The notes under the pieces: generated by a model
Told to the model about the DNA's origin: nothing
Databases searched by the model: none
The model's input: the letters and a program-made list of their open reading frames with translations, nothing else
Shown here: one piece after another, positions 1 to 64,000 of the stretch
Layout of the letters: each line of letters starts with the position of its first letter
Position numbering within the stretch: the first letter of the stretch is position 1
Position numbers and translations under genes: made by a program
From: a bacterium EF100-94H03 bin56
GTDB lineage: Bacteria; Pseudomonadota; Alphaproteobacteria; SP197
Direction of reading: 5' to 3'
DNA length: 64,000 nt
Assembly: GCA_002238685.1 (NCBI GenBank)
Contig: MPMV01000005.1
Location: forward strand, 1-64,000

Positions 1-17
1 GTATCCGGTCATTCTGG
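1..17 (+). repeat. IS66 left terminal inverted repeat (IRL)
   Basis: GTATCCGGTCATT is followed by four more bases that pair with the right end. 16 of 17 positions match the reverse complement of 2393-2409. It lies exactly at the first base of the window. Confidence 0.85.
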
Positions 18-87
18 GACGGTGTTGAGCTCCTGATCAGTCGCGGTATCCCTTGGCGTTTTGTCACACGCGCGAAGGGAGAGTTTC

Positions 88-348
88 ATGTCAGACAGCG
101 GTGTTGTGCGCTCGCGGTCGCCGAGGAGAGGTGCGGCCCGGTGGCGCGAGATCTGTGAGGAGTACGAGCGTTTCATCGGCACCCAGGCCGAGTTCTGCCG
201 CCTGCACGGCATCACCGGCGGTTCGCTGCGCTACTGGCGGTTGAAGCAGGAGGCGGCCTTCGTCGAGGTGGCGGCCCCGGAGACGGTGGCCTGGGATGTC
301 GAGCTGGTCTTTGGCGACGGCACGGTCCTGCGTCTGCGGAAGTCCTGA
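88..348 (+). CDS. tnpA: IS66 accessory protein TnpA
   Basis: This small protein (86 residues from the start chosen) has the IS66 TnpA/OrfA pattern: a helix-turn-helix-like segment (WREICEEYERF, then FCRLHGITGGSLRYWR) and a short beta-rich tail (VELVFGDGTVLRLRKS). It probably binds the IS ends or regulates transposition; its exact role in the family is poorly defined. The ATG at 88 is preferred over an upstream TTG at 61 because AAGGGAGAG sits just upstream. Its stop overlaps the tnpB start (TGATG at 346-350), so the two are translationally coupled. Confidence 0.85.
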   Translation: MSDSGVVRSRSPRRGAARWREICEEYERFIGTQAEFCRLHGITGGSLRYWRLKQEAAFVEVAAPETVAWDVELVFGDGTVLRLRKS

Positions 349-707
349 TGCTGGGAGGCTGGCCGCGGGGCGGGGTGTGGCTTGCCCGCGATCCCGCCGA
401 CATGCGCAAGTCGTTTGACGGTTTGCAGGCCCTGGTGAGGCAGCACCTCGGGGACGATCCCCTGTCGGGCCGCTGGTACGTCTTCATCAACCGCCGGCGG
501 ACGCTGTGCAAGGTTCTGTGCTTTGAGGCGGGCGGGTTCTGCATCTGGGCCAAGCGTCTTGAGAAGGGGCTGTTCGCCTCCCTGACCTGTGGGCGTTCGG
601 GCAAGCGGGTTCTGTCGCGGGCGGAGTTCCATGCCCTTGTGGATGGTCTGGAGATCCGGGTGACGGGCCGTCGCCGGCGCTGGCTGGGGAGCCACAATGG
701 CTCATGA
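348..707 (+). CDS. tnpB: IS66 accessory protein TnpB
   Basis: The 119-residue product matches IS66 TnpB (Orf2) in length and motifs: DMRKSFDGLQALV near residues 18-30, then GRWYVFINRRRTLCKVLCFE and FCIWAKRLEKGLF. TnpB is required with TnpA and TnpC for IS66 transposition in studied members, but its biochemistry is unresolved. The start overlaps the tnpA stop by one base. No frameshift or internal stop is seen. Confidence 0.93.
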   Translation: MLGGWPRGGVWLARDPADMRKSFDGLQALVRQHLGDDPLSGRWYVFINRRRTLCKVLCFEAGGFCIWAKRLEKGLFASLTCGRSGKRVLSRAEFHALVDGLEIRVTGRRRRWLGSHNGS

Positions 708-775
708 TTCCACACGGTTCTTCTTGACATGGACCACATCTGACGGTAGGGCTCGTTCATGGTCTCTACAAGGGC

Positions 776-2344
776 ATGTGGTCCTCGATGACAGCTGCCT
801 CCCACACGGTCGCCGCTCTGGAACAGGAGATTGTCGAGCTCCGCGAGGAAGTCGCGTCGCTCAGGCAGACGCTGGCCTGGTTCAGGAACCAGATCTTCGG
901 CTCGACCTCGGAACGGCGTCTCGTGGCGGATCCATCTGAGATGGGCAACCTCTTCGGCGAGGCTGCCGCGGCCGGGGAGGAAGCGGAAGTCGAAGAGGTC
1001 GTGCGGCGCAAGCGGCGGCGCAAGAGCCGCGACGGCTGCGTCAACGAGGAAGGCCTGCGGTTCGACGACACGGTGCCGGTGAAGACGATCCACGTTGCCA
1101 ACCCCAAGGCCGACGCGATTCCTGAAGGTGAACGGGTGAAGGTGGGCGAGAAGGTGACCCACCGCCTGGCCCAGGAGCCGGGCTCGTGGGTGGTGCTGCG
1201 CTACGTGAGCGAGACCTTCAAGCGCCGGGACACCGGCGAGGTGATGGCGGCATCGGCGCCGGCTGCGGTTCTTGAGCGCAGCTGTGCGGATGTCAGCTTC
1301 CTGGCGGGGATGATCGTCGACAAGCTTGTCTGGCACCTGCCGCTTCATCGCCAGCACCAGCGCCTGCAGGCGGCGGGGATCACGCTCAGCCGCGCCAGCC
1401 TGACCTCGTGGCTGTTGAGGACGACGGCGTTGCTCGAGCCGATCTTCGAGGCGCAGTGCCGGTCGGTTCTGGAGAGCGCCGTGCTGGCGATGGACGAGAC
1501 GTCGATCAAGGCCGGCAGGACCGGTCCGGGGAAGATGCGCCAGGCTTACTTCTGGCCGATCTTCGGCGACCGCAACGAGATCGTCTTCCACTATGCCCCG
1601 TCCCGGGAACACCGCCATGTCGAGGCGTTCCTCGGTGACTTCTCGGGCACCCTTCTCAGCGACGGCTACCAGGGCTACGACGCCTATGCGAAGGCCCGCG
1701 GGGAGGCGGTGGTCCACGCCAGCTGCTGGAGTCACGCCAGGCGTGAGTTTGTGAAGATCCGGGATCTCGATCCGGTGCGCTGCGACGAGGCACTCGATCT
1801 CATCGGCGGTCTCTATGCCGAGGAGGAGAAGATCCGCAGCAAGAAGCTCGGCGGCCGCGAGAAGCTGCTCTGGCGCCGGGAGCATTCCCGGCCGATTGTC
1901 GAGGCGTTCTGGCGATGGTGCGATGCCATGGCTGATGACATGACGCGCCCGCCGCAGGATCCCCTGCTCAAGGCCATCGGCTATGCCCGCAACCACCGAA
2001 GCGGCCTCGAGGTCTGTCTCCAGGATCCGGACGTGCCCATCGACACGAATCATCTCGAAAGATGCGTCAGACCGGTCGCGCTGGGACGCCGCAACTGGAT
2101 GTTCTGCTGGACCGAGGCGGGAGCGGAAGCTGTGGGGATCCTCCAGAGCCTGGTGCTGACATGCCGCCTGCACGGAATCGATCCCTACACGTGGCTGGTG
2201 GATGTCCTGCAGCGGATCTCGGTCCATCCCGCCCGGGATGTGGCCCAGCTGACGCCACGCCTGTGGAAGGGCCGCTACGCTGAGAACCCGATGACATCCG
2301 ACGTCAGCAGGGCCGTGCCCGCGAAGCTGCCGCAGGCAGCCTGA
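776..2344 (+). CDS. tnpC: IS66 transposase TnpC
   Basis: This is the catalytic transposase (522 residues, normal for the family). The N-terminus has a coiled coil (AALEQEIVELREEVASL) followed by the IS66 signature WFRNQIFGSTSERR. A basic zinc-finger-like stretch follows, then the DDE catalytic domain. The likely triad is Asp240 (LAMDETS), Asp296 (LLSDGYQGYD) and Glu428 (TNHLERCVRP). The C-terminal IS66 domain (GILQSLVLTCRLHGIDPYTWL) is complete. An alternative ATG lies at 788. A non-coding gap of 68 bases separates it from tnpB. A long open frame on the opposite strand (212-2227) is a codon-bias shadow. Confidence 0.95.
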   Translation: MWSSMTAASHTVAALEQEIVELREEVASLRQTLAWFRNQIFGSTSERRLVADPSEMGNLFGEAAAAGEEAEVEEVVRRKRRRKSRDGCVNEEGLRFDDTVPVKTIHVANPKADAIPEGERVKVGEKVTHRLAQEPGSWVVLRYVSETFKRRDTGEVMAASAPAAVLERSCADVSFLAGMIVDKLVWHLPLHRQHQRLQAAGITLSRASLTSWLLRTTALLEPIFEAQCRSVLESAVLAMDETSIKAGRTGPGKMRQAYFWPIFGDRNEIVFHYAPSREHRHVEAFLGDFSGTLLSDGYQGYDAYAKARGEAVVHASCWSHARREFVKIRDLDPVRCDEALDLIGGLYAEEEKIRSKKLGGREKLLWRREHSRPIVEAFWRWCDAMADDMTRPPQDPLLKAIGYARNHRSGLEVCLQDPDVPIDTNHLERCVRPVALGRRNWMFCWTEAGAEAVGILQSLVLTCRLHGIDPYTWLVDVLQRISVHPARDVAQLTPRLWKGRYAENPMTSDVSRAVPAKLPQAA

Positions 2345-2392
2345 AAACTACAAGTTGGTCAGGGGTGCGGGACGCCCGGCGTCAAGGACGTC

Positions 2393-2409
2393 GCCAAATG
2401 ACCGGATAC
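2393..2409 (-). repeat. IS66 right terminal inverted repeat (IRR)
   Basis: The reverse complement reads GTATCCGGTCATTTGGC. It is identical to the first 13 bases of the window and 16 of 17 overall. It marks the right border of the element. Confidence 0.85.
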
Positions 2410-2743
2410 GCCGGCCTTGCGCACCGGCTTCGGCAATCAGCGCGTGCCGCATCCGGATCGGGCGTCTCGTACTTGCTCTCGGTGCGTTGCCCGATCAATC
2501 CCGCAGGCACGATGCCGTAGGCACACCGGCCCAGGCGCCTTCGATGATCGAATCGACATCGACCGCGTGCTGGATGGCCTTTCGAACCCGGATGTCCTGC
2601 AAGTTGGGATGATCGGTACTCATGCCCATCCAGTACCATGCGGTCCCCGAGCAGACCTTGACTATGGCGCCTTCAGGCGGGTTCTCCTGAAGTCGCGGGA
2701 TCGCGTCGATGGCGATTTCGGCTGTCTTCTCCTCTGATTTCAC
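2410..2743 (-). pseudogene. Remnant of a family-5 extracellular solute-binding protein (peptide ABC transporter), frameshifted and cut by IS66
   Basis: Minus-strand translation gives the middle of an SBP_bac_5 (DppA/OppA-like) protein in three successive frames. The first (2743 to about 2512) reads NPPEGAIVKV, then WMGMSTDHPNLQDIRVRKAI, then HAVDVDSIIEGAW. The second (about 2516 to 2441) reads GIVPAGLIGQ and DPDAARA. The third (about 2438 to 2412) reads LIAEAGAQG and ends at the IS border. RVRKAIQHAVD and APGLIG-like strings are typical of this family. The N-terminal half is missing, because the next gene ends only 20 bases away, and the C-terminal part is removed or displaced by the IS. At least two frameshifts make it non-functional. 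The call rests on recognised motifs, not an alignment. Confidence 0.75.
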
Positions 2744-2762
2744 GGTGTGCCAGCAACCCGCC

Positions 2763-3992
2763 CTACGCTACGATAAGTTCGTGCTGGACGTGGCTAAGCC
2801 AGCGGGCCTGGGTCTCGGTGAAGGCCATCGTGTCGATCAGGATCGAATAGCCTTCGAGATGCGGCAGATAGAACTGGCTCTCGTGGTTCACAACGCGGCC
2901 GGGCGCGAAGACCTGGTCGTCGTCGTGGAGCGTATCGGCGTCGTAGTGGAAATCGCCCACCCAGTCGGGAGGGAAGGCGATGCCGAGTTCATAGCCGCCG
3001 ATCCAGCCGCGGTTCTCGTAGATTCCGGCCTCCTTGTAGTAACGGACGATGGTGTCGTTGAATTCGCGAACCGGCAGATTCGGTCTGAGAATTTTCTCAA
3101 GAGCTCTGTACACCCCGGCCGAGAGGTTGATCCGCTCCACTGCGTCGGAATGCGGTTCGCCGATGGAGAAGCTCCGCGCCTGGTCGACGTGGTAGCGGTT
3201 GAAGACACCGCACACGTCAAGGAAGACGACCTCGCCCACGGCAATCTGCTTGCGAGAGGCCAGGCCGTGTCCGGTGACGGCCTTCACGCCCGAGGTCACC
3301 AGCATGGGAATCGCCTGGTTCTCGCCGCCGGCCCGGGTCATCGCGGCCGTGACCTCACCCCAGAGCTCGAGCTCGGTGATTCCCTCGCGCAGCGTCTCGC
3401 GTGCGGCCTCGAGACCGATGTCGGCGATCCGGGCGGCTTTCTCGACGCAGGCCATTTCGGCGGGCGACTTGAATCCGCGCACCTCGCGGACAATCTCGGT
3501 GCCGTCAACCACGGTGCAGTTCTTGGCCTCCAGCGCAGCCTGACAGCGTTCGCTCACCCGCCGATTAGGCCGATAGCTCCCCATCTCGAGACCCACGGTA
3601 CCGCCGGTCCAGCCTGATGACGCCAACTCGTCGGCGACAAAGGCAAAGGCGACATCGGCATCCTGCGGACCACCATAGAGACGGACGTCGTCGGCAATCG
3701 TGTAGCAGCGCACGAGAGCGATGTGGCCGCCCGCCTCGAAGAAGATGAAGTCGTCGTGGTCGACGTGGACCGCCACGCCGCTCCAGGGCAGGTACCCCTC
3801 GGCCTGGTACCAGGCTGACCCATAGCCGCTGACGTAGCAGATGGCTTCGGGCGACGTCAGGTAGAGCATATCGACGGATTCTCGCGCCATCACCTTGCGG
3901 ATGCGCTCAAGCCGCCCTCGATATTCTTCGCGCGAGAAAGGGATCTCCTGCACTGGGTGCCCGTGCAGTAGCACCTGTTCGGCGTCGTTCAT
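2763..3992 (-). CDS. M24-fold hydrolase (Xaa-Pro peptidase/creatinase/ectoine-hydrolase superfamily)
   Basis: The 409-residue protein has the two-domain layout of Xaa-Pro peptidases and creatinases: an N-terminal creatinase domain (YLTSPEAICYVSGY) and a C-terminal pita-bread domain. Two Asp positions expected as metal ligands are seen (VVFLDVCG and YHVDQARSF). The usual HG-I-G motif reads GYELGIAFPPDW. The segment expected to carry the last Glu ligand reads SILIDTMAF. It may therefore be a creatinase-like or DoeA-like hydrolase acting on small C-N substrates, or a variant with altered metal binding. It lies downstream on the same strand as nothing obvious and just upstream of the peptide-binding remnant, suggesting an old peptide or amine uptake operon. 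The substrate is unknown. Confidence 0.75.
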   Translation of the reverse strand: MNDAEQVLLHGHPVQEIPFSREEYRGRLERIRKVMARESVDMLYLTSPEAICYVSGYGSAWYQAEGYLPWSGVAVHVDHDDFIFFEAGGHIALVRCYTIADDVRLYGGPQDADVAFAFVADELASSGWTGGTVGLEMGSYRPNRRVSERCQAALEAKNCTVVDGTEIVREVRGFKSPAEMACVEKAARIADIGLEAARETLREGITELELWGEVTAAMTRAGGENQAIPMLVTSGVKAVTGHGLASRKQIAVGEVVFLDVCGVFNRYHVDQARSFSIGEPHSDAVERINLSAGVYRALEKILRPNLPVREFNDTIVRYYKEAGIYENRGWIGGYELGIAFPPDWVGDFHYDADTLHDDDQVFAPGRVVNHESQFYLPHLEGYSILIDTMAFTETQARWLSHVQHELIVA

Positions 3993-4491
3993 GCGCCCCT
4001 CCTGTCATCCTCGCTGACAAAATGCGGATACATGCGCGGGCTTGTCACGGAAAAACGACCGGCTGGCCGCACACCACCAAATGTACCGCTGCGCGCCTTG
4101 TGCCTGGCCTTCGCCGGGCGCTTGCTTCGCCTCGTCCGCGGGGTCAGCCGGTCGGCGGTGACGATCATCGTGCCGACGGCTGCATCGGCCGACCAACCAG
4201 CGGCCCGGTTCCCTGCGGACGCTTGTGGTCCTTCAGTCCCTGCCAGGGCGCCCCGGAACGTCCCGTGCCGGTGCCACCGGACACAGGTTTCTCCGGGTGT
4301 CCGCAGTCAGCACACAGATGTTCGGCACGTGCCGTGCGATGCTGAATGTCGCCCGGAACCGGGACCTCGATCAAATGATGCGCCGATTCAGGCCTGGCGA
4401 ACTGATGCCGGATTTGGCGCTGAACATCCATGGTTGGCCCGCAACGCTGCCGAAATCAGTTGATCAGCCTCACTTGGGGGCACGGGTGGGG
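3993..4491 (+). other. Gene-free stretch, no feature recognised
   Basis: About 500 bases separate the M24 gene from the MFS gene. Short open frames occur on both strands, but none has a convincing ribosome site, family motif or consistent codon pattern. I see no tRNA, no clear terminator hairpin and no IS ends. It may be decayed coding DNA. Confidence 0.5.
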
Positions 4492-5724
4492 CTAGCGGCG
4501 GACGATCTGGCGGACGGCGGCGAAGCAGCCGTAGAGGATGACGGAGATGATGAGGGACCCGACGAAAGCGTGGGGCCCGAACTCATCCATTGACATGCCG
4601 ACCATGAGCGGTCCCACCATGCCGCCGATCCCGAAGAGAAGCGAAAAGACGGCATTGGCTGCGACGAGGTCGACAGAACGGAAGCGTTGTCCAAGCAGGG
4701 TGAGGCCGACGGTGAAGACTGCGCCCATGGCGCCGCCCCAGACGACGATGACCGACCACAGGAGGAGACCCGGTCCGGTCCACCAGGGTTCGGCGCCACC
4801 ATGGAGGAGCCAGGGCAGGGGCGCCAGACACGCTGCGATGATGAAGACGCACCCGACCAGTAGCCAGCCCCGGTGCACGCGGTCCGCCAGCCATCCGACA
4901 GGATACTGGAAGAAGATGGCGCCGACCGACCCCACCCAGATGACACCGTATCCCGTCTGGCGGAATTCCTCCCCGAGCACGTCCATGGTGTAGAGGTGGG
5001 CGAAGGACTGCAGCCCTCCCTCGAGAATGCCGAACATTGCGGACGACAACAGCACGGTCGGCGCTGCCAGGAACACGATCATGAGACGGCCGATGCCTGA
5101 GCGGGCACGATCTTCGACGGGAAAGGTGAACGAGATCCTGCGGGTTGGCAGAAGCAGCACCGAAGTGACGAGGACCGACGACAATCCGATCAGGAAAGGC
5201 CAGGCGGTTTCCGGGTCAAGGCTGGCGCCGACCACCGGCCCGACGGCCCAGCCGGCCATGCCGACCGTGGTGTAGATGCCCATCCATCGTCCACGGACCC
5301 GGTCGTCGAGGATCTGGTTGATCCAGGTGTCGCCGGCCGTGAACAGCAGTGCGTTGCCGACACCGAGCAGGAATCTCAGCGCACACCAGGCCGTGTAGTC
5401 GCGCCAGAGCGGCAAACCGATGAGTGCGACAGCGACAAAAACGAGGCCGGCAGCAATCGATCCCAGTACTCCCAGCACCGGAATGAAGCGAGTGGCGACA
5501 AGAGACACGATGGCGATACCGGCGAACTGCACGGCGGCACTGATGCTGATCTCGGTCTCGCTGTACCCCCTGTTGCTGAGGGATTCGGCGAGAATGGGCC
5601 ACACCAGAGAACTCGTCATGCTGACGACCGACAGCGCCGCGATCAGCAGGATCAGGCACCGTCGTCTGTCGCCAGGCGACAGACGAACCTCAGACGTGGT
5701 CGATCCGCTGTGTGTCACGGACAT
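4492..5724 (-). CDS. Major facilitator superfamily transporter
   Basis: About 410 residues with 12 hydrophobic segments in the MFS pattern. N-half features include SSLVWPILAESL in TM1 and ALRFLLGVGNALLFTAGDTWI. The loop 2-3-like motif is weak, and DDRVRGRWMGIYTTVGMAGWAVGP matches the motif C/antiporter-type region. The C-half has a second GWLADRVHRGWLL loop motif. This arrangement resembles the YcaD/UMF1-like sugar or drug efflux families. The substrate cannot be told. The ATG at 5724 (MSVTHSG) is chosen; a GTG-type start at 5760 is possible. Either way the gene overlaps the end of the upstream NUDIX gene, so the two are probably cotranscribed. Confidence 0.85.
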   Translation of the reverse strand: MSVTHSGSTTSEVRLSPGDRRRCLILLIAALSVVSMTSSLVWPILAESLSNRGYSETEISISAAVQFAGIAIVSLVATRFIPVLGVLGSIAAGLVFVAVALIGLPLWRDYTAWCALRFLLGVGNALLFTAGDTWINQILDDRVRGRWMGIYTTVGMAGWAVGPVVGASLDPETAWPFLIGLSSVLVTSVLLLPTRRISFTFPVEDRARSGIGRLMIVFLAAPTVLLSSAMFGILEGGLQSFAHLYTMDVLGEEFRQTGYGVIWVGSVGAIFFQYPVGWLADRVHRGWLLVGCVFIIAACLAPLPWLLHGGAEPWWTGPGLLLWSVIVVWGGAMGAVFTVGLTLLGQRFRSVDLVAANAVFSLLFGIGGMVGPLMVGMSMDEFGPHAFVGSLIISVILYGCFAAVRQIVRR

Positions 5725-6391
5725 AGTGCACGAAGGGAATTGTGGCGGGACACGGTCCAAGTGTCCGACCCTGCCAGCGCTGCCGCGCCGTCGTCAGGGC
5801 GAGCTCCGTGACGTCGATAATCGGAAGGTGAAAGGCGTCGTCCAGAGGCAGCCAGTGTAGATCCTCGAGCTCCCCGTCAACGAGCAGGTCGCCCCGGCAG
5901 CCCGTGCCATCGGCGAGAAAGAAGCGCGTGTTGAAGCGCCTGGGCGACAGGGTGGGCGTGAGGGCCCGCATGATGTAGTCGAGAGCGGCCACGTCAGGCA
6001 CCATGCCCACCTCCCGGCAGGCGTTCCAGAAGGGCGTTGACGGCAGAGAATCGAACACGTCCCCGGATGTGGTTCTCCCCAGGAGATAGCCTGTTTCCTC
6101 ATGAGTTTCGCGAATGGCAGCCAATGCAAGGGCCAACGGAGAGGTGTTCGGGGTATCACGTCTGAGGGTCAGTTCGGTCTCCCCTGACAGGCGAAACCGG
6201 TCGCCCGGAACACACCGGTCGACAGTATCGACGCGGCCTCCCGGGAACACGTAGATATCCGGAAGGAACCGTGCACGCTTGCGGCGCCGTCCCATCAGCA
6301 CCTCGACCGCAGTGCCGGTTTCGCGCAGCAGGATGACACTGGCCGCGTCGCGCGGCCTGGCAGCGCGCGCCGGTTGGGCAGCCCGGCCCAT
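5690..6391 (-). CDS. NUDIX hydrolase
   Basis: 233 residues with a NUDIX fold. It opens DAASVILLRE, has PDIYVFPGGRVD, and carries a Nudix helix in which RETHEETGYL supplies the REUXEEXGU core. The spacing between the glycines and this helix is longer than usual, as in the NUDT8/NUDT19-type CoA or nucleotide pyrophosphatases. It would cleave a nucleoside diphosphate linked to another group; the true substrate is unknown. In related genomes a NUDIX gene commonly closes the topA-rnr cluster, which supports this context. Its 3' end overlaps the MFS gene start by 35 bases. Confidence 0.85.
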   Translation of the reverse strand: MGRAAQPARAARPRDAASVILLRETGTAVEVLMGRRRKRARFLPDIYVFPGGRVDTVDRCVPGDRFRLSGETELTLRRDTPNTSPLALALAAIRETHEETGYLLGRTTSGDVFDSLPSTPFWNACREVGMVPDVAALDYIMRALTPTLSPRRFNTRFFLADGTGCRGDLLVDGELEDLHWLPLDDAFHLPIIDVTELALTTARQRWQGRTLGPCPATIPFVHYVRDTQRIDHV

Positions 6392-6416
6392 TGAAGGTGA
6401 ATCACGCAGGAATGTG

Positions 6417-6680
6417 TCAGACGAGAATGCTGCGGCCGGATTCAGTCAGACGGCAGACCAACCAGTCGGGTTTGATGGGATTGGTGATCCATGGTTCGGC
6501 CCACCCCTGGCGTATGCAGCTTCGTATGGTACGGGGATCGACTTCGCGGCCGACCTCGTCGAACAGCGGCAACTTGCCGCCGGGCTGGTCGAGTCCTTTC
6601 ATCAGCCAGCGCCTCTGGACGATCGTGGGACGACCATGAACTACGCGATCATCGTTGCGAATCTCTTTGGCCAACGCCAT
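6417..6680 (-). CDS. Small conserved hypothetical protein
   Basis: An 87-residue protein starting MALAKEIRNDD and ending LTESGRSILV. The middle (GGKLPLFDEVGREVDPRTIRSC, then GWAEPWITNP) looks like a small winged-helix or DNA-binding-like fold, and I recall similar uncharacterised short proteins in alphaproteobacteria. No function is known to me. The ATG at 6680 is favoured because GGGAGGA lies six bases upstream. The frame remains open upstream to 6860, but that part is AT-rich and unlike coding DNA. It sits between rnr and the NUDIX gene on the same strand. Confidence 0.7.
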   Translation of the reverse strand: MALAKEIRNDDRVVHGRPTIVQRRWLMKGLDQPGGKLPLFDEVGREVDPRTIRSCIRQGWAEPWITNPIKPDWLVCRLTESGRSILV

Positions 6681-6734
6681 GGCATCCTCCCATCCACCGC
6701 ATGTCATGATGCATCGCGGAAAGCGCCTCGTCAA

Positions 6735-6804
6735 ACGACAAGGTAAAACGTAAGATAATGCCTCTAAATATCTCTTATCAAAAGAATACAATTGTTTCTT
6801 GTGA
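6735..6804 (-). promoter_or_regulatory. AT-rich patch, possible promoter for the small gene at 6417-6680
   Basis: This roughly 70-base interval between rnr and the small gene is strikingly AT-rich compared with the surrounding DNA. On the minus strand it holds TTGATA and several TAT/TTA strings. No clean -35/-10 pair with 17-base spacing was found, so it is only a candidate promoter region. Confidence 0.35.
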
Positions 6805-8721
6805 TCAGGAAAGAACGAGCGCGTAGAGCAGGGAACCATTGTTTGTGTCACATTCTGCAAGTCTTACATTAACTCGCTGACCAAGAGAGTAACGCATTGT
6901 TTTGCCGTGCAATGTCTGATGCGATTCCCGATATCGGAAAGGGCCGCCGGGCAGGTAACGGGCGGGCACCAGCCCTTCGGCGTCGATGGGTCCGGCGCGC
7001 ACGATGATTCCAAATTGGCCAAGGCCCGATATGCAGCCTTTCATGACGGCATGATCACGGTTCGAAAGCCACCGGGCGACGTAGTGATCACCTGCATGCC
7101 TTTCGGCTCCGACTGCCCTGCGTTCCAAGGAGCCAAGATGTCGGCCCACACGGTCGAGGTCATCGGGGACTGTTTCACCAAGAAGTGCGCGATGGACCAT
7201 GAGATCGGCATAGCGTCTTATCGGTGAGGTGAAGTGGCAGTACTGGTCGAGTGCGAGCCCGAAGTGTCCGATGTTGTGCGGGCTGTATGCCGCGAGGGCC
7301 TGACAACGCAGCACGATGTCCTCGACGGTCTGGCGTTCACCGGTGTTGGCGGCACGATCAAGAACACGGGCGAGATCACCAGGGGAGGGGCGGCGTGTCT
7401 CAAGGGAACCATGGCCGCGCGTCGAAAGGAATGTGCGCAAGGATTCCAGTCTTTCTTCGCTGGGACGGTCATGGACCCGGAAAAGGCATTCCTTGCCCCG
7501 CGAAACGAGTTCCCGTGCCGCCGCGACATTGGCCGCGATCATCAGTTCCTCGATGAGACGATGGCTGTCCAGACGGTGTCGGAGAACGATTTCGCTGATG
7601 CGGCCCTGACTGTCGAAGCTGACCTTGCGTTCTCCCCGCTCGATCTCGAAGGCGCCGCGCTGCCGCCGTGCGTCGAGAAGGACCTGGAAAACACCGTAGA
7701 GATGGTCGACAAGCCGGTCGGGCAGGGCGGAGGTTGCGGGCGTTGGACGTCCGCTGCGGTGTTCCTCGACCTCGGCATAGGTGAGCCGCGCCCTCGAGCG
7801 CATGACTGCCCGCTGGAAGTGCCAGCGTCGCAGACTTCCGCCGCCGGTGATCCACAGGTGAGCGGCCACGCACGGGCGTGACACGCCGGGCTTCAGGGAA
7901 CACAGGTCATTGGAGAGCGCCTCCGGCAGCATGGGCACCACCCGATCGGGAAAGTAGACGGAGTTGCCCCTCAGGAAGGCTTCCCGATCGAGGGCGCTGT
8001 GTGGCCGGACATGGTGCGCGACATCGGCGATGGCGACGATGACATACCAGCCGTCGCGGTCCGGTTCTGCAAAGACGGCGTCGTCGTGATCCCGGGCATC
8101 GTCATCGTCGATGGTGACCAGGGGGATGGCGTCAAGATCACTGCGGCCCTCGCCGTCGCTCGCAGCCGCCGCGTTCCGTGCTTCGACAAGGACGTCGTCC
8201 GGAAATTCGAGAGGGATGCCGTGGGCAGCGATGGCGGCAAGGCTGATGGCGCCGGTATTCCTCCAGCTGCCAAATGTCCTGGTGATACGGACACGGGGTG
8301 GGCCAAGGCGGCCGTCGTCCATGGGCTCCGCCAGGACCAGGTCATCATGGCTCACATTGTCGACATCGCATGCCGCAACCGGGCAGGCGCGCTCCCCGCG
8401 GCGGCTGGTGCTGGCAATGAAGCGGTTGCGCCCGATGTGCTGATAGATGCCGGCCATTCTGGCCGGAGGTGTGGGAAGGAGACGGCGTACCCTGCCGTGA
8501 CGTCGTCCATCGGCCATCCTGCGCCGGACCGCGACCAGGGCAAGGTCTCCGGGCCCTGCCGCCGGCGAAGTTCCGCCCCTGATGGTGTCGAGCACGATCA
8601 GTGGCGCTTGACCGCGACCGGTCCACTTCACGGGACGCGCCACCGGATGACCTTCTTCGTCGATGTCAATGACCTCGACGACGATGTCACGCCGATCATG
8701 GTCCCCGGAACGGCGGCCCAT
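6805..8721 (-). CDS. rnr: Ribonuclease R (RNB-family 3'-5' exoribonuclease)
   Basis: 638 residues. RNase R degrades structured RNA from the 3' end and takes part in mRNA and rRNA turnover. After a cold-shock-like beta region, the RNB catalytic domain starts near residue 210 with the metal-binding motif DDDDARDHDDAVF and runs to FTSPIRRYADLMVHR. A C-terminal S1 domain (MKGCISGLGQFGIIVRAG to the end) is present. The Asp cluster is intact. The protein is shorter than E. coli RNase R (about 813): the N-terminal winged-helix region is absent and there is no basic C-terminal tail. It starts two bases after topA ends, so they form an operon. Confidence 0.93.
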   Translation of the reverse strand: MGRRSGDHDRRDIVVEVIDIDEEGHPVARPVKWTGRGQAPLIVLDTIRGGTSPAAGPGDLALVAVRRRMADGRRHGRVRRLLPTPPARMAGIYQHIGRNRFIASTSRRGERACPVAACDVDNVSHDDLVLAEPMDDGRLGPPRVRITRTFGSWRNTGAISLAAIAAHGIPLEFPDDVLVEARNAAAASDGEGRSDLDAIPLVTIDDDDARDHDDAVFAEPDRDGWYVIVAIADVAHHVRPHSALDREAFLRGNSVYFPDRVVPMLPEALSNDLCSLKPGVSRPCVAAHLWITGGGSLRRWHFQRAVMRSRARLTYAEVEEHRSGRPTPATSALPDRLVDHLYGVFQVLLDARRQRGAFEIERGERKVSFDSQGRISEIVLRHRLDSHRLIEELMIAANVAAARELVSRGKECLFRVHDRPSEERLESLRTFLSTRGHGSLETRRPSPGDLARVLDRAANTGERQTVEDIVLRCQALAAYSPHNIGHFGLALDQYCHFTSPIRRYADLMVHRALLGETVPDDLDRVGRHLGSLERRAVGAERHAGDHYVARWLSNRDHAVMKGCISGLGQFGIIVRAGPIDAEGLVPARYLPGGPFRYRESHQTLHGKTMRYSLGQRVNVRLAECDTNNGSLLYALVLS

Positions 8722-8723
8722 TC

Positions 8724-11285
8724 TCAGGTGGCGCGACCGGATTTCCTGGCCTTTCTTGGCGGCTTTCGCCGATTCTTGGATGAAGCCTTCCTGCGCGCGA
8801 GAAGATCGAGCGCCATCTCGAGAGTGACATCGCCGGGATCGATTCCTGAGGGCAGCGAGGCATTGGTCCGGTTGTGCCTGACATAGGGGCCGTAGCGCCC
8901 CTTCATCACCTCGACGGACGCCTGATCGTCCGGATGTTTGCCAAGCTCCCGGAGAGCCTGTCCTCCCTTTCGGGCGTTTCCGCTTTCGGCGATCAACGCC
9001 ACGGCCCTGTTGAGGCCTATCGTGAGCACGTCATCGTCAGGGAGATTGATGTAGCGCGCGCCGTGTTTCAGGTAGGCACCGTATCGCCCGATACCGGCCG
9101 TGATGATGGTCCCTGTTTCGGGGTGTTCGCCGACTTCCCTGGGAAGTGCAAGGAGCGCCAGGGCTGTCTCGAGCGTCATCGAGGATGGGGACATGGATGC
9201 GGGCACCGAAACCGTCTCCGAACCGGATCCGGGCTCGCCCTTGCGGACGTAGGGTCCGAACTTGCCGTGGAGCAGGGTTACGGGAAGGCCGCTCTGCGGT
9301 TCCTCGCCAAGGATGCGTGGTTCGTTGTCCTCCGGCGCGGCATTGCCGTTCCTGTCGAAGGGATTCTTGGTGTAACGGCAATCCGGATACACCGAACAGC
9401 CGATAAAGGCACCGAACTTGCCCAGTTTCAGACTGAGTGTGCCCTCCTTGCAGGACGGACAGGAGCGCGGGTTGCCGTCATCCCGGTCTGGATAGATGTC
9501 ATGTTCCAGGACCTGTTCGATACTCTCGACGATGTGCCGCAGTTCGAGGTTCCGGGTGTCGCGCGTCACCCTTTCAAAGGCGTCCCAGAAATCACGCAGC
9601 ACGGCTTTCCAGTTTGCGTTCCCGTTGGAAATCCGGTCGAGATCCTGCTCCATGTCTGCCGTGAAGGTATACTGCACATAGGTTCCAAAGAACGTCTCGA
9701 GAAAGGCGACGAGCAGGCGTCCGCGGTCAGCCGGATGGAATTGCCTGCGTTCCAGGGTGACATACTCCTTGTCTTTCAGAACTCCGATGATGGGCGCATA
9801 GGTCGAAGGCCTGCCTATGCCGAGTTCCTCCAGGCGTTTGACGAGGGTGGCCTCGGTAAGTCGTGGTGGTGGTTCCGTGAAATGCTGTTGCGGTCTGACC
9901 TCGCCAACCTCGAGTCGTTCGCCCGTTGCGAGATCCGGCAATCTCCTGTCGCTTGAGTCCCTGTCCTTCCCGTCGGTGGATTCCCGGTACAATCTGGTGA
10001 AACCGTCGAAGACCATCACCGAGCCGCTGGCGCGCAATCCGACTTCGCGGCCGGTGTGGCCATCGGCCGGTGACCTGATATCGACCGTGGTCTGGTCGAA
10101 ACGAACCTGAGCCATCTGGCTGGCGAGAGCCCGCTTCCAGATGAGCGCGTAGAGCCGTGCTTCCCTGTCATCGAGATATCGCGCCATCGCCTCGGGTGTA
10201 CGGCTGAAGTCCGTCGGTCTGATGGCCTCGTGCGCTTCCTGGGCGTTGCGCGCCCGGGTCGTGAAGATCCGCTGCCTGTCCGGCACATAGGCATCACCGA
10301 ATGTGTCGGCAATGAGACGCCGCGCGTCACGGATCGCCGCCTGGGACATGACGACGCTGTCTGTGCGCATGTAGGTGATGAGGCCGGTCGTCTCGCCGCC
10401 GATGTCGCGTCCTTCATAGAGGCGCTGGGCGTGGCGCATGGTGTCCTGGACGCTGAATCCGAACCTGCGTGAGGCATCCTGCTGCAAGGTGGACGTGGTA
10501 AAGGGTGGCGGAGGATTGCGTTTCGCCTTCTTGCGTTCCACGGAATCGACGGCGAACACGCCGCCACGCACGCTTGCAGCAGCCTCAGCGGCCATCGCCT
10601 CGCCGGCCAGGGTGAACTTCTCGAGACGGACGCCATCGAGGCTATGGAGCCTCGCGGTCAGGGACGCACCGCCTGCGGTTCCCAGGTCGGCATCGACCGA
10701 CCAGTACTCCCGCGGCGTGAAGCGTTCGATTTCCGCCTCGCGCTCGCAGATCAGGCGCAGGGCCACCGATTGCACGCGGCCGGCCGATCTGCAGTCGCAA
10801 CCGGGCAGCTTGTGCCAGAGAACCGGCGACAGGGTGAATCCGATGAGATAGTCGAGAGCCCTGCGGGCCAGTTGCGCCTCGACGAGATGCATGTCGATGT
10901 CGCGCGGTTCCGCCATGGCGCTCTTCACGGCGTCGGAGGTGATTTCATTGAACACCACGCGTTTCACCGGACGATCCGCCGTTGCACCCGTGTCCCTGAG
11001 CCAGTTCAGCACATGCCAGGCGATGGCTTCGCCTTCCCGGTCGGGGTCCGTGGCGAGAACCAGGGAATCGGCCTTGTTGAGCGCCGTGGAGATGGTGTTG
11101 AGCGCCTTGAGAGACCTTGAGTTGGTCTCGAAAGTCATCTCGAAATCCCGCTCCGGCTGCACGGAGCCGTTGCGCGACGGCAGATCGCTGACGTGCCCGT
11201 AACTTGCCAGCACGGTGTAGTCCGGACCCAGATACCTGCTGATGGTCTTCGCCTTGGCAGGAGATTCAACGACAACGACCTGCAT
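8724..11285 (-). CDS. topA: DNA topoisomerase I
   Basis: About 853 residues; a type IA topoisomerase that relaxes negative supercoils. The TOPRIM domain opens the protein (VVVESPAKAKTISRYLG, then ATDPDREGEAIAWH). The catalytic tyrosine is Tyr305 in GLITYMRTDSV. The C-terminus has one four-cysteine zinc ribbon (CPSCKEGTLSLKLGKFGAF, then CSVYPDC) followed by repeats of the topoisomerase C-terminal type (GRYGAYLKHGARYINLP, GRYGPYVRHNRTNASLP) and a Lys/Arg-rich tail. The ATG at 11285 gives the standard N-terminus; a TTG four codons upstream is less likely. It lies between plsY and rnr on the same strand. Confidence 0.97.
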   Translation of the reverse strand: MQVVVVESPAKAKTISRYLGPDYTVLASYGHVSDLPSRNGSVQPERDFEMTFETNSRSLKALNTISTALNKADSLVLATDPDREGEAIAWHVLNWLRDTGATADRPVKRVVFNEITSDAVKSAMAEPRDIDMHLVEAQLARRALDYLIGFTLSPVLWHKLPGCDCRSAGRVQSVALRLICEREAEIERFTPREYWSVDADLGTAGGASLTARLHSLDGVRLEKFTLAGEAMAAEAAASVRGGVFAVDSVERKKAKRNPPPPFTTSTLQQDASRRFGFSVQDTMRHAQRLYEGRDIGGETTGLITYMRTDSVVMSQAAIRDARRLIADTFGDAYVPDRQRIFTTRARNAQEAHEAIRPTDFSRTPEAMARYLDDREARLYALIWKRALASQMAQVRFDQTTVDIRSPADGHTGREVGLRASGSVMVFDGFTRLYRESTDGKDRDSSDRRLPDLATGERLEVGEVRPQQHFTEPPPRLTEATLVKRLEELGIGRPSTYAPIIGVLKDKEYVTLERRQFHPADRGRLLVAFLETFFGTYVQYTFTADMEQDLDRISNGNANWKAVLRDFWDAFERVTRDTRNLELRHIVESIEQVLEHDIYPDRDDGNPRSCPSCKEGTLSLKLGKFGAFIGCSVYPDCRYTKNPFDRNGNAAPEDNEPRILGEEPQSGLPVTLLHGKFGPYVRKGEPGSGSETVSVPASMSPSSMTLETALALLALPREVGEHPETGTIITAGIGRYGAYLKHGARYINLPDDDVLTIGLNRAVALIAESGNARKGGQALRELGKHPDDQASVEVMKGRYGPYVRHNRTNASLPSGIDPGDVTLEMALDLLARRKASSKNRRKPPRKARKSGRAT

Positions 11286-11429
11286 GGACAACCCCAAGAT
11301 CCGTCCGGCACGTGCTAAGTGGCACCGGTCGCACGGTCCGTCAAGGAGGCCGCGGTTCTCCCGGGTGGTGCGGGACCGCTGATCACGGGTCTCACCTGCA
11401 GTCCGCTCAGGAGTGCACCTCGTCGCGCG

Positions 11430-12041
11430 TTACCGGCCGATCCGCGGTTCTCTTCCGGTCAGAAGGCGGCGTATGTTGGCGTGGTGACGGACGACCACCA
11501 GGAAGGCGACAAGGATCATCACGCCGGCGTACTGCGCATCGCTCGTGACCATCCAGATGGCGACCGGTGATGCGATGATGCTCGCCATGCCGGCGACAGA
11601 CGAGATCCGGGTCAAGCCGGCCACTGCCAGCCACACCACCAGGATGACCAGCCCCGGCTGCCATGAAAGTGCCAGGGTGACGCCCAGCGCGGTGGCGACC
11701 CCCTTGCCGCCACGGAACTTCAGCCACGGGTTGAACATGTGTCCCGCCACAACGAACAGTGCGGCGATGACGGCCATGTCGGGTCCACCGGTGTCATGGG
11801 CGATTGCGACTGCCACCACTCCCTTGGAGTAGTCGAGAACCAGCGTGACCACGGCGGGCAGGCGTCCCGCCGTCCGCAGAACGTTGGTGGCGCCAATGTT
11901 GCCTGAACCTTCCTTGCGGAGGTCACTGTGTCCGAAAAGGCGGGCAACGATCAGGCCTGAAGGCAATGAACCGATGAGCCATGCGGCCACGGCACCCAGC
12001 AGGAAGGGCCAAAGGTAGGGCAGGGCATCGAGCGTGAGCAT
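11430..12041 (-). CDS. plsY: Glycerol-3-phosphate acyltransferase PlsY
   Basis: About 203 residues with five or more membrane spans. PlsY transfers an acyl group from acyl-phosphate to glycerol 3-phosphate, the first step of phospholipid synthesis. The three family motifs are visible: GSLPSGLIVARLFG, KEGSGNIGATNVLRT and GHMFNPWLKFRGGKGVATALG. The ATG at 12041 (MLTLDALPYL) is preferred over an upstream TTG. In many alphaproteobacteria this gene sits between pyrC and dprA; here dprA is absent and topA follows after about 145 bases. Confidence 0.95.
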   Translation of the reverse strand: MLTLDALPYLWPFLLGAVAAWLIGSLPSGLIVARLFGHSDLRKEGSGNIGATNVLRTAGRLPAVVTLVLDYSKGVVAVAIAHDTGGPDMAVIAALFVVAGHMFNPWLKFRGGKGVATALGVTLALSWQPGLVILVVWLAVAGLTRISSVAGMASIIASPVAIWMVTSDAQYAGVMILVAFLVVVRHHANIRRLLTGREPRIGR

Positions 12042-12137
12042 GCGTTGGTCGAACAAGGAGGCCCCCGATCACCCGGGCGTCATCATGCGCCCGGCATCAT
12101 GCCCGGTCCAGCCCTGCGATCCTGAGGCATCCCACCA

Positions 12138-13478
12138 TCAGGACGTGGAGGCGATGTCCATCACCGTGCGGCCACTGACCACTGTGCGGACCACGCGACC
12201 GGTCACCGTGCGGCCCTCGAAGGGGGAGTTCTTGGATTTGCTCTGGAACGCCTGGTTGTCGATCCGCCAGGTCATTGAGGGATCGATGAGAACGATGTCC
12301 GCCGGCCCCCCGACTGCCAGCCGACCCGCCTTCAATCCGAGCAGGTCGGCAGGTCGGCAGGTCACAAGGGCCAGCGCATCCACAAGGCCAAGCCGCCCCG
12401 AAGCCACGATTTCGAGAACCAGGGGAAGCAGGGTTTCAAGTCCGACAATGCCGAAGGCCGCCTGGGCAAACGGCTGCCTCTTGCTGTCCTGGTCGCGTGG
12501 TTCGTGGGCCGATACGACGGCATCGATGACCCCCTCGGCCAGGGCCGCCACCAGAGCCTGGCGGTCTTCCTCGCAACGCAATGGAGGGCGTACCTTGGTG
12601 AAGGTGAGGTAGTCACCCACCGCACTTTCATTGAGCACCAGATAATGGGGGGCGGTATCCGCACTCACCGGCAAGCCTCGTGCCCTTGCCTGGCGCACGA
12701 GATCGGCGCTTTCGGCGGTCGTGATGCTGCTGAAGTGCAGGCGGCCCCCGGTCATTTCGGCGAGACGGATGTCGCGAGCGATCATGATGGTTTCGGCTTC
12801 CGGCGCCATTCCTTCCAGCCCCAGTCGTGTCGCCGTCTCACCACTGTTCATGACGCCGTCGCCCGTGAGATCGAGATCCTCGGCGTGGTGCATGATCAGG
12901 GCATCGAAGACGGTGCCATAGGACAGGGCGCGACGCAGCACGTTCGCGTTCATGATGGGGCGGGGGCCATCGGAGAAGGCGAGGGCGCCGGCCTCGCCGA
13001 GCAGACCGAGCTCGGTGAGCTGTGTACCCTTGCGACCCTGCGTGACGGCGGCCACGGGATGGATCTTCACGAGAGAGGTCTCTCGTGCCCGCCGTTCGAT
13101 GAAATGAACGAGAGAGACATCATCGATGGTCGGCCTGGTGGTCGGCATGCAGGCGATTGACGTGACGCCGCCCACGGCAGCTGATCGGCTTGCGGTGTGG
13201 ATAGTCTCCTGGTGTTCGAAGCCGGGTTCCCTCAGGTGCGCCCTGAGATCGACGAGGCCGGGCGCCGCGATCAGCCCCCGGGCGTCGATGACGGTGGTCG
13301 CCGGGGGAATGCTCTCGTGTGTCACCTGTGGACCAAGATCGACGATCGTCTCACCATCGGTGAGGATCCCACCGGTCTCGTCACGCCGGCTTGCCGGGTC
13401 GATCAGACGCAGATCCAGGTAGGCTGTCCGTTCCGCCTTGCGCTTCTTGATCGAGATATCGGCAAGGCGCGGCGTCAC
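12138..13478 (-). CDS. Catalytically dead dihydroorotase homologue (PyrC'/PyrX type)
   Basis: 446 residues with the class I dihydroorotase fold, but with the active site replaced. The metal HxH motif reads [10 protein letters not shown], so Arg79 replaces the first His. The position of the metal-bridging Lys reads VTQG (Gln147), the His of the HVST-like motif is Ser251 (FSSITTAES), and the catalytic Asp of TDHAP is Ala324 (VVSAHEP). Inactive homologues of this kind are known in Pseudomonas and relatives, where they form a structural complex with aspartate carbamoyltransferase. It overlaps pyrB by four bases, fitting that role. A working dihydroorotase must be encoded elsewhere. Confidence 0.88.
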
Positions 13479-14440
13479 TGGTTGTGCTCCGGGTGGTCGA
13501 GGTTGCCCGTGAGAAGTTCCAGACAGGCCTGGCGTACGGCAACACCCATCTCCACCTGGTCGAGGATGGCGCTGCGGTTGATGTCGTCGGCAACCTCGCT
13601 GTCGATCTCGATACCCCGGTTCATCGGACCCGGGTGCATGATGAGGGCATCCGACCTGGCATGGGCGATCTTCTCGTAGGTCAGTCCGTAGAACTGGAAG
13701 TACTCGCGCTGGGAAGGCACGAAGCTTCCCTGCATCCGTTCCGTCTGCAGCCGCAGCATCATGACGATGTCGGCGTCCTTGAGACCCTCCGTCATGTCGT
13801 GATGAACCTCGACACCGTAACGGTCGACCCGTGGCGGCAGCAGGGTTGGAGGGGCGACGAGGCGCACCCTGGCGCCCATGGTGTTGAGGAGGAGAATGTT
13901 GGATCGGGCCACGCGGCTGTGTGCGATGTCGCCGCAGATGGCGACCGTCAGGCCGCTGAGACGGCCGAGACGGCGGCGAATGGTGAGTGCGTCCAGCAGA
14001 GCCTGTGTCGGATGTTCGTGGCTGCCGTCGCCCGCATTGATCACGGCGGCCCTGACGGAACGGGCAAGAAGCTTGACCGCGCCACTGTCGGGATGCCGCA
14101 CGATGAGCAGGTCGGGATGCATCGCGTTGAGCGTTGCCGCCGTGTCGACCAGGGTTTCGCCCTTCTTGATCGCGCTGGTCGAGGGAGCCATGTTGATGAC
14201 ATCGGCGCCGAGGCGTTTGCCTGCGAGTTCGAACGACGTTCGGGTACGTGTCGAGCTTTCAAAGAACATGTTGATCTGGGTGCGGCCGCGCAGCAGGTCA
14301 CGCTTCTTCTCGGCGCGCCGGTTGAGCGCAACGTAGGTGTCGGCCAGATCCAGGAGAAGGTTGATGTCGTCCGGCGACAGATCCTCGATGCCAAGCAGGT
14401 GGCGATGGGAAAAACTCAAGAGCTTGACGTCGCGCGGCAT
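13475..14440 (-). CDS. pyrB: Aspartate carbamoyltransferase catalytic subunit
   Basis: 321 residues. PyrB condenses carbamoyl phosphate with L-aspartate in pyrimidine synthesis. The carbamoyl-phosphate motif [20 protein letters not shown] is intact, followed by the flexible loop [16 protein letters not shown], the [14 protein letters not shown] motif and [12 protein letters not shown] near the C-terminus. The stop codon overlaps the pyrC' start (13475-13478), so the two are made together. No regulatory pyrI gene is adjacent, as expected for the PyrB-PyrC' type of enzyme. No leader-peptide attenuator could be identified upstream. Confidence 0.97.
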
Positions 14441-14589
14441 GATTGAAAGAGACTACCTACACCACCGCGGACCGTCCGTCATCCCCAGGTTCGATTGTGT
14501 TCGGGGGAATCGCTGTTTCAGTCCGACTATGGTGTTGTCCACAATCGGGAGACCGGCGCGGCGTGGAGGCCATCGCCGAAGGGAAGGGC

Positions 14590-14815
14590 TGCTTCTTTGC
14601 TATCGAGCACCACGCTACGCGAGGAGGAGCAGGTTGGTGGTGCCGTTCAACAGGAACGGTCCCCGGGAACCGTTCGCGGTCGACATGGAACTTGATGGCT
14701 TCGAACAGTTCTGGATCTTGCCGTGCCTCGTCCGGAATGATGCCCGGCCACGAATTCCTTCGGGTCTTCCCGGGCGCTGTCTCGCACCATTGGATCGTCG
14801 AAGGTGATGTCGCTG
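14590..14815 (-). pseudogene. Remnant of an AAA_14/DUF4143-family ATPase, frameshifted
   Basis: Minus-strand translation gives the Walker B region of an AAA_14 (DUF4143) ATPase in broken frames. DITFDDPMVRDSAREDPKEF appears at about 14811-14740. The next frame reads PDEARQDPELFEAIKFHVDR. A third frame gives GPFLLNGTTNLLLL, and a fourth resumes RVAWCSIA near 14621. Family members read roughly TFDDP, DEVQRAPELL-AIK-VD, GRFLLTGSANLLLLP and RVADSLAG in the same order and spacing. At least three frame changes are needed, so it is dead. The remainder of the 575-base gap (14441-15015) shows nothing else. The call is by motif recall only. Confidence 0.6.
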
Positions 14816-15015
14816 CATCCGGGTCGCTGTCGGGCCCCGTTGCCGGAGGGTGGTCGGCTTGCCAGATTGCCGCGGTCCGTGGATCGGAACGACCGGCTGG
14901 TCGTCGGGCGCCCTGATGAGGCGCGGCCGGAGTCATCGGGGGTAGAGCAGAGGCTCTTGGCATCGGCCAATTGCAACTCTTGCTGCCGGCTGATTGAAAC
15001 GCAGGAGCCGAATCG

Positions 15016-15582
15016 TCAGGCAGGACTGGTGGGTCCTTCGATCCGGTCGATGGCGGCAAGGGCGTCACGCAGGATGACGGAAGCAGCTACGGCATCGATC
15101 CAGTGTTTGCCGTGACGCCCCCGGCTTTCGTTTCCGGCGATGATCTCTTCGGCCTCGAAAGTGCTGAGCCGCTCGTCCCACATGAGGACCGGCAGTCCGA
15201 GACCGGTCTGGAGATTGATCCCTGTCTGCCAGGCGGATCGGGCCCGTGGTCCCTCGCTTCCATCCATGTTGACAGGAAAACCGAGAACGATGCCTGTGAC
15301 GCCTCTCGTGTCGACAAGGCTCTGCAGGTGCACAAGGTCTTCCCTCCAGCGCCTGCGCACGAGAACCCCGACCGGAGAGGCGATCATCCTGGATGCATCG
15401 CTGGCCGCGATGCCGATGCGTTTCGTACCGGGATCGATCCCCAGAAGCGGGCCTTCCGGAGAGAGCGCGAGGAAGGACGCGACGTCCTGCTGCGGCTTGT
15501 CCGGCAGGTGCGCCGCTGATAGCTTTGGTGGCGATGGGTGGTGGTCAGTCACGGCTCCATCCCCGACACTAGACTTCCGCAC
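15016..15582 (-). CDS. ruvX: Putative pre-16S rRNA nuclease RuvX/YqgF
   Basis: About 188 residues (178 if the GTG at 15552 is used). The YqgF RNase H-like fold is shown by LLGIDPGTKRIGIAASD, then IVLGFPVNMDGSEGPRA, then VLMWDERLSTFEAE, and the last acidic segment HWIDAVAASVILRDAL. The acidic residues expected at the active site (Asp in GIDPG, Glu in DERLST, Asp in WIDAVAA) are present. The family takes part in 5' processing of 16S rRNA. The N-terminal 40 residues are not conserved. It is divergent from gatC with starts about 26 bases apart, an arrangement seen in other alphaproteobacteria. Confidence 0.92.
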   Translation of the reverse strand: MRKSSVGDGAVTDHHPSPPKLSAAHLPDKPQQDVASFLALSPEGPLLGIDPGTKRIGIAASDASRMIASPVGVLVRRRWREDLVHLQSLVDTRGVTGIVLGFPVNMDGSEGPRARSAWQTGINLQTGLGLPVLMWDERLSTFEAEEIIAGNESRGRHGKHWIDAVAASVILRDALAAIDRIEGPTSPA

Positions 15583-15608
15583 ACCATCAGGCCAGAGCAG
15601 ACCGGCAG

Positions 15609-15896
15609 ATGAAGTTCGACAAGGACACTGTCGCGCGGGTTGCGCGACTGGCGCGAATCGCGACAGGCGACGCCGAACGCAAGCAGCTTGCCGGGGAACT
15701 CTCGGCCATCATCGAATGGATCGACACGCTGGGCGAGGTCGATACCGATGATGTCGAGCCCATGACCGGTGTTGGCGCCATGACGCCGACGTGGCGCCCC
15801 GACGAGGTCACCGATGGCGGCATCGCCGATGACATCACGGCCAATGCACCGGCTTGCGCTGAAGGGTGCTTTGTCGTGCCGAAGATTGTCGAATGA
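15609..15896 (+). CDS. gatC: Glu-tRNA(Gln)/Asp-tRNA(Asn) amidotransferase subunit C
   Basis: 95 residues, normal for GatC. It opens [19 protein letters not shown], has a helical [21 protein letters not shown] segment, and ends with the conserved FVVPKIVE. GatC bridges and stabilises GatA and GatB in the enzyme that amidates mischarged tRNA. Its stop overlaps the gatA start by four bases (ATGA at 15893). It is the first gene of the gatCAB-GST run. Confidence 0.95.
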
Positions 15897-17365
15897 CCGC
15901 CCTGACAGACCTGACGATAGCCGGTGCGCGCGATCTCCTTGCCGCCGGCCATGTCTCGGCGGCGGACCTTGCCCGCGCCCACCTTGCGGCGATGGAGCGC
16001 CACCGCGATCTCAATGCCTTCATCACGGAAACCCCCGAAAGGGCCCTGCAGTTGGCCGATGCCTCGGATCGGCGCCGCCGGGCCGGTGATGCCGGACGCC
16101 TCGAGGGCATACCGGTCGCGATCAAGGATCTGTTCTGCACGAAGGATGTCCCGACAACGGCCGCCTCGCGCATTCTCGACGGCTTCACGCCCTTCTACGA
16201 ATCGACGGTGACCGCAGCCATGCTGCGCCAGGGCGCGGTCATGCTGGGCAAGACGAATCTGGACGAATTCGCGATGGGTTCATCGAACCTCACGAGCTGG
16301 TACGGGCCGGCGATCAATCCCTGGCGGGCGCCAGGGGATGGCAAGACGCGGGTTCCCGGCGGCTCGTCGGGTGGGTCAGCATCAGCGGTCGCGGCGCGCA
16401 TGGCGATGGCGGCGACGGGCACGGATACCGGCGGTTCCATCCGACAGCCGGCCGCCTTCACGGGCACCGTTGGCCTCAAGCCGACCTACGGGCGGTGTTC
16501 GCGACTCGGTATCGTCGCCTTCGCTTCCTCCCTCGATCAGGCGGGTCCGCTGACGCGTACCGTACGCGACGCCGCGATCATGCTCGGCGCCATGGCGGGC
16601 CACGATCCTCTGGATTCGACCTCCGCGGACGTGCCTCTCGACGATCTCGAGGACGCCCTTGAAGCCGGCGTTGAAGGCATGACGATCGGTGTTCCCGAGG
16701 AATACCGGGTCGAGGGAATGCCGGCAGTGATCGATGACCTGTGGCAGCGGGGAATTGCCTGGCTCGAGGATGCAGGTGCCACCGTACGGGAAGTCTCGCT
16801 TCCGCACACGCGCTTTGCCCTGCCGGCCTACTACATCATTGCGCCGGCCGAAGCCTCATCGAACCTCGCCCGCTACGATGGCGTCAGGTTCGGTCTGCGA
16901 TGCGAGGGCGATGACCTTGTCTCGATGTACGAGAGAACGCGGGCCGAGGGATTCGGGGCCGAGGTGAAGAGGCGTATTCTCATTGGCACCTATGTCCTCT
17001 CCGAAGGCTATTTCGATGCCTATTATCTCAAGGCGCAGAAGGTGCGCACGCGTATCGCCGATGATTTTCGCGAGGCCTGGACATCCGTTGACGCCTTGTT
17101 GACACCGACCACGCCGTCCGCCGCCTTTGCCGCCGACAGCCCGCCTGACGATCCCGTTTCCATGTATCTCAACGATGTCTTCACCGTTCCGGCGAGCCTT
17201 GCCGGCCTCCCCGGCATTTCGGTGCCGGCGGGTCTTGACGGCGACGGACTGCCGCTCGGGCTGCAGGTCATCGCCCGACCGTTCGACGAGGCGCGACTCT
17301 TGAGGGTGGCAAGGACGATCGAAGAGGCCGCAGGGTTCGACACGGCTCCCCGGGGTCTGACGTGA
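15893..17365 (+). CDS. gatA: Glu-tRNA(Gln)/Asp-tRNA(Asn) amidotransferase subunit A
   Basis: 490 residues. GatA is the glutaminase subunit: it releases ammonia from glutamine and channels it to GatB. It belongs to the amidase signature family. The catalytic Lys is Lys78 (VAIKDLF), and the Ser-cisSer-Lys triad is completed by the GGSSGGSAS loop and [17 protein letters not shown]-like ([20 protein letters not shown]) marks GatA rather than a generic amidase. The ATG at 15893 overlaps the gatC stop, which decides the start. The stop abuts the gatB start. Confidence 0.97.
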
Positions 17366-18834
17366 TGGCGGAACTGATCGAAAGGGAGAGCGGACCGTTT
17401 GCCTACGTCATCGGACTCGAGGTCCACGCGCAGATCGTGTCCTCATCGAAGCTCTTCTCCGGGGCCTCCGCCGCATTTGGCGCCGCCGCGAACACCCAGG
17501 TCTCCGCCGTTGATGCCGGCATGCCAGGCATGCTTCCCGTCATCAACATGGCCTGCATCGAGCAGGCGGTGCGCACCGGACTGGCCCTGGGTGGCACGAT
17601 CAACCGGCGCTCCGTTTTCGAACGCAAGAACTACTTCTATCCGGATCTCCCGCAAGGCTACCAGATCTCGCAGTACCAGCAGCCGATCGTCACGGGCGGA
17701 CATCTCGTGATTGAACTCGAGGACGGCGCTTCGCGGCCCATCGGCATCGAACGCCTGCATGTGGAACAGGATGCCGGCAAGAGTCTGCACGACAGGGATC
17801 CCGTCCACTCGCTGGTCGATCTCAATCGTTCGGGCATCGGACTGATGGAGATCGTCTCCCTTCCGGAACTGGCATCGCCCGATGAGGCCGTGCGCTATGT
17901 CAGGACGCTGAGAAGCATCCTGCGCTATGCCGGAACGTGTGACGGCAACATGCAGGAAGGGTCACTGCGCGTGGATGCCAACGTGTCGATGAGACGACCG
18001 GGCGACAAACTCGGTACGCGGTGCGAGATCAAGAACCTCAATTCCATGAAGTTCCTGCAGCGGGCCATCGAGTTCGAGGGCCATCGTCAGGCGACAATCC
18101 TGGATGAGGGCGGAACGGTCCGTCAGGAAACCAGGCTCTTTGACGTGAATGCCAACGAGACCCGCAGCATGCGCAGCAAGGAGGACGCCGAGGATTATCG
18201 GTACTTTCCCGACCCTGACCTGCTGCCGCTCGACCTGGACGAGGCATGGATAGCCGGGATCGCAGCCTCGATGCCGGAACTGCCCGATTCCCGCAAGCAG
18301 CGGTTCATGAGCGATCACGGCCTTTCTTCCTATGATGCCGGTGTTCTCGTGGCGGAACGCGACAACGCGGACTTCTTCGAAGAGGTCGCCCGGGGGCGTG
18401 ACAGCAAGGTGGCAGCGAACTGGGTCATGACCGAGTTCTTTGGTCGCCTCAACAAGGACGGCATCGGTGTCGCAGACAGTCCGGTCAGCGCCGACGCTCT
18501 TGGCGGCCTCATCGATCTCGTTGTTGATGACACCATCTCCGGGCGCATCGCCAAGGATGTCTTCGCGGAGATGTTCGTCACTGGCAGGGATGCCGCCGCC
18601 ATCGTCGAGGAACGGGGCCTCCGGCAGGTGACGGATACGACCCGGATCGAGGCTCTTGTCGACGGCGTGCTGGCGGCTCATCCTGAGCGCGTGGATGAAT
18701 ACCGCGCCGGAAAGACGAAACTCCTTGGATTTTTCATGGGCGAGGTCATGAAGGCGTCGCGTGGCCGTGCCAATCCACAGGCCGTCAACCGGACGCTGCG
18801 CCTCAGGCTGGGCCAGGAGGGAGGAACCCGATGA
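17365..18834 (+). CDS. gatB: Glu-tRNA(Gln)/Asp-tRNA(Asn) amidotransferase subunit B
   Basis: 489 residues. GatB binds the mischarged tRNA, activates its carboxylate with ATP and adds ammonia. Family markers are [11 protein letters not shown] at the N-terminus, [20 protein letters not shown], the metal region with [18 protein letters not shown], and [20 protein letters not shown]. The C-terminal YqeY-like helical domain ([13 protein letters not shown] to the end) recognises tRNA. The start ATG (17365) overlaps the gatA stop by one base. The stop overlaps the next gene by four bases. Confidence 0.97.
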
Positions 18835-19448
18835 TCGATCTCTACACGGCGCCGACACCCAACGGCCGCAAGGCCTCCATCATGCTGGAGGAGGTGGGTC
18901 TCGCCTACACAGTCCACCGCATCGATATCGGTGCCGACGAACAGTTCGAGCCGGCCTTCCTCGAGATCAGCCCCAACAACAAGATCCCGGCGATCGTCGA
19001 CAGCGAGGGCCCGGGGGGCGAACCGGTCAGTGTTTTCGAATCGGGAGCGATCCTCATCTATCTTGCCGAAAAGACGGGCCGTCTGATGCCTTCTGACGCA
19101 CGGCAACGACTCAGTGTGCTGCAGTGGCTGATGTTCCAGATGGGCGGCGTAGGACCGATGTTCGGCCAGGCGAACCATTTCATCAAGTTCGCCAGCGAGG
19201 ACGTGCCCTACGGCAAGACCCGCTACCGCAACGAGGTGATGCGTCTCCTTGGAGTCATGGAGCGGCGCCTGTCAACGGTTCCCTGTCTTGCCGGCGACTA
19301 TTCCATTGCCGACGTGGCGACCTGGCCCTGGGTCATGCGCACGGAGTGGTATGACACCGACTGGAGCAGGTTTCCGCATGTACGCCGCTGGTACGATACC
19401 ATTGGCGAGCGAGACGCCGTCAGGCGAGGTGCAGCGATTCCCTCATGA
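18831..19448 (+). CDS. Glutathione S-transferase family protein (Nu-class, YfcG/YghU-like)
   Basis: 205 residues. The N-terminal thioredoxin-like domain reads [18 protein letters not shown], followed by NNKIPAIVD and the ES of [16 protein letters not shown] that binds the gamma-glutamyl group. The C-terminal helical domain has [13 protein letters not shown], a GST signature. T-P-N-G near the N-terminus resembles the Nu-class enzymes with disulfide reductase activity (YfcG, YghU). The start overlaps gatB by four bases (ATGA), so it is coexpressed with gatCAB, although no functional link is known. Confidence 0.88.
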
Positions 19449-19539
19449 GACCGGTTTCCTCAGTCAGGAAGACGAACGGCTGTGCCCTGTTGGGGAGACC
19501 GTCCTGCCTCACGTGCCATCATGACAGGTCACTCGCTGC

Positions 19540-20223
19540 ATGAGCGACACCGCCACCGAGGTTCCCTGGGGATACTCCGCCAACGATGGTCCGGCGTGCT
19601 GGGCCTCCCTTGACCCCGCCTTCCGGCTCTGTGGTTGTGGCCGGGAGCAGTCGCCGATCAATCTGGTGAATGCCCGCACGCAGCAATTGCCGTCCCTTCA
19701 CTTTGACTACCACCCGACGACCGCCGGCATCGTCGATACCGGGCGGACCATCGAGTTTCATCCACCGTCTGGCCACACTCTGATGGTTGGAAGCCGTCGC
19801 CATGAACTGCGGCAGTTTCACTTCCACCATGCCAGCGAGCACCGCATCGACGGCAGACGCCTGCCGATGGAGCTGCATCTCGTGCACACCGATGGCGACG
19901 GCGCCCTCACCGTCGTCGGTGTGCTCATCGCAAGAGGCGACGAAAATGCTGCGGTGGCCTCACTGTGGCAGGCGCTGGTGGAAGATCCGGACTCCCTCGG
20001 CAGCGTCAATGTCGATCTTGCCGCCCTGCTTCCGGCCTCGACGAAGGCATGGCGCTACCAGGGATCTCTCACCACCCCGCCCTGCAGCGAGGGTGTCAGC
20101 TGGATCGTCCTGGCCGGGATGCTCACCCTTTCGGCCCGTCAGATCGCCGCCTTTGCGAACTACCATCCGGCGAACTGTCGACCGGTCCAGCCATTGGGCG
20201 GACGCGTTCTCGTCATTGGCTGA
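19540..20223 (+). CDS. Alpha-class carbonic anhydrase without a signal peptide
   Basis: 227 residues that interconvert CO2 and bicarbonate. The zinc ligands are visible as His94 and His96 (QFHFHHASEH) and His113 (MELHLVH). Supporting motifs are WGYSANDGPACW, REQSPINL and YQGSLTTPPCSEGVSWIVL, and the C-terminal NCRPVQPLGGR supplies a cysteine that in family members can pair with an N-terminal one. Bacterial alpha enzymes are normally exported, but this frame starts MSDTATEVPWG with no hydrophobic leader and no upstream start. The true start or location is therefore uncertain. The ribosome site is weak. Confidence 0.93.
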   Translation: MSDTATEVPWGYSANDGPACWASLDPAFRLCGCGREQSPINLVNARTQQLPSLHFDYHPTTAGIVDTGRTIEFHPPSGHTLMVGSRRHELRQFHFHHASEHRIDGRRLPMELHLVHTDGDGALTVVGVLIARGDENAAVASLWQALVEDPDSLGSVNVDLAALLPASTKAWRYQGSLTTPPCSEGVSWIVLAGMLTLSARQIAAFANYHPANCRPVQPLGGRVLVIG

Positions 20224-20240
20224 ACGCCGTCGGCGAACTC

Positions 20241-21215
20241 TCAGCGGTAGCCGTGGTAGTCCTGGAACCAGTCGACGAACCGCGGCATCCCTTCGTCGAT
20301 GGATGTCGACGGCTCGTACCCGAGGTCGCGGCGCGAGTCCCGGATATCGGCGCAGGTCTCCCTGACGTCTCCCGGCTGCAGCGGGGCAAGCCTGATGTCC
20401 GCACTGATTCCCGTTGCCTCTTCAAGCACATGGATCAGATGCATGATCGATTCACTGCGGTGATTGCCGAGATTGTAGATGGTGTGGGGAGGGGAGGTCG
20501 CCGGAGGCTTGCCCAGTGCCGCCAGTATGCCGGCGATGATGTCGTCGATCCAGGTGAAGTCCCGGCGGAGATCTCCATGGTTGTAAACTGTCAGGGGCTG
20601 TCTGTCGAAGAGAGCTTGCGTGAAGATCCAGGGGGACATGTCCGGGCGTCCCCAGGGGCCGTAGACCGTGAAGAAGCGCAGACCGGTGGCGGGGATGCCG
20701 TAGAGATGGCTGTAACAGGATGCCATCAGTTCTCCGGCACGCTTGGTGGCGGCATAGAGCGACGCTGGCTGGTCGACGCGGTGATCGACCGAGAAGGGAA
20801 TGGTGTCGTTGGTTCCATAGACCGAAGAGGAACTCGCATAGACGAGGTGCTTTAGTCCCTTGCAGGAACGGGCCAGTTCAAGGACGGCGAGTTGGCCATC
20901 CACATTCGCCGCAGTGTAGTCGTGCGGAGCAACCAGGGAGTGCTGGACACCGGGCTGCGCCGCCAGGTGGACGATGCGGTCAATGTTCCGGCCGCTGCTA
21001 CCCATTCCGGACAGCGCCTTGCGGTCGGCAACATCCATGTGATGGAACGAGAATGCGGGCTTCTGGCTCAGTCGGGCCAGGCGCTCGTGCTTGAGAGCGA
21101 CATCATAGTACGGGGAGAGGCTGTCTATCCCGATCACCTCTTCGCCACGCTCCAGAAGGACCCGGGTCAGGTGATAACCGATGAATCCGGCGGCGCCGGT
21201 CACGAGCACCGTCAT
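20241..21215 (-). CDS. NAD-dependent sugar epimerase, UDP-glucuronate 4-epimerase type
   Basis: 324 residues of the extended short-chain dehydrogenase family. The Rossmann motif is VTGAAGFIGYHL. GIDSLSPYYDVALKHERL and HLAAQPGVQHSL are typical of UDP-glucuronate epimerases (LpsL/CapI). The catalytic set is the Ser/Thr run SSSSVYG and Tyr-x-x-x-Lys (YAATKRAGE). RFFTVYGPWGRPDM supports a nucleotide-sugar substrate. It would make UDP-galacturonate for polysaccharide. Its substrate could be supplied by the UDP-glucose dehydrogenase at 25510. The start overlaps the threonine dehydratase stop by four bases, so the two are coupled. Confidence 0.88.
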   Translation of the reverse strand: MTVLVTGAAGFIGYHLTRVLLERGEEVIGIDSLSPYYDVALKHERLARLSQKPAFSFHHMDVADRKALSGMGSSGRNIDRIVHLAAQPGVQHSLVAPHDYTAANVDGQLAVLELARSCKGLKHLVYASSSSVYGTNDTIPFSVDHRVDQPASLYAATKRAGELMASCYSHLYGIPATGLRFFTVYGPWGRPDMSPWIFTQALFDRQPLTVYNHGDLRRDFTWIDDIIAGILAALGKPPATSPPHTIYNLGNHRSESIMHLIHVLEEATGISADIRLAPLQPGDVRETCADIRDSRRDLGYEPSTSIDEGMPRFVDWFQDYHGYR

Positions 21216-22189
21216 GACTGGCCACGCGCCACGAGGTCCGCGTAGACGTCCGCGTCGACATTCCCGCCGGAGATGATGGCAACAATGGTCCGCCCCTTCA
21301 CCGGGACCATGCCGCTGATGGCCGATGCAAGAGCCGCGGCGCCGCCGGGTTCAGCAACGAGCTTGAAGAATGTCAGGGCTGTCACCATGGCCCTGATGAC
21401 GGCCGATTCCGTGACCACGGTGCCCGAGTGGACAAGGTTCCGGTTGACTTCGAAGGTCAGCTTTCCGGGTCTGCGGGCAAGCAGCGCGTCACAGATCGAG
21501 GCGGATGTCTCCGTGACGGACTGGCGCTCACCGCTGAGAAGGGAACGGGCTGTGTCATCCCACCCCTCGGGTTCGGCGGTGTGGATGGCGCAGCCTGGGA
21601 ACCGGTGGCTGATGGCAAGGGCCACACCTGCGGTGAGACCGCCACCGCCGCAGCAGGTGATGACGGCGTCCGGGGCGATGTCCCGACCGGCGCAGGCATC
21701 GGCGATCTCCAGTCCGACCGTGCCCTGCCCGGCAATGATCATGGGATCGTCATAGGGAGGCACAAGTGTCATGCCGCTCTTGCGGGCCACGGACCCGGCG
21801 ATTTCTTCGCGCGCCTCGTCATGCCTGGAATAGGTGACGATGTCCGCACCCCAGGCGCGGGTGCCGGCTATCTTGATCGCAGGCGCATCCTCGGGCATCA
21901 CGATCACCGCCGGATATCCGAGCATGGATGCTGCGGCGGCCACTCCCTGGGCGTGGTTGCCGGACGAGTAGGCAACAACGCCGTTTTCCGTCGTGCCGCC
22001 GGCAATCCTGTTGAAGGCGCCCCTGAACTTGAAGGAACCGGTGAGCTGTAGGCATTCCGGCTTGACCAGAAGGCGGCCACCAAGGGTGTCGTTGAGCCTG
22101 GGCGATTCGAGAAGCGGCGTGATGACAGCCTTTCCGGCAAGCCGCCGGGCGGCAGACTCGATGTCCGCATATGAAGGCATGTCTGGCAT
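21212..22189 (-). CDS. Threonine/serine dehydratase-family PLP enzyme
   Basis: About 325 residues of fold-type II PLP enzymes. The PLP lysine lies in LTGSFKFRGAFN, and CCGGGGLTAG binds the cofactor phosphate. YSSGNHAQGVA and the late IISGGNVD segment are typical of catabolic threonine dehydratases, threo-3-hydroxyaspartate ammonia-lyases and serine racemases, which cannot be told apart here. There is no ACT domain, so it is not the allosteric biosynthetic IlvA. ATG 22189 (MPDMPSY) is chosen; 22180 is an alternative. It is divergent from the RidA-like gene at 22340, which is notable because RidA clears the reactive enamines these enzymes release. Confidence 0.88.
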   Translation of the reverse strand: MPDMPSYADIESAARRLAGKAVITPLLESPRLNDTLGGRLLVKPECLQLTGSFKFRGAFNRIAGGTTENGVVAYSSGNHAQGVAAAASMLGYPAVIVMPEDAPAIKIAGTRAWGADIVTYSRHDEAREEIAGSVARKSGMTLVPPYDDPMIIAGQGTVGLEIADACAGRDIAPDAVITCCGGGGLTAGVALAISHRFPGCAIHTAEPEGWDDTARSLLSGERQSVTETSASICDALLARRPGKLTFEVNRNLVHSGTVVTESAVIRAMVTALTFFKLVAEPGGAAALASAISGMVPVKGRTIVAIISGGNVDADVYADLVARGQS

Positions 22190-22339
22190 CAACGCCTGCC
22201 CCGATCCATCCACGTCCTCTCTTACTCCATTCACCGCAGAGGTGCGATGCCAAAGAGATTAGGGGCGCCCGGTATTGCCCTTCCGGGAGAGCTTCTGAGA
22301 TGATGGGACAGGGGAACCAATCGGTGAGGGGAACGAGGC

Positions 22340-23557
22340 GTGTCTGACAGAATCTGGACCCTGCCTGGCGTGGCAACGCACCACCAGTCGGCCAGTGCCG
22401 GGCCTTTGACATTTGTTGGTGGCGCGGGCGACCTCGATGCGACGGGGAGGATTCGGAACCCGCGGGACCTTGATGCCCAGGCAGGTGGTGCCGTACGCGC
22501 CATCGAGGATGCCCTGGCCACGGAATTGTGCACACTGGAGGATGTGGTGCGCATCAAGGCCTACTACACGGCCGATGTCGGTGACTGGAATGTCATCGCT
22601 GCCCTGGCGCGGCACCTGCCGGGAGATCCGCTGCCGGCAATCAGCACCGTGCCCGAACCGCTGCAGCCCTTCGAAGGCCAGGTCATACAGGTGCAGGCGA
22701 TCGCCTGCCGTGGCTGGCGCGGGAGTTCCGATGTCCGTTTTTCTCACCAGCCGGTTCCGGCGCCGGCGAGGGAGAGTCTTGGCCTCGAGAAGGTTACGGC
22801 CGGTTTGAGGGCAGGGGAGTTCATCGCCGTGGCCAACCGTACGGCAGTCGATGACGATGGCCGGATCCTGTCGGCGGACCCCGTTGAACAGAGCCACGCC
22901 GTCATGGCCATGCACGAGCGGACTCTGGATGAGCTGGGGGCATCGCTGCAGGACTGCGTCAAGATGGAGGGGTACTACTTCGGCACCAGCCTCGAGGACT
23001 GGGCGCCTCTGGCGAGAGCACGCGCCAGCCACTTCCGGGAACCGGGCCCGCCGGCAACCGTGGTGCCGTGCCACCGGCTTCACCCGGAAGGGGCACGCAC
23101 CAAGATCGGCGTCCTGGCGATGCGTGGCCGCCGCGGAAGCTTCGACAAGTACATCCCGCGCCTGGATGTCTGGCCCGACCGTGTCTGGGACTGGCCCATA
23201 CCCTTGCCCTACAGGCAGGCCATCTGCCTGCGCGACATGATCTGGCTGGGCGGGCAGGTGCCTCATACGCCCTTCACCAACGACGGTGGACGCGTGATGC
23301 CCGGCGATCTCGTGGCGCAGACACGATTCACCATGTCGTTCATCGAGGATCTGCTGAGGGGCTTCGGCCGGGGACCGTCGGATCTCAAGCTGATGGTCTG
23401 CTATTACACGTCAACCGGCGCCGACGATACGAAGGTCTTTCTCGACACCCTTCTCGCCACCGTCGGCGGCACCTTGCCGCCTGTCACTCTGGTGCCCAAA
23501 CCGATGATGCATTCTCCGGAAAACACTGTCGAAATCTGGGGTGTCGCTCAGGCCTGA
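22340..23557 (+). CDS. Three-domain RidA/YjgF-like protein
   Basis: 405 residues made of three RidA-like domains, at about 1-125, 140-265 and 285-405. Each ends with the expected motif position: PAISTVPEPLQPFEGQVIQV, PATVVPCHRL and PPVTLVPKPMMHS. RidA enzymes need an Arg here (PARS in E. coli, Arg105), but all three domains have Ile, Thr/Val or Val instead. The glutamate that follows (IEIEAIA in RidA) survives only in the third domain (VEIWGVA). The protein is thus probably not a classic enamine deaminase. The start is GTG at 22340 with GAGGGGAACGAG upstream. It is divergent from a threonine dehydratase. Function unknown. Confidence 0.82.
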   Translation: MSDRIWTLPGVATHHQSASAGPLTFVGGAGDLDATGRIRNPRDLDAQAGGAVRAIEDALATELCTLEDVVRIKAYYTADVGDWNVIAALARHLPGDPLPAISTVPEPLQPFEGQVIQVQAIACRGWRGSSDVRFSHQPVPAPARESLGLEKVTAGLRAGEFIAVANRTAVDDDGRILSADPVEQSHAVMAMHERTLDELGASLQDCVKMEGYYFGTSLEDWAPLARARASHFREPGPPATVVPCHRLHPEGARTKIGVLAMRGRRGSFDKYIPRLDVWPDRVWDWPIPLPYRQAICLRDMIWLGGQVPHTPFTNDGGRVMPGDLVAQTRFTMSFIEDLLRGFGRGPSDLKLMVCYYTSTGADDTKVFLDTLLATVGGTLPPVTLVPKPMMHSPENTVEIWGVAQA

Positions 23558-23629
23558 ACGGGCGGACGCCTCTTGTCCCGGCTCCGCGTGGCGACTAGTC
23601 TCCAGGGGAGAGCCGATCTGGAAACTGTC

Positions 23630-24517
23630 ATGATCACCGCGAAGCTGAAGGGTTCCTTTGTCGCACTCGTCACGCTGTTCCGCGATGGCAAGGTCGACGA
23701 CAAGGGATATCAGGACTTCATCGACTGGCAGATTGACCAGGGAACCCACGGCGTGCTGGCCATGGGCACGACAGGAGAATCGCCGACGTTGTCCCACGAG
23801 GAGGACATGCATGTGGTGCGCCTCGCCGTCGAGGCTGCGGCAGGACGCGTTCCGGTGCTGGCCGGAACCGGTTCGAACTCCACCGACGAGTGCATCATGC
23901 TGACACGCCATGCGCGTGAGGCGGGGGCGGATGCCGCGCTGATCGTCACCGGTTACTACAACAAGCCGACCCAGGAAGGCCTCTTCCGCCATTTCGAGGC
24001 GGTCAACAATGCCGTCGACATACCCGTCGTGGTCTACAACATTCCCGGACGGACAGGCGTCGACATCGAGCCGCTGACGATGCAGCGCATTGCCGGACTG
24101 TCCCATGTTGTCGGTTGCAAGGAATCGACGGCAGCTGCCGACAGGGCCTCCAAGCAGCGTTGGCTCTGCGGCAGGGAGTTCATCCAGATGTCGGGTGAGG
24201 ACGCCGCGGTCCTCGGACTTCTCGGCATGGGCGGACACGGGTGCATTTCCGTGACCGCCAACGTGGCGCCGGCGCTCTGCGCCAGGATGCACGAGGCATG
24301 GCAGGGCGGCGACTGCGAGCAGGCCCGAGAGATCCAGAATCAGCTCATGCCTCTTCACGAGGCGCTGTTCAGCGAAACCAGTCCCGGACCCGTCAAGTAC
24401 GCGGCCAGCCTGCTCGGCTGGGGTGACGGCTCCGTGCGTTTGCCCCTGACGTCGCCGGCAGAGGTCACCAGGGTCAGGGTCAGGGATGCCATGAGGCAGG
24501 CCGGGATTCTCGCCTGA
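23630..24517 (+). CDS. dapA: 4-Hydroxy-tetrahydrodipicolinate synthase
   Basis: About 295 residues, normal for DapA, which condenses pyruvate with aspartate semialdehyde in lysine and diaminopimelate synthesis. Motifs are [14 protein letters not shown] (the Thr pair at the active site), [12 protein letters not shown] (Tyr), [12 protein letters not shown] (Arg) and VVGCKEST, where the Lys forms the Schiff base. SVTANVAP and [12 protein letters not shown] also fit. The ATG at 23630 gives MITAKLKGS; the frame extends upstream without conserved sequence. SmpB follows after eight bases. Confidence 0.95.
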
Positions 24518-24525
24518 CGCGGGCG

Positions 24526-24999
24526 ATGGCGGGCAAGAACATCCCGGCGGGGACCACAGTTGCCCGCAACCGCAAGGCATTCCGCGACTATGCCATCGAG
24601 GACCGGATCGAGGCGGGCATCGTTCTGACCGGCAGCGAGACACAGTCGCTGCGCGCCGGACGCGCCAATATCAACGGGGCCTTCGCCAGGGAACGGGACC
24701 GGGAAATCTGGCTCGAAGACTGTCATATCTCGCCCTGGCAACAGGCGGGCCGCGACAACCATGAGCCTGAACGGCCGCGCAAGCTGCTTCTCCACCGCCG
24801 CGAGATCGAGAGGCTCGCCGGCGCTGTCAGTCGCCGCGGTTACACACTCGTGCCGCTCAGTATCTACTTCAACCCCAGAGGCGTGGCCAAGGTCGAGCTT
24901 GGGCTCGGGAAGGGCAAGCATGCCCATGACAAGCGGGCTGCAATCCGGGAACGGGAATGGAAGCGCCAGAAGGAACGCCTGATGCGCGATCGCGGATAG
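24526..24999 (+). CDS. smpB: SsrA-binding protein
   Basis: 157 residues. SmpB binds tmRNA and brings it to stalled ribosomes for trans-translation. The beta-barrel shows [39 protein letters not shown] and [12 protein letters not shown]. The conserved [18 protein letters not shown] is followed by the basic C-terminal tail ([19 protein letters not shown]) that folds on the ribosome. Start ATG at 24526. The tmRNA gene itself was not found in the window. Confidence 0.97.
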
Positions 25000-25006
25000 T
25001 GGCGCC

Positions 25007-25447
25007 GTGAACTGGCTGCTTGCGGCAATTGGCGGGATTCTCCTGATCTGGGCATTGGCCTGGATCGGCGTCAACGCGCGTGCATCAACCGTGCTGCGCT
25101 GGATCAAGTGGATCCTCACGACTGCGATTGTTGCCGGTATTGCGGCGCTGGCGGCCTCCGGGCAGTTCCGCGCCGCGCTGATGACCGGACTCATGCTGTT
25201 TCCGCTGCTCTTTCCCTGGAAGAGACCGCGCGGATTCCATGCCGGGCCGCGTCCTTCCGCGTCCACCATGAGTGTTGCCGAAGCAGCCGAGATCCTCGGT
25301 GTTGCAGCGGATGCCGACGAGAAGACGATCACCGAAGCCTACCGCCGGATGATGGCCGAGCATCATCCCGACAAGGGCGGCTCCGCCTGGTTCGCCCGGC
25401 GGATCAACGAGGCAAGAGACGTGCTGATGGCGGGGCGCCGACGATGA
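25007..25447 (+). CDS. Membrane-anchored J-domain protein
   Basis: 146 residues. Two hydrophobic segments (MNWLLAAIGGILLIWALAWI and the region around 35-70) anchor it to the inner membrane. The C-terminus is a J-domain: AAEILGVAADADEKTITEAY, then the diagnostic HPD in EHHPDKGGS, then INEARDVLM. It would stimulate a DnaK-type chaperone at the membrane, as do TIM14-like proteins. The start codon is GTG at 25007, seven bases after smpB. Similar small J-proteins occur in alphaproteobacteria. The client is unknown. Confidence 0.88.
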   Translation: MNWLLAAIGGILLIWALAWIGVNARASTVLRWIKWILTTAIVAGIAALAASGQFRAALMTGLMLFPLLFPWKRPRGFHAGPRPSASTMSVAEAAEILGVAADADEKTITEAYRRMMAEHHPDKGGSAWFARRINEARDVLMAGRRR

Positions 25448-25509
25448 CGCGGGTCCACGGTTTGCAGTATGTGCACTTCCCTTTAACAGCCTGACGGGAC
25501 TATTGAGCG

Positions 25510-26829
25510 ATGCGCATCACCATGGTGGGTGCCGGCTATGTCGGACTGGTGTCAGGTGCCTGTTTTTCCGAATTCGGCATCGATGTTGTCTGTGTCGATC
25601 GTGATGAAGGGAGGGTTGCCCGCCTGCAGTCGGGTGAGGTCCCCATCTACGAGCCCGGCCTGCCGCGCCTTGTGAACCGCAATGCCGAAGCCGGGCGCCT
25701 GACGTTCACCACGGAGCTGGCGCCGTCGGTGATAGAGTCTGACGCCGTCTTCATCGCTGTCGGAACGCCGGGCCATCGCGGCGATGGCAAGACTGACCTC
25801 AGATTCGTGTTCAGCGCTGCCGAGGAGGTGGCGCGGGTCATCGAGCGATACAGCGTGATCGTCACCAAGTCGACCGTTCCGGTCGGCACCGGACGCCGGG
25901 TCGAGGAGGTGATGAGACGGATGCGGCCCCGGGCAGAGTTCGATGTCGTGTCGAACCCGGAGTTCCTGCGGGAAGGCTCGGCCGTGCGAGACTTCCTGCG
26001 TCCTGATCGCATCGTCGTGGGCAGCGAGAGCGAGCGGGCCGCGCGTCTGATGGACGAGATCTACGGTCCCCTTTTCTTCGAACGCACGCCCATCCTGCAT
26101 ACGTCGCGGGAGACGGCCGAACTCATCAAGTACGCTGCCAACAGCTTTCTCGCGACCAAGATCGCCCTCATCAACGAGATGGCCGACTACTGCGAGAGCG
26201 TTGGCGCCAATGTCCTTGATGTGGCCCGTGGCATCGGTCTCGATGGCCGGATCGGCGACCGGTTTCTCCATCCCGGCCCTGGCTACGGCGGCAGCTGCTT
26301 TCCCAAGGACACACAGGCGCTTGCCTGTGGGGCGAGGGAAAGCGGCACGCCGCTCACCATCGTCGAGGCAGTGATCGCCGCCAACGCCGATCGCAAGCGT
26401 TCGATGGCCCAGCGTATCGTCTCCTTGCTTGGTGGCACCACGGGGAGGACGGTGGCGCTCCTCGGTCTGAGCTTCAAGCCGGACACGGACGATATCCGCG
26501 AATCTCCGAGTCTCGCCATCGCATCGGAGTTGCTCGACCGCGGTGTCGGGGTGAGGGCCTTCGATCCAGTCGCCATGGAGGCCGCCAGCAGGACCATGGA
26601 AGGGCTGGTGACCTGCGCCGGTCCCTACGAGGCGGCGGCAGGGGCCGATGCCCTTGTCATCGTCACGGAGTGGAACGAGTTCCGGTCTCTCGATCTCGAA
26701 CGACTCAAGTCTGTGCTGAACCGGCCCCTCGTGATCGATCTGCGCAACATGTACAGTGCTGCCGACATCGTTGATGCCGGCTTCGCCTACCACGGTGTCG
26801 GTCTGGGTCATCTTGACCCCTCGCCCTGA
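25510..26829 (+). CDS. ugd: UDP-glucose 6-dehydrogenase
   Basis: 439 residues that oxidise UDP-glucose to UDP-glucuronate in two NAD-dependent steps. The Rossmann motif is VGAGYVGLVSGACF, followed by EPGLPRLV and the substrate motif SNPEFLREGSAVRDF. The catalytic Lys is in LIKYAANSFLATKIALINE, and the catalytic Cys is in GPGYGGSCFPKDTQAL. A C-terminal NAD-fold domain (LGLSFKPDTDDIRESPS) completes it. With the epimerase at 20241 it could supply UDP-galacturonate for lipopolysaccharide or exopolysaccharide. Confidence 0.96.
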   Translation: MRITMVGAGYVGLVSGACFSEFGIDVVCVDRDEGRVARLQSGEVPIYEPGLPRLVNRNAEAGRLTFTTELAPSVIESDAVFIAVGTPGHRGDGKTDLRFVFSAAEEVARVIERYSVIVTKSTVPVGTGRRVEEVMRRMRPRAEFDVVSNPEFLREGSAVRDFLRPDRIVVGSESERAARLMDEIYGPLFFERTPILHTSRETAELIKYAANSFLATKIALINEMADYCESVGANVLDVARGIGLDGRIGDRFLHPGPGYGGSCFPKDTQALACGARESGTPLTIVEAVIAANADRKRSMAQRIVSLLGGTTGRTVALLGLSFKPDTDDIRESPSLAIASELLDRGVGVRAFDPVAMEAASRTMEGLVTCAGPYEAAAGADALVIVTEWNEFRSLDLERLKSVLNRPLVIDLRNMYSAADIVDAGFAYHGVGLGHLDPSP

Positions 26830-26854
26830 TGCACGCGCGGCCAGGCGAGGGACA

Positions 26855-27490
26855 TCACAGGTGATCGAGAATCTGCATGGATCCGCGCCAGATCATGTCG
26901 CCGGTGACCCACAGCAACACCGCGAGTCCGATGTAGGCGATCCAGTGATGGCGATGAAGCAGCCTGGCGATGAAGTTCGCTGCCACGGCCATCAGGACGA
27001 TGGAAAGGACGAGACCGAAAACCAGGAGAACGTGGTGTCCCTGCGCGGCACCTCCGACCGCGAGCACGTTGTCCAGTGACATGGATACATCGGCGATGAC
27101 GATCACCATGAGGGCCTGGCGGATGGTTGTCGCCTTGCGGCCTTCGCCGGCGGGATGCGTGGTCGCGGGGGAGCCCGGATCGCGGGCAAGCTGGCCGCTG
27201 CGGATATCGCGCCACATGCGCCAGCACACCCAGGCGAGCAGCAGGCCGCCAACGAAGAGCAGCCCGATGATGCTCAGGAGTTCAACCACCACCAGGGCAA
27301 AGCAGATGCGCAGAATGGTGGCCGCAGCGATACCGATGATGATGGCCCTGCGTCGCAGAACGGGGGGGAGGCCGGCCACGGCCATGCCGATCACGATGGC
27401 ATTGTCGCCGGACATGACGATGTCGATGACAATGATGGAAAGGAGCGCCGAGAGCTGGACAGGATCCGTCGGGTCAAAGAAGTCTGTCAC
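26855..27490 (-). CDS. TerC/YjbE-family integral membrane protein
   Basis: 211 residues with about seven membrane spans. The paired TerC motifs, each with an intramembrane Asp, are IDIVMSGDNAIVIGMA and ADVSMSLDNVLAVGG. The family includes Mn2+ exporters (YjbE, MntP-like) and other metal-related proteins, so metal export is likely but not proven. GTG at 27490 (VTDFFDPTDP) is taken as the start, as the frame remains open far upstream without homology. It is divergent from the hydratase gene, with about 75 bases between starts. No Mn riboswitch could be recognised in that gap. Confidence 0.88.
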   Translation of the reverse strand: MTDFFDPTDPVQLSALLSIIVIDIVMSGDNAIVIGMAVAGLPPVLRRRAIIIGIAAATILRICFALVVVELLSIIGLLFVGGLLLAWVCWRMWRDIRSGQLARDPGSPATTHPAGEGRKATTIRQALMVIVIADVSMSLDNVLAVGGAAQGHHVLLVFGLVLSIVLMAVAANFIARLLHRHHWIAYIGLAVLLWVTGDMIWRGSMQILDHL

Positions 27491-27565
27491 GTCGCTCTCG
27501 TAGAGTGGATGGTTCCGCGCGGCAACATGTGGCAAGAGGAGAGGCTTCACAAGGGAGATCGCGCG

Positions 27566-28402
27566 ATGACCGCACCCTCCGATGCCGTCGGAAGGACCCG
27601 GGAATCGGTGGATGAACTGGGTGTGACACCCGCCCTCCACCTCGCCGCCACCTTCGACAGGGATGGCGCCGATATTGAGAGCGGCACCCGGCTCCCCTGC
27701 GGCTGGACCCTGCTTTACTTTCTTGACTGTCCACCGACATCCCTCATTGGCCGCGACGGGCGCACGACCCCGGGAGAGTTCATTCCGGACACCGGACTTC
27801 CCCGCAGGATGTGGGCTGGCGGTTCGTTCACGTTCGAGCGCGATCTGGTTCTCGGCCGGCCGGCACGCCAGACCGTCACCATCACCGGCGTCGAGAGGAA
27901 GAAGGGGCGATCCGGAGACCTGTGCTTTGTCACCACGGAACACCGCATTGTCCAGGATGACCAGGACGCCGTCATCGAGGTTCGCAACCTCGTGTTTCGT
28001 GACGCGCCCCGATCCTCCGGAGAGGCGCGGCGTGTGACGCCCCCGAAGAATGCAGCCTGGCAGCGCAGCGTTGTCGCCGACCCGGTGCTGCTGTTCCGCT
28101 TTTCCGCGCTCACTTTCAATGGCCATCGGATTCACTACGACGTCGAGTATTGCCGCAACGAGGAAGCCTATCCCGATCTCGTCGTCCACGGCCCGATGCA
28201 GGCACTCCTGTTGCTCGACCTCGCGGAGAGGACATTTCCTGAACGACGCATCAGGCACTTCCGTTACCGCGGAGTAGCGCCGCTCTTCGCCCCGCACCCC
28301 TTTCTTGTCTGCGGAAAGCCGGAGGCGAGCGGTGATCTCAGGCTGTGGATCGAGGATTCATCGGGCAGTCTGGCAACATCGGCGGAACTGGAATTCGCGT
28401 GA
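27566..28402 (+). CDS. MaoC-like FAS1-type dehydratase (mesaconyl/itaconyl-CoA hydratase type)
   Basis: 278 residues in a double hot-dog layout. The N-terminal half is a FAS1-like dehydratase domain (GWTLLYFLDCPP, FIPDTGLPRRMWAGGSF). The C-terminal half has the hydratase-2 motif FNGHRIHYDVEY with its Asp/His pair, then DLVVHGPMQALLLLDL. Relatives hydrate mesaconyl-C4-CoA or itaconyl-CoA, or work in fatty-acid dehydration. The start ATG at 27566 has AAGGGAGA upstream; longer upstream frames overlap the divergent TerC gene and are unlikely. The stop overlaps the amidase start by one base. Confidence 0.82.
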   Translation: MTAPSDAVGRTRESVDELGVTPALHLAATFDRDGADIESGTRLPCGWTLLYFLDCPPTSLIGRDGRTTPGEFIPDTGLPRRMWAGGSFTFERDLVLGRPARQTVTITGVERKKGRSGDLCFVTTEHRIVQDDQDAVIEVRNLVFRDAPRSSGEARRVTPPKNAAWQRSVVADPVLLFRFSALTFNGHRIHYDVEYCRNEEAYPDLVVHGPMQALLLLDLAERTFPERRIRHFRYRGVAPLFAPHPFLVCGKPEASGDLRLWIEDSSGSLATSAELEFA

Positions 28403-29820
28403 TGCCGACAGAGGATCTGCATCGACTGACGGCGCTTGACCTCGTTCGGCATTACCGGGCCCGCGACCTGTCACCCGTCGAGGTCGCCGAGGCCGTGCTC
28501 GCCCGCCTTGAAGATGTGGACGGCAATCTCAATGCCTTCTGCCATCGTGATGACGAGGCATTCCGGACGGCGGCAGCCGCATCGGAAGAACGCTGGGCGA
28601 AGGACGCGCCACTGGGTCCTCTCGACGGTGTGCCGACAAGCGTCAAGGACGTCCTGAGAATCAGGGACTGGCCGACGCGTATGGGTTCGAAATCGGTGGA
28701 TACCAGACAACCGTGGACGAAAGATGCCCCTGCTGTCGCGCGCCTGCGCGAATCGGGCGCCCTCTTCATCGGCATGACAACGACGCCGGAGATGGGTTGG
28801 AAGGGTGTCACCGACAGTCCGCTTCACGGACAGACGCGCAACCCCTGGAACCTGCGCATGACACCGGGTGGTTCGAGCGGCGGCGCCGCGGCAGCCGTGG
28901 CCTGCGGTATTGGCCCCCTGGCTCTTGGCACGGACGGTGGGGGGTCGGTGCGCATTCCGGCCTCGTTCTGCGGCATTGTCGGCCTCAAACCGACCTTCGG
29001 CAGGGTGGCGGCGTGGCCACCGGGACTTTTTGGCACGCTGTCCCACGTCGGACCGATGGCCCGAACGGTGAGTGATGCAGCCCTTCTTCTCGATGTGATC
29101 GGCAAACCCGATTCACGCGACCCGTGGTCGCTTGCCGACGATGGCATCGACCATCTCGGGGAGACACAGCGTACCGTGACCGGTCTGAGGGTTGCCTACA
29201 GCAGGGACCTTGGTCACATCAGGGTGACTCCCGCGGTGGGTGAGGTGGTGGATCAGGCGGTGCGTGGTCTGGGCGATCTCGGCATGGAGGTCGAGGATAT
29301 CGAATTCGACGTGCCGAAGGCCGAGGAAACCTTCCGCACCCTGTGGTACGCCGCTGCCGCTGCGGCCATCCGTACCCAGAGCCGGCATCGGCGACGATTC
29401 CTTGACTACGGCCTCACCAAGGTTGCGGTCGAGGGCGAAGCCATCAGGGCGGTTGATCTTGTCGAGGCCGAGCGGGCACGCATGCGCTACTCGGCGGATG
29501 TCGGGGCTCTGCTTGAACGCTTTGACCTTCTCGTGACGCCAACCCTGCCGATTGCCGCCTTCGAGGTGGGCCGCGAAGTTCCGTCAGGCTGGCCTCATGA
29601 ACGCTGGTACACCTGGACGCCCTTCACCTGGCCGTTCAATCTCACCGGACAGCCGGCCCTGTCGGTGCCGTGCGGGTTCACCGCAGACGGACTGCCCGTG
29701 GGTCTGCAGATCGTGGCGCGTCGCCAGGCCGATGCGCTCGTCCTGAGGGCCGGCGCCGCCTACCAGGAACGGTTCCCGACCCTGTCTTCATGGCCCACGG
29801 CGGGCCGCGCAACCGGTTGA
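28402..29820 (+). CDS. Amidase (amidase signature family)
   Basis: 472 residues of the amidase signature family. The Lys-cisSer-Ser triad is visible as VPTSVKDVL, TPGGSSGGAAA and GTDGGGSVRIPASF. GLKPTFGRVAAWP is typical of acylamidases such as aryl-acylamidase or 6-aminohexanoate-cyclic-dimer hydrolase-like enzymes. It is not GatA, which lies elsewhere in this window. The ATG at 28402 overlaps the stop of the hydratase gene (TGATG), so the pair is coupled. Its natural amide is unknown; coupling with an acyl-CoA hydratase suggests a degradative route. Confidence 0.88.
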   Translation: MPTEDLHRLTALDLVRHYRARDLSPVEVAEAVLARLEDVDGNLNAFCHRDDEAFRTAAAASEERWAKDAPLGPLDGVPTSVKDVLRIRDWPTRMGSKSVDTRQPWTKDAPAVARLRESGALFIGMTTTPEMGWKGVTDSPLHGQTRNPWNLRMTPGGSSGGAAAAVACGIGPLALGTDGGGSVRIPASFCGIVGLKPTFGRVAAWPPGLFGTLSHVGPMARTVSDAALLLDVIGKPDSRDPWSLADDGIDHLGETQRTVTGLRVAYSRDLGHIRVTPAVGEVVDQAVRGLGDLGMEVEDIEFDVPKAEETFRTLWYAAAAAAIRTQSRHRRRFLDYGLTKVAVEGEAIRAVDLVEAERARMRYSADVGALLERFDLLVTPTLPIAAFEVGREVPSGWPHERWYTWTPFTWPFNLTGQPALSVPCGFTADGLPVGLQIVARRQADALVLRAGAAYQERFPTLSSWPTAGRATG

Positions 29821-30058
29821 CATCCGCTGCCATCAGGCAAGGCCGAAACCTGTGGATGGATTGCCCGTGTCGGTGGGCGCGACTGGCCTTTGAACGTCAG
29901 GGTATGCAGGCCTCTTGACCTGAAAATCTCGGGAAATCCTCACGGTATGGCTTGCTTCGCTCCCGGCTGTGGTGCTTTCCCGGTTCTGTGGAAGAATTAC
30001 TGGACTGGCATGCGTCATCGTCTGTAATGAGCCAGAGCCAAACATCAGGGGACCGTTG

Positions 30059-31309
30059 ATGGCTGGTCGTGTTCCTGTTCGCCGCACCCGGAGCCTTCTG
30101 GCAGGTCTTGCGCTGTGCCTCTTCACGAGCGTGACGGGCGCCGAAGCGGCCAAGGACACGACGTACTTCGTGATTGATGCCACCAACGGCAATGTGCTCG
30201 CCCAGCGCAAACCGGACAAGGAGATGTATCCGGCCTCCCTGACCAAGATGATGACGCTCTATCTCATGTTCGAGGCGCTCGAGAATGGCACCATCACGCC
30301 TGATACCCGGTTCACCTTCTCACGCGAGGCGAGCAATCAGGTACCTTCGAAGCTAGGCATTCCCAGAGGTGGTTCGATCTCCGCCGAGGACGCCATCATG
30401 GCTCTCGTCATCAAGTCGGCCAACGATGTTGCCGTGGCGGTCGCCGAGGGGCTTGGCGGCACCGAGGAGGGGTTCACGTCCATGATGACGAACAAGGCCC
30501 GTGAACTCGGCATGCGACGCACTGTCTTCACCAACGCGTCGGGCCTGCACCGCCGGAGCATGAAATCGACAGCACGTGACATGGCGGTGCTGGCCCTGCG
30601 CCTGCAATTCGATTTTCCGGAGTACTACCCGCTCTTCTCCACCCGGTCGTTCACCTACGGCGACAGGACCTACAGGAGTCACAACAAGCTTCTGGACAGG
30701 GTCGATGGTGTCGATGGCCTCAAGACCGGATACACGAAAGCGGCCGGTTGGAATCTGGCGGCATCGGCCATCGTGGATGGCAGGCGCATCGTTGGCGTCG
30801 TGATCGGTGGCAAGGACCGGATCTCGAGGGACAGGCTCATGACGGACCTGATCCGGGATGCCTTCGTTACGGCCGCCTCTGTCGACAGGACGGTGCCCCT
30901 GCCATCGCCGCATCCACAGCGCGACGTGGCCGCACAGTTCATCGCCGCTCTCAACAGTGGCCTTGATGATGATTCGCTTGTCGCCAGCCTGGAGGAATCG
31001 CTCGGGCTGGGATCGGAACGCCTCGCCGTCGACGAAGGCAGCGCCAGTGATAACCGCAAGTGGGCCATCCAGGTGGGCGCCTTCGCCCAGCGCGACAACG
31101 CCGTGCGCGCCAGCGCCGACACCGGCCGCTTTCTCGCGCCCTTGCTGGCCGGTGACAGCGAGACCGTCCTCGCGACCGTCGAGACGGACGGAACCACACT
31201 CTACCGGGTGCGCATTCTCAATCTCGGTGAGAACCAGGCGCGGGAGAGCTGCCGCATTCTCAACAGCAACGATCGTCCCTGCTCGGTGATCTACTCGGGC
31301 GATTCCTGA
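30059..31309 (+). CDS. D-alanyl-D-alanine carboxypeptidase with C-terminal SPOR domain (DacF/DacC-like)
   Basis: 416 residues. A signal peptide (RRTRSLLAGLALCLFTSVTG, cleavage near AEA) targets it to the periplasm. The penicillin-binding motifs are Ser60-x-x-Lys63 (PASLTKMM), SAN (VIKSANDVAVAV) and KTG (DGLKTGYT). After the peptidase domain, a linker leads to a SPOR domain (WAIQVGAFAQRDNA to VRILNLGENQARESCRIL) that binds denuded peptidoglycan at the septum. It trims the pentapeptide side chain. The ATG at 30059 gives a proper leader, unlike upstream starts. Confidence 0.94.
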   Translation: MAGRVPVRRTRSLLAGLALCLFTSVTGAEAAKDTTYFVIDATNGNVLAQRKPDKEMYPASLTKMMTLYLMFEALENGTITPDTRFTFSREASNQVPSKLGIPRGGSISAEDAIMALVIKSANDVAVAVAEGLGGTEEGFTSMMTNKARELGMRRTVFTNASGLHRRSMKSTARDMAVLALRLQFDFPEYYPLFSTRSFTYGDRTYRSHNKLLDRVDGVDGLKTGYTKAAGWNLAASAIVDGRRIVGVVIGGKDRISRDRLMTDLIRDAFVTAASVDRTVPLPSPHPQRDVAAQFIAALNSGLDDDSLVASLEESLGLGSERLAVDEGSASDNRKWAIQVGAFAQRDNAVRASADTGRFLAPLLAGDSETVLATVETDGTTLYRVRILNLGENQARESCRILNSNDRPCSVIYSGDS

Positions 31310-31524
31310 ACCATCGGGAACGGCATCGCCCGGTGCGTCGAATGGCCGGATCGTTGGTGCCTGCTCCGCGACTTGCACTCTTGACGATTTCCGGCAAGGA
31401 CATGTTCGCGGCCTGGTGCCACGTAACTCGGAAAGGCGAAGACTCCAGACAGTAGCGGTCTTCCCTGCTCAGCACTCTGTGCGGGAGCACTGAAGATCGT
31501 CCGGTCGGGGAGTTGGTGATTGTC

Positions 31525-32679
31525 TCAAGCCGCGCTGATCATTCGGTTGATGGTCTTTGAAAGCGAGTCGGGGGTGAATTCATGGGCATCACCCTTGAGC
31601 ATCACCATGTTCTCGGGCTCGAAGCACAATGAGGCGATCGCCCCCGCGTCCCTTTCACCGAGTTCCCCGAGTGTCAGGTCGAAGCCGATGTCGCCAAGGA
31701 AACGCCGATAGAGAGACGACGCCTGCCGCGCCGTTGCTCCCTCCGGTCCGCCAAGAGCCGCCGAGACGGCCGAATAGGCGTCAGCCGCCGCCTCGGCCGA
31801 GTGCTCGATGGTGGCGGCAAGGGCAAGGCCAACGGCGCGTCCGTGGTGAATTCCGGCATGTTGTCCCAAGGCATGGCCGATGGCATGGGCGACGGCGACA
31901 CCCGTCACGTCGAATGCGACACCAGCCAGTGTGGCGGCAATCTGGACATGGCCGCGTGCCTGCGTGTCGGCCGGATGACGCACCGCCTCGGGAAGCCACT
32001 CGCGAAGCGTCCTGATGGCGCCGAGTGCAATGGTCGAGGACACCGGATTTCGCCGCCGACACGTCGCCGATTCGATCGCATGGACCATGGCGTCTACTCC
32101 CGTGGCGGCAGTCAGTGGCGCCGGCAGGGAAACGGTGAGGAGCGGATCAAGCAGGGCGAGGTTGAATCGCAGGCTCTCTCCCCAGGCCCACAACTTGCGC
32201 TCGCTTGTGCTGAAGACCGAGGTTCGTGTCACCTCGGATCCGGTGCCTGCGGTGGTTGGCACGGCGATCTTGGGAAGTCCGCCGGCAGGCACGGGCGTTC
32301 CGCCAAGGGCAAACGTCTCGGCACCCCGGCCGTCAGGTGCAAGGCAGGCTGCGAGCTTGGCGGCATCGAGTGTCGAACCTCCTCCCATGGCAACGATACA
32401 GTCCGCGCCTCGCGACCGGGCCTGTTCCGAGATGGCATCGACCGTCTCGGCCGCGGGATCGCTGGCAATGTCGCTGAACACGCTGCAGCCATGCCCGGAC
32501 TCGCCAAGCGCGCCAGCGGCGCGTTCGGCAAGGCCGTTGCCGGTGTGAACGGGATCCGTCACGAGGAGAACGTCGGCTCCATCACCGGCAAGACGTTTGA
32601 CATCGCGGCCGAGTTTCATCAGGCGGTTGTCGCCGAATGCCAGCGGTACCGGCGCCGCGAAACTGAATGGAAGAGGCAT
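31525..32679 (-). CDS. Iron-containing alcohol dehydrogenase
   Basis: 384 residues of the group III Fe-ADH family. The NAD site is AMGGGSTLDAAKLAA, and PTTAGTGSEVTRTSVF is the second family motif. The metal ligands are the Asp and His of GVDAMVHAIES, a His in AHAIGHALGQH and a His in AGIHHGRAVGL. The substrate could be an alcohol, a diol or a hydroxy acid and cannot be set from sequence. It is transcribed away from the phasin gene. About 215 bases of unassigned DNA separate it from the convergent carboxypeptidase gene. Confidence 0.9.
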   Translation of the reverse strand: MPLPFSFAAPVPLAFGDNRLMKLGRDVKRLAGDGADVLLVTDPVHTGNGLAERAAGALGESGHGCSVFSDIASDPAAETVDAISEQARSRGADCIVAMGGGSTLDAAKLAACLAPDGRGAETFALGGTPVPAGGLPKIAVPTTAGTGSEVTRTSVFSTSERKLWAWGESLRFNLALLDPLLTVSLPAPLTAATGVDAMVHAIESATCRRRNPVSSTIALGAIRTLREWLPEAVRHPADTQARGHVQIAATLAGVAFDVTGVAVAHAIGHALGQHAGIHHGRAVGLALAATIEHSAEAAADAYSAVSAALGGPEGATARQASSLYRRFLGDIGFDLTLGELGERDAGAIASLCFEPENMVMLKGDAHEFTPDSLSKTINRMISAA

Positions 32680-32757
32680 GGGGAGTCACCCGGTGTCTGA
32701 AGTCGGTTGCCTTATGATGGATCGGACCGCTTGCGTCAAACAGCCGTTCGCGTACTG

Positions 32758-32772
32758 TTGTGCAGTGCACAA
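32758..32772 (+). promoter_or_regulatory. Palindromic operator-like site 1 upstream of the phasin gene
   Basis: TTGTGCAGTGCACAA is a perfect palindrome with seven-base arms around a central G. It lies about 7 bases upstream of a -35 element. The central TGCAGTGCA core is shared with site 2. This fits a dimeric repressor; PhaR/AniA is the obvious candidate, as PhaR proteins bind TGC-rich dyads at phasin promoters. Confidence 0.65.
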
Positions 32773-32779
32773 TTTTCTA

Positions 32780-32808
32780 TTGACGATCCCCTCTGCCGTA
32801 CCTATATC
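32780..32808 (+). promoter_or_regulatory. Sigma-70-type promoter of the phasin gene
   Basis: TTGACG (32780-32785) and TATATC (32803-32808) are separated by 17 bases, close to the consensus TTGACA-17-TATAAT. Transcription would start near 32815, inside palindrome 2. The start codon lies about 40 bases further on. Confidence 0.65.
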
Positions 32809-32812
32809 GAAC

Positions 32813-32829
32813 ATGTTGCAGTGCAACAT
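32813..32829 (+). promoter_or_regulatory. Palindromic operator-like site 2 overlapping the phasin transcription start
   Basis: ATGTTGCAGTGCAACAT is a perfect palindrome with eight-base arms around a central G. It covers the expected +1 site, so a protein bound here would block the promoter. It has the same TGCAGTGCA core as site 1, with centres 56 bases apart. Confidence 0.65.
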
Positions 32830-32853
32830 CAAATGCCAAAGCGGAGACGAGAC

Positions 32854-33390
32854 ATGGCCAATGCAAAGACAACCAGCGAGACGTCGCAGGTCCCGGATGT
32901 GGACGAGGTGATCGAAACCGGGTTCAGGGTTTCGGAAGACGTCGTGAAATGCAACACGGATGCCACCAGGAAGGGTTTCGAGACCATGGTCACCATGGGT
33001 CGTGACGCGTTCGACACCGCCGCCCGGGCGGGTGGCGACAACACCGTTCTTGAACAGGTCAACGACATCCGCCGCGCCAACTTCGAAGCGATGGTCGAAG
33101 CCGGCACCACGTTCATGAAGGGTGTCGAGGGATTCAACGGCTGCGTGCTCGATATTGCCAGGCGGCAGGCCGCCGAAGGCGCCGAGACCCGCAAGGCGCT
33201 TGCCGGAGCGAAGTCGTTCGGCGAGGCGGTCGAGATTCAGCAGGGTTACGTGCGCAAGGCCTTCGACCACGCCATTCAGGACAGCGTGGACATGACGAAT
33301 GCCTGGCTGCGAATTGCCACGCAAAGCGGCCAGCCGCTCGGCCAGCGGTTCAGCGATGCATGGAGCCGGGCCGTTCGCCAGACTGCCTGA
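32854..33390 (+). CDS. Phasin family protein
   Basis: 178 residues, almost wholly helical and amphipathic, without a signal peptide. The pattern DEVIETGFRVSEDVVKCN, GFETMVTMGRDAFDTA, ANFEAMVEAGTTFMKG and SFGEAVEIQQGYVRKAFDHA matches the phasin_2 family. Phasins coat polyhydroxyalkanoate granules and limit their size. The ATG at 32854 follows GGAGACGAG; longer frames upstream run through the promoter and are rejected. A strong hairpin terminator follows. The promoter has two operator-like palindromes, suggesting tight control by the PHA state of the cell. No PHA synthase is in the window. Confidence 0.87.
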   Translation: MANAKTTSETSQVPDVDEVIETGFRVSEDVVKCNTDATRKGFETMVTMGRDAFDTAARAGGDNTVLEQVNDIRRANFEAMVEAGTTFMKGVEGFNGCVLDIARRQAAEGAETRKALAGAKSFGEAVEIQQGYVRKAFDHAIQDSVDMTNAWLRIATQSGQPLGQRFSDAWSRAVRQTA

Positions 33391-33409
33391 CCGGCGTTCC
33401 TTGCGAGCG

Positions 33410-33446
33410 ACACCCCCGTCGGGTCAACAGGGCCCGGCGGGGGTGT
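33410..33446 (+). terminator. Hairpin terminator after the phasin gene
   Basis: ACACCCCCGTCGGG (33410-33423) pairs with CCCGGCGGGGGTGT (33433-33446) with a single G-U pair, giving a 14-bp stem with a nine-base loop. A T-containing stretch follows (TGTCGTTGTG). It starts 20 bases after the phasin stop. Confidence 0.75.
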
Positions 33447-33559
33447 TGTCGTTGTGCCTCCCCGGCGGGATCATGGCGACCGCCATTGGTGTCGGGGCCG
33501 GCCGAGCGTTCATCGCACCAGCGGCGACGCTTGCCATGATGTGTGGTGCCTGCGCAGGG

Positions 33560-33847
33560 CGCGGGTGAAGGCAACGAGACTCTTCCTTTCCATCGGATTT
33601 GTGAATTCACCGAAGGCCCTGGGCGGCAGTCCGGAACATCCACGCCAGGAACCTTGTCGGCGGAGATTGCCCTGATCTCGAACGATATCGAGGGTCTCTT
33701 GAGATGGTTCGTGACGATGGGCAAGGCGCGGCACGCCATGGCGGCTGAGGGGACATTCCCGTCTCCGGATCCCGGGACAACGTGCAGAGCGCGTGTCTCG
33801 CTGGCGAGCTGATCCTTGCCCACCGCCCTGTCAGTGATGTCTTCCAT
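33560..33847 (-). pseudogene. Possible remnant of a pyridoxamine-5'-phosphate-oxidase-like (HugZ-type) gene
   Basis: The minus strand opens MEDITDRAVGKDQLAS, shifts frame to ARHALCTLSRDPETG near 33798, then shifts back to NVPSAAMACRALPIVTNHLK. This order resembles the start of PPOX-fold heme-utilisation proteins, which read roughly R-ALATLDP-TG-P-AS-V-VATD-DG-P---S-LA-HT-N. Two frame changes are needed and the rest is not recognisable. It is offered as a weak call. The rest of the 33447-34015 gap shows nothing. Confidence 0.38.
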
Positions 33848-34015
33848 GGACCGCCTTGCAGTATCGGGTTCTGGCACAATGTGGCAGAGCGCTGCGGTTC
33901 AATCCGGCCGGCACTTGCCGGAAGACGGCGGTGAACGCCGACCGGTGTCTGGCCTGCTGGCGACTTTGACAGTATGATTGCTTCCCCAGCCTTCGTATGC
34001 GTCCGATGGTGCCTC

Positions 34016-34342
34016 ATGAGTGACGACAATCGCCGGAACAGTGATGGCAGCGGGACCGGTGTCGCGACCCAGGTTCGGCAGAAAACGCGGAAGCCTTCCA
34101 TGTACAAGGTGTTTCTGCTCAATGACGACTACACGCCGATGGAGTTTGTCGTTCACGTGCTGGTCAGGTTCTTCCACAAGGGCCCCGAGGAGGCGGCCCG
34201 GATCATGCTTCACGTGCACCGTCACGGCGTCGGCCTGTGCGGTGTCTATCCCTTCGATGTGGCCGAGAGTAAGGTGACCCAGGTCATCGACTTTGCCCGG
34301 CACAACGAGCATCCCCTGCAGGCCACGCTCGAGAAGGAATGA
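34016..34342 (+). CDS. clpS: ATP-dependent Clp protease adaptor ClpS
   Basis: 108 residues. ClpS delivers proteins with N-terminal Leu, Phe, Tyr or Trp to ClpAP. The core is intact: [19 protein letters not shown], the ligand-binding region [18 protein letters not shown] and the C-terminal [11 protein letters not shown]. The N-terminal tail (MSDDNRRN onward) is flexible and polar, as needed for ClpA regulation. ATG at 34016. It precedes clpA by seven bases. Bpt at 60241 could create its substrates. Confidence 0.96.
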
Positions 34343-34349
34343 GCCCTCC

Positions 34350-36680
34350 ATGATCTCGCCCAACCTCGAACACACGCTGCGCAAGGCCCTGGAACACGCC
34401 AACATGCGATGCCACGAGTACGCCACGCTCGAACATCTGATGCTGGCGCTGACTGAGGATGAGGATGCGGTGGCCGTTCTCAGGGCCTGCAATGTCGACC
34501 TCGAGCGTATTCGCACGGAGGTCGAGGATTTCATCGATCACAATCTTGACTCGATCACCCTGGAAGAAGCCGTCGAGGCGAAGCCCACCCAAGGCTTCCA
34601 GAGGACCCTGCGCAGGGCCGTGGCCCACGTCCAGTCATCGGGTGCGAACGAGGTGACCGGTGCGAACATACTGGTGGCGATGTTCTCGGAACGCGAGAGT
34701 CATGTCGTATGGTTCCTGCAGAAGCAGGACATGACGCGACTCGATGCCGTAAGTTACATCAGCCATGGTGTTTCGAAGGTTCCGGGGCAGTCGGAACCCA
34801 GGGTCGTGCGCGGAACGCAGGAAGGCGAGGAGGAGGTCCGCCAGGGAGACGAGGCGCTCGAGGCCTACTGCGTCAATCTCAACGAGAAGGCGAAGTCCGG
34901 AAAGACCGACCCGCTGGTCGGGCGGCAACGGGAGGTGGAACGCACCATCCAGGTACTGTGCCGGCGCACCAAGAACAACCCTCTCCTTGTCGGTGATCCG
35001 GGTGTAGGCAAGACGGCGATCGCCGAAGGCCTTGCCCGGAGGATTACCGAGAATGACGTGCCCGAAGTGCTGGCGAAGTGCACGATCTGGGCCGTGGACA
35101 TGGGGGCGCTGCTCGCCGGAACACGCTACCGGGGCGATTTCGAGGAGAGGCTGAAGTCAGTCATTACCACGCTCGAAGCCGATCGCGATGCCATCGTCTT
35201 CATCGACGAGATCCATACGGTCATCGGCGCCGGCGCCGCTTCCGGGGGATCGCTGGACGCTTCCAACATGCTCAAACCCGCCCTGCAGAGCGGCACACTG
35301 CGGTGCATGGGCTCGACCACATACAAGGAGTTCCGTTCCGTTTTCGAGAAGGATCGCGCCCTGTCGCGCCGCTTCCAGAAAATCGATGTCGCGGAACCCT
35401 CCATCGGCGATGCGGTGAAGATTCTGCGTGGTCTCAAGCCCTACTACGAGGAGTTCCACGCCATCCGCTATACCCATGACGCCATCAGGACGGCAGTGGA
35501 ACTCTCCGACCGCTACATCCACGACCGCAAGTTGCCCGACAAGGCGATTGACGTGATGGACGAGGCGGGCGCGGCGCAGATGCTGGTGCCGAAGAACCGG
35601 CGTCGAAAGAGTATCGGTGTGGCCGATGTGGAAACGGTGATCGCACGCATGGCGCGCATTCCACCGAGGAAAGTGTCGCGGCGTGACAGGGCGTCCCTGA
35701 TTGAACTTCCGGTGCAGCTCAAGGGTGTGGTTTTCGGACAGGATCAGGCGATCGACGCGCTCACCGACGCCATCAAGCTCTCCCGGGCGGGCTTGCGGGA
35801 AACGGAGAAACCTGTCGGCAGCTACCTCTTCAGCGGACCGACGGGCGTCGGCAAGACCGAAGTGGCGCGGCGCCTTGCAGAGTTCTCGGGCATGGAACTC
35901 GTCCGTTTCGACATGTCCGAGTACATGGAACGGCACACGGTTTCGCGACTGATCGGTGCCCCGCCGGGGTATGTCGGGTTTGACCAGGGCGGACTGCTCA
36001 CCGATGCCGTGGACCAGAATCCCCACGTTGTCCTTCTGCTCGACGAAATCGAGAAGGCCCACCCCGATCTCTTCAACGTCCTCCTCCAGGTGATGGACTA
36101 CGGCAAGCTTACCGATCACAACGGCAAGAAGGTCGATTTCAGAAACGTCATCATCATCATGACGACGAATGTCGGGGCCAGCGAACTCGCCAGGTCGCCC
36201 ATGGGATTCGGCAGGGCGACGCGCCAGGGTGAAGACGCGGAGGCCATCGAGAAACTGTTCACGCCCGAGTTCCGGAACCGCCTTGACGCGACCGTCTCCT
36301 TCTCGGCGCTGTCGCGTGAGACTGTCGGACATGTCGTCGACAAGTTCATCGGCGAACTCGCCACGCAGCTCGCCGAGCGCAAGGTGTCGATTTCGCTGTC
36401 GCCGCAAGCCAGGGAGTGGCTCTGCCGGCATGGTTATGACGCGACCTACGGCGCCCGGCCCCTGGCGCGCGTGATCCAGGAGCATGTCAAGAAGCCGTTG
36501 GCCGACGAGCTTCTGTTTGGTGATCTCGTCGGCGGCGGGCATGTCACCGTGATCGTGAACGACAGCGACGCACTCGATTTCGAGTTGCAGGTGCGGAAAT
36601 TCCTCACGGAGTCCACCGGGAGCGATTGCGTGCCGACCAGGGCGACCGAAGACCAAAAGTCAGATGTGCCGGAAGGGTGA
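34350..36680 (+). CDS. clpA: ATP-dependent Clp protease ATP-binding subunit ClpA
   Basis: 776 residues. ClpA unfolds substrates and feeds them to ClpP. It has an N-terminal Clp_N repeat domain (EHTLRKALEHANMRCHEYAT), which is where ClpS docks. The first AAA+ domain has Walker A at about 215-222 (GDPGVGKTAIAEG) and Walker B IVFIDEIHTVIGAG. The second has Walker A at about 496-503 (GPTGVGKTEVARR). There is no long middle domain, which distinguishes it from ClpB. The ATG at 34350 lies seven bases after clpS. Its last 21 bases overlap the convergent FemAB-like gene. Confidence 0.97.
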   Translation: MISPNLEHTLRKALEHANMRCHEYATLEHLMLALTEDEDAVAVLRACNVDLERIRTEVEDFIDHNLDSITLEEAVEAKPTQGFQRTLRRAVAHVQSSGANEVTGANILVAMFSERESHVVWFLQKQDMTRLDAVSYISHGVSKVPGQSEPRVVRGTQEGEEEVRQGDEALEAYCVNLNEKAKSGKTDPLVGRQREVERTIQVLCRRTKNNPLLVGDPGVGKTAIAEGLARRITENDVPEVLAKCTIWAVDMGALLAGTRYRGDFEERLKSVITTLEADRDAIVFIDEIHTVIGAGAASGGSLDASNMLKPALQSGTLRCMGSTTYKEFRSVFEKDRALSRRFQKIDVAEPSIGDAVKILRGLKPYYEEFHAIRYTHDAIRTAVELSDRYIHDRKLPDKAIDVMDEAGAAQMLVPKNRRRKSIGVADVETVIARMARIPPRKVSRRDRASLIELPVQLKGVVFGQDQAIDALTDAIKLSRAGLRETEKPVGSYLFSGPTGVGKTEVARRLAEFSGMELVRFDMSEYMERHTVSRLIGAPPGYVGFDQGGLLTDAVDQNPHVVLLLDEIEKAHPDLFNVLLQVMDYGKLTDHNGKKVDFRNVIIIMTTNVGASELARSPMGFGRATRQGEDAEAIEKLFTPEFRNRLDATVSFSALSRETVGHVVDKFIGELATQLAERKVSISLSPQAREWLCRHGYDATYGARPLARVIQEHVKKPLADELLFGDLVGGGHVTVIVNDSDALDFELQVRKFLTESTGSDCVPTRATEDQKSDVPEG

Positions 36681-37841
36681 CAGTTCGCGTTCGATGTAGT
36701 CGGCCTGCTCTCCTACGTGCGCACCCTCCTCGGCAAAGAACCGGGACACGGCGTCGTGCATGCCACGGTTGGCAAACCAGTGGGACGAACGGGTGGTGAC
36801 CGGCATGTAACCGCGCTGGATCTTGTGGCCTCCCTGGGCACCGGCCTCGACACGTGCAAGTCCGTTGCAGATGGCATGCTCGATCGCCTGGTAGTAGCAG
36901 CATTCGAAGTGCAGCATCCGGTGATCCTCGATGCAGCCCCAGTAGCGGCCGAAGAGTGTTGTTGAGCCCCTGACGTTGAGGGCCCCGGCGATCCAGCGGT
37001 CGTCCCGCCGGCACATGATGAGGACGACGTTGTCGGGCATGCGCTGGCCGAGCTGTTCAAAGAAGGCGCGGCTAAGGTAGGGGATGCCCCACTTGCGGTT
37101 CCCGGTATCGCGATAGAAGCCGTAGAAGGCATCCCAGATCTCGTCGGTCAACGCCTTACCGGTCAATCGGTGGATGGAGATGTCGCTGGCCGCAATCTCG
37201 CGGCGCTCGCGCCGGATGGCCTTGCGCTTGCGCGACGACAGGCTGGCCAGAAATTCGTCGAACGACGCGTATCCCCTGTTTTCCCAGTGGAACTGGATAC
37301 CGGTCCGCTGAAGGAACCCGAGGCGGGAAACCACGCGGGATTCGTGCGATGTCAGAAAATTGATATGGGCCGACGAAACTCCGGCGTTCTTCGCCAGGCC
37401 GACAATGGCGGATGCCAGAGCACGCTGCCGTTCCTCGCATTCCGCGGCACCCCTTTCTCCGGTCAGCAGCCTCGGTCCGGTGACCGGGGTGAATGGCACC
37501 GCGACGAGGAGTTTGGGGTAATAGTGGCCGCCGGCTCGTTCGAAGGCGTCGGCAAGCCCCTGATCGAAGACATACTCGCCCATCGAGTGGCTCTTGAACC
37601 AGGCGGGAGCTGCACCGACGAGTTCTTGGCGGGAGTCCTCGAGAATGACATGGGCCGGGCCCCAACCCGCTTCGGGAGATGCGGATCCGCTGTCCTCGAG
37701 ACAGGCGAGAAAGTCATGGAGGACAAATGGATTGTCGGTGCCTGCAAGACGGTTCCACTGTTCCCGGCTGACGTCATGGATGCTGGTGATGCAGCGTGCG
37801 CTGTAGCGGTCCTGTCCTCCCGTGTCAGTTTCTGGAGCCAT
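36660..37841 (-). CDS. FemAB-like acyltransferase (DUF482/PF04339, GNAT fold)
   Basis: 393 residues. It opens ITSIHDVSREQWNRLAG and has FVLHDFLACLEDSGSA, SHSMGEYVFDQGLADAFER, YYPKLLVAVPFTPVTGPRLL and a C-terminal GRYWGCIEDHRMLHFECCYYQ followed by GGHKIQRGYMPVTTRSSHWF. These are the marks of the uncharacterised peptidoglycan-biosynthesis-like PF04339 family with a double GNAT fold. The actual acyl acceptor is unknown. It converges with clpA, overlapping its last 21 bases, and is divergent from the ABC exporter. Confidence 0.82.
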   Translation of the reverse strand: MAPETDTGGQDRYSARCITSIHDVSREQWNRLAGTDNPFVLHDFLACLEDSGSASPEAGWGPAHVILEDSRQELVGAAPAWFKSHSMGEYVFDQGLADAFERAGGHYYPKLLVAVPFTPVTGPRLLTGERGAAECEERQRALASAIVGLAKNAGVSSAHINFLTSHESRVVSRLGFLQRTGIQFHWENRGYASFDEFLASLSSRKRKAIRRERREIAASDISIHRLTGKALTDEIWDAFYGFYRDTGNRKWGIPYLSRAFFEQLGQRMPDNVVLIMCRRDDRWIAGALNVRGSTTLFGRYWGCIEDHRMLHFECCYYQAIEHAICNGLARVEAGAQGGHKIQRGYMPVTTRSSHWFANRGMHDAVSRFFAEEGAHVGEQADYIERELSPFRHI

Positions 37842-37971
37842 TCTGCCCTCGGTTGTGGCGGCCCGTTCGGCCGCTCAGGCGACGCATCGCCGCTGACAGC
37901 GGCCAGGCCAGTCGGATTGTCAGATGATGTATCGGCATAGTAAAGTGCCTGGCACGAGAGGTTCCGGTGAC

Positions 37972-39876
37972 ATGAGCGGATCACCGGGGGCCCGGTCGAT
38001 AGACGTTCAAGAAAACACGTACATGACTTCAGACAGGACCCGAACCGGGCGTCGCATCGATATCGAGTTCGACGGTCGATACAACATCGATGTTTCGCGG
38101 GTTGACGCCGGGGTGCTGTGGCGAATCACGGCCATGGCGTTCCGCAACCGCTGGCGCATGGCGCTCGGCATCGTTGCTGCGCTCACCGCAGGATTCTTCC
38201 AGTTGTTCGTCCCGCAGTTCCTCGGGCGTGCGGTGGACGAGGCCCAGGGTCTGCTGGGGACAGAGACCAGCCGTGAGCTCGCGGGCGAGGCGCTGCTGAC
38301 GACCGCCATGCTTCTGATCGCCACGAGCGTGCTGCGCGGTCTTTTCGCGATGGTGCAGAACTACCAGGGTGAATCGGTCGGCCAGATCATCGGCTATGAC
38401 CTGCGCATGGCCTACTACCGGCAACTGCAGATCCTGAGTCTGTCGTGGCACGACCGTGTCCACTCCGGTGAATTGATGACCAGGGGAATCCTCGACATAG
38501 AGGGTGTGCGTCTCTGGGTGGATACCGGGATCCTGCGCTGTGTGCTGTTGTCGACCCTGGTCGTTGGTGGCGCCATCCTGCTTGTCCGCATCGACCTGGT
38601 ATTGGGACTGCTGGCCCTCGGGTTCGTTCCCGTCATTGCCGTGATGGCTTCGGGCGCCCGTCTGAGATTGCGTGATGCCTGGCTTGCCCTGCAGGAGGAA
38701 CTGTCACAGCTCACCAAGGTCATGGAGGAAAATCTCGGTGGAATTCGCGTGGTTCGCGCCTTTGCCTCAGCGACCTATGAGCTGACGCGCTATGACACCA
38801 TTGCCGCACGCGCGCTTGCCCTGTCGCATCGCCGGATAGCCCTCTTCGTACGCTCCAGCACGCGCATGACATTCATTTTCCTCGCCGCCATGGGTCTCGT
38901 GCTGTGGGTTGGCGGAGAAAAGGCGATGGCCGGCGAGATCACGCTCGGCCAGCTCGCCGAATGCCTCGCGTTCATGGCCATCCTGCAGATGCCGGTGCGC
39001 CAGATAGGATGGATGATCAACTCTGTCGCCCGTGCCTCGAGCTGCGGCGGACGCCTCTTCAACGTGCTGGACCTCGAACCCAGCGTCGCCGATCAGCAGG
39101 GTGCCGGACCGCTCGAGGTGCGCGAGGGCCTCCTGAGGTTCGAGCAGGTCGACTTCGCCTACCCTGCCTCGACGCGTGACAAGCGCACATTGAGCAACAT
39201 CGATTTCGAAGTGGGCCCCGGCCGGACACTCGGTATCGTTGGCCCTCCCGGCAGCGGCAAGAGCACCATTGGGCAGCTGGTTGGCAGATACTACGACGTG
39301 ATGGCCGGACGCATCACCATCGATGGCGTTGACATTCGCTCGGTGACGCTCGCCAGTTTGCGTCGGCAGGTCAGCATCGTGCCGCAACAGCCGTTCCTGT
39401 TCACCGCAGGTATTGATCACAATGTGGCCTATGGCGACCCCTGGGCGGGGCGGGCGGCCATCGAGCATTCCGCTGCGACAGCCCAGCTCCACAACTACAT
39501 CAGGAAACTTCCTACCGGATACTCCACCCTTGTCGGCGAACGGGGCGTGTCTCTGTCCGGCGGCCAGCGCCAGCGCCTGTCGATTGCCCGCGGTGTCCTG
39601 CCGGACAGTGCCGTGATCGTGTTCGACGATTCAACGGCCGCAGTGGATGCGGCAACCGAACAACGCATCCACCATGCCCTGCATGACCTGACCCGAGAGC
39701 GGGCCGTCATCATCATCGCACACCGTCTGCGTTCTCTGCTCCACGCCGATGAGATCATTTTCCTGGAGGAAGGAAGGATCGTCGAGCGTGGGTGTCACGA
39801 GGAGCTGCTGACGCTCAATGGACGCTATCGCGCGCTCTGGGACCTGCAGGCCAGTGGCGGGGGGGCCCAATCGTGA
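37972..39876 (+). CDS. ABC exporter half-transporter with degenerate ATP site (subunit 1)
   Basis: About 634 residues: an N-terminal six-span transmembrane domain (VLWRITAMAFRNRWRMALG onward) and a C-terminal nucleotide-binding domain. Walker A is GPPGSGKSTIG, the Q-loop VPQQPFLF, the signature VSLSGGQRQRLSIARG and the H-loop IIIAHRL. The Walker B region reads AVIVFDDSTAAVD, with Asp in place of the catalytic Glu. This substitution is typical of one half of heterodimeric exporters such as TM287/288 or BmrCD. The next gene encodes the other half. ATG at 37972 is chosen; 38023 is possible. The exported substrate is unknown. Confidence 0.9.
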   Translation: MSGSPGARSIDVQENTYMTSDRTRTGRRIDIEFDGRYNIDVSRVDAGVLWRITAMAFRNRWRMALGIVAALTAGFFQLFVPQFLGRAVDEAQGLLGTETSRELAGEALLTTAMLLIATSVLRGLFAMVQNYQGESVGQIIGYDLRMAYYRQLQILSLSWHDRVHSGELMTRGILDIEGVRLWVDTGILRCVLLSTLVVGGAILLVRIDLVLGLLALGFVPVIAVMASGARLRLRDAWLALQEELSQLTKVMEENLGGIRVVRAFASATYELTRYDTIAARALALSHRRIALFVRSSTRMTFIFLAAMGLVLWVGGEKAMAGEITLGQLAECLAFMAILQMPVRQIGWMINSVARASSCGGRLFNVLDLEPSVADQQGAGPLEVREGLLRFEQVDFAYPASTRDKRTLSNIDFEVGPGRTLGIVGPPGSGKSTIGQLVGRYYDVMAGRITIDGVDIRSVTLASLRRQVSIVPQQPFLFTAGIDHNVAYGDPWAGRAAIEHSAATAQLHNYIRKLPTGYSTLVGERGVSLSGGQRQRLSIARGVLPDSAVIVFDDSTAAVDAATEQRIHHALHDLTRERAVIIIAHRLRSLLHADEIIFLEEGRIVERGCHEELLTLNGRYRALWDLQASGGGAQS

Positions 39877-41789
39877 ACCCGGGGCGCAAACCCCGCGTTG
39901 CCGGGGGGGCGGCCCCGGCGGTGGGGGGCGCGGCGGCGAGCCGCAAACCTGGTCTTGCCGTGGTCGGCGCCCAGGTGTCGCGCGACGAGGAACTCTTCGG
40001 CCGCGCCTTCGATCGCTGGGTGATTGCGCGTTTCCTGGCACACCTGGCACCATACCGGGCGCGGATTGCCCTCGCAGTGATCGCCGTTCTCTTCTTTGTT
40101 GCCACGCAGCTCATGGTGCCGCTCATCATACGTCGGGCGATCGACGATGCGCTGACGGCAGGTGACGGCACCCGCGTCATCCTTGTCGTCATCATGGGTG
40201 TGTTCTTCGGCGTCGTCGTCGTCAACTACGTATCGATGTTCCTTCTCGAGAGCGTTGTCGGGCGCATCGCCGGTCACCTGTTGTTCGACCTGCGCCGGGC
40301 CATGTATGCCCATCTGCAGGTTGTGTCCCTGGGGTTCATGGACCAGACGGAAGTTGGCCGGCTGATGTCGCGCCTGCAGGGAGACGTCTACGCCCTGCAG
40401 GAGTTTCTCGAGTCCTCGATCTTCGCCATCGGCGATCTGGTCCTCCTTGTGGGCATCATTTCGGTCCTCCTCGTTCTCGATGTCCGACTTGCCTCCCTGA
40501 CGCTCGCGGTCCTGCCGGTCCTGATTGTCGTGCGCATGGTCTGGCTTCCCATGGCCCGCCGGGCGTTCCTGCACGCCCGCGAGACCAGCAGCGCTGTCAA
40601 CGCGGCGTTGGCCGAAAACGTTCACGGCATCCGGGCGATTCAGGAACTCGGCCGTGAAGGTGTCAATCTCGACCTCTTCGAGGAGATGGCGGCCGACAAC
40701 CGCAACGCCCACCTCAGGGCATCACGTTTCGCCAACATCCTGATCCCCGTGGTCGACCTTCTGACCGGCTGTGCCATGGCGATCGTTGTCATCATCGGCG
40801 GGCGACTGGTGCTGGACAGCAGCCTCGAAATCGGCGTCATGGTTGCCTTCCTCTTCTACGTGCAGCGCTTCTTCGATCCCATTCGTTCGCTTTCCATCCA
40901 GTACAGCATCATGCAGCGTGCCATGGCGGCCGGACAGCGCATCTTCGAAGTCCTCGATGTGGACGTGGAGGTGCGCGACAGAAGGGACGCCATCGAACTC
41001 GACCGCAGCAACGGCGCCGTCGAATTCGCTGACGTCACCTTCGGATATGTCGAGGACCAGCCCGTTCTCAAGGATGTGAGTTTCCGGGTGAAGGACGGGG
41101 AAACCGTCGCCCTGGTCGGGCCGACCGGTTCGGGAAAGACCAGCGCCATGGCCCTGATCCACCGCTTTTACGATGTCTGGGAGGGTTCCGTCAGGGTTGG
41201 CGGTCACGATGTCCGGCATGTCACCCAGGAGTCTCTCGGCAGGCACGTGGCCATGGTTCTGCAGGACCCCTATCTCTTCACCGGGACGGTCTTCGAGAAC
41301 ATTCGCTACAACAGGATCGGCGCCAGCCGCCATGTGGTGGCCGAAGCGGCCCGTGCGGTCGGGGCCCACGACTTCATCATGAATCTGCCGAAGGGATACG
41401 AAACCCTGCTGGATCAGGGTGCGGCGACCCTGTCTCTCGGTGAACGCCAGCTGCTGAGCTTTGCCCGCGCCCTGGTGGCCGACGCGCCCATTCTCGTACT
41501 CGACGAGGCAACGGCCAACGTCGACAGTTACACGGAACTGAAAATCCAGCAGGCCCTTGCCCGCCTCCTCGAGGGGCGCACGGCCCTGGTGATAGCTCAC
41601 CGCCTGACCACAATCAGGGGAGCGGACCGCATTATCGTGCTGCAGGACGGCTGCATCATCGAGGAGGGGCCCCACGGTGATCTCATGGCCTCCGGCGGTC
41701 TCTACAGCATGCTCTATCGCATGAACTACGCCAGCTTTGACGACATCGGCGATACCGGCGATCTGATATCGACGGTCGAGGGTACCTGA
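39873..41789 (+). CDS. ABC exporter half-transporter with intact catalytic glutamate (subunit 2)
   Basis: 638 residues with a six-span membrane domain and an ATPase domain. A Pro/Ala/Gly-rich N-terminal tail of about 35 residues precedes the first helix. Walker A is GPTGSGKTSAM, Walker B ILVLDEATANVD with the catalytic Glu, and H-loop VIAHRL. The signature reads TLSLGERQLLSFARA rather than LSGGQ, the altered form expected in the partner of a degenerate Walker B. Start GTG at 39873 overlaps the stop of the first subunit (GTGA), so the two are coupled and probably form one heterodimer. Confidence 0.92.
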   Translation: MNPGRKPRVAGGAAPAVGGAAASRKPGLAVVGAQVSRDEELFGRAFDRWVIARFLAHLAPYRARIALAVIAVLFFVATQLMVPLIIRRAIDDALTAGDGTRVILVVIMGVFFGVVVVNYVSMFLLESVVGRIAGHLLFDLRRAMYAHLQVVSLGFMDQTEVGRLMSRLQGDVYALQEFLESSIFAIGDLVLLVGIISVLLVLDVRLASLTLAVLPVLIVVRMVWLPMARRAFLHARETSSAVNAALAENVHGIRAIQELGREGVNLDLFEEMAADNRNAHLRASRFANILIPVVDLLTGCAMAIVVIIGGRLVLDSSLEIGVMVAFLFYVQRFFDPIRSLSIQYSIMQRAMAAGQRIFEVLDVDVEVRDRRDAIELDRSNGAVEFADVTFGYVEDQPVLKDVSFRVKDGETVALVGPTGSGKTSAMALIHRFYDVWEGSVRVGGHDVRHVTQESLGRHVAMVLQDPYLFTGTVFENIRYNRIGASRHVVAEAARAVGAHDFIMNLPKGYETLLDQGAATLSLGERQLLSFARALVADAPILVLDEATANVDSYTELKIQQALARLLEGRTALVIAHRLTTIRGADRIIVLQDGCIIEEGPHGDLMASGGLYSMLYRMNYASFDDIGDTGDLISTVEGT

Positions 41790-41796
41790 ATCCGGC

Positions 41797-43419
41797 TCAA
41801 CTTCCGGCGGATAGGTCCCGGATGTCGGTGACGACATGGATGAGGGCAGGGCCGTCGAGGCCAAGGGCCTCATCGAAGGCCGTCGCAAACTCCTCGGTGC
41901 GCCGGACACGCCAGGAAGGCGCCCCATAGGCCGTGCCAATGGCCCGGAAATCCGGGCTCTCGAGAGCCACGGCGATGGTGTTCTCCGGTCCGGCATAGCG
42001 TTGCTGGTGCATCAGGATGGTGCCGTAGTGTCCGTTGTCGCAGACGATGGCAATGACCCTGAGGGCATTCTCCACGGCGATGGTGAGTTCCTGGCCGGTC
42101 ATCATGAAACCGCCATCACCGGCGAAGGCGACAACCCGGGCGCCAGGCCGGGCGAGCGCCGCACCGAGGGCGGCCGGAACACCATAGCCCATGGCGCCCG
42201 ACATGGGTCCTGCCTGGCTTGCCGGCAGCCGGTAGCGGAAGTGGCGCTGCACCCAGGTCGAGAAGTTGCCGGCATCGTTCGTGACGACGTGATCCTCCGA
42301 TGCAAGCCGCCGGTTCACGTGGCGGACGATTGCGGTCATGTCGACGAGTCCCCTGGCCGCCGGCGCTTCCTTCTGGAATCGCGTCCACGCGTCTTTCAGA
42401 ACGGCCCGCCATGCGAGCCTGGCAGGCGTTGGTGCGGCAAGGCGGCTGGCGATGGCATCGAGAGCCGGCCCGACATCCGAAACCAGGCCAAGCCGGGGAC
42501 GAAGGGCGGCGACTGTGGCAGCGTCGGGGTGGATGACGACGAGCGGTTTCGATCCATCTGTGAAGAGGAAGTCGGCGGAACTGATGGCATCAAACCTGGC
42601 GCCGGCGACCACCACGAGATCCGCCTCGTCCCAGGCCACGTCGAGGTAGGCTGCACGGCCGGTGGCAAACGATCCTGCATAGGCCTCATGATCGTTCGAA
42701 AGACAGTCCTGGCAGCGAAATGCCGATGCCACCGCAGCGCCGGAGCGTCGCGCAAGGTGGTCGAGCTGGGTGTGGGCCGCTTCATGGCGCACCATCTCGC
42801 CCGCCAGAACGAGCACGCGGTCGGCTCCTTCGATCATCGATGCGGCGCGCTCGAGTTCATCCGCTGATGCCCTGGTAGAGAATCCGGCAACCGGTCCCGG
42901 AATGACGGGGGTCCCGGCGTCGCCAAGAGTGATGTCTTCGGGAAGAACCACGACCACCGGGCCCGGTCTGCCTGTGGTGGCGATCGAAAGGGCGCGAGCC
43001 GTGGCGTCCGCCACGTCCGAAGCGCTGGCAGGTTCGATCACCGCCTTGGCAACGGTGCCGTAGAAGGCGGCGTAGTCGATTTCCTGGAACGCCTCGCGGC
43101 CGATTTCGTGAGAAGGCACCTGGCCGACAAGGAGAACCAACGGGACACTGTCCTGGGCAGCCGTGTGAATGCCGATGGCGGCATTGGCCGCGCCCGGTCC
43201 GCGGCTTACCAGGACAATGCCGGGACATGCCGAAATCTTGGCATAGCCGTTGGCGGCGAAGGCCGCTCCCGATTCGTGTCGGTGAGTGATCAGGCGGATG
43301 GCGTTGCCGTGGCGGCGCAACGCCTCGAGAACCGCGAGATAGCTTTCTCCGGGGACGCAGAATGCCGTTGTGACACCGTGTTCAAGAAGGGTGGCGACAA
43401 GCGCCTCGCCGCCATTCAT
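41797..43419 (-). CDS. Thiamine-pyrophosphate enzyme (acetolactate-synthase-like large subunit)
   Basis: 540 residues with the three TPP-enzyme domains. The catalytic Glu is in THRHESGAAFAANGYAK, and GPGAANAAIGIHTA and the central NAD-like fold (VLVLAGEMVRHEAAHTQL) follow. The TPP/Mg motif is FAGDGGFMMTGQELTIAVEN with its terminal CDN. Substrates could be pyruvate or another 2-oxo acid; no acetolactate synthase small subunit is adjacent. The ATG at 43419 gives MNGGEALVATLLEHG and lies four bases after the upstream RidA gene, so the two are an operon. Confidence 0.87.
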   Translation of the reverse strand: MNGGEALVATLLEHGVTTAFCVPGESYLAVLEALRRHGNAIRLITHRHESGAAFAANGYAKISACPGIVLVSRGPGAANAAIGIHTAAQDSVPLVLLVGQVPSHEIGREAFQEIDYAAFYGTVAKAVIEPASASDVADATARALSIATTGRPGPVVVVLPEDITLGDAGTPVIPGPVAGFSTRASADELERAASMIEGADRVLVLAGEMVRHEAAHTQLDHLARRSGAAVASAFRCQDCLSNDHEAYAGSFATGRAAYLDVAWDEADLVVVAGARFDAISSADFLFTDGSKPLVVIHPDAATVAALRPRLGLVSDVGPALDAIASRLAAPTPARLAWRAVLKDAWTRFQKEAPAARGLVDMTAIVRHVNRRLASEDHVVTNDAGNFSTWVQRHFRYRLPASQAGPMSGAMGYGVPAALGAALARPGARVVAFAGDGGFMMTGQELTIAVENALRVIAIVCDNGHYGTILMHQQRYAGPENTIAVALESPDFRAIGTAYGAPSWRVRRTEEFATAFDEALGLDGPALIHVVTDIRDLSAGS

Positions 43420-43423
43420 CGGA

Positions 43424-43891
43424 TCAGGTGATCTCGGCCACGGCCTCAACCTCGGTCGCGACATTGAGCGGCAGGGAAGCGCACCCCACCGCCGCCCTGG
43501 CGTGGTGGCCTTTGTCGCCGAACACCTCGACCATGAGATCGCTGGCGCCGTTGATGACCTTCGGATGGTCGTGAAAATCCCCCGAGGCGTTCACGAATCC
43601 ACCAAGCCTCACGATCCTGACGACCCGGTCGAGATCACCGCCGCAGGCGGCCTTGAGCTGGGCGATGACATTGAGGCCGCACAGGCGGGCAGCCGCATAG
43701 CCTTCCTCGAGAGTAATGTCCGCGCCGAGCTTGCCCTGGTGTTTCAGTGCGCCATCGGCAAGGGTGATCTGCCCGGCCACGAAGACCAGGTTGCCAGTCA
43801 CGGTCCAGGGCACATAATTCGCCGCCGGAGCGGCGGCCTGGGGAAGCCTGATGCCGAGTTCGGCGAGGCGTGCTTCGATTGTCCCAGCCAT
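43424..43891 (-). CDS. RidA family protein (single domain)
   Basis: 155 residues. It has the YjgF/RidA fold with KHQGKLGADITLEEGYAAARL, LDRVVRIVRLGGFVNAS and a C-terminal GHHARAAVGCASLPLNVATEVE. The position of the catalytic Arg is retained (HARAAVG), and the Glu is found in VEAVAEI. It resembles the Atu1372-type YjgF group, which is not always a deaminase. The ATG at 43891 is preferred; the frame extends upstream to 44020 without conserved sequence. It precedes the TPP enzyme gene by four bases. Confidence 0.85.
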   Translation of the reverse strand: MAGTIEARLAELGIRLPQAAAPAANYVPWTVTGNLVFVAGQITLADGALKHQGKLGADITLEEGYAAARLCGLNVIAQLKAACGGDLDRVVRIVRLGGFVNASGDFHDHPKVINGASDLMVEVFGDKGHHARAAVGCASLPLNVATEVEAVAEIT

Positions 43892-43952
43892 TACCGTTGC
43901 CTTTCCTTGGTTCGGGCCATCGTCAGATCGTCTGACATAGAGGAGTTCATGC

Positions 43953-44831
43953 GTGAGCGTCAACGAGGCAAACCGGCCAGCCATGGTGGCGGGCGTGCTC
44001 CTGGTCGCCGCCGGGGCCATCTGTTACGGACTGCTTCCGCGGCCCCTGGAGATCCTGAGGGAGGAGGGAGTCGGCTCGACGTCATCACTCCTGGTCAGGT
44101 TCGGCGTTTCCATCGTGGTTCTTGCCGCCATCGTCGCCTGGCGGCGATACCCTGGGGGAGCCTTGAGAGCGCCCCTCTTCGCCGGTCTCGGTATCGGGGC
44201 CGGCACGATCTTTCTCTTCGAAGGCTACGCGCGGTTGCCGGCCTCCACGACGATTCTCGTGTTCTACACCTACCCGGCCTTCACACTCGTTCTGGCAAGT
44301 CTCCTGTTCCGGGCCGGCATGGAATGGCGCATGATCCTGGCAATTGCCCTGGTCCTGGGCGCGGCCGGACTCATCGTCACTCCCGGCAATCTCGAGGCGG
44401 CACCGCTTGGCGGAGTGCTGATCACGTTCGGCGCGCCGCTGGGCTACGGGCTTTATCTTGCCTGCCTGGGCCCGGCAGACGGCCATGTCCTGTGGCGCAC
44501 TCTCATCGTCAGCATCGCCGCCTGCGTGGTGACCCTGGTCTGGCATCATGTGTCGGATGCTTCCCTCTCGTGGCCGGTCTCCACGAACGGCTGGATTTCC
44601 CTTGGCTGGGTCGGACTCGGTACCGGGATCCTGGCAACCTGCCTGGTGGTGGCCGGAACCGCGATGGCAGGGAGCGGGCGTTCCGCCGTGGCTGGTTCTG
44701 CCGAACTGGTCACCGTGCTTCTCACCGGCTGGCTGCTGTTCGGCGACGCGCTGCATTGGGAAGCCGTGGCCGGCGCACTCGCGATCCTTGCGGCAATCGT
44801 TGTCAGCCTGCCGCGTGTCTCCCGGCGATGA
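43953..44831 (+). CDS. EamA-family (DMT superfamily) transporter
   Basis: 292 residues with ten predicted membrane helices in two EamA repeats. Helical pairs are seen at MVAGVLLVAAGAICYGLL, PASTTILVFYTYPAFTLVLA, LAIALVLGAAGLIVTP, then the second repeat ending VAGSAELVTVLLTGWLLFG and EAVAGALAILAAIVVSL. The start is GTG at 43953; ATG at 43983 is possible. Substrate unknown; family members export amino acids or metabolites. It is divergent from the RidA gene, and its last 29 bases overlap the end of udgB. Confidence 0.85.
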   Translation: MSVNEANRPAMVAGVLLVAAGAICYGLLPRPLEILREEGVGSTSSLLVRFGVSIVVLAAIVAWRRYPGGALRAPLFAGLGIGAGTIFLFEGYARLPASTTILVFYTYPAFTLVLASLLFRAGMEWRMILAIALVLGAAGLIVTPGNLEAAPLGGVLITFGAPLGYGLYLACLGPADGHVLWRTLIVSIAACVVTLVWHHVSDASLSWPVSTNGWISLGWVGLGTGILATCLVVAGTAMAGSGRSAVAGSAELVTVLLTGWLLFGDALHWEAVAGALAILAAIVVSLPRVSRR

Positions 44832-45447
44832 TGGTGAAGATATGTCTGAACATCTCCCATGTCAGGCGACCGGTATTGGTGTTCAGTCGCGAGCAGTGGT
44901 AGCTGTCGACGAGGACGAGGCCATCAGCCGGGTCATGGATGGCGCCATGGGCGAATGGGAAGGCGGAACGCCTGGCGCCGATGGCATCGAGGATCGCCTG
45001 GTGGGCGAGGCCACCGAGGGCAAGTACGGTATCGAGGCGCGGCAGTGTCTCGAGTTCCCGGGAAAGAAAGGAGTTGCAGGAACGGATCTCGGCAGCAATC
45101 GGCCTGTTCCCGGGCGGGACACACCGCACCGCATTGGTGATTCGGCAGTTCACCAGCTCCAGACCGTCATCCGGCCGTGCGTCGTAGGTGCCCGTGGCGT
45201 AACCCGACCCGATCAGCGCCGGGTAGAGGAAATCGCCCGCACCGTCGCCCGTGAACGGACGTCCGGATGCGTTGGCGCCCCTCAGGCCCGGAGCGAGTCC
45301 CACCACCAGGAGTCGGGCATCCCGGGGTCCGAATGTGGGAACAGGGGCATTGAACCAGCCCGGTTCCTTCTCCCGCCAGGTGTCGCGGAAGGCCACGAGA
45401 CGCGGGCACAGAGGACAGTCAGGAAGGGGCTCGCCAGCGGTCATCAA
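44803..45447 (-). CDS. Uracil-DNA glycosylase, type 5 (UdgB-like)
   Basis: 214 residues. It removes uracil and some deaminated purines from DNA. Four cysteines that can hold an Fe-S cluster are seen as CPLC near the N-terminus, AVRCVPP and IRSCNSFL. Motif A is VGLAPGLRGANASGRPFTG, where the usual Asp is replaced in type 5 enzymes, and the final motif is VDSYHCSRLNTNTGRLT. The length is normal. The ATG frame is divergent from folK. The 3' end overlaps the EamA gene by 29 bases on the opposite strand. Confidence 0.88.
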   Translation of the reverse strand: MMTAGEPLPDCPLCPRLVAFRDTWREKEPGWFNAPVPTFGPRDARLLVVGLAPGLRGANASGRPFTGDGAGDFLYPALIGSGYATGTYDARPDDGLELVNCRITNAVRCVPPGNRPIAAEIRSCNSFLSRELETLPRLDTVLALGGLAHQAILDAIGARRSAFPFAHGAIHDPADGLVLVDSYHCSRLNTNTGRLTWEMFRHIFTIIAGRHAAG

Positions 45448-45471
45448 GGCGCCTCGATTTCTTTATAGCGG

Positions 45472-45511
45472 CACCTGCAACCCTTCATCTTGGGGCGAAG
45501 GGTTGCAGGTG
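45472..45511 (+). repeat. Perfect 15-bp inverted repeat with 10-base loop
   Basis: CACCTGCAACCCTTC (45472-45486) is exactly complementary to GAAGGGTTGCAGGTG (45497-45511) with loop ATCTTGGGGC. It sits in the 95-base gap between the divergent udgB and folK genes. As RNA it would form a very stable hairpin in the folK leader, but there is no T-run on either side, so it is not an obvious terminator. It may be an attenuator or protein-binding site. Confidence 0.8.
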
Positions 45512-45542
45512 TCCCGAAGCACTCCATATAAGGCATCCGCAG

Positions 45543-46067
45543 ATGTCGGCAATCCCCTCCCGCCTCCAGGGCGGCATATACGTGGCACTGGGCGCCAACC
45601 TTGCTTCCGCAGTTGGGCCACCGCGGCGCACGCTCGAGGAGGCGCTGGCGCGGATTCGCCGCGCCGGTGTGGAGGTTCTCGATGTATCCCCCTGGTACGA
45701 AACGCGGCCCATGGATGACCGTGATCAACCCCGGTATGTCAACGGGATCGCCGAAATTGCCACGGAGCGCGACCCGGAGGCCCTGCTCGAACTTCTACAC
45801 GACATTGAGGAGGGTCTCGGCCGCCAACGTCGCCTGCGCTGGGAATCCCGCACGGTGGATCTCGATCTCATCGACTACCGGGGTCTCGAGAGCACCGGCC
45901 CGTCTCCCGTGCTGCCCCATCCCGGTGTGGCCGAGAGGCTCTTCGTCCTGTTGCCGCTCAAGGATGTAGCGCCTGCGTGGAGACATCCGGAGACCGGACA
46001 GCCCATCGATTGTCTCATCCAGGCACTCCCACGGCGCGATGGTGATATCGAGCGTCTTGCCCCCTGA
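45543..46067 (+). CDS. folK: 2-Amino-4-hydroxy-6-hydroxymethyldihydropteridine diphosphokinase
   Basis: 174 residues. FolK transfers pyrophosphate from ATP to the pterin in folate synthesis. YVALGANL opens the fold, followed by SPWYETRPM (the pterin loop), YVNGIAEIAT and the HPPK signature RRLRWESRTVDLDLIDY, then LPHPGVAERLFVLLPL. The ATG at 45543 precedes a short non-conserved leader. folP and folB are not adjacent. rpoZ follows after about 77 bases. The leader holds the strong hairpin at 45472-45511. Confidence 0.95.
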   Translation: MSAIPSRLQGGIYVALGANLASAVGPPRRTLEEALARIRRAGVEVLDVSPWYETRPMDDRDQPRYVNGIAEIATERDPEALLELLHDIEEGLGRQRRLRWESRTVDLDLIDYRGLESTGPSPVLPHPGVAERLFVLLPLKDVAPAWRHPETGQPIDCLIQALPRRDGDIERLAP

Positions 46068-46144
46068 CTTGCGGCAGGGCTTGTCATGAGGACGCGATGC
46101 TGGCATTTTCGCACCCAGTTCCGGCTTCCACATCGAGGTGATGA

Positions 46145-46510
46145 ATGGCCCGATTGACTGTTGAAGACTGTATCGAACGCGTGAGCAACCGTTTCGAGCT
46201 GGTTCTCCTGGCCGCCCAGCGGGCCCGTGACTTGGGCAAGGGGGCGGAACTGACCGTCGACAGGGACAACGACAAGCATCCTGTCATCGCCCTGCGCGAG
46301 ATCGCCGACGACACGATTTCGCTGGATGCGGTGCGCCGCAAGCTCGTCTATGGCAGCGAGACCGAAGAGGACGAGAATGTCGACAATGTCGAGGAACTCG
46401 GTCTGGCGGCGGACAATCCACTGGACCGGGCCTTTGCCAATCTCGACCTTGACAGCGATCAGCACAACGAAGCCTGGGGAACCGGCATCGAAGACGGGTC
46501 TACCCGCTAG
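46145..46510 (+). CDS. rpoZ: DNA-directed RNA polymerase omega subunit
   Basis: 121 residues. Omega helps assemble RNA polymerase and forms part of a ppGpp site in studied bacteria. [20 protein letters not shown] is the conserved start, followed by [17 protein letters not shown] and [19 protein letters not shown]. The acidic C-terminal half ([12 protein letters not shown] onward) is variable. A nearly perfect ribosome site, GAGGTGAT, ends three bases before the ATG. rsh follows after 20 bases, the usual alphaproteobacterial pairing. Confidence 0.96.
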
Positions 46511-46530
46511 AAGCAATGTGAGCCCGGACG

Positions 46531-48651
46531 ATGCTCCGGCAGTTTGAACTGGTTGAACGGGTCAGGAGTTATGACGCAGGGGTCGACGAGGCGGCCCTCA
46601 ACAGCGCCTACGTGTTCGCCATGGTCAAGCACGGCTCCCAGACACGCGACTCGGGCGATCCCTATTTCTCCCACCCTGTTGAGGTCGCCGGCATCCTCGC
46701 CGACATGAAGCTGGACAGCCAGTCCATCATCACGGGGCTGTTGCACGATACCGTCGAGGATACCAACACCACGCTCGACGAAATCTCCGGCAAGTTCGGA
46801 CCTCAGATTGCCAACCTGGTTGACGGTGTCACCAAGCTCTCGCGCCTCGAAAGCCAGGCCGAGGAAGGCCGGCGCACCATGGGCAACTACGCCAAGCTGT
46901 TTCTGGCCATGTCGGAGGATCTGCGAGTCCTCCTGGTCAAGTTGGCGGACCGGCTCCACAACATGCGCACGCTGCACCACGTGCGGCGCGAGGACAAGCG
47001 CCTGCGTATCGCCCGCGAAACCATGGAGATTTATGTCCCCATGGCCGAACGGATCGGCATGCAATGGCTCAAGGAAGAGCTCGAGGATCTCGCTTTCAGC
47101 CACATCAACGAGGACGCCCGCAATTCCATCCTGGAACGCCTGCGCTTCCTGCGGCCCGACTCCAACCTTGCGAAGATCGAACGCCATCTCAAGCGCGTCC
47201 TCAAGAAGGGCGGTCTCGATGCCAGGGTCGACGGTCGGGAGAAGAAACCGCATGCCATCTGGCGCAAGATGCAGCGCAAGAATGTCTCCTTCGATCAGCT
47301 CTCGGACATCGTCGCCTTCCGGGTGGTGGTCTCACGGGTTCCCGACTGCTATGCGGCGCTCGGCGTCATTCACGGTGTCTTGCCGATGATTCCCGATCGC
47401 TTCAAGGACTACATCTCGACGCCGAAGCCCAACGGGTACCGTTCCATCCATACGACGGTACACGGACCCGAGGGCAAGCGTCTCGAGATCCAGATACGGA
47501 CCCGGGAGATGGATGAAGTCGCCGAGTATGGAGTCGCCGCCCACTGGAGCTACACGGCCGGCGAGGACCGTGCCTCGGCGAGCGACGGCAGCCAGTACCA
47601 ATGGGTGCGCCAGCTGCTGGATTCCATCGACAGCACGTCGGACCCCGAGGAATTCATCAAGAACACCAAGTTGCAGCTCTTCCAGGACAGGGTGTACTGC
47701 TTCACCCCCATGGGCGAAATCCATGAATTGCCGCGCAATGCGACACCCGTCGACTTTGCCTACGCCATCCACACGAGGATCGGGGATACCTGCGTGGGCG
47801 CCAAGATCAACGGTGTATCCAAGCGCCTTGACACGATCCTGCAGAATGGCGACCAGGTCGAGATCATGAGGTCGCGCTACGCCTCACCCAACCCGTTGTG
47901 GGTGCGATTCGTCGTCACCGGCCGTGCCCACTCGCGGATCCGCCGCCACATCCGCATCAAGGAACGCGGCGAGTACATCCGGTTGGGACGGGCCATCATC
48001 CAGCAGACATGCGCCTCGCTGCGTCGTGTGGCCGACGACGACCTTCTCGAAAAGTTCTCGGAGGCGTTCGGCAAGCGCACCGTGGACGATCTCCTCGAGG
48101 CCGTGGGCCGTGGCGAGATCACCAGTGAGAGGGTCCGCCGTCTCCTGACGTCGAAACGGTCGCCATCGCGCAAACGCCGTCGCTTCCAGTCATCAGGCAA
48201 GCATGCCGTCTCGATCGACGGACTCACTCCCGGAATGGCCGTCCACCATGCCGAGTGCTGCCACCCGCTTCCCGGCGATCGCATTGTCGGCATTGTCGAG
48301 ACCGGCAAGGGTGTCGCCATCCATACCATCGACTGCGACAGTTTGCAGGAGCACGAAGATTCGGTCGAGGAGTGGCTCGATGTCTCGTGGTCGCCCGATG
48401 GCGCTGCCCCTGAACACTACGTCGGGCGCATTGCCGTTGACGTCATCAACCAGCCCGGCGCCCTTGGCGAGATCACCACCGCGATTGGCAATCAGGATGC
48501 CAACATCACCAACCTGAAGATCAATGCGCGCACCGCCGATTTTTTTGGCATGCTCATTGACCTCGAGGTCCATGACGTCCATCACCTGACATCCATTATT
48601 GCCGCCCTGCGATCGATTGCGATTGTCATGGACATATCCAGGGCTCCCTGA
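46531..48651 (+). CDS. rsh: Bifunctional (p)ppGpp synthetase/hydrolase (Rsh)
   Basis: 706 residues. It makes and degrades the stringent-response nucleotide. The hydrolase domain has DPYFSHPVEVAGI and His72-Asp73 (LLHDTVEDT). The synthetase domain has FRVVVSRVPDCYAALG and STPKPNGYRSIHTTVHGPEG with EIQIRTREMDEVAEYG. A TGS domain (RVYCFTPMGEIHELPRNATP) and a C-terminal ACT domain (AVDVINQPGALGEITTAI) follow. Both active sites look intact, as expected for the single long Rsh of alphaproteobacteria. Start ATG at 46531. In this genome lepB follows directly. Confidence 0.96.
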   Translation: MLRQFELVERVRSYDAGVDEAALNSAYVFAMVKHGSQTRDSGDPYFSHPVEVAGILADMKLDSQSIITGLLHDTVEDTNTTLDEISGKFGPQIANLVDGVTKLSRLESQAEEGRRTMGNYAKLFLAMSEDLRVLLVKLADRLHNMRTLHHVRREDKRLRIARETMEIYVPMAERIGMQWLKEELEDLAFSHINEDARNSILERLRFLRPDSNLAKIERHLKRVLKKGGLDARVDGREKKPHAIWRKMQRKNVSFDQLSDIVAFRVVVSRVPDCYAALGVIHGVLPMIPDRFKDYISTPKPNGYRSIHTTVHGPEGKRLEIQIRTREMDEVAEYGVAAHWSYTAGEDRASASDGSQYQWVRQLLDSIDSTSDPEEFIKNTKLQLFQDRVYCFTPMGEIHELPRNATPVDFAYAIHTRIGDTCVGAKINGVSKRLDTILQNGDQVEIMRSRYASPNPLWVRFVVTGRAHSRIRRHIRIKERGEYIRLGRAIIQQTCASLRRVADDDLLEKFSEAFGKRTVDDLLEAVGRGEITSERVRRLLTSKRSPSRKRRRFQSSGKHAVSIDGLTPGMAVHHAECCHPLPGDRIVGIVETGKGVAIHTIDCDSLQEHEDSVEEWLDVSWSPDGAAPEHYVGRIAVDVINQPGALGEITTAIGNQDANITNLKINARTADFFGMLIDLEVHDVHHLTSIIAALRSIAIVMDISRAP

Positions 48652-48734
48652 ACAAACCAAGGGACAGGATCATTGCAACAGTCAGTTCCACCCCGCGCAG
48701 CCGCGCCGCGGACGCCCGTCGTCAACGCTCGGGA

Positions 48735-49673
48735 ATGCAACCGGTGAAGGCTGCGTTGCGAGCTGTCATGACCCGGCTGACAGGGATACACGCCGGGGAG
48801 GGGTCCTCGTCGGTCCTGCAGATCGTCCTCGCCGTGCTGCTGCTGCCGTTCAGCCTGCTCGGCCTCCTGCTCAGACCGCTGGAGTGGCTCCTGAAGGTGG
48901 TGTTCAGTCCCGTCGAACGCCTGCTCCCCGCCGGCCTGAGGGGTGATGAAGGGCTGGTTGGCACCGTCAAGACCATGGTCTATGCGGTCATCATCGCCCT
49001 GGCCGTGCGCACGTTCGCCTACGAACCCTTCAACATCCCCTCCGGCTCCATGAAACCCACCCTGCTGGTTGGAGATTATCTGTTTGTCTCGAAGTTTTCC
49101 TACGGGTACAGCGACTATTCCCTGGGATTCGGCACTGACCTCGGACTCCTTGACGAACGCCTGTTCGAGGGCGAACCGGAGCGCGGCGACGTCATCGTGT
49201 TTCGCCAGCCGACAGACACCTCGGTCGACTTCATCAAGCGGCTGGTGGGTCTTCCCGGTGATCGCATTCGCATGATCAATGGCGTCCTCCACGTCAACGG
49301 TCAGGCGGTAAGCCTGGAAGGGGACTCCGTCTTCGAGGACCGCTCGTGTTCCTCGTCAAGGGCCATCGAACGCCAGACCGAGACACTGCCGAACGGCGTG
49401 CGTCACAGTGTTCTCAACATTACCGACAGCGGACGGCTGGACAACACGCCCGAATACGTGGTGCCGCAAGACCACTATTTCATGATGGGGGACAACCGCG
49501 ACAGTTCGAACGACAGCAGGGTCACGCATGTCGTCGGTTTCGTGCCAAGAGAGAACCTCATCGGCCGCGCCGAGTTCCTCTTCTTTTCCACGGATGGTTG
49601 CGGCTCGCTCATCAACCCCCTGTCGTGGCCGGAATCGATTCGCTGGGACCGTCTGTTCCGGTCGATCTCATGA
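48735..49673 (+). CDS. lepB: Signal peptidase I, with a long N-terminal extension
   Basis: 312 residues. It cleaves signal peptides at the outer face of the inner membrane. The catalytic Ser is in FNIPSGSMKPTLLVGDY, and the Lys is in DFIKRLVGLPGD. GDNRDSSNDSR closes the domain. A transmembrane helix (VYAVIIALAVRTFAYEPF) precedes the active site as usual, but about 75 residues lie before it, with an extra hydrophobic stretch (VLQIVLAVLLLPFSLLGLLL) not common in alphaproteobacterial LepB. The ATG at 48735 is the plausible start, though the extension could be partly untranslated. It couples to rnc by ATGA. Confidence 0.93.
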   Translation: MQPVKAALRAVMTRLTGIHAGEGSSSVLQIVLAVLLLPFSLLGLLLRPLEWLLKVVFSPVERLLPAGLRGDEGLVGTVKTMVYAVIIALAVRTFAYEPFNIPSGSMKPTLLVGDYLFVSKFSYGYSDYSLGFGTDLGLLDERLFEGEPERGDVIVFRQPTDTSVDFIKRLVGLPGDRIRMINGVLHVNGQAVSLEGDSVFEDRSCSSSRAIERQTETLPNGVRHSVLNITDSGRLDNTPEYVVPQDHYFMMGDNRDSSNDSRVTHVVGFVPRENLIGRAEFLFFSTDGCGSLINPLSWPESIRWDRLFRSIS

Positions 49674-50347
49674 GTGCGGGACCTGGCGAACTCGAGGCCG
49701 TCCTCGGGCATGCCTTTACCGACAGGAGTCTCCTCAGACGGGCCGTGACCCACCGCAGTGCCGAATGCGCGGTCGACGGTCACGGTTATCAGCGTCTCGA
49801 GTTTCTCGGTGATCACATTCTGGGCGCCATCATCGCCACCATGGTTTTCCGCGACCACGTGGAGGCGTCCGAGGGCGAGCTTTCCCGGCGCTATGCGAGA
49901 CTGGTCGCCAACCAGACCCTTGGCGATATTGCCCTGGAACTGGGGATTGACCGTTTCGTTGTGGTTGGTCCGCACGAACGAAAGGGAGGGATGCGGCGCA
50001 ATGCCTCAATTCTTGCGGACGTCATCGAGGCATTGATCGGCGCCCTCTACCTTGATGCCGGGTATTGTGCCGCGGAGGCCTTCGTTCGTCGCTCCTGGCA
50101 GACACGCCTGCGCCTGGAGGGCGGCAGCGGCCGGGACGACAAGACCCGTCTCCAGGAATGGGCGCTCAAACAGGGCCTGGCGCTTCCCGGATATCACTTG
50201 CTCGACATGACAGGGCCTGACCACGCACCACTCATTACCGTGGAAGTCCACGTCGAGGGCTTTGCCGGCGTCAGGGCGAGCGGGCGAACCAGGCGGGCGG
50301 CGGAACAGCTGGCTGCCCGCACATTTCTGACGGAGGTGCCGCAGTGA
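49670..50347 (+). CDS. rnc: Ribonuclease III
   Basis: 225 residues. RNase III cuts double-stranded RNA, including the rRNA precursor. The signature reads YQRLEFLGDHILGAII; the usual Ser after GD is His here. The second acidic motif ADVIEALIGALYLD is intact, so catalysis should persist. A double-stranded RNA-binding domain (DDKTRLQEWALKQGLALPGY to the end) follows. Start ATG at 49670 overlaps the lepB stop (ATGA); the frame runs on upstream through lepB and is not the start. Overlap with era is four bases. Confidence 0.96.
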   Translation: MSAGPGELEAVLGHAFTDRSLLRRAVTHRSAECAVDGHGYQRLEFLGDHILGAIIATMVFRDHVEASEGELSRRYARLVANQTLGDIALELGIDRFVVVGPHERKGGMRRNASILADVIEALIGALYLDAGYCAAEAFVRRSWQTRLRLEGGSGRDDKTRLQEWALKQGLALPGYHLLDMTGPDHAPLITVEVHVEGFAGVRASGRTRRAAEQLAARTFLTEVPQ

Positions 50348-51240
50348 CAGCGGAGCGGTGCGGCCATGTGGCCATCCTCGGAGCACCGAACGCAGGAAAA
50401 TCGACCCTCGTCAACACGCTGGTCGGGGCCAAGGTCTCGATCGTCACCCACAAGGTGCAGACGACCCGGGGGCGTGTCACCGGTGTCTGCAATGTCGGCC
50501 GCACGCAGATCGTGCTTGTCGACACTCCGGGCATCTTCCAGCCGAGGAAGCGCCTGGAGCGCGCCCTGGTCAAGACGGCGTGGAGCGGTGCCGTGGATGC
50601 CGATGCCACACTGCTGGTGATCGATGCGCGGCGCGGCCTCGATGATGCCGCGACATCCATTCTCTCTCGCCTGACCCGGCACAGACATGTGCTGTGCGCC
50701 ATCAACAAGATCGACCTGGTACAGCGCGACGCGCTGTTGCCCCTTGCCGGACGCATCGGCGGGCACGACGTGGTCGAGGAGATCTTCTACATTTCGGCTC
50801 TGAACGGCGATGGAGTTGACGACGTCGTTTCAGCGCTTGCCGAAAGGCTGCCGATCCAGCCGTGGCTGTTTCCCGCCGATCACCTGAGCGACCAGCCATT
50901 GGCCCGCCTTGCCGCCGAGATCACCCGCGAGAAGCTCTTTGTCAGGGTCCATCAGGAACTTCCCTATGAACTCTCTGTCGAGACCGAGTTGTGGACCGAC
51001 ATTCCGGAAGAGGAGGCGGTCAGGATCGATCAGGTGATCTATGTGGCGCGGCGCGGCCACAAGCCCATCGTTCTGGGCAGGAACGGCCACACCATCCGCG
51101 AGGTCGGCAAGGCGGCACGCCGGGAGCTCGAGACGTTGCTGGAGTGCAGGGTGCATCTCTTTCTCCACGTCAAGGTGCGGACCGGCTGGCTCGACGATCC
51201 GGCGCGATACCGCGAGATCGGTCTCGAGTTTCCGGGCTGA
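50344..51240 (+). CDS. era: GTPase Era
   Basis: 298 residues. Era binds the 3' end of 16S rRNA and checks 30S assembly. The GTPase motifs are G1 ILGAPNAGKSTLV, G2 VQTTRGRVTGV, G3 VDTPGIFQP and G4 AINKIDLV. A KH domain follows (VDQVIYVARRGHKPIVLG, then the G-x-x-G loop GRNGHTIREVGKAARREL). The start is GTG at 50344, overlapping the rnc stop (GTGA). The order rnc-era-recO is standard for proteobacteria. Confidence 0.97.
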   Translation: MTAERCGHVAILGAPNAGKSTLVNTLVGAKVSIVTHKVQTTRGRVTGVCNVGRTQIVLVDTPGIFQPRKRLERALVKTAWSGAVDADATLLVIDARRGLDDAATSILSRLTRHRHVLCAINKIDLVQRDALLPLAGRIGGHDVVEEIFYISALNGDGVDDVVSALAERLPIQPWLFPADHLSDQPLARLAAEITREKLFVRVHQELPYELSVETELWTDIPEEEAVRIDQVIYVARRGHKPIVLGRNGHTIREVGKAARRELETLLECRVHLFLHVKVRTGWLDDPARYREIGLEFPG

Positions 51241-51245
51241 CGGCG

Positions 51246-51962
51246 ATGGAATGGCACGACCGCGCCATCGTCCTGAGCGTGCGCCCGCATGGTGAGACCT
51301 CCGCGGTCGCCAGTTTGTTGACGACGAGCCACGGCCGCCATGCAGGCCTTGTGCGGGGAGGGCGCAGCCGCCGTCAAGCCGGCGTGCTGCAGACCGGCAA
51401 CATCGTCGCCGCGCGGTGGCGTGCCCGGTTGCCCGATCACCTCGGGGCCTTTGTCATCGAGCCCGAGGCCCCCGTGGCATCGGTCCTGCTGGGAGATCCG
51501 CTGCGTCTTGCCTGCCTCGCCAGCGCCTGTGCGCTTGCCGAAAGGACACTCGCCGAACGCCTTCCCTGCGAAGCGCTGTTCACGGCCACGGAGGTGCTGG
51601 TGCGGCAGTTGCGACAGGGCGTCAGTCACTGGGATGCCGCCTATGTCAGATGGGAACTTGGCCTGCTTGAAGTTCTCGGATACGGGCTTGATCTCAAGCG
51701 CTGTACGCTGACCGGATCCACCGAAGAGCTCGTCTGGGTGTCACCACGCACGGGTCGCGCCGTCTCGGCTGCAGCAGGAGAGCCGTGGAAGGAGAAACTT
51801 CTCGATCTGCCGGGATTTCTGGTTGGGGCGCCGGGAGCCTGTCCGGCTGACGTTCTCGCCGGCCTCAGATTGGCCGGGCACTTTCTCGAGCGCCATGTCC
51901 TGGCCGGGGAAAGAACCGGACTGCCTCCGGCCCGACAACGCCTTGTAGACCTTCTGTCTTGA
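51246..51962 (+). CDS. recO: DNA repair protein RecO
   Basis: 238 residues. RecO works with RecR and RecF to load RecA on gapped DNA. The N-terminal OB fold opens MEWHDRAIVLSVRPHGETSA with TSHGRHAGLVRGGRSRR, then GNIVAARWRARL. The helical C-terminus has WELGLLEVLGYGLDLKRC; the zinc-finger cysteines seen in some RecO proteins are not all present. ATG 51246 follows the era stop by five bases. The longer upstream frame overlaps era and is not used. Confidence 0.93.
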   Translation: MEWHDRAIVLSVRPHGETSAVASLLTTSHGRHAGLVRGGRSRRQAGVLQTGNIVAARWRARLPDHLGAFVIEPEAPVASVLLGDPLRLACLASACALAERTLAERLPCEALFTATEVLVRQLRQGVSHWDAAYVRWELGLLEVLGYGLDLKRCTLTGSTEELVWVSPRTGRAVSAAAGEPWKEKLLDLPGFLVGAPGACPADVLAGLRLAGHFLERHVLAGERTGLPPARQRLVDLLS

Positions 51963-51994
51963 CAACACACCACATGTAGTGGTACGCCGGACTC

Positions 51995-54217
51995 ATGACC
52001 GAGAGAGTACATGATGGCGCCATCGAACCCGTCGGTCTGGCCGATGCGCTCACGGAACGCTATCTCGCCTACGCGATGTCGACCATCACATCGCGCTCGC
52101 TGCCCGACGTCCGGGATGGCCTCAAACCGGTCCATCGGCGGATTCTCTATGCCATGCGGCAGCTCCGCCTCGACCCGAACGAGGGATTCAAGAAATCGGC
52201 GCGCGTGGTGGGCGATGTCATCGGCAAGTACCATCCCCACGGCGACCAGGCCATTTACGACGCCCTCGTGCGCCTCGCCCAGGAGTTTGCTGCGCGCTAC
52301 CCGCTGGTTGACGGCCAGGGCAACTTCGGCAATGTCGATGGCGACAATGCAGCGGCCATGCGTTACACCGAGGCGCGCCTGACCGCGGTGGCGGTGGCCT
52401 TGCTCGATGGACTCGACGATGATGTCGTCGATTTCCGCGACACCTATGACGGCTCGGAATCGGAACCTCTGGTGCTGCCGTCGCGCTTTCCCAATCTTCT
52501 GGCCAACGGAGCCAGCGGCATTGCCGTGGGCATGGCGACGAGTATCCCGCCTCACAATGTCGCGGAGCTGTGCGCGGCGCTGATCCACCTCGTGGAGTCA
52601 CCCGAGGCTTCCATCGCCGATCTCGTGGACATCGTGAAGGGGCCGGACTTTCCCACGGGCGGTGAGCTTGTGGACGGCCCTGACATCATCCGCGAGGCCT
52701 ACGAAACGGGACGGGGATCGTTCCGGATCAGGGCACGCTGGGATATCGAGAAGCAGGCCCGGGGCACCTGGCGGATCGTCGTGAGCGAGATGCCGTTCCA
52801 GGTCCAGAAATCGCGCCTGGTCGAACGCATTGCCGAACTCATCGAGGCCCGCAAACTGCCATTGCTGGAGGGAGTGAACGACGAGTCGACCGAAGATATC
52901 CGTCTCGTCCTGCAACCGAGAAACCGGTCCGTGGATCCCACCATCCTCATGGAGTCCCTCTTCCGCGCCACGGACCTGGAGTCGCGTTTCGCGCTCAACA
53001 TGAACGTGCTTGACGCCTCCGGCATACCCGGAGTCATGAACCTCAACGGCGTGCTGACCGCCTTCATCAGTCACCGGCGCACGGTTCTGGTGCGCGGGTC
53101 GCGCAACCGGCTTGCCGCCATTGCCCGCCGTCTGGAGATCCTCGAGGGGCATCGCATCGTCTATCTCAATCTCGACGAGGTGATTCGCATCATCCGCGAC
53201 GAGGACGATCCAGCCGCCGCGCTGGCCCGGCGTTTTGGTCTCACCGAGGTCCAGACGGAGGCCATTCTCAACATGCGTCTGCGCTCGCTGCGCCGTCTCG
53301 AGGAGATGAGAATTGCCGGGGAGAGGAAGGAGCTGAAGGCGGAATCGGATGACCTCCGGCGCCTTCTGGAATCGGACGACAGGCAGAAGGAGGCGCTGAG
53401 GGCCGAGTTCGCGGATATCGCCCGAAAGTTCGGGGAGGAGAGCGAGATTGGCAGGCGACGCACCGTCTTCGGCCGCCCGCCGCCGGTCGACGACATCCCG
53501 GTCGACGCCACGGTGCACCGGGAAGCCATCACGGTGGTGCTTTCCGACAAAGGCTGGATCCGCGCAGCCAAGGGCCATGGCGACCAGGTGGGCGAACTGC
53601 GCTTCAAGGAAGGCGACCGCGAGAGGTTGCGTCTCGAGGCCTGGACGACCGACAGGTTGCTGGTTCTCGCTACCGACGGAAAGTTCTTCACCCTAGCCTG
53701 CGAAAGGCTGCCTGCAGCGAGAGGTTTCGGCGACCCGCTGCGACTCATGCTCGATATGGGCAACGATGTCGATGTGGCCGCCATGGTGGTCTTCCAGGGC
53801 GGACGCAGGTTCCTGGTGGCCTCCTCCGGAGGCAAGGGCTTTGTGGTGAGCGAAGATCTCGTGGAGTCCCGAAAAAGGGGAGGAAAGCAGGTGCTCATCC
53901 CCGCCGCCGGTGACGAGGCGATGGTGCTGAAGATCGTCGAGGGAGACCATGTGGCTGTCGTCGGCGAGAATGGCAGGTTGCTCGTGTTCCCGCTCACGGA
54001 CGTGCCGGAACAGGCCAGGGGCTCGGGCGTCATCCTGCAGCGCTATCGGCAGGGCGGCCTCTCGGATGCGACGGTCTTTGCACTCGATGCCGGTCTTTCC
54101 TGGCAATCGGGCACCCGCACGCGCACGCAGCACGATCTTGCACGATGGCTCGGCAAGCGAGGCCAGGCAGGCCAGCCGGCTCCCGCCGGCTTTTCCCGGA
54201 GCAACCGCTTCGGTTGA
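51995..54217 (+). CDS. parC: DNA topoisomerase IV subunit A
   Basis: 740 residues. ParC cuts and rejoins DNA to separate daughter chromosomes. [20 protein letters not shown] starts the breakage-reunion domain, the catalytic Tyr is in [11 protein letters not shown], and the C-terminal pinwheel has repeats such as [18 protein letters not shown]. The quinolone region reads [14 protein letters not shown], with Gln where E. coli ParC has Ser80. The Gln is, as I recall, common in alphaproteobacterial ParC. Length and frame are intact. The ATG at 51995 follows recO by about 32 bases. Nitrile hydratase genes follow. Confidence 0.95.
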
Positions 54218-54273
54218 CGCCGGGTGACCGGGCCGGGAATACTCACGGGAATGAACCTGCCCTGGTGAGGGAA

Positions 54274-54861
54274 ATGTCACAGCACCATCATCAGCCCCCC
54301 TCGGCCATGGCCCTGCGTGTCGCCGCTCTCGAGCAGTTGCTGACGGACAAGGGCTATTGCGACCCCGACACGATCGATCGCCTTGTGGAACTCTATGAGA
54401 CCAGGGTCGGGCCGCACCATGGCACCAGGGTGGTGGCCGAGGCGTGGAGTGACGCCGCCTTCCGTGAACGCCTCCTCACCAACGCCTCCCGGGCCATGGC
54501 GGGACTCGGCATATCGGGCATGCAGGGCGAGAACATGGTGGTTGTGGAAAACACGCCCGATGTCCACAACGTGGTCGTCTGTACGCTGTGTTCCTGCTAT
54601 CCGTGGCCTGTACTCGGCCTGCCACCCCGCTGGTACAAGAGCGAGCCCTACCGGGCCCGCGTCGTGCGCGAGCCTCGAATCGTGCTTGCCGAGATGGGAT
54701 GTGACGTGACGGACGATGTCGAGATCCGCGTCTGGGACTCGAGTGCGGATCTGCGCTACATGGTCCTGCCGAGGCGTCCCGCAGACAGCGACGAGATGTC
54801 CCGTGAAGAGCTTGCCGGCCTCGTGACACGCGATGGCATGATCGGCGTGGCCCTGGTCTGA
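54274..54861 (+). CDS. Nitrile hydratase alpha subunit, cobalt type
   Basis: 195 residues. It hydrates nitriles to amides together with the beta subunit. The metal-binding claw is [20 protein letters not shown], with Cys103, Cys106 and Cys108. CTLC followed by CSCY marks the cobalt type, whereas iron enzymes read [21 protein letters not shown]-like and [11 protein letters not shown] follow. In the active enzyme two of the cysteines are oxidised. ATG 54274 has a GAGG ribosome site; the longer upstream frame runs into parC. The beta gene follows after ten bases. No activator gene is found next to it. Confidence 0.95.
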
Positions 54862-54871
54862 CGAGAACGTC

Positions 54872-55555
54872 ATGGACGGCATTCACGACATGGGCGGCAT
54901 GATGGGTTTCGGTGCTGTCACGCGGGAGGCGGATGAGCCCCTGTTCCATGACGACTGGGAAAGGGTGGCCTTCGGAATCCTCCTGCAGGCGTCGGGGCAT
55001 GTCGGATTCTCGGATGATCACCTGCGCGCTCACATCGAGCGCATTCCGCCTCTCGCCTATCTCCAGGCGAGCTACTACGAGCGATGGACCCGCGCGCTTG
55101 AGTCATTTCTCGAGGAACGTGGACTCCTGACACCAGGCGCAATCGAGGCCCGCGTGGAGAAAATGGTGGCGCCGGCGCGCCCCGATGGTGGCCGGGCCAC
55201 CACTCTCGACGACATTGAGGAGGCCGTGGCGAGAGGAGCATCAACCCGGCGCGACGACGCCGGAACAGCGCCGCGATTCCGCCCTGGCGACCGGGTCCGG
55301 GTCCTCAATGAACACCCTTGCTACCATACGCGCGCACCGCGCTACACAAGGGGGCGCACCGGCGAAATTGTGAGCGACCACGGTGTCTTCGTGTATCCGG
55401 ATACCAATGCCCGTGACCTGGGCGAGTGTCCGGAACACTGTTACACGGTGGCCTTCAGGGCCCGCGAATTGTGGGGGGTGGAGGCACCTGTATCGGATAT
55501 CGTCAACGTCGACCTCTATGATTCCTATCTCGAGGCGGTTGAAACACCCGCCTGA
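54872..55555 (+). CDS. Nitrile hydratase beta subunit
   Basis: 227 residues. MDGIHDMGGMMGFGAV is the family start. The middle helices (YYERWTRALESFLEERGLL) and the C-terminal SH3-like barrel are present: FRPGDRVRVLNEHP, RYTRGRTGEIVSDHGVFVYPD and CYTVAFRARELWG. It forms the heterotetramer with the alpha subunit. In most NHase operons an activator (a P14K/NhlE-like or P47K/YjiA-type protein) follows; here the next gene is a TRAP binding protein 141 bases away. No activator is seen. Confidence 0.95.
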   Translation: MDGIHDMGGMMGFGAVTREADEPLFHDDWERVAFGILLQASGHVGFSDDHLRAHIERIPPLAYLQASYYERWTRALESFLEERGLLTPGAIEARVEKMVAPARPDGGRATTLDDIEEAVARGASTRRDDAGTAPRFRPGDRVRVLNEHPCYHTRAPRYTRGRTGEIVSDHGVFVYPDTNARDLGECPEHCYTVAFRARELWGVEAPVSDIVNVDLYDSYLEAVETPA

Positions 55556-55696
55556 AGGGTAGGCACAGTGGCAGGCAGACCGTGCATGTATCTCATCGGT
55601 GTGCATAATGATGTTTCAGGAAAGCTACAGCTGTCCCTCCAGACGGGCACAGCTATCGTGTCATGTGGAACCTGAAGAACTGGGAGAAGGAGTATC

Positions 55697-56791
55697 ATGA
55701 ACAGACGCAAATTCCTGGCTGGCACCGGTATCGCTGCGGCAGGCGCCGCGGGCACGGTGGCCACAGCATTTCCGACACCGGCGATATCGCAGGGCCGCAA
55801 GACCCTGACTATGGTGACCTCGTGGGGACGAGGCCTCGCCGGCGTCCATGATGCAGCCCAGCGTTGTGCGGACAGCATTGTCGCCATGTCTGACGGCATG
55901 ATTGAAATCGACTTCAAGGCGGCAGGCGAACTCGTTGGCGCCTTCGAGTGCTTCGATGCGGTGTCGTCCGGGCAGGCTGACATCTACCATGCCGCCGATT
56001 ACTACTTCGTCGGACAGCATCCGGCCTTCGCCTTCTACACATCGGTTCCCTTCGGCATGACGGCCGAGGAACTGAACAACTGGTACTACCACATGGGCGG
56101 CCGCGAGCTGCAGGACGACCTCACCTCGATCTTCAACCTGAAGACCTTCCTTGCGGGCAACACCGGGTCTCAGGCCGGCGGCTGGTTCCACAAGGAGATC
56201 AATGGGCCGGATGATTTCGAGGGCCTGCGGTTCCGCATGCCAGGTCTCGGTGGCAAGGCGCTCGGCGAACTCGGCGCCTCCGTCCAGAACATCCCCGGCG
56301 CCGAGGTCTACAACGCGCTCTCCAAGGGCGAGATCGACGGTACGGAGTGGATCGGTCCGTGGGCCGACGAGAAGGCCGGATTCTTCGAGATCACGAAGAT
56401 CTACTATACCTCCGGCTTCCATGAGCCAGGTCCGGGACTCTCGCTCGCCGTCAACCGGGAGGTCTTCGACGGCCTTTCGGCCTCTGAACAGAAGATCATC
56501 GAGTGTGCGGCAGGTGAGGCCAACGTGTGGAATCTCTCGCAGTTCCTCGCCAACAACTCGGCCGCTCTCCAGAGACTGACGGCCTCGGGTGTCCAGACCT
56601 TCACCTTCCCCGACAGTGTCTGGGATGCCTTTGGTGTGGCCGCCGATAAGGTCTACGCGGAGAACATGGGGGATCCGCTGTTCAAGACGATCTACGACTC
56701 CTATCGCGACTCACTCGTCAAGTCGGCGAGCTGGAATGCGCTGTCGTCCGGTGCCTATGCGGAGCAGCGTAACCGCGTCATGGGTATCTGA
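55697..56791 (+). CDS. TRAP transporter substrate-binding protein (DctP family)
   Basis: 364 residues. A twin-arginine leader (NRRKFLAGTGIAAAGAAG) sends it to the periplasm folded. The DctP fold shows VTSWGRGLAGVHDAAQ, FDAVSSGQADIYHAADYY, GPDDFEGLRFRMPGLGG and the typical ligand-end motif LSKGEIDGTEWIGPWAD. The Arg in FRMPG, which binds carboxylates in this family, is present. A good ribosome site (AAGGAG) precedes the ATG. It is followed by DctQ and DctM genes. The substrate is likely an organic acid; the nitrile hydratase next door suggests, but does not show, a nitrogen compound. Confidence 0.93.
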   Translation: MNRRKFLAGTGIAAAGAAGTVATAFPTPAISQGRKTLTMVTSWGRGLAGVHDAAQRCADSIVAMSDGMIEIDFKAAGELVGAFECFDAVSSGQADIYHAADYYFVGQHPAFAFYTSVPFGMTAEELNNWYYHMGGRELQDDLTSIFNLKTFLAGNTGSQAGGWFHKEINGPDDFEGLRFRMPGLGGKALGELGASVQNIPGAEVYNALSKGEIDGTEWIGPWADEKAGFFEITKIYYTSGFHEPGPGLSLAVNREVFDGLSASEQKIIECAAGEANVWNLSQFLANNSAALQRLTASGVQTFTFPDSVWDAFGVAADKVYAENMGDPLFKTIYDSYRDSLVKSASWNALSSGAYAEQRNRVMGI

Positions 56792-56847
56792 CTTTCACGG
56801 CGCCCGCATCGTGACGCGATGCGGGCGCCGGTCCCTGTGCGCGACAC

Positions 56848-57756
56848 ATGCCGGACGTCATTCTCTGGCCCCTGCGCCATCTTCTCGACGGGCTGGCCAA
56901 TCTCTTTTACCTGTTGATCGAACCCGGGGCGTGGCCTGACCCTTCCGATGGCGTGGGCCTGGTCAGGATTGTCTACTTCGGCGCCTCCCTCGAGTTCCTG
57001 TTCGTCATCATCGATCTTGCCCTCATCATCCTCGTCATCGGTCTCCTGAGACCCGGATTCCTGTGGCTCGTGGTGCGCGGTATCGAGGGTCTCTCCAATG
57101 CCGTCGGCCGCATCGCCGCGTGGGCGGTTCTCGTCATGGTCATCCAGCAGATCATGATCATTGCCCTGCAGCGCATCTTTCTTGTTTCGGAGATCACCGT
57201 GGGCCCGTTCGGTGTCGTGTTCACCAGGGATCTCAGCTGGTTCAGTGAGGAGCTCAAGCTCTACAATGCGGCGATCGTAACCCTGTGTGCGGCCTACACC
57301 TTCGTCCAGGGTGGTCATGTGCGGGTCGACCTTGTTTATGCATCGGTGTCCTTCCGCACGAAGCGGCTGCTGGACATGTTCGGTTCGGTCTTCTTCGTGA
57401 TGCCGTTCTGTGGTGTGGTGTGGCTGTTCGGCTGGTTTTTCCTGTGGCGCCATCTCATCACGCCGAAGGTGTCGGCGCTCGATACCCTCGATCTCCTGGA
57501 GCGCAAGGCGCAATTGCTGCGCTGGAATGTCGAGACCATCGGATTCTCGCCGAATGGTTTCGATGCCTACTTCCTCTTCAAGGTCCTGCTGATTTCGTTC
57601 GCCGGGCTGATGTTCCTCCAGGGACTGGGGCACTTCTACCGCAGCCTGCTGGAGTTCAGGGAAGGGGAGGCATCGGCCAACCGCCACAAGGATCTTGACG
57701 CGGTACCGGACCTCGCGCCGGACAAGCCGGCCGAAGGCACAGGGGCAGGCGTGTGA
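56848..57756 (+). CDS. TRAP transporter small permease (DctQ family), oversized
   Basis: 302 residues; typical DctQ proteins are about 160-200. It has at least five hydrophobic stretches (EFLFVIIDLALIILVIGLL, VMVIQQIMIIALQRIFL, LYNAAIVTLCAAYTFVQGG, SVFFVMPFCGVVWLFGWFF, LISFAGLMFLQGLGHF). The DctQ motif VRVDLVYASVSFRTKRLLD is clear. The extra N-terminal region of about 110 residues may be a separate membrane segment. It is in the operon dctP-dctQ-dctM; its stop abuts the DctM start. Confidence 0.88.
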   Translation: MPDVILWPLRHLLDGLANLFYLLIEPGAWPDPSDGVGLVRIVYFGASLEFLFVIIDLALIILVIGLLRPGFLWLVVRGIEGLSNAVGRIAAWAVLVMVIQQIMIIALQRIFLVSEITVGPFGVVFTRDLSWFSEELKLYNAAIVTLCAAYTFVQGGHVRVDLVYASVSFRTKRLLDMFGSVFFVMPFCGVVWLFGWFFLWRHLITPKVSALDTLDLLERKAQLLRWNVETIGFSPNGFDAYFLFKVLLISFAGLMFLQGLGHFYRSLLEFREGEASANRHKDLDAVPDLAPDKPAEGTGAGV

Positions 57757-60110
57757 TGTTAGGATTTGACGGTGTCGAGGTCGGGCTCCTCATTACCCTG
57801 GTGTGCCTGTTCGCCGGGATCCTGTCGGGGTATCCCGTGGCCTTCGCCATCGGCGGGTCCGCCCTTGTCGCCTTTGCCATCATCGCCGGCCTGAGTGAAT
57901 CCGGTCTGCTGGTCAAGGAAATCATCGACAACCGCAGTGACGACTATGCGGCACTGGTCGGCTCGGGCGTGAAAGATCACGCAATCACCCTCTTTCGCTA
58001 TCCCGACCTGCCGACACTGACCGTTCCCGTCTTCGAGAAGGGAGTGGATGGCGCCTTCTTCCGCATCCTGACCTTCATCGTCAACCGGATGAACGAACGT
58101 GTGCTCGCCGGTCCCTCCATCGAGCTGCTCCTGGCCGTCGCCATGTTCATTCTCATGGGCATCTCCCTGGAGCGCTCGCGGATCGCCCAGGATCTGCTTA
58201 CGTCCATGGCCCGTGTCTTCGGCGCCCTGCCGGGGGGCCTGGCTGTTTCGGTCGTGGTGGTGGGCGCCTTTCTCGCCGCCTCGACCGGCATCGTCGGCGC
58301 CACCGTCGTCACCATGGGGCTGCTGTCTCTGCCCACCATGCTGCGCAACCGGTATTCGCCCGAGCTGGCGACCGGTGTGATTTCAGCCTCGGGCACCCTG
58401 GGGCAGATCATCCCGCCATCGATCGTGATCGTTCTCCTTGGAACCCTCGCCGGCGATCTCTACTCGACAGCCCAGGAAGAACGCGCGTTGACAGTGGGGT
58501 GCCGCGATGCTCTCACCTATCTCGGCGAGGCGGCCGTGGTCTCCGTGGGCACGCTCTTCAAGGCGGCGATTGTCCCCGGCCTGCTCCTGGCGTTCATCTA
58601 TGCCGCCTACGTGTTCTGCTATGCCCTTGTTCGCCCCTCCAAGGCGCCTCCCGTGCGTGTCACCGCCGCCGGCCTGACGGATGAGGGTGCCACGCTCAAT
58701 CATCGCCTCTTCTGGTTCCTCGCTGTTCCAGGTCTGGTGATTGCCCTGGCGGGAGGACTGGTGACTGCCGGCATCGCCGGCCCGCAGACCGTCGACCGGC
58801 TGGCTCTTGTCGAGCGGCCTGAATCACCGGAACTGCGCACCAACGTCCCCGACGCCTGCAAGGCATCCATGATCGAGCTTCACGGGCAGGAAAAGTGGGA
58901 CCGGTCGGTGGCCATGGCGGAAATCGGGGCAGCAGCTGGGTTCATTGCGCCGACGGACGAGGAGCTCGATGTTCTCGAGGCCGAAGCGATCGCCTTCCTG
59001 CCTCCGGTTTCCGAGAAACTTCTGGTCGGCCTGGTCTTGCTGGGTCTGGTCATGTCGATCGCCTGGGGTGTCGCGCCATCTGCCTCCCGCCGGCCCCTTC
59101 TCGTCGGCGTCGGCGGGATTGCAGCCACGCTGGCGGCCGATGCCTGGCTGGTGACGCCGGTGATGAGCACCGGCACCGCCTGGCTCATCCTCGCCCTGCC
59201 GGTCGTTGCCGTGCTCCATGGCGTGCGTCATGCACTGCCACGACTTGCCGAGGTCGAAATCCTGCGCGTCGTGTTTCCGCCCCTCGTTCTCATCGTTGCC
59301 GTGCTCGGTTCCATTCTCGGCGGTGTGACGAGCCCGACCGCGGCTGCCGGTCTCGGAGCGTCGGGCGCACTGATGCTGTCGGCCTACCGCCGCCTCTCCG
59401 AACGCAAGGACCGCCGCAAGGGCAGGATCATCATCATGTCGGCGTGGGCTACCGTGGTCTTCCTGCTCGTTGGCACCAGTTTCGATCTCAGAACGTCGAT
59501 CGAGGTGGTCGGTTTCGAGAACTGGCTGGCCTTCATCGTTTCCGTCGTCGCCTACCACGTGGCTTTCGCCGGGCTGGTCTACTCCTGTGTCATTCTCCAT
59601 CGCGAGAGAATTCTGCGTTCCGTAGTGCGCGACACGGCGAAGGTGACGGCGATGGTGTTTGCCATCTTGATCGGCTCCCAGATGCTCAACCTCGTGGTGA
59701 TCTCCTATGGCGGCGAAGAACACATCCAGGAGTTCCTGCGCTCATTCGATGACGAGATGGTCGTCTTCCTGGTGGTCATGGCCGTGCTCTTCGTCCTGGG
59801 GTTCGTCCTCGACTTCCTGGAAATCATCTACATCGTCATTCCCATTGTCGGGCCGGTGATCTACGGCGGCACACTCGATCCCAAGTGGGTGACGATCATG
59901 ATCGCCGTCAACCTGCAGACCTCGTTCCTGACGCCGCCTTTCGGCTTTGCGCTCTTTTATCTGCGCGGCGTGGCGCCACCGGGCATTACCACGGGCCAGA
60001 TCTACAGGGGCGTGGTGCCCTTCGTCATCATCCAGGTGATCGGACTCACACTGATGTGGCTCATCCCCGACATCACTACTTTCCTCCCGGAACTCCTGCC
60101 AGAGCACTGA
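57756..60110 (+). CDS. TRAP transporter large permease (DctM family), oversized
   Basis: 784 residues; ordinary DctM proteins are about 430. It begins with a membrane segment (GLLITLVCLFAGILSGYPVA) and has DctM motifs IVGATVVTMGLLSLPTMLR, GVISASGTLGQIIPPSIVIV, and, near the end, FVLDFLEIIYIVIPIVGPVI and LQTSFLTPPFGFALFYLRG. Between these halves lie long additional membrane-associated sequences (about 270-540) that include TVDRLALVERPESPELRTN and an acidic linker. ATG 57756 overlaps the DctQ stop. Large DctM variants exist in alphaproteobacteria; the purpose of the insert is unknown. Confidence 0.92.
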   Translation: MLGFDGVEVGLLITLVCLFAGILSGYPVAFAIGGSALVAFAIIAGLSESGLLVKEIIDNRSDDYAALVGSGVKDHAITLFRYPDLPTLTVPVFEKGVDGAFFRILTFIVNRMNERVLAGPSIELLLAVAMFILMGISLERSRIAQDLLTSMARVFGALPGGLAVSVVVVGAFLAASTGIVGATVVTMGLLSLPTMLRNRYSPELATGVISASGTLGQIIPPSIVIVLLGTLAGDLYSTAQEERALTVGCRDALTYLGEAAVVSVGTLFKAAIVPGLLLAFIYAAYVFCYALVRPSKAPPVRVTAAGLTDEGATLNHRLFWFLAVPGLVIALAGGLVTAGIAGPQTVDRLALVERPESPELRTNVPDACKASMIELHGQEKWDRSVAMAEIGAAAGFIAPTDEELDVLEAEAIAFLPPVSEKLLVGLVLLGLVMSIAWGVAPSASRRPLLVGVGGIAATLAADAWLVTPVMSTGTAWLILALPVVAVLHGVRHALPRLAEVEILRVVFPPLVLIVAVLGSILGGVTSPTAAAGLGASGALMLSAYRRLSERKDRRKGRIIIMSAWATVVFLLVGTSFDLRTSIEVVGFENWLAFIVSVVAYHVAFAGLVYSCVILHRERILRSVVRDTAKVTAMVFAILIGSQMLNLVVISYGGEEHIQEFLRSFDDEMVVFLVVMAVLFVLGFVLDFLEIIYIVIPIVGPVIYGGTLDPKWVTIMIAVNLQTSFLTPPFGFALFYLRGVAPPGITTGQIYRGVVPFVIIQVIGLTLMWLIPDITTFLPELLPEH

Positions 60111-60240
60111 TCCTCCGTGACCATTGCCCGGGCAAGAGATCCGGGTTCATGCTCCCCTGATTGCACGACTGTATCGAGCGAAGCGTTGTTCTTGCAGGAT
60201 CCCGGGAGTTGCAAGGTGCTTGCCTTCGGTGAGCCCGTGG

Positions 60241-60987
60241 TCACGGTCGGGCGGACCTTGGCGGGAGATCGGTCCAGCCATCGTCGGTCAGGGCCTGCAG
60301 CGGACGGAAGTTGCCCTTGTAGGACATTGTTTCGCTTCCGGCGATCCAGTAGCCCAGGTAGACATGGGCGCGGCCTGTTTCGAGTGCATGGGCAATGTGC
60401 CAGAGAATGAGCCAGGTGCCGAGGCTCCTACGCGCCATATCCGGATCGAAGAACTTGTAGACTCCGGATAGCCCGTTCTCCATCCAGTCGGTCAGCGAGA
60501 CTGCGACAAGGACGCCGTCGGCGGTTCGGGCCTCGACAAGGCGGGTATCGACAGGCGTGTCACAGATCATCGCCCTGAAGTCGCCATAATCCATCATCGA
60601 CATGCCACCCCCCTGGTGTCGCGTCTCGATGTAGCGGCGGAAGAGCGCATGGTGTTCCTGCGAGGCCTGGGGGGCGGCAACGTTGACCTCGAGATCCCGG
60701 TTGCGTCGCAGGATGCGGCGTTGGCTGCGTGTTGCCCGGTAGTCTGCCACCGGTATCCTGACCGGAACGCAGGCATCGCATCCGACACATGCCGGCCGGT
60801 AGGCCACCTGGTGGGAGCGCCGGAATCCGGCCTGGCTCAGGACATCATGGAGCCGTGCCGGCTCGTCTGCCGCCTGGAGATCGGTCAGCACCATCTGCTC
60901 CTCCCGGTCCGGCAGGTAGGAACAGGCGCGCTCCCTCGAGGCGGAAAACAGGACAAGTGGCCGTCCGCTGTTCCTTCGGTCCTTCAT
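60241..60987 (-). CDS. bpt: Bacterial leucyltransferase Bpt (aspartate/glutamate leucyltransferase; ATE family)
   Basis: 248 residues. Bpt adds leucine from Leu-tRNA to proteins starting with Asp or Glu, making them ClpS/ClpAP substrates. The ATE N-domain has the cysteine cluster CVGCDACVPVRIP that is typical of arginyl/leucyl transferases. The C-domain has GVYKFFDPDMARRSLGTWLI and VYLGYWIAGSETMSYKGNFR. Start ATG at 60987. ClpS and ClpA are encoded at 34016-36680, so the complete route is present. It is divergent from the oxygenase gene at 61057. Confidence 0.92.
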   Translation of the reverse strand: MKDRRNSGRPLVLFSASRERACSYLPDREEQMVLTDLQAADEPARLHDVLSQAGFRRSHQVAYRPACVGCDACVPVRIPVADYRATRSQRRILRRNRDLEVNVAAPQASQEHHALFRRYIETRHQGGGMSMMDYGDFRAMICDTPVDTRLVEARTADGVLVAVSLTDWMENGLSGVYKFFDPDMARRSLGTWLILWHIAHALETGRAHVYLGYWIAGSETMSYKGNFRPLQALTDDGWTDLPPRSARP

Positions 60988-61056
60988 GTGAGGCGCCGTC
61001 TCCCGCTTTCCGGTTGTTCCCGATCATGGCATGGTGGCGCGATCCGGGATTGAGCC

Positions 61057-62040
61057 ATGCAGTATAGCAGACACCCCTCGGCGGACGGTCCCATACCGGT
61101 GATTGACATTGCGCCCTTCCGGACGCGCGATCCGGCGGCCCGTGACCTCATTGCAGCGAGAGTTCGTGCGGCTTGCGAGGATACCGGATTCTTTCTGGTC
61201 TCCGGTCACGGGTTTTCCAGGACGCTCCTCACCCGCATCGGCACGGCATCGCGCGGATTTTTCGATCTCCCCCTTGAGGAGAAGAGGCGGGTTGGCGAGA
61301 GCGGACCCGTCCCGGGCGGCTTGATGTACTTCGGGCATGGCGCCGAGGCGCTTGGCGCCACCCTGGGTGCGGAATCGATCGGTGATATCAAGGAGACCCT
61401 CGACTTCGGACCGCGATTCCATGGTGACGCCTGGCCTCGTGAACCGGCGGACCTGGAACCGGCGTGGCGGGCCTGTTACGAGGCGATGTCGGATCTGGCC
61501 CGGACACTGCGCCATGTCTTCGCCAGGGCCCTCGACCTCGACGCAGACAGTTTCGACAGGTTGTTCGAGGGGCACCTGTCGTCATTGAGGGTCATCAACT
61601 ATCCAGAGCAGACCCGCCCGCCGCTCTCCGGCCAGTTGCGAGCCGGTGCCCATTCGGACTATGGCGTCCTGACGATCCTCGCGACGGATGATGCGCCGGG
61701 CGGTCTCGAGGTCCTGAATCGGGACGGTTCATGGTGTGCCGTACCCCATGTGGCCGGCACATTCGTGGTCAACATCGGGGATGCCATGATGCGCTGGACC
61801 GATGATCACTGGGTGTCGACGCAGCACCGTGTAGTCAACCCGCCACATGATTCGACAAGGCCCACCCGGCGCCAGTCGATCGCCTACTTTCACAACCTGC
61901 CGCGTGACGCCACCATCGAATGCCTGGAACCGTTTCGCCAGGCGGGGCGCGAGCCGAAGTACCCGCCCATCACCTATGGTGAGTATGCGGCGCTCCGCTA
62001 TCGCCAGGCCCATGGCGACGACAAGAACCTAGAACTGTGA
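61057..62040 (+). CDS. 2-Oxoglutarate/Fe(II) oxygenase (isopenicillin-N-synthase-like)
   Basis: 327 residues of the DIOX_N plus 2OG-FeII_Oxy family. It opens IPVIDIAPF with EDTGFFLVSGHGFS, typical of this superfamily. The iron triad is His199, Asp201 (AGAHSDYG) and His257 (STQHRVV). The 2-oxoglutarate Arg-x-Ser is Arg272-Ser274 (RRQS). Substrates may include small amines, acids or amino acids. The gene is followed at once by a Rieske oxygenase and a dehydrogenase, suggesting an oxidative catabolic operon. ATG at 61057. Confidence 0.93.
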   Translation: MQYSRHPSADGPIPVIDIAPFRTRDPAARDLIAARVRAACEDTGFFLVSGHGFSRTLLTRIGTASRGFFDLPLEEKRRVGESGPVPGGLMYFGHGAEALGATLGAESIGDIKETLDFGPRFHGDAWPREPADLEPAWRACYEAMSDLARTLRHVFARALDLDADSFDRLFEGHLSSLRVINYPEQTRPPLSGQLRAGAHSDYGVLTILATDDAPGGLEVLNRDGSWCAVPHVAGTFVVNIGDAMMRWTDDHWVSTQHRVVNPPHDSTRPTRRQSIAYFHNLPRDATIECLEPFRQAGREPKYPPITYGEYAALRYRQAHGDDKNLEL

Positions 62041-62051
62041 CGGAGGTCTCC

Positions 62052-63170
62052 ATGAATTCGTATACGGCGACGGCACTGGGCATCGATATCCGGGAGATTG
62101 ACCGCCGACTTGCGGAGAACTGGAGTCTGCCCACCCGGTTCTATTCGGATCCGGAAATCTTCAGTCTCGAGCTTGAGGCGATCTTTGCGCGGCGTTGGCA
62201 GTTCTTCTGCCCGCTCCACAGGGTGAAGAATCCCGGAGACGCGGCGGTAAGGCAGGTGGGCCGCTTTCCCGTTGTCGTCGTTCGCGGCCGCGACGGCCGC
62301 CTCAACGGATTTCTCAATGTCTGCCGGCACCGGGGCTACACCGTCGTCGACAAGGACAAGCGTTCCTGCGTGCGCCTCGTCTGCCGGTACCACGGTTGGT
62401 CCTACAATCTCGACGGTTCGCTGGCTCATGCGCCCGACGCCGCCGGTGACGCCGGGTTCCGTTCCGCAGACCTTGGTCTCAGACGAGTGGCGGTCGACGA
62501 GTGGGGCGCCATGGTGCTGGTCCATCCCGACCCCGAGGCGGCACCCCTGCGTGCCACCTATCCCGAGATGTTTCGTACGGCCCGTGAGACCGGATTCGAC
62601 ATCGATGCAAACGACTGGATCCCCTACAGGGAGGTCGTCTATGACATCCCCACCAACTGGAAGTTGTGGTACGACAACGGAACCGAGTGCTACCACTGTC
62701 CCAACATCCACTCCGCTTCCTTCGGAGATGCCTTCAACGTGGATCCCGAACTGACCACCATCCGGCTGGGTGAAGGGTTCACCTCGTACACCTTCATGAG
62801 CAGGAAAGAGAGGTCGTCTAACAATCTGACGGCGAACAATTTCCTGTCCTTTCAGCTATTTCCTGGAATGACCTACATCGTACACGATGATTTCATGCAC
62901 ATGACCGGCATGACCCCCCTGGAGCCCGGCCTGACTCGGCACACAGCCTTCTACATGGGGATGAGGGGAGTTGACGAGGAACGGCTCGACGGCTGGTTCA
63001 GGATCTGGGACGACACCTATCGCGAGGACAACGAGGTGACGGCGGTGCAGTACGAGAACCTCAAGTGTGCTCGACAACCCTACAACCGCTATGTCGCCGG
63101 ACGTGAAGCACCGGCACAGCACATGAATGCCATGGTGTGGAAGGACTGCAAGGCAGCCCTGCTCGCCTGA
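62052..63170 (+). CDS. Rieske non-heme iron oxygenase alpha subunit (CntA/choline-monooxygenase-like)
   Basis: 372 residues. The Rieske cluster ligands are Cys91, His93 (CRHRG) and Cys111, His114 (CRYHGW). The catalytic iron site is NGTECYHCPNIH: Glu212 in the bridging place, His215 and His220. Glu instead of the usual Asp is a feature of the carnitine monooxygenase CntA group. NFLSFQLFPGMTYI follows. Substrates in this group are quaternary amines such as carnitine, choline or betaine. ATG 62052 has GGAGG just before it. No reductase gene is visible next to it, so electrons must come from elsewhere or downstream. Confidence 0.93.
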   Translation: MNSYTATALGIDIREIDRRLAENWSLPTRFYSDPEIFSLELEAIFARRWQFFCPLHRVKNPGDAAVRQVGRFPVVVVRGRDGRLNGFLNVCRHRGYTVVDKDKRSCVRLVCRYHGWSYNLDGSLAHAPDAAGDAGFRSADLGLRRVAVDEWGAMVLVHPDPEAAPLRATYPEMFRTARETGFDIDANDWIPYREVVYDIPTNWKLWYDNGTECYHCPNIHSASFGDAFNVDPELTTIRLGEGFTSYTFMSRKERSSNNLTANNFLSFQLFPGMTYIVHDDFMHMTGMTPLEPGLTRHTAFYMGMRGVDEERLDGWFRIWDDTYREDNEVTAVQYENLKCARQPYNRYVAGREAPAQHMNAMVWKDCKAALLA

Positions 63171-63240
63171 CGGCCAAACCCCGGCTGAGAAATGCCGAAC
63201 GCCTGAGAAGAAGGAAGGCGATCATCCCGGAGTTGTCTGA

Positions 63241-63246
63241 AGGAGG
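63241..63246 (+). promoter_or_regulatory. Ribosome-binding site setting the start at 63253
   Basis: AGGAGG lies six bases before the ATG at 63253. It settles the start of the partial dehydrogenase gene. Confidence 0.8.
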
Positions 63247-63252
63247 ACCGTC

Positions 63253-64000
63253 ATGCATGGCACGATCTGCATGGTCGGGTTGGGAACCATGGGCCGTCCC
63301 ATGGCCCGGCGTCTTGGCTCGGCAGGATGCGACGTGACCGGATGGGACAGCGATGCCGAAGCGAGAGAGGGGCTGGCCCTGGCATCCCTCGAGGAGACAG
63401 CGCTCGGGGCCGGCACCGTGATCACCATGCTCCCGGATGGCGGAAGTGTCGCCTCGGTGGTCGAAAGCCTCCTTGAGCAGCGGCAGGATCGCATCTTTCT
63501 CGACTGTTCCTCCATTGATGTGGCCACCACGCGCCGTCTTGCCGGGATGGCGGCAGCGGCGGGCTGCGGATTTGTCGATGCACCGGTGTCGGGCGGCCCC
63601 GAAGGTGCTCGCGACGGAACCCTGAGTTTCATGGTCGGCGGATCGCACGACCACGTCGCCCGCGTCCGGCTCTTGCTCGACATCATGGGAAAACGGATCA
63701 TTCATTTCGGCAAGAGCGGGTCGGGCCAGGCCGCCAAGGCCTGCCATAACATGATCTGCGGCATCACCATGCTTGGTGTTTGCGAGGCCTTCGCCCTGGC
63801 GGAGTCCCTTGATCTCGATGCCCAAAAATTCCTCGAACTGTGCCGCGGAGCCGCGGCACAGAGCTGGATTCTGGACAACCGCTGTCCGGTGCCGGGACTG
63901 GTTCCCGAGGCACCGGCGACCCATGGCTACGCCCCGGGATTTTCCGCACGGCTGATGGCCAAGGATCTTTCTCTCGCCCAGGAGGCGGCATCAACCTCCG
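63253..64000 (+). CDS. NAD(P)-dependent beta-hydroxyacid dehydrogenase (3-hydroxyisobutyrate dehydrogenase family), partial at the window end
   Basis: 249 codons are seen before the window ends; full members have about 290-300. The cofactor motif is VGLGTMGRPMARRLGSAG with TMLPDGGSV. The substrate motif FVDAPVSGGPEGARDGTLS is intact, and the catalytic Lys is Lys162 (GQAAKACHNMI). The family reduces or oxidises 3-hydroxyisobutyrate, tartronate semialdehyde and similar acids. It follows the Rieske gene by 82 bases, with a strong ribosome site, so it is probably part of the same catabolic cluster. The C-terminus lies beyond the window. Confidence 0.92.
   Translation, partial: MHGTICMVGLGTMGRPMARRLGSAGCDVTGWDSDAEAREGLALASLEETALGAGTVITMLPDGGSVASVVESLLEQRQDRIFLDCSSIDVATTRRLAGMAAAAGCGFVDAPVSGGPEGARDGTLSFMVGGSHDHVARVRLLLDIMGKRIIHFGKSGSGQAAKACHNMICGITMLGVCEAFALAESLDLDAQKFLELCRGAAAQSWILDNRCPVPGLVPEAPATHGYAPGFSARLMAKDLSLAQEAASTS

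Follow-up and report, generated by a model that had tools for sequence, protein, structure and literature searches.

Predicted operators for the PHA-sensing repressor PhaR at a phasin promoter in an uncultured alphaproteobacterial lineage

Two perfect dyads with a common core, TGCAGTGCA, lie on either side of the promoter of a phasin gene, phaP, in the 64-kb stretch of DNA analyzed here (the window), and their sequence and placement make it very probable that both are operators for PhaR, the repressor that senses PHA granules. This gives a well-defined predicted operator pair for an uncultured alphaproteobacterial lineage. The PhaR-operator reading is right, yet it is known biology, a new instance in another lineage; related sites elsewhere in the genome suggest that PhaR may also control a neighboring carbon-assimilation pathway in this lineage.

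Dyads and promoter at the phasin gene

Both dyads are odd-centered, with a central G and perfect arms, and they bracket a sigma-70-type promoter, TTGACG-17-TATATC, with 56 bp between their centers (Table 1). The phasin ATG (32854-32856) is 25 bp downstream of the proximal dyad, and phaP is the sole Phasin_2 match in its genome. A sequence-only reading of this DNA had described two perfect dyads of the same core flanking the phasin promoter, and the positions, the hexamers, and the ATG are exactly as it gave them. Its placement of the second dyad over the expected start of transcription is likewise borne out for the start predicted from the hexamers, which would fall at about 32815, within the proximal dyad.

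Table 1. Predicted PhaR sites, promoter elements, and genes. Plain numbers are window positions; other coordinates are given by locus, with the contig in parentheses.
Feature	Position	Strand	Remarks
Distal operator (predicted PhaR), TTGTGCAGTGCACAA	32758-32772	.	Center 32765, arms of 7; 7 nt upstream of the -35 hexamer
-35 hexamer, TTGACG	32780-32785	+	From sequence; TTGA kept in all aligned phasin promoters
-10 hexamer, TATATC	32803-32808	+	From sequence; spacer 17; -10-like box there in relatives, mostly CATAT-type
Proximal operator (predicted PhaR), ATGTTGCAGTGCAACAT	32813-32829	.	Center 32821, arms of 8; over the expected transcription start
phaP, phasin gene	32854-33391	+	178 aa; Pfam Phasin_2 PF09361, E 7.7e-23
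Iron-containing alcohol dehydrogenase gene	31525-32679	-	Divergent neighbor; Pfam Fe-ADH
ccr box, TTGCACTGCAA within CATGTTGCACTGCAACAAG	L016:1501-1511 (G000:C74:64807-64817)		Between divergent ccr and acyl-CoA mutase genes
panC box, ATGCTGCACTGCACAAT	L003:1501-1515 (G000:C35:6603-6617)		Just upstream of panC
Hydratase dyad, TATTGTGCATCGCACAATA	L002:1501-1515 (G000:C8:18965-18979)		Just upstream of MaoC-type hydratase gene
phaR box, CCATGCCGCAGTGCAACAAAG	L058:6958 (G000:C52)		Weaker; upstream of phaR

The window holds 13 odd-centered perfect dyads with arms of at least 7 nt, and only the two at the phasin promoter have a common core. When the 174-nt intergenic region was shuffled (20,000 dinucleotide shuffles), one such dyad arose in 1.1% and two in none. 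The full-length distal dyad, TTGTGCAGTGCACAA, has no second occurrence in the 4.5-Mb genome, even with one mismatch allowed. Genome-wide scans showed no enrichment of the short core TTGCRNYGCAA (13 sites vs. 28 for the reversed control) or of the degenerate Sinorhizobium meliloti motif (10 sites vs. 9 for the reversed control); such unenriched degenerate scans cannot define a regulon in one GC-rich genome, so conservation across relatives was used instead. Because the core motif occurs by chance in the genome, only full-length dyads in promoters carry weight. The concern that the dyads occur randomly in the genome is thus justified for the short core but not for the full-length sites, which are rare. 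As a separate observation, the longest odd-centered perfect dyad in the window is one of 25 bases, TCGTCTGTCGCCAGGCGACAGACGA, at 5662-5686, possibly a terminator.

Conservation and spacing at orthologous phasin promoters

The family sample comprised 16 genomes and 15 orthologous phasin promoters, 14 of which were scanned by position and the fifteenth (L049/L130) covered by alignment and a separate check. All 15 have one dyad just 5' of the -35 box, its center about 15–17 nt before TTGA, and a second at the expected start, its center about 13–17 nt after the -10 box, so the prospect, raised in the sequence-only reading, that the dyads might be missing upstream of orthologous phasin genes does not hold. 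The core TGCAGTGCA of the proximal dyad is retained in nearly all relatives. The main conserved features of the phasin upstream region are the TTGA of the -35 box, a weak -10 box, and the two dyads; little else aligns, and the upstream neighbor genes vary among the 15 orthologous phasins. A strict scan, whose criterion was chosen after the phasin sites had been seen, found at least two sites in 13 of 14 phasin promoters, compared with 0.013 expected from shuffles. A third dyad lies 17–18 bp upstream of the distal one in 6 of the 14 (L039, L040, L041, L043, L045, and L050) and is lacking in the genome studied here. The more divergent paralogous phasins L051-L055 are without the dyad pair. A search at order level gave the same 16 genomes as at family level, so comparison further afield relies on a small number of more distant loci; all eight of these relatives, which include a second record of L040, carry one box or more.

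Spacing between dyad centers among relatives is 56, 58, 59, 60, or 61 bp, a drift of about half a helical turn, and this bears on the earlier suggestion that the two operators may loop. A DNA loop or rigid dimer–dimer contact across the promoter would be a variant of the PhaR explanation; it would fit two sites placed 56 bp apart, one on each side of a single promoter, and for Ralstonia eutropha phaP1 a model with LacI-like auxiliary operators has been put forward (PMC12849132). However, helical phase is not kept as the spacing drifts, which argues against phased looping, and 56 bp is short for a loop. Moreover, in S. meliloti PhaR binds when just one of the two sites is present, whichever it is (PMC12542648), and each site alone would sterically block the polymerase. 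The looping suggestion is hence unlikely to be correct.

Predicted binding by PhaR and a probable wider regulon

PhaR (PF07879) is present in all 16 family genomes, as is Phasin_2, and the PhaR of the genome studied here, encoded on contig C52 at L058:7030-7608, passes the TIGR01848 equivalog model with 156 bits against a cut-off of 109. Published PhaR sites include the Bradyrhizobium diazoefficiens box TGCRNYGCASMA, obtained from DNase I footprints (PMC6201568), the S. meliloti motif WNWD2NYGCRNYGCRNH2WNW, accompanied by EMSA (PMC12542648), and the R. eutropha box YTKNTGCRNYGCANMAR (PMC12849132). Both dyads carry the odd-centered TGCRNYGCA core (motifs of PMC6201568 and PMC12849132), and both are mismatched to YTKNTGCRNYGCANMAR only at the two outermost positions. 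The proximal dyad has one mismatch to TGCRNYGCASMA (A where S is expected), and the proximal site is an exact match to the S. meliloti motif; the distal 21-mer, CTGTTGTGCAGTGCACAATTT, departs from that motif at bases 1 and 3, which belong to the outer 5' arm. As its reverse complement, TTGTGCACTGCACAA, the distal 15-mer is contained in the PhaR site of S. meliloti phaP1, TTATTGTGCACTGCACAAATT (PMC12542648, Table 3), and the phaP1 promoter with this site was efficiently bound by PhaR in EMSA (PMC12542648). With three published motifs matched, PhaR encoded, and the sites conserved, the evidence points to PhaR/AniA as the leading candidate, as had been proposed from the sequence. The accompanying idea that these exact sequences might serve to define the lineage's operator is fair, although the operator had already been defined in other lineages.

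Sites of this type are also found at ccr, panC, and a gene for a MaoC-type hydratase. These loci were picked in the genome studied here for carrying full-length sites, and the counts that follow include that genome; the independent test is given by the other genomes. The criterion of the scan, too, had been fixed with the phasin sites already known. A box lies no more than 200 nt upstream of ccr in 15 of the 15 family genomes scanned (shuffle mean 0.4 promoters), of panC in 12 of the 12 scanned (shuffle mean 0.4 promoters), and of the hydratase gene in 15 of 16 (shuffle mean 0.8 promoters). The ccr product is crotonyl-CoA carboxylase/reductase (TIGR01751), and the divergent gene encodes an acyl-CoA mutase that belongs to the methylmalonyl-CoA mutase family and, given its place beside ccr, is probably ethylmalonyl-CoA mutase; a second box-like sequence, TTGCATCGCA, is found in this intergenic region, nearer the mutase gene. 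After panC (TIGR00018) comes an ORF that looks like panB, while the hydratase gene is on the same contig as phaC, about 7 kb away. In addition, a box lies upstream of phaR in the genome studied here and in several relatives, is kept in close relatives, and is suggestive of possible autoregulation.

Based on these sites, the family PhaR probably acts at ccr and the mutase gene, panC, the MaoC-type hydratase gene, and phaR as well. We consider it rather likely that PhaR directly controls entry into the ethylmalonyl-CoA pathway (ccr and the divergent mutase gene) together with panC-panB and the MaoC-type hydratase gene, such that granule status would determine how C4-CoA is divided between storage and assimilation, as well as coenzyme A supply. 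The boxes before ccr and panC would thereby define a testable regulon in which the storage of polymer is tied to the assimilation of acetate and the supply of coenzyme A. No published connection between PhaR and ccr was found in the literature searched, which was thin in subscription journals, and the link between the PhaR box and ccr appears to be unreported. It is the conserved ccr box that merits follow-up, and what is new in it is a prediction.

With PhaR and the phasin in every genome of the family, their distribution does not help to tell PhaR apart from a different conserved regulator that recognizes this motif. A different conserved dimeric regulator that recognizes TGC-N3-GCA dyads could account for the same dyad before ccr and panC, which are outside PHA metabolism proper, in that a CoA-ester or acetate regulator could control both. 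We nevertheless regard such a regulator as very improbable, as the dyads agree with PhaR motifs from three independent determinations and with an S. meliloti site that was tested, and a box is also found upstream of phaR itself in this genome and several relatives. Furthermore, weak EMSA and reporter data from S. meliloti place the panC operon under PhaR control (PMC12542648), and this provides independent support for PhaR as the binder of the conserved box.

That the dyads serve the divergent alcohol dehydrogenase gene instead of the phasin gene would fit the distal dyad being 86 bp upstream of the dehydrogenase ATG, but the flanking sequence is common to the closest relatives only, and in more distant relatives, which have unrelated upstream sequence, the dyads stay at the phasin promoter, at an almost constant distance from its -35 box; this very improbable reading was rejected, and the dehydrogenase gene is a neighbor and probably not the target. 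Least probable of all, and likewise rejected, is that the proximal dyad, which lies across the expected start and might fold into a short stem, acts as a hairpin in the leader of the phasin mRNA instead of as a DNA operator, as a distal copy with the same core lies upstream of the promoter and so outside its transcript, sites at other genes are at varied positions, and the motif is a known protein-binding site.

Proposed mechanism and comparison with known PhaR systems

If the dyads are PhaR operators, then in the absence of polymer a PhaR dimer would occupy each of them, with the distal dimer abutting the -35 box and the proximal dimer covering the start site, and RNA polymerase would be kept off the promoter. 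Upon formation of polyhydroxybutyrate granules, PhaR would be drawn onto the polymer, leaving both sites empty; phasin would then be made and the granules coated. The placement of the sites suits steric repression, in which each predicted dimer would block either -35 access or the start site. PHB was shown to abolish PhaR binding in vitro (PMC6201568), and release of PhaR by polymer is established in other species (PMC6201568, in vitro; PMC12542648); for the genome studied here we infer that PhaR binds, represses, and is released by polymer, as well as where exactly transcription starts.

Several PhaR systems have been described with which this promoter can be compared. In Bradyrhizobium diazoefficiens, the TGCRNYGCASMA core was found by footprinting, phaP1 also has two sites, and binding is lost with PHB, but the sites sit on both sides of the -35 region, 6 bp from it, and not at the start (PMC6201568). 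AniA/PhaR of S. meliloti shares with the present system the identical 15-mer (as reverse complement) at phaP1, two sites in each of the phaP1 and phaP2 promoters, and the inclusion of panC in the regulon (PMC12542648). In contrast, the S. meliloti sites flank the -35 element, with centers 18 or 28 bp apart, whereas those described here flank the whole core promoter at 56 bp; the third dyad of some relatives, 17–18 bp further upstream, has the S. meliloti phaP1 spacing. Repeated TGC at PhaR targets is a further likeness to the PhaR box of Paracoccus denitrificans and Rhodobacter sphaeroides (Maehara and co-workers), compared here by its description as cited in PMC10888616. Phasin gene phaP1 of R. 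eutropha (Cupriavidus necator) H16 is repressed by PhaR through odd-centered palindromes, YTKNTGCRNYGCANMAR, of which DNase I footprinting placed one immediately before the -35 box and the other around the start (PMC12849132). It differs in having a third site predicted inside the ORF (PMC12849132), and the betaproteobacterial palindromes are degenerate, whereas the arms are perfect in the genome studied here. The Ralstonia-type layout, with one site before the -35 box and one over the start, thus holds across a whole alphaproteobacterial family.
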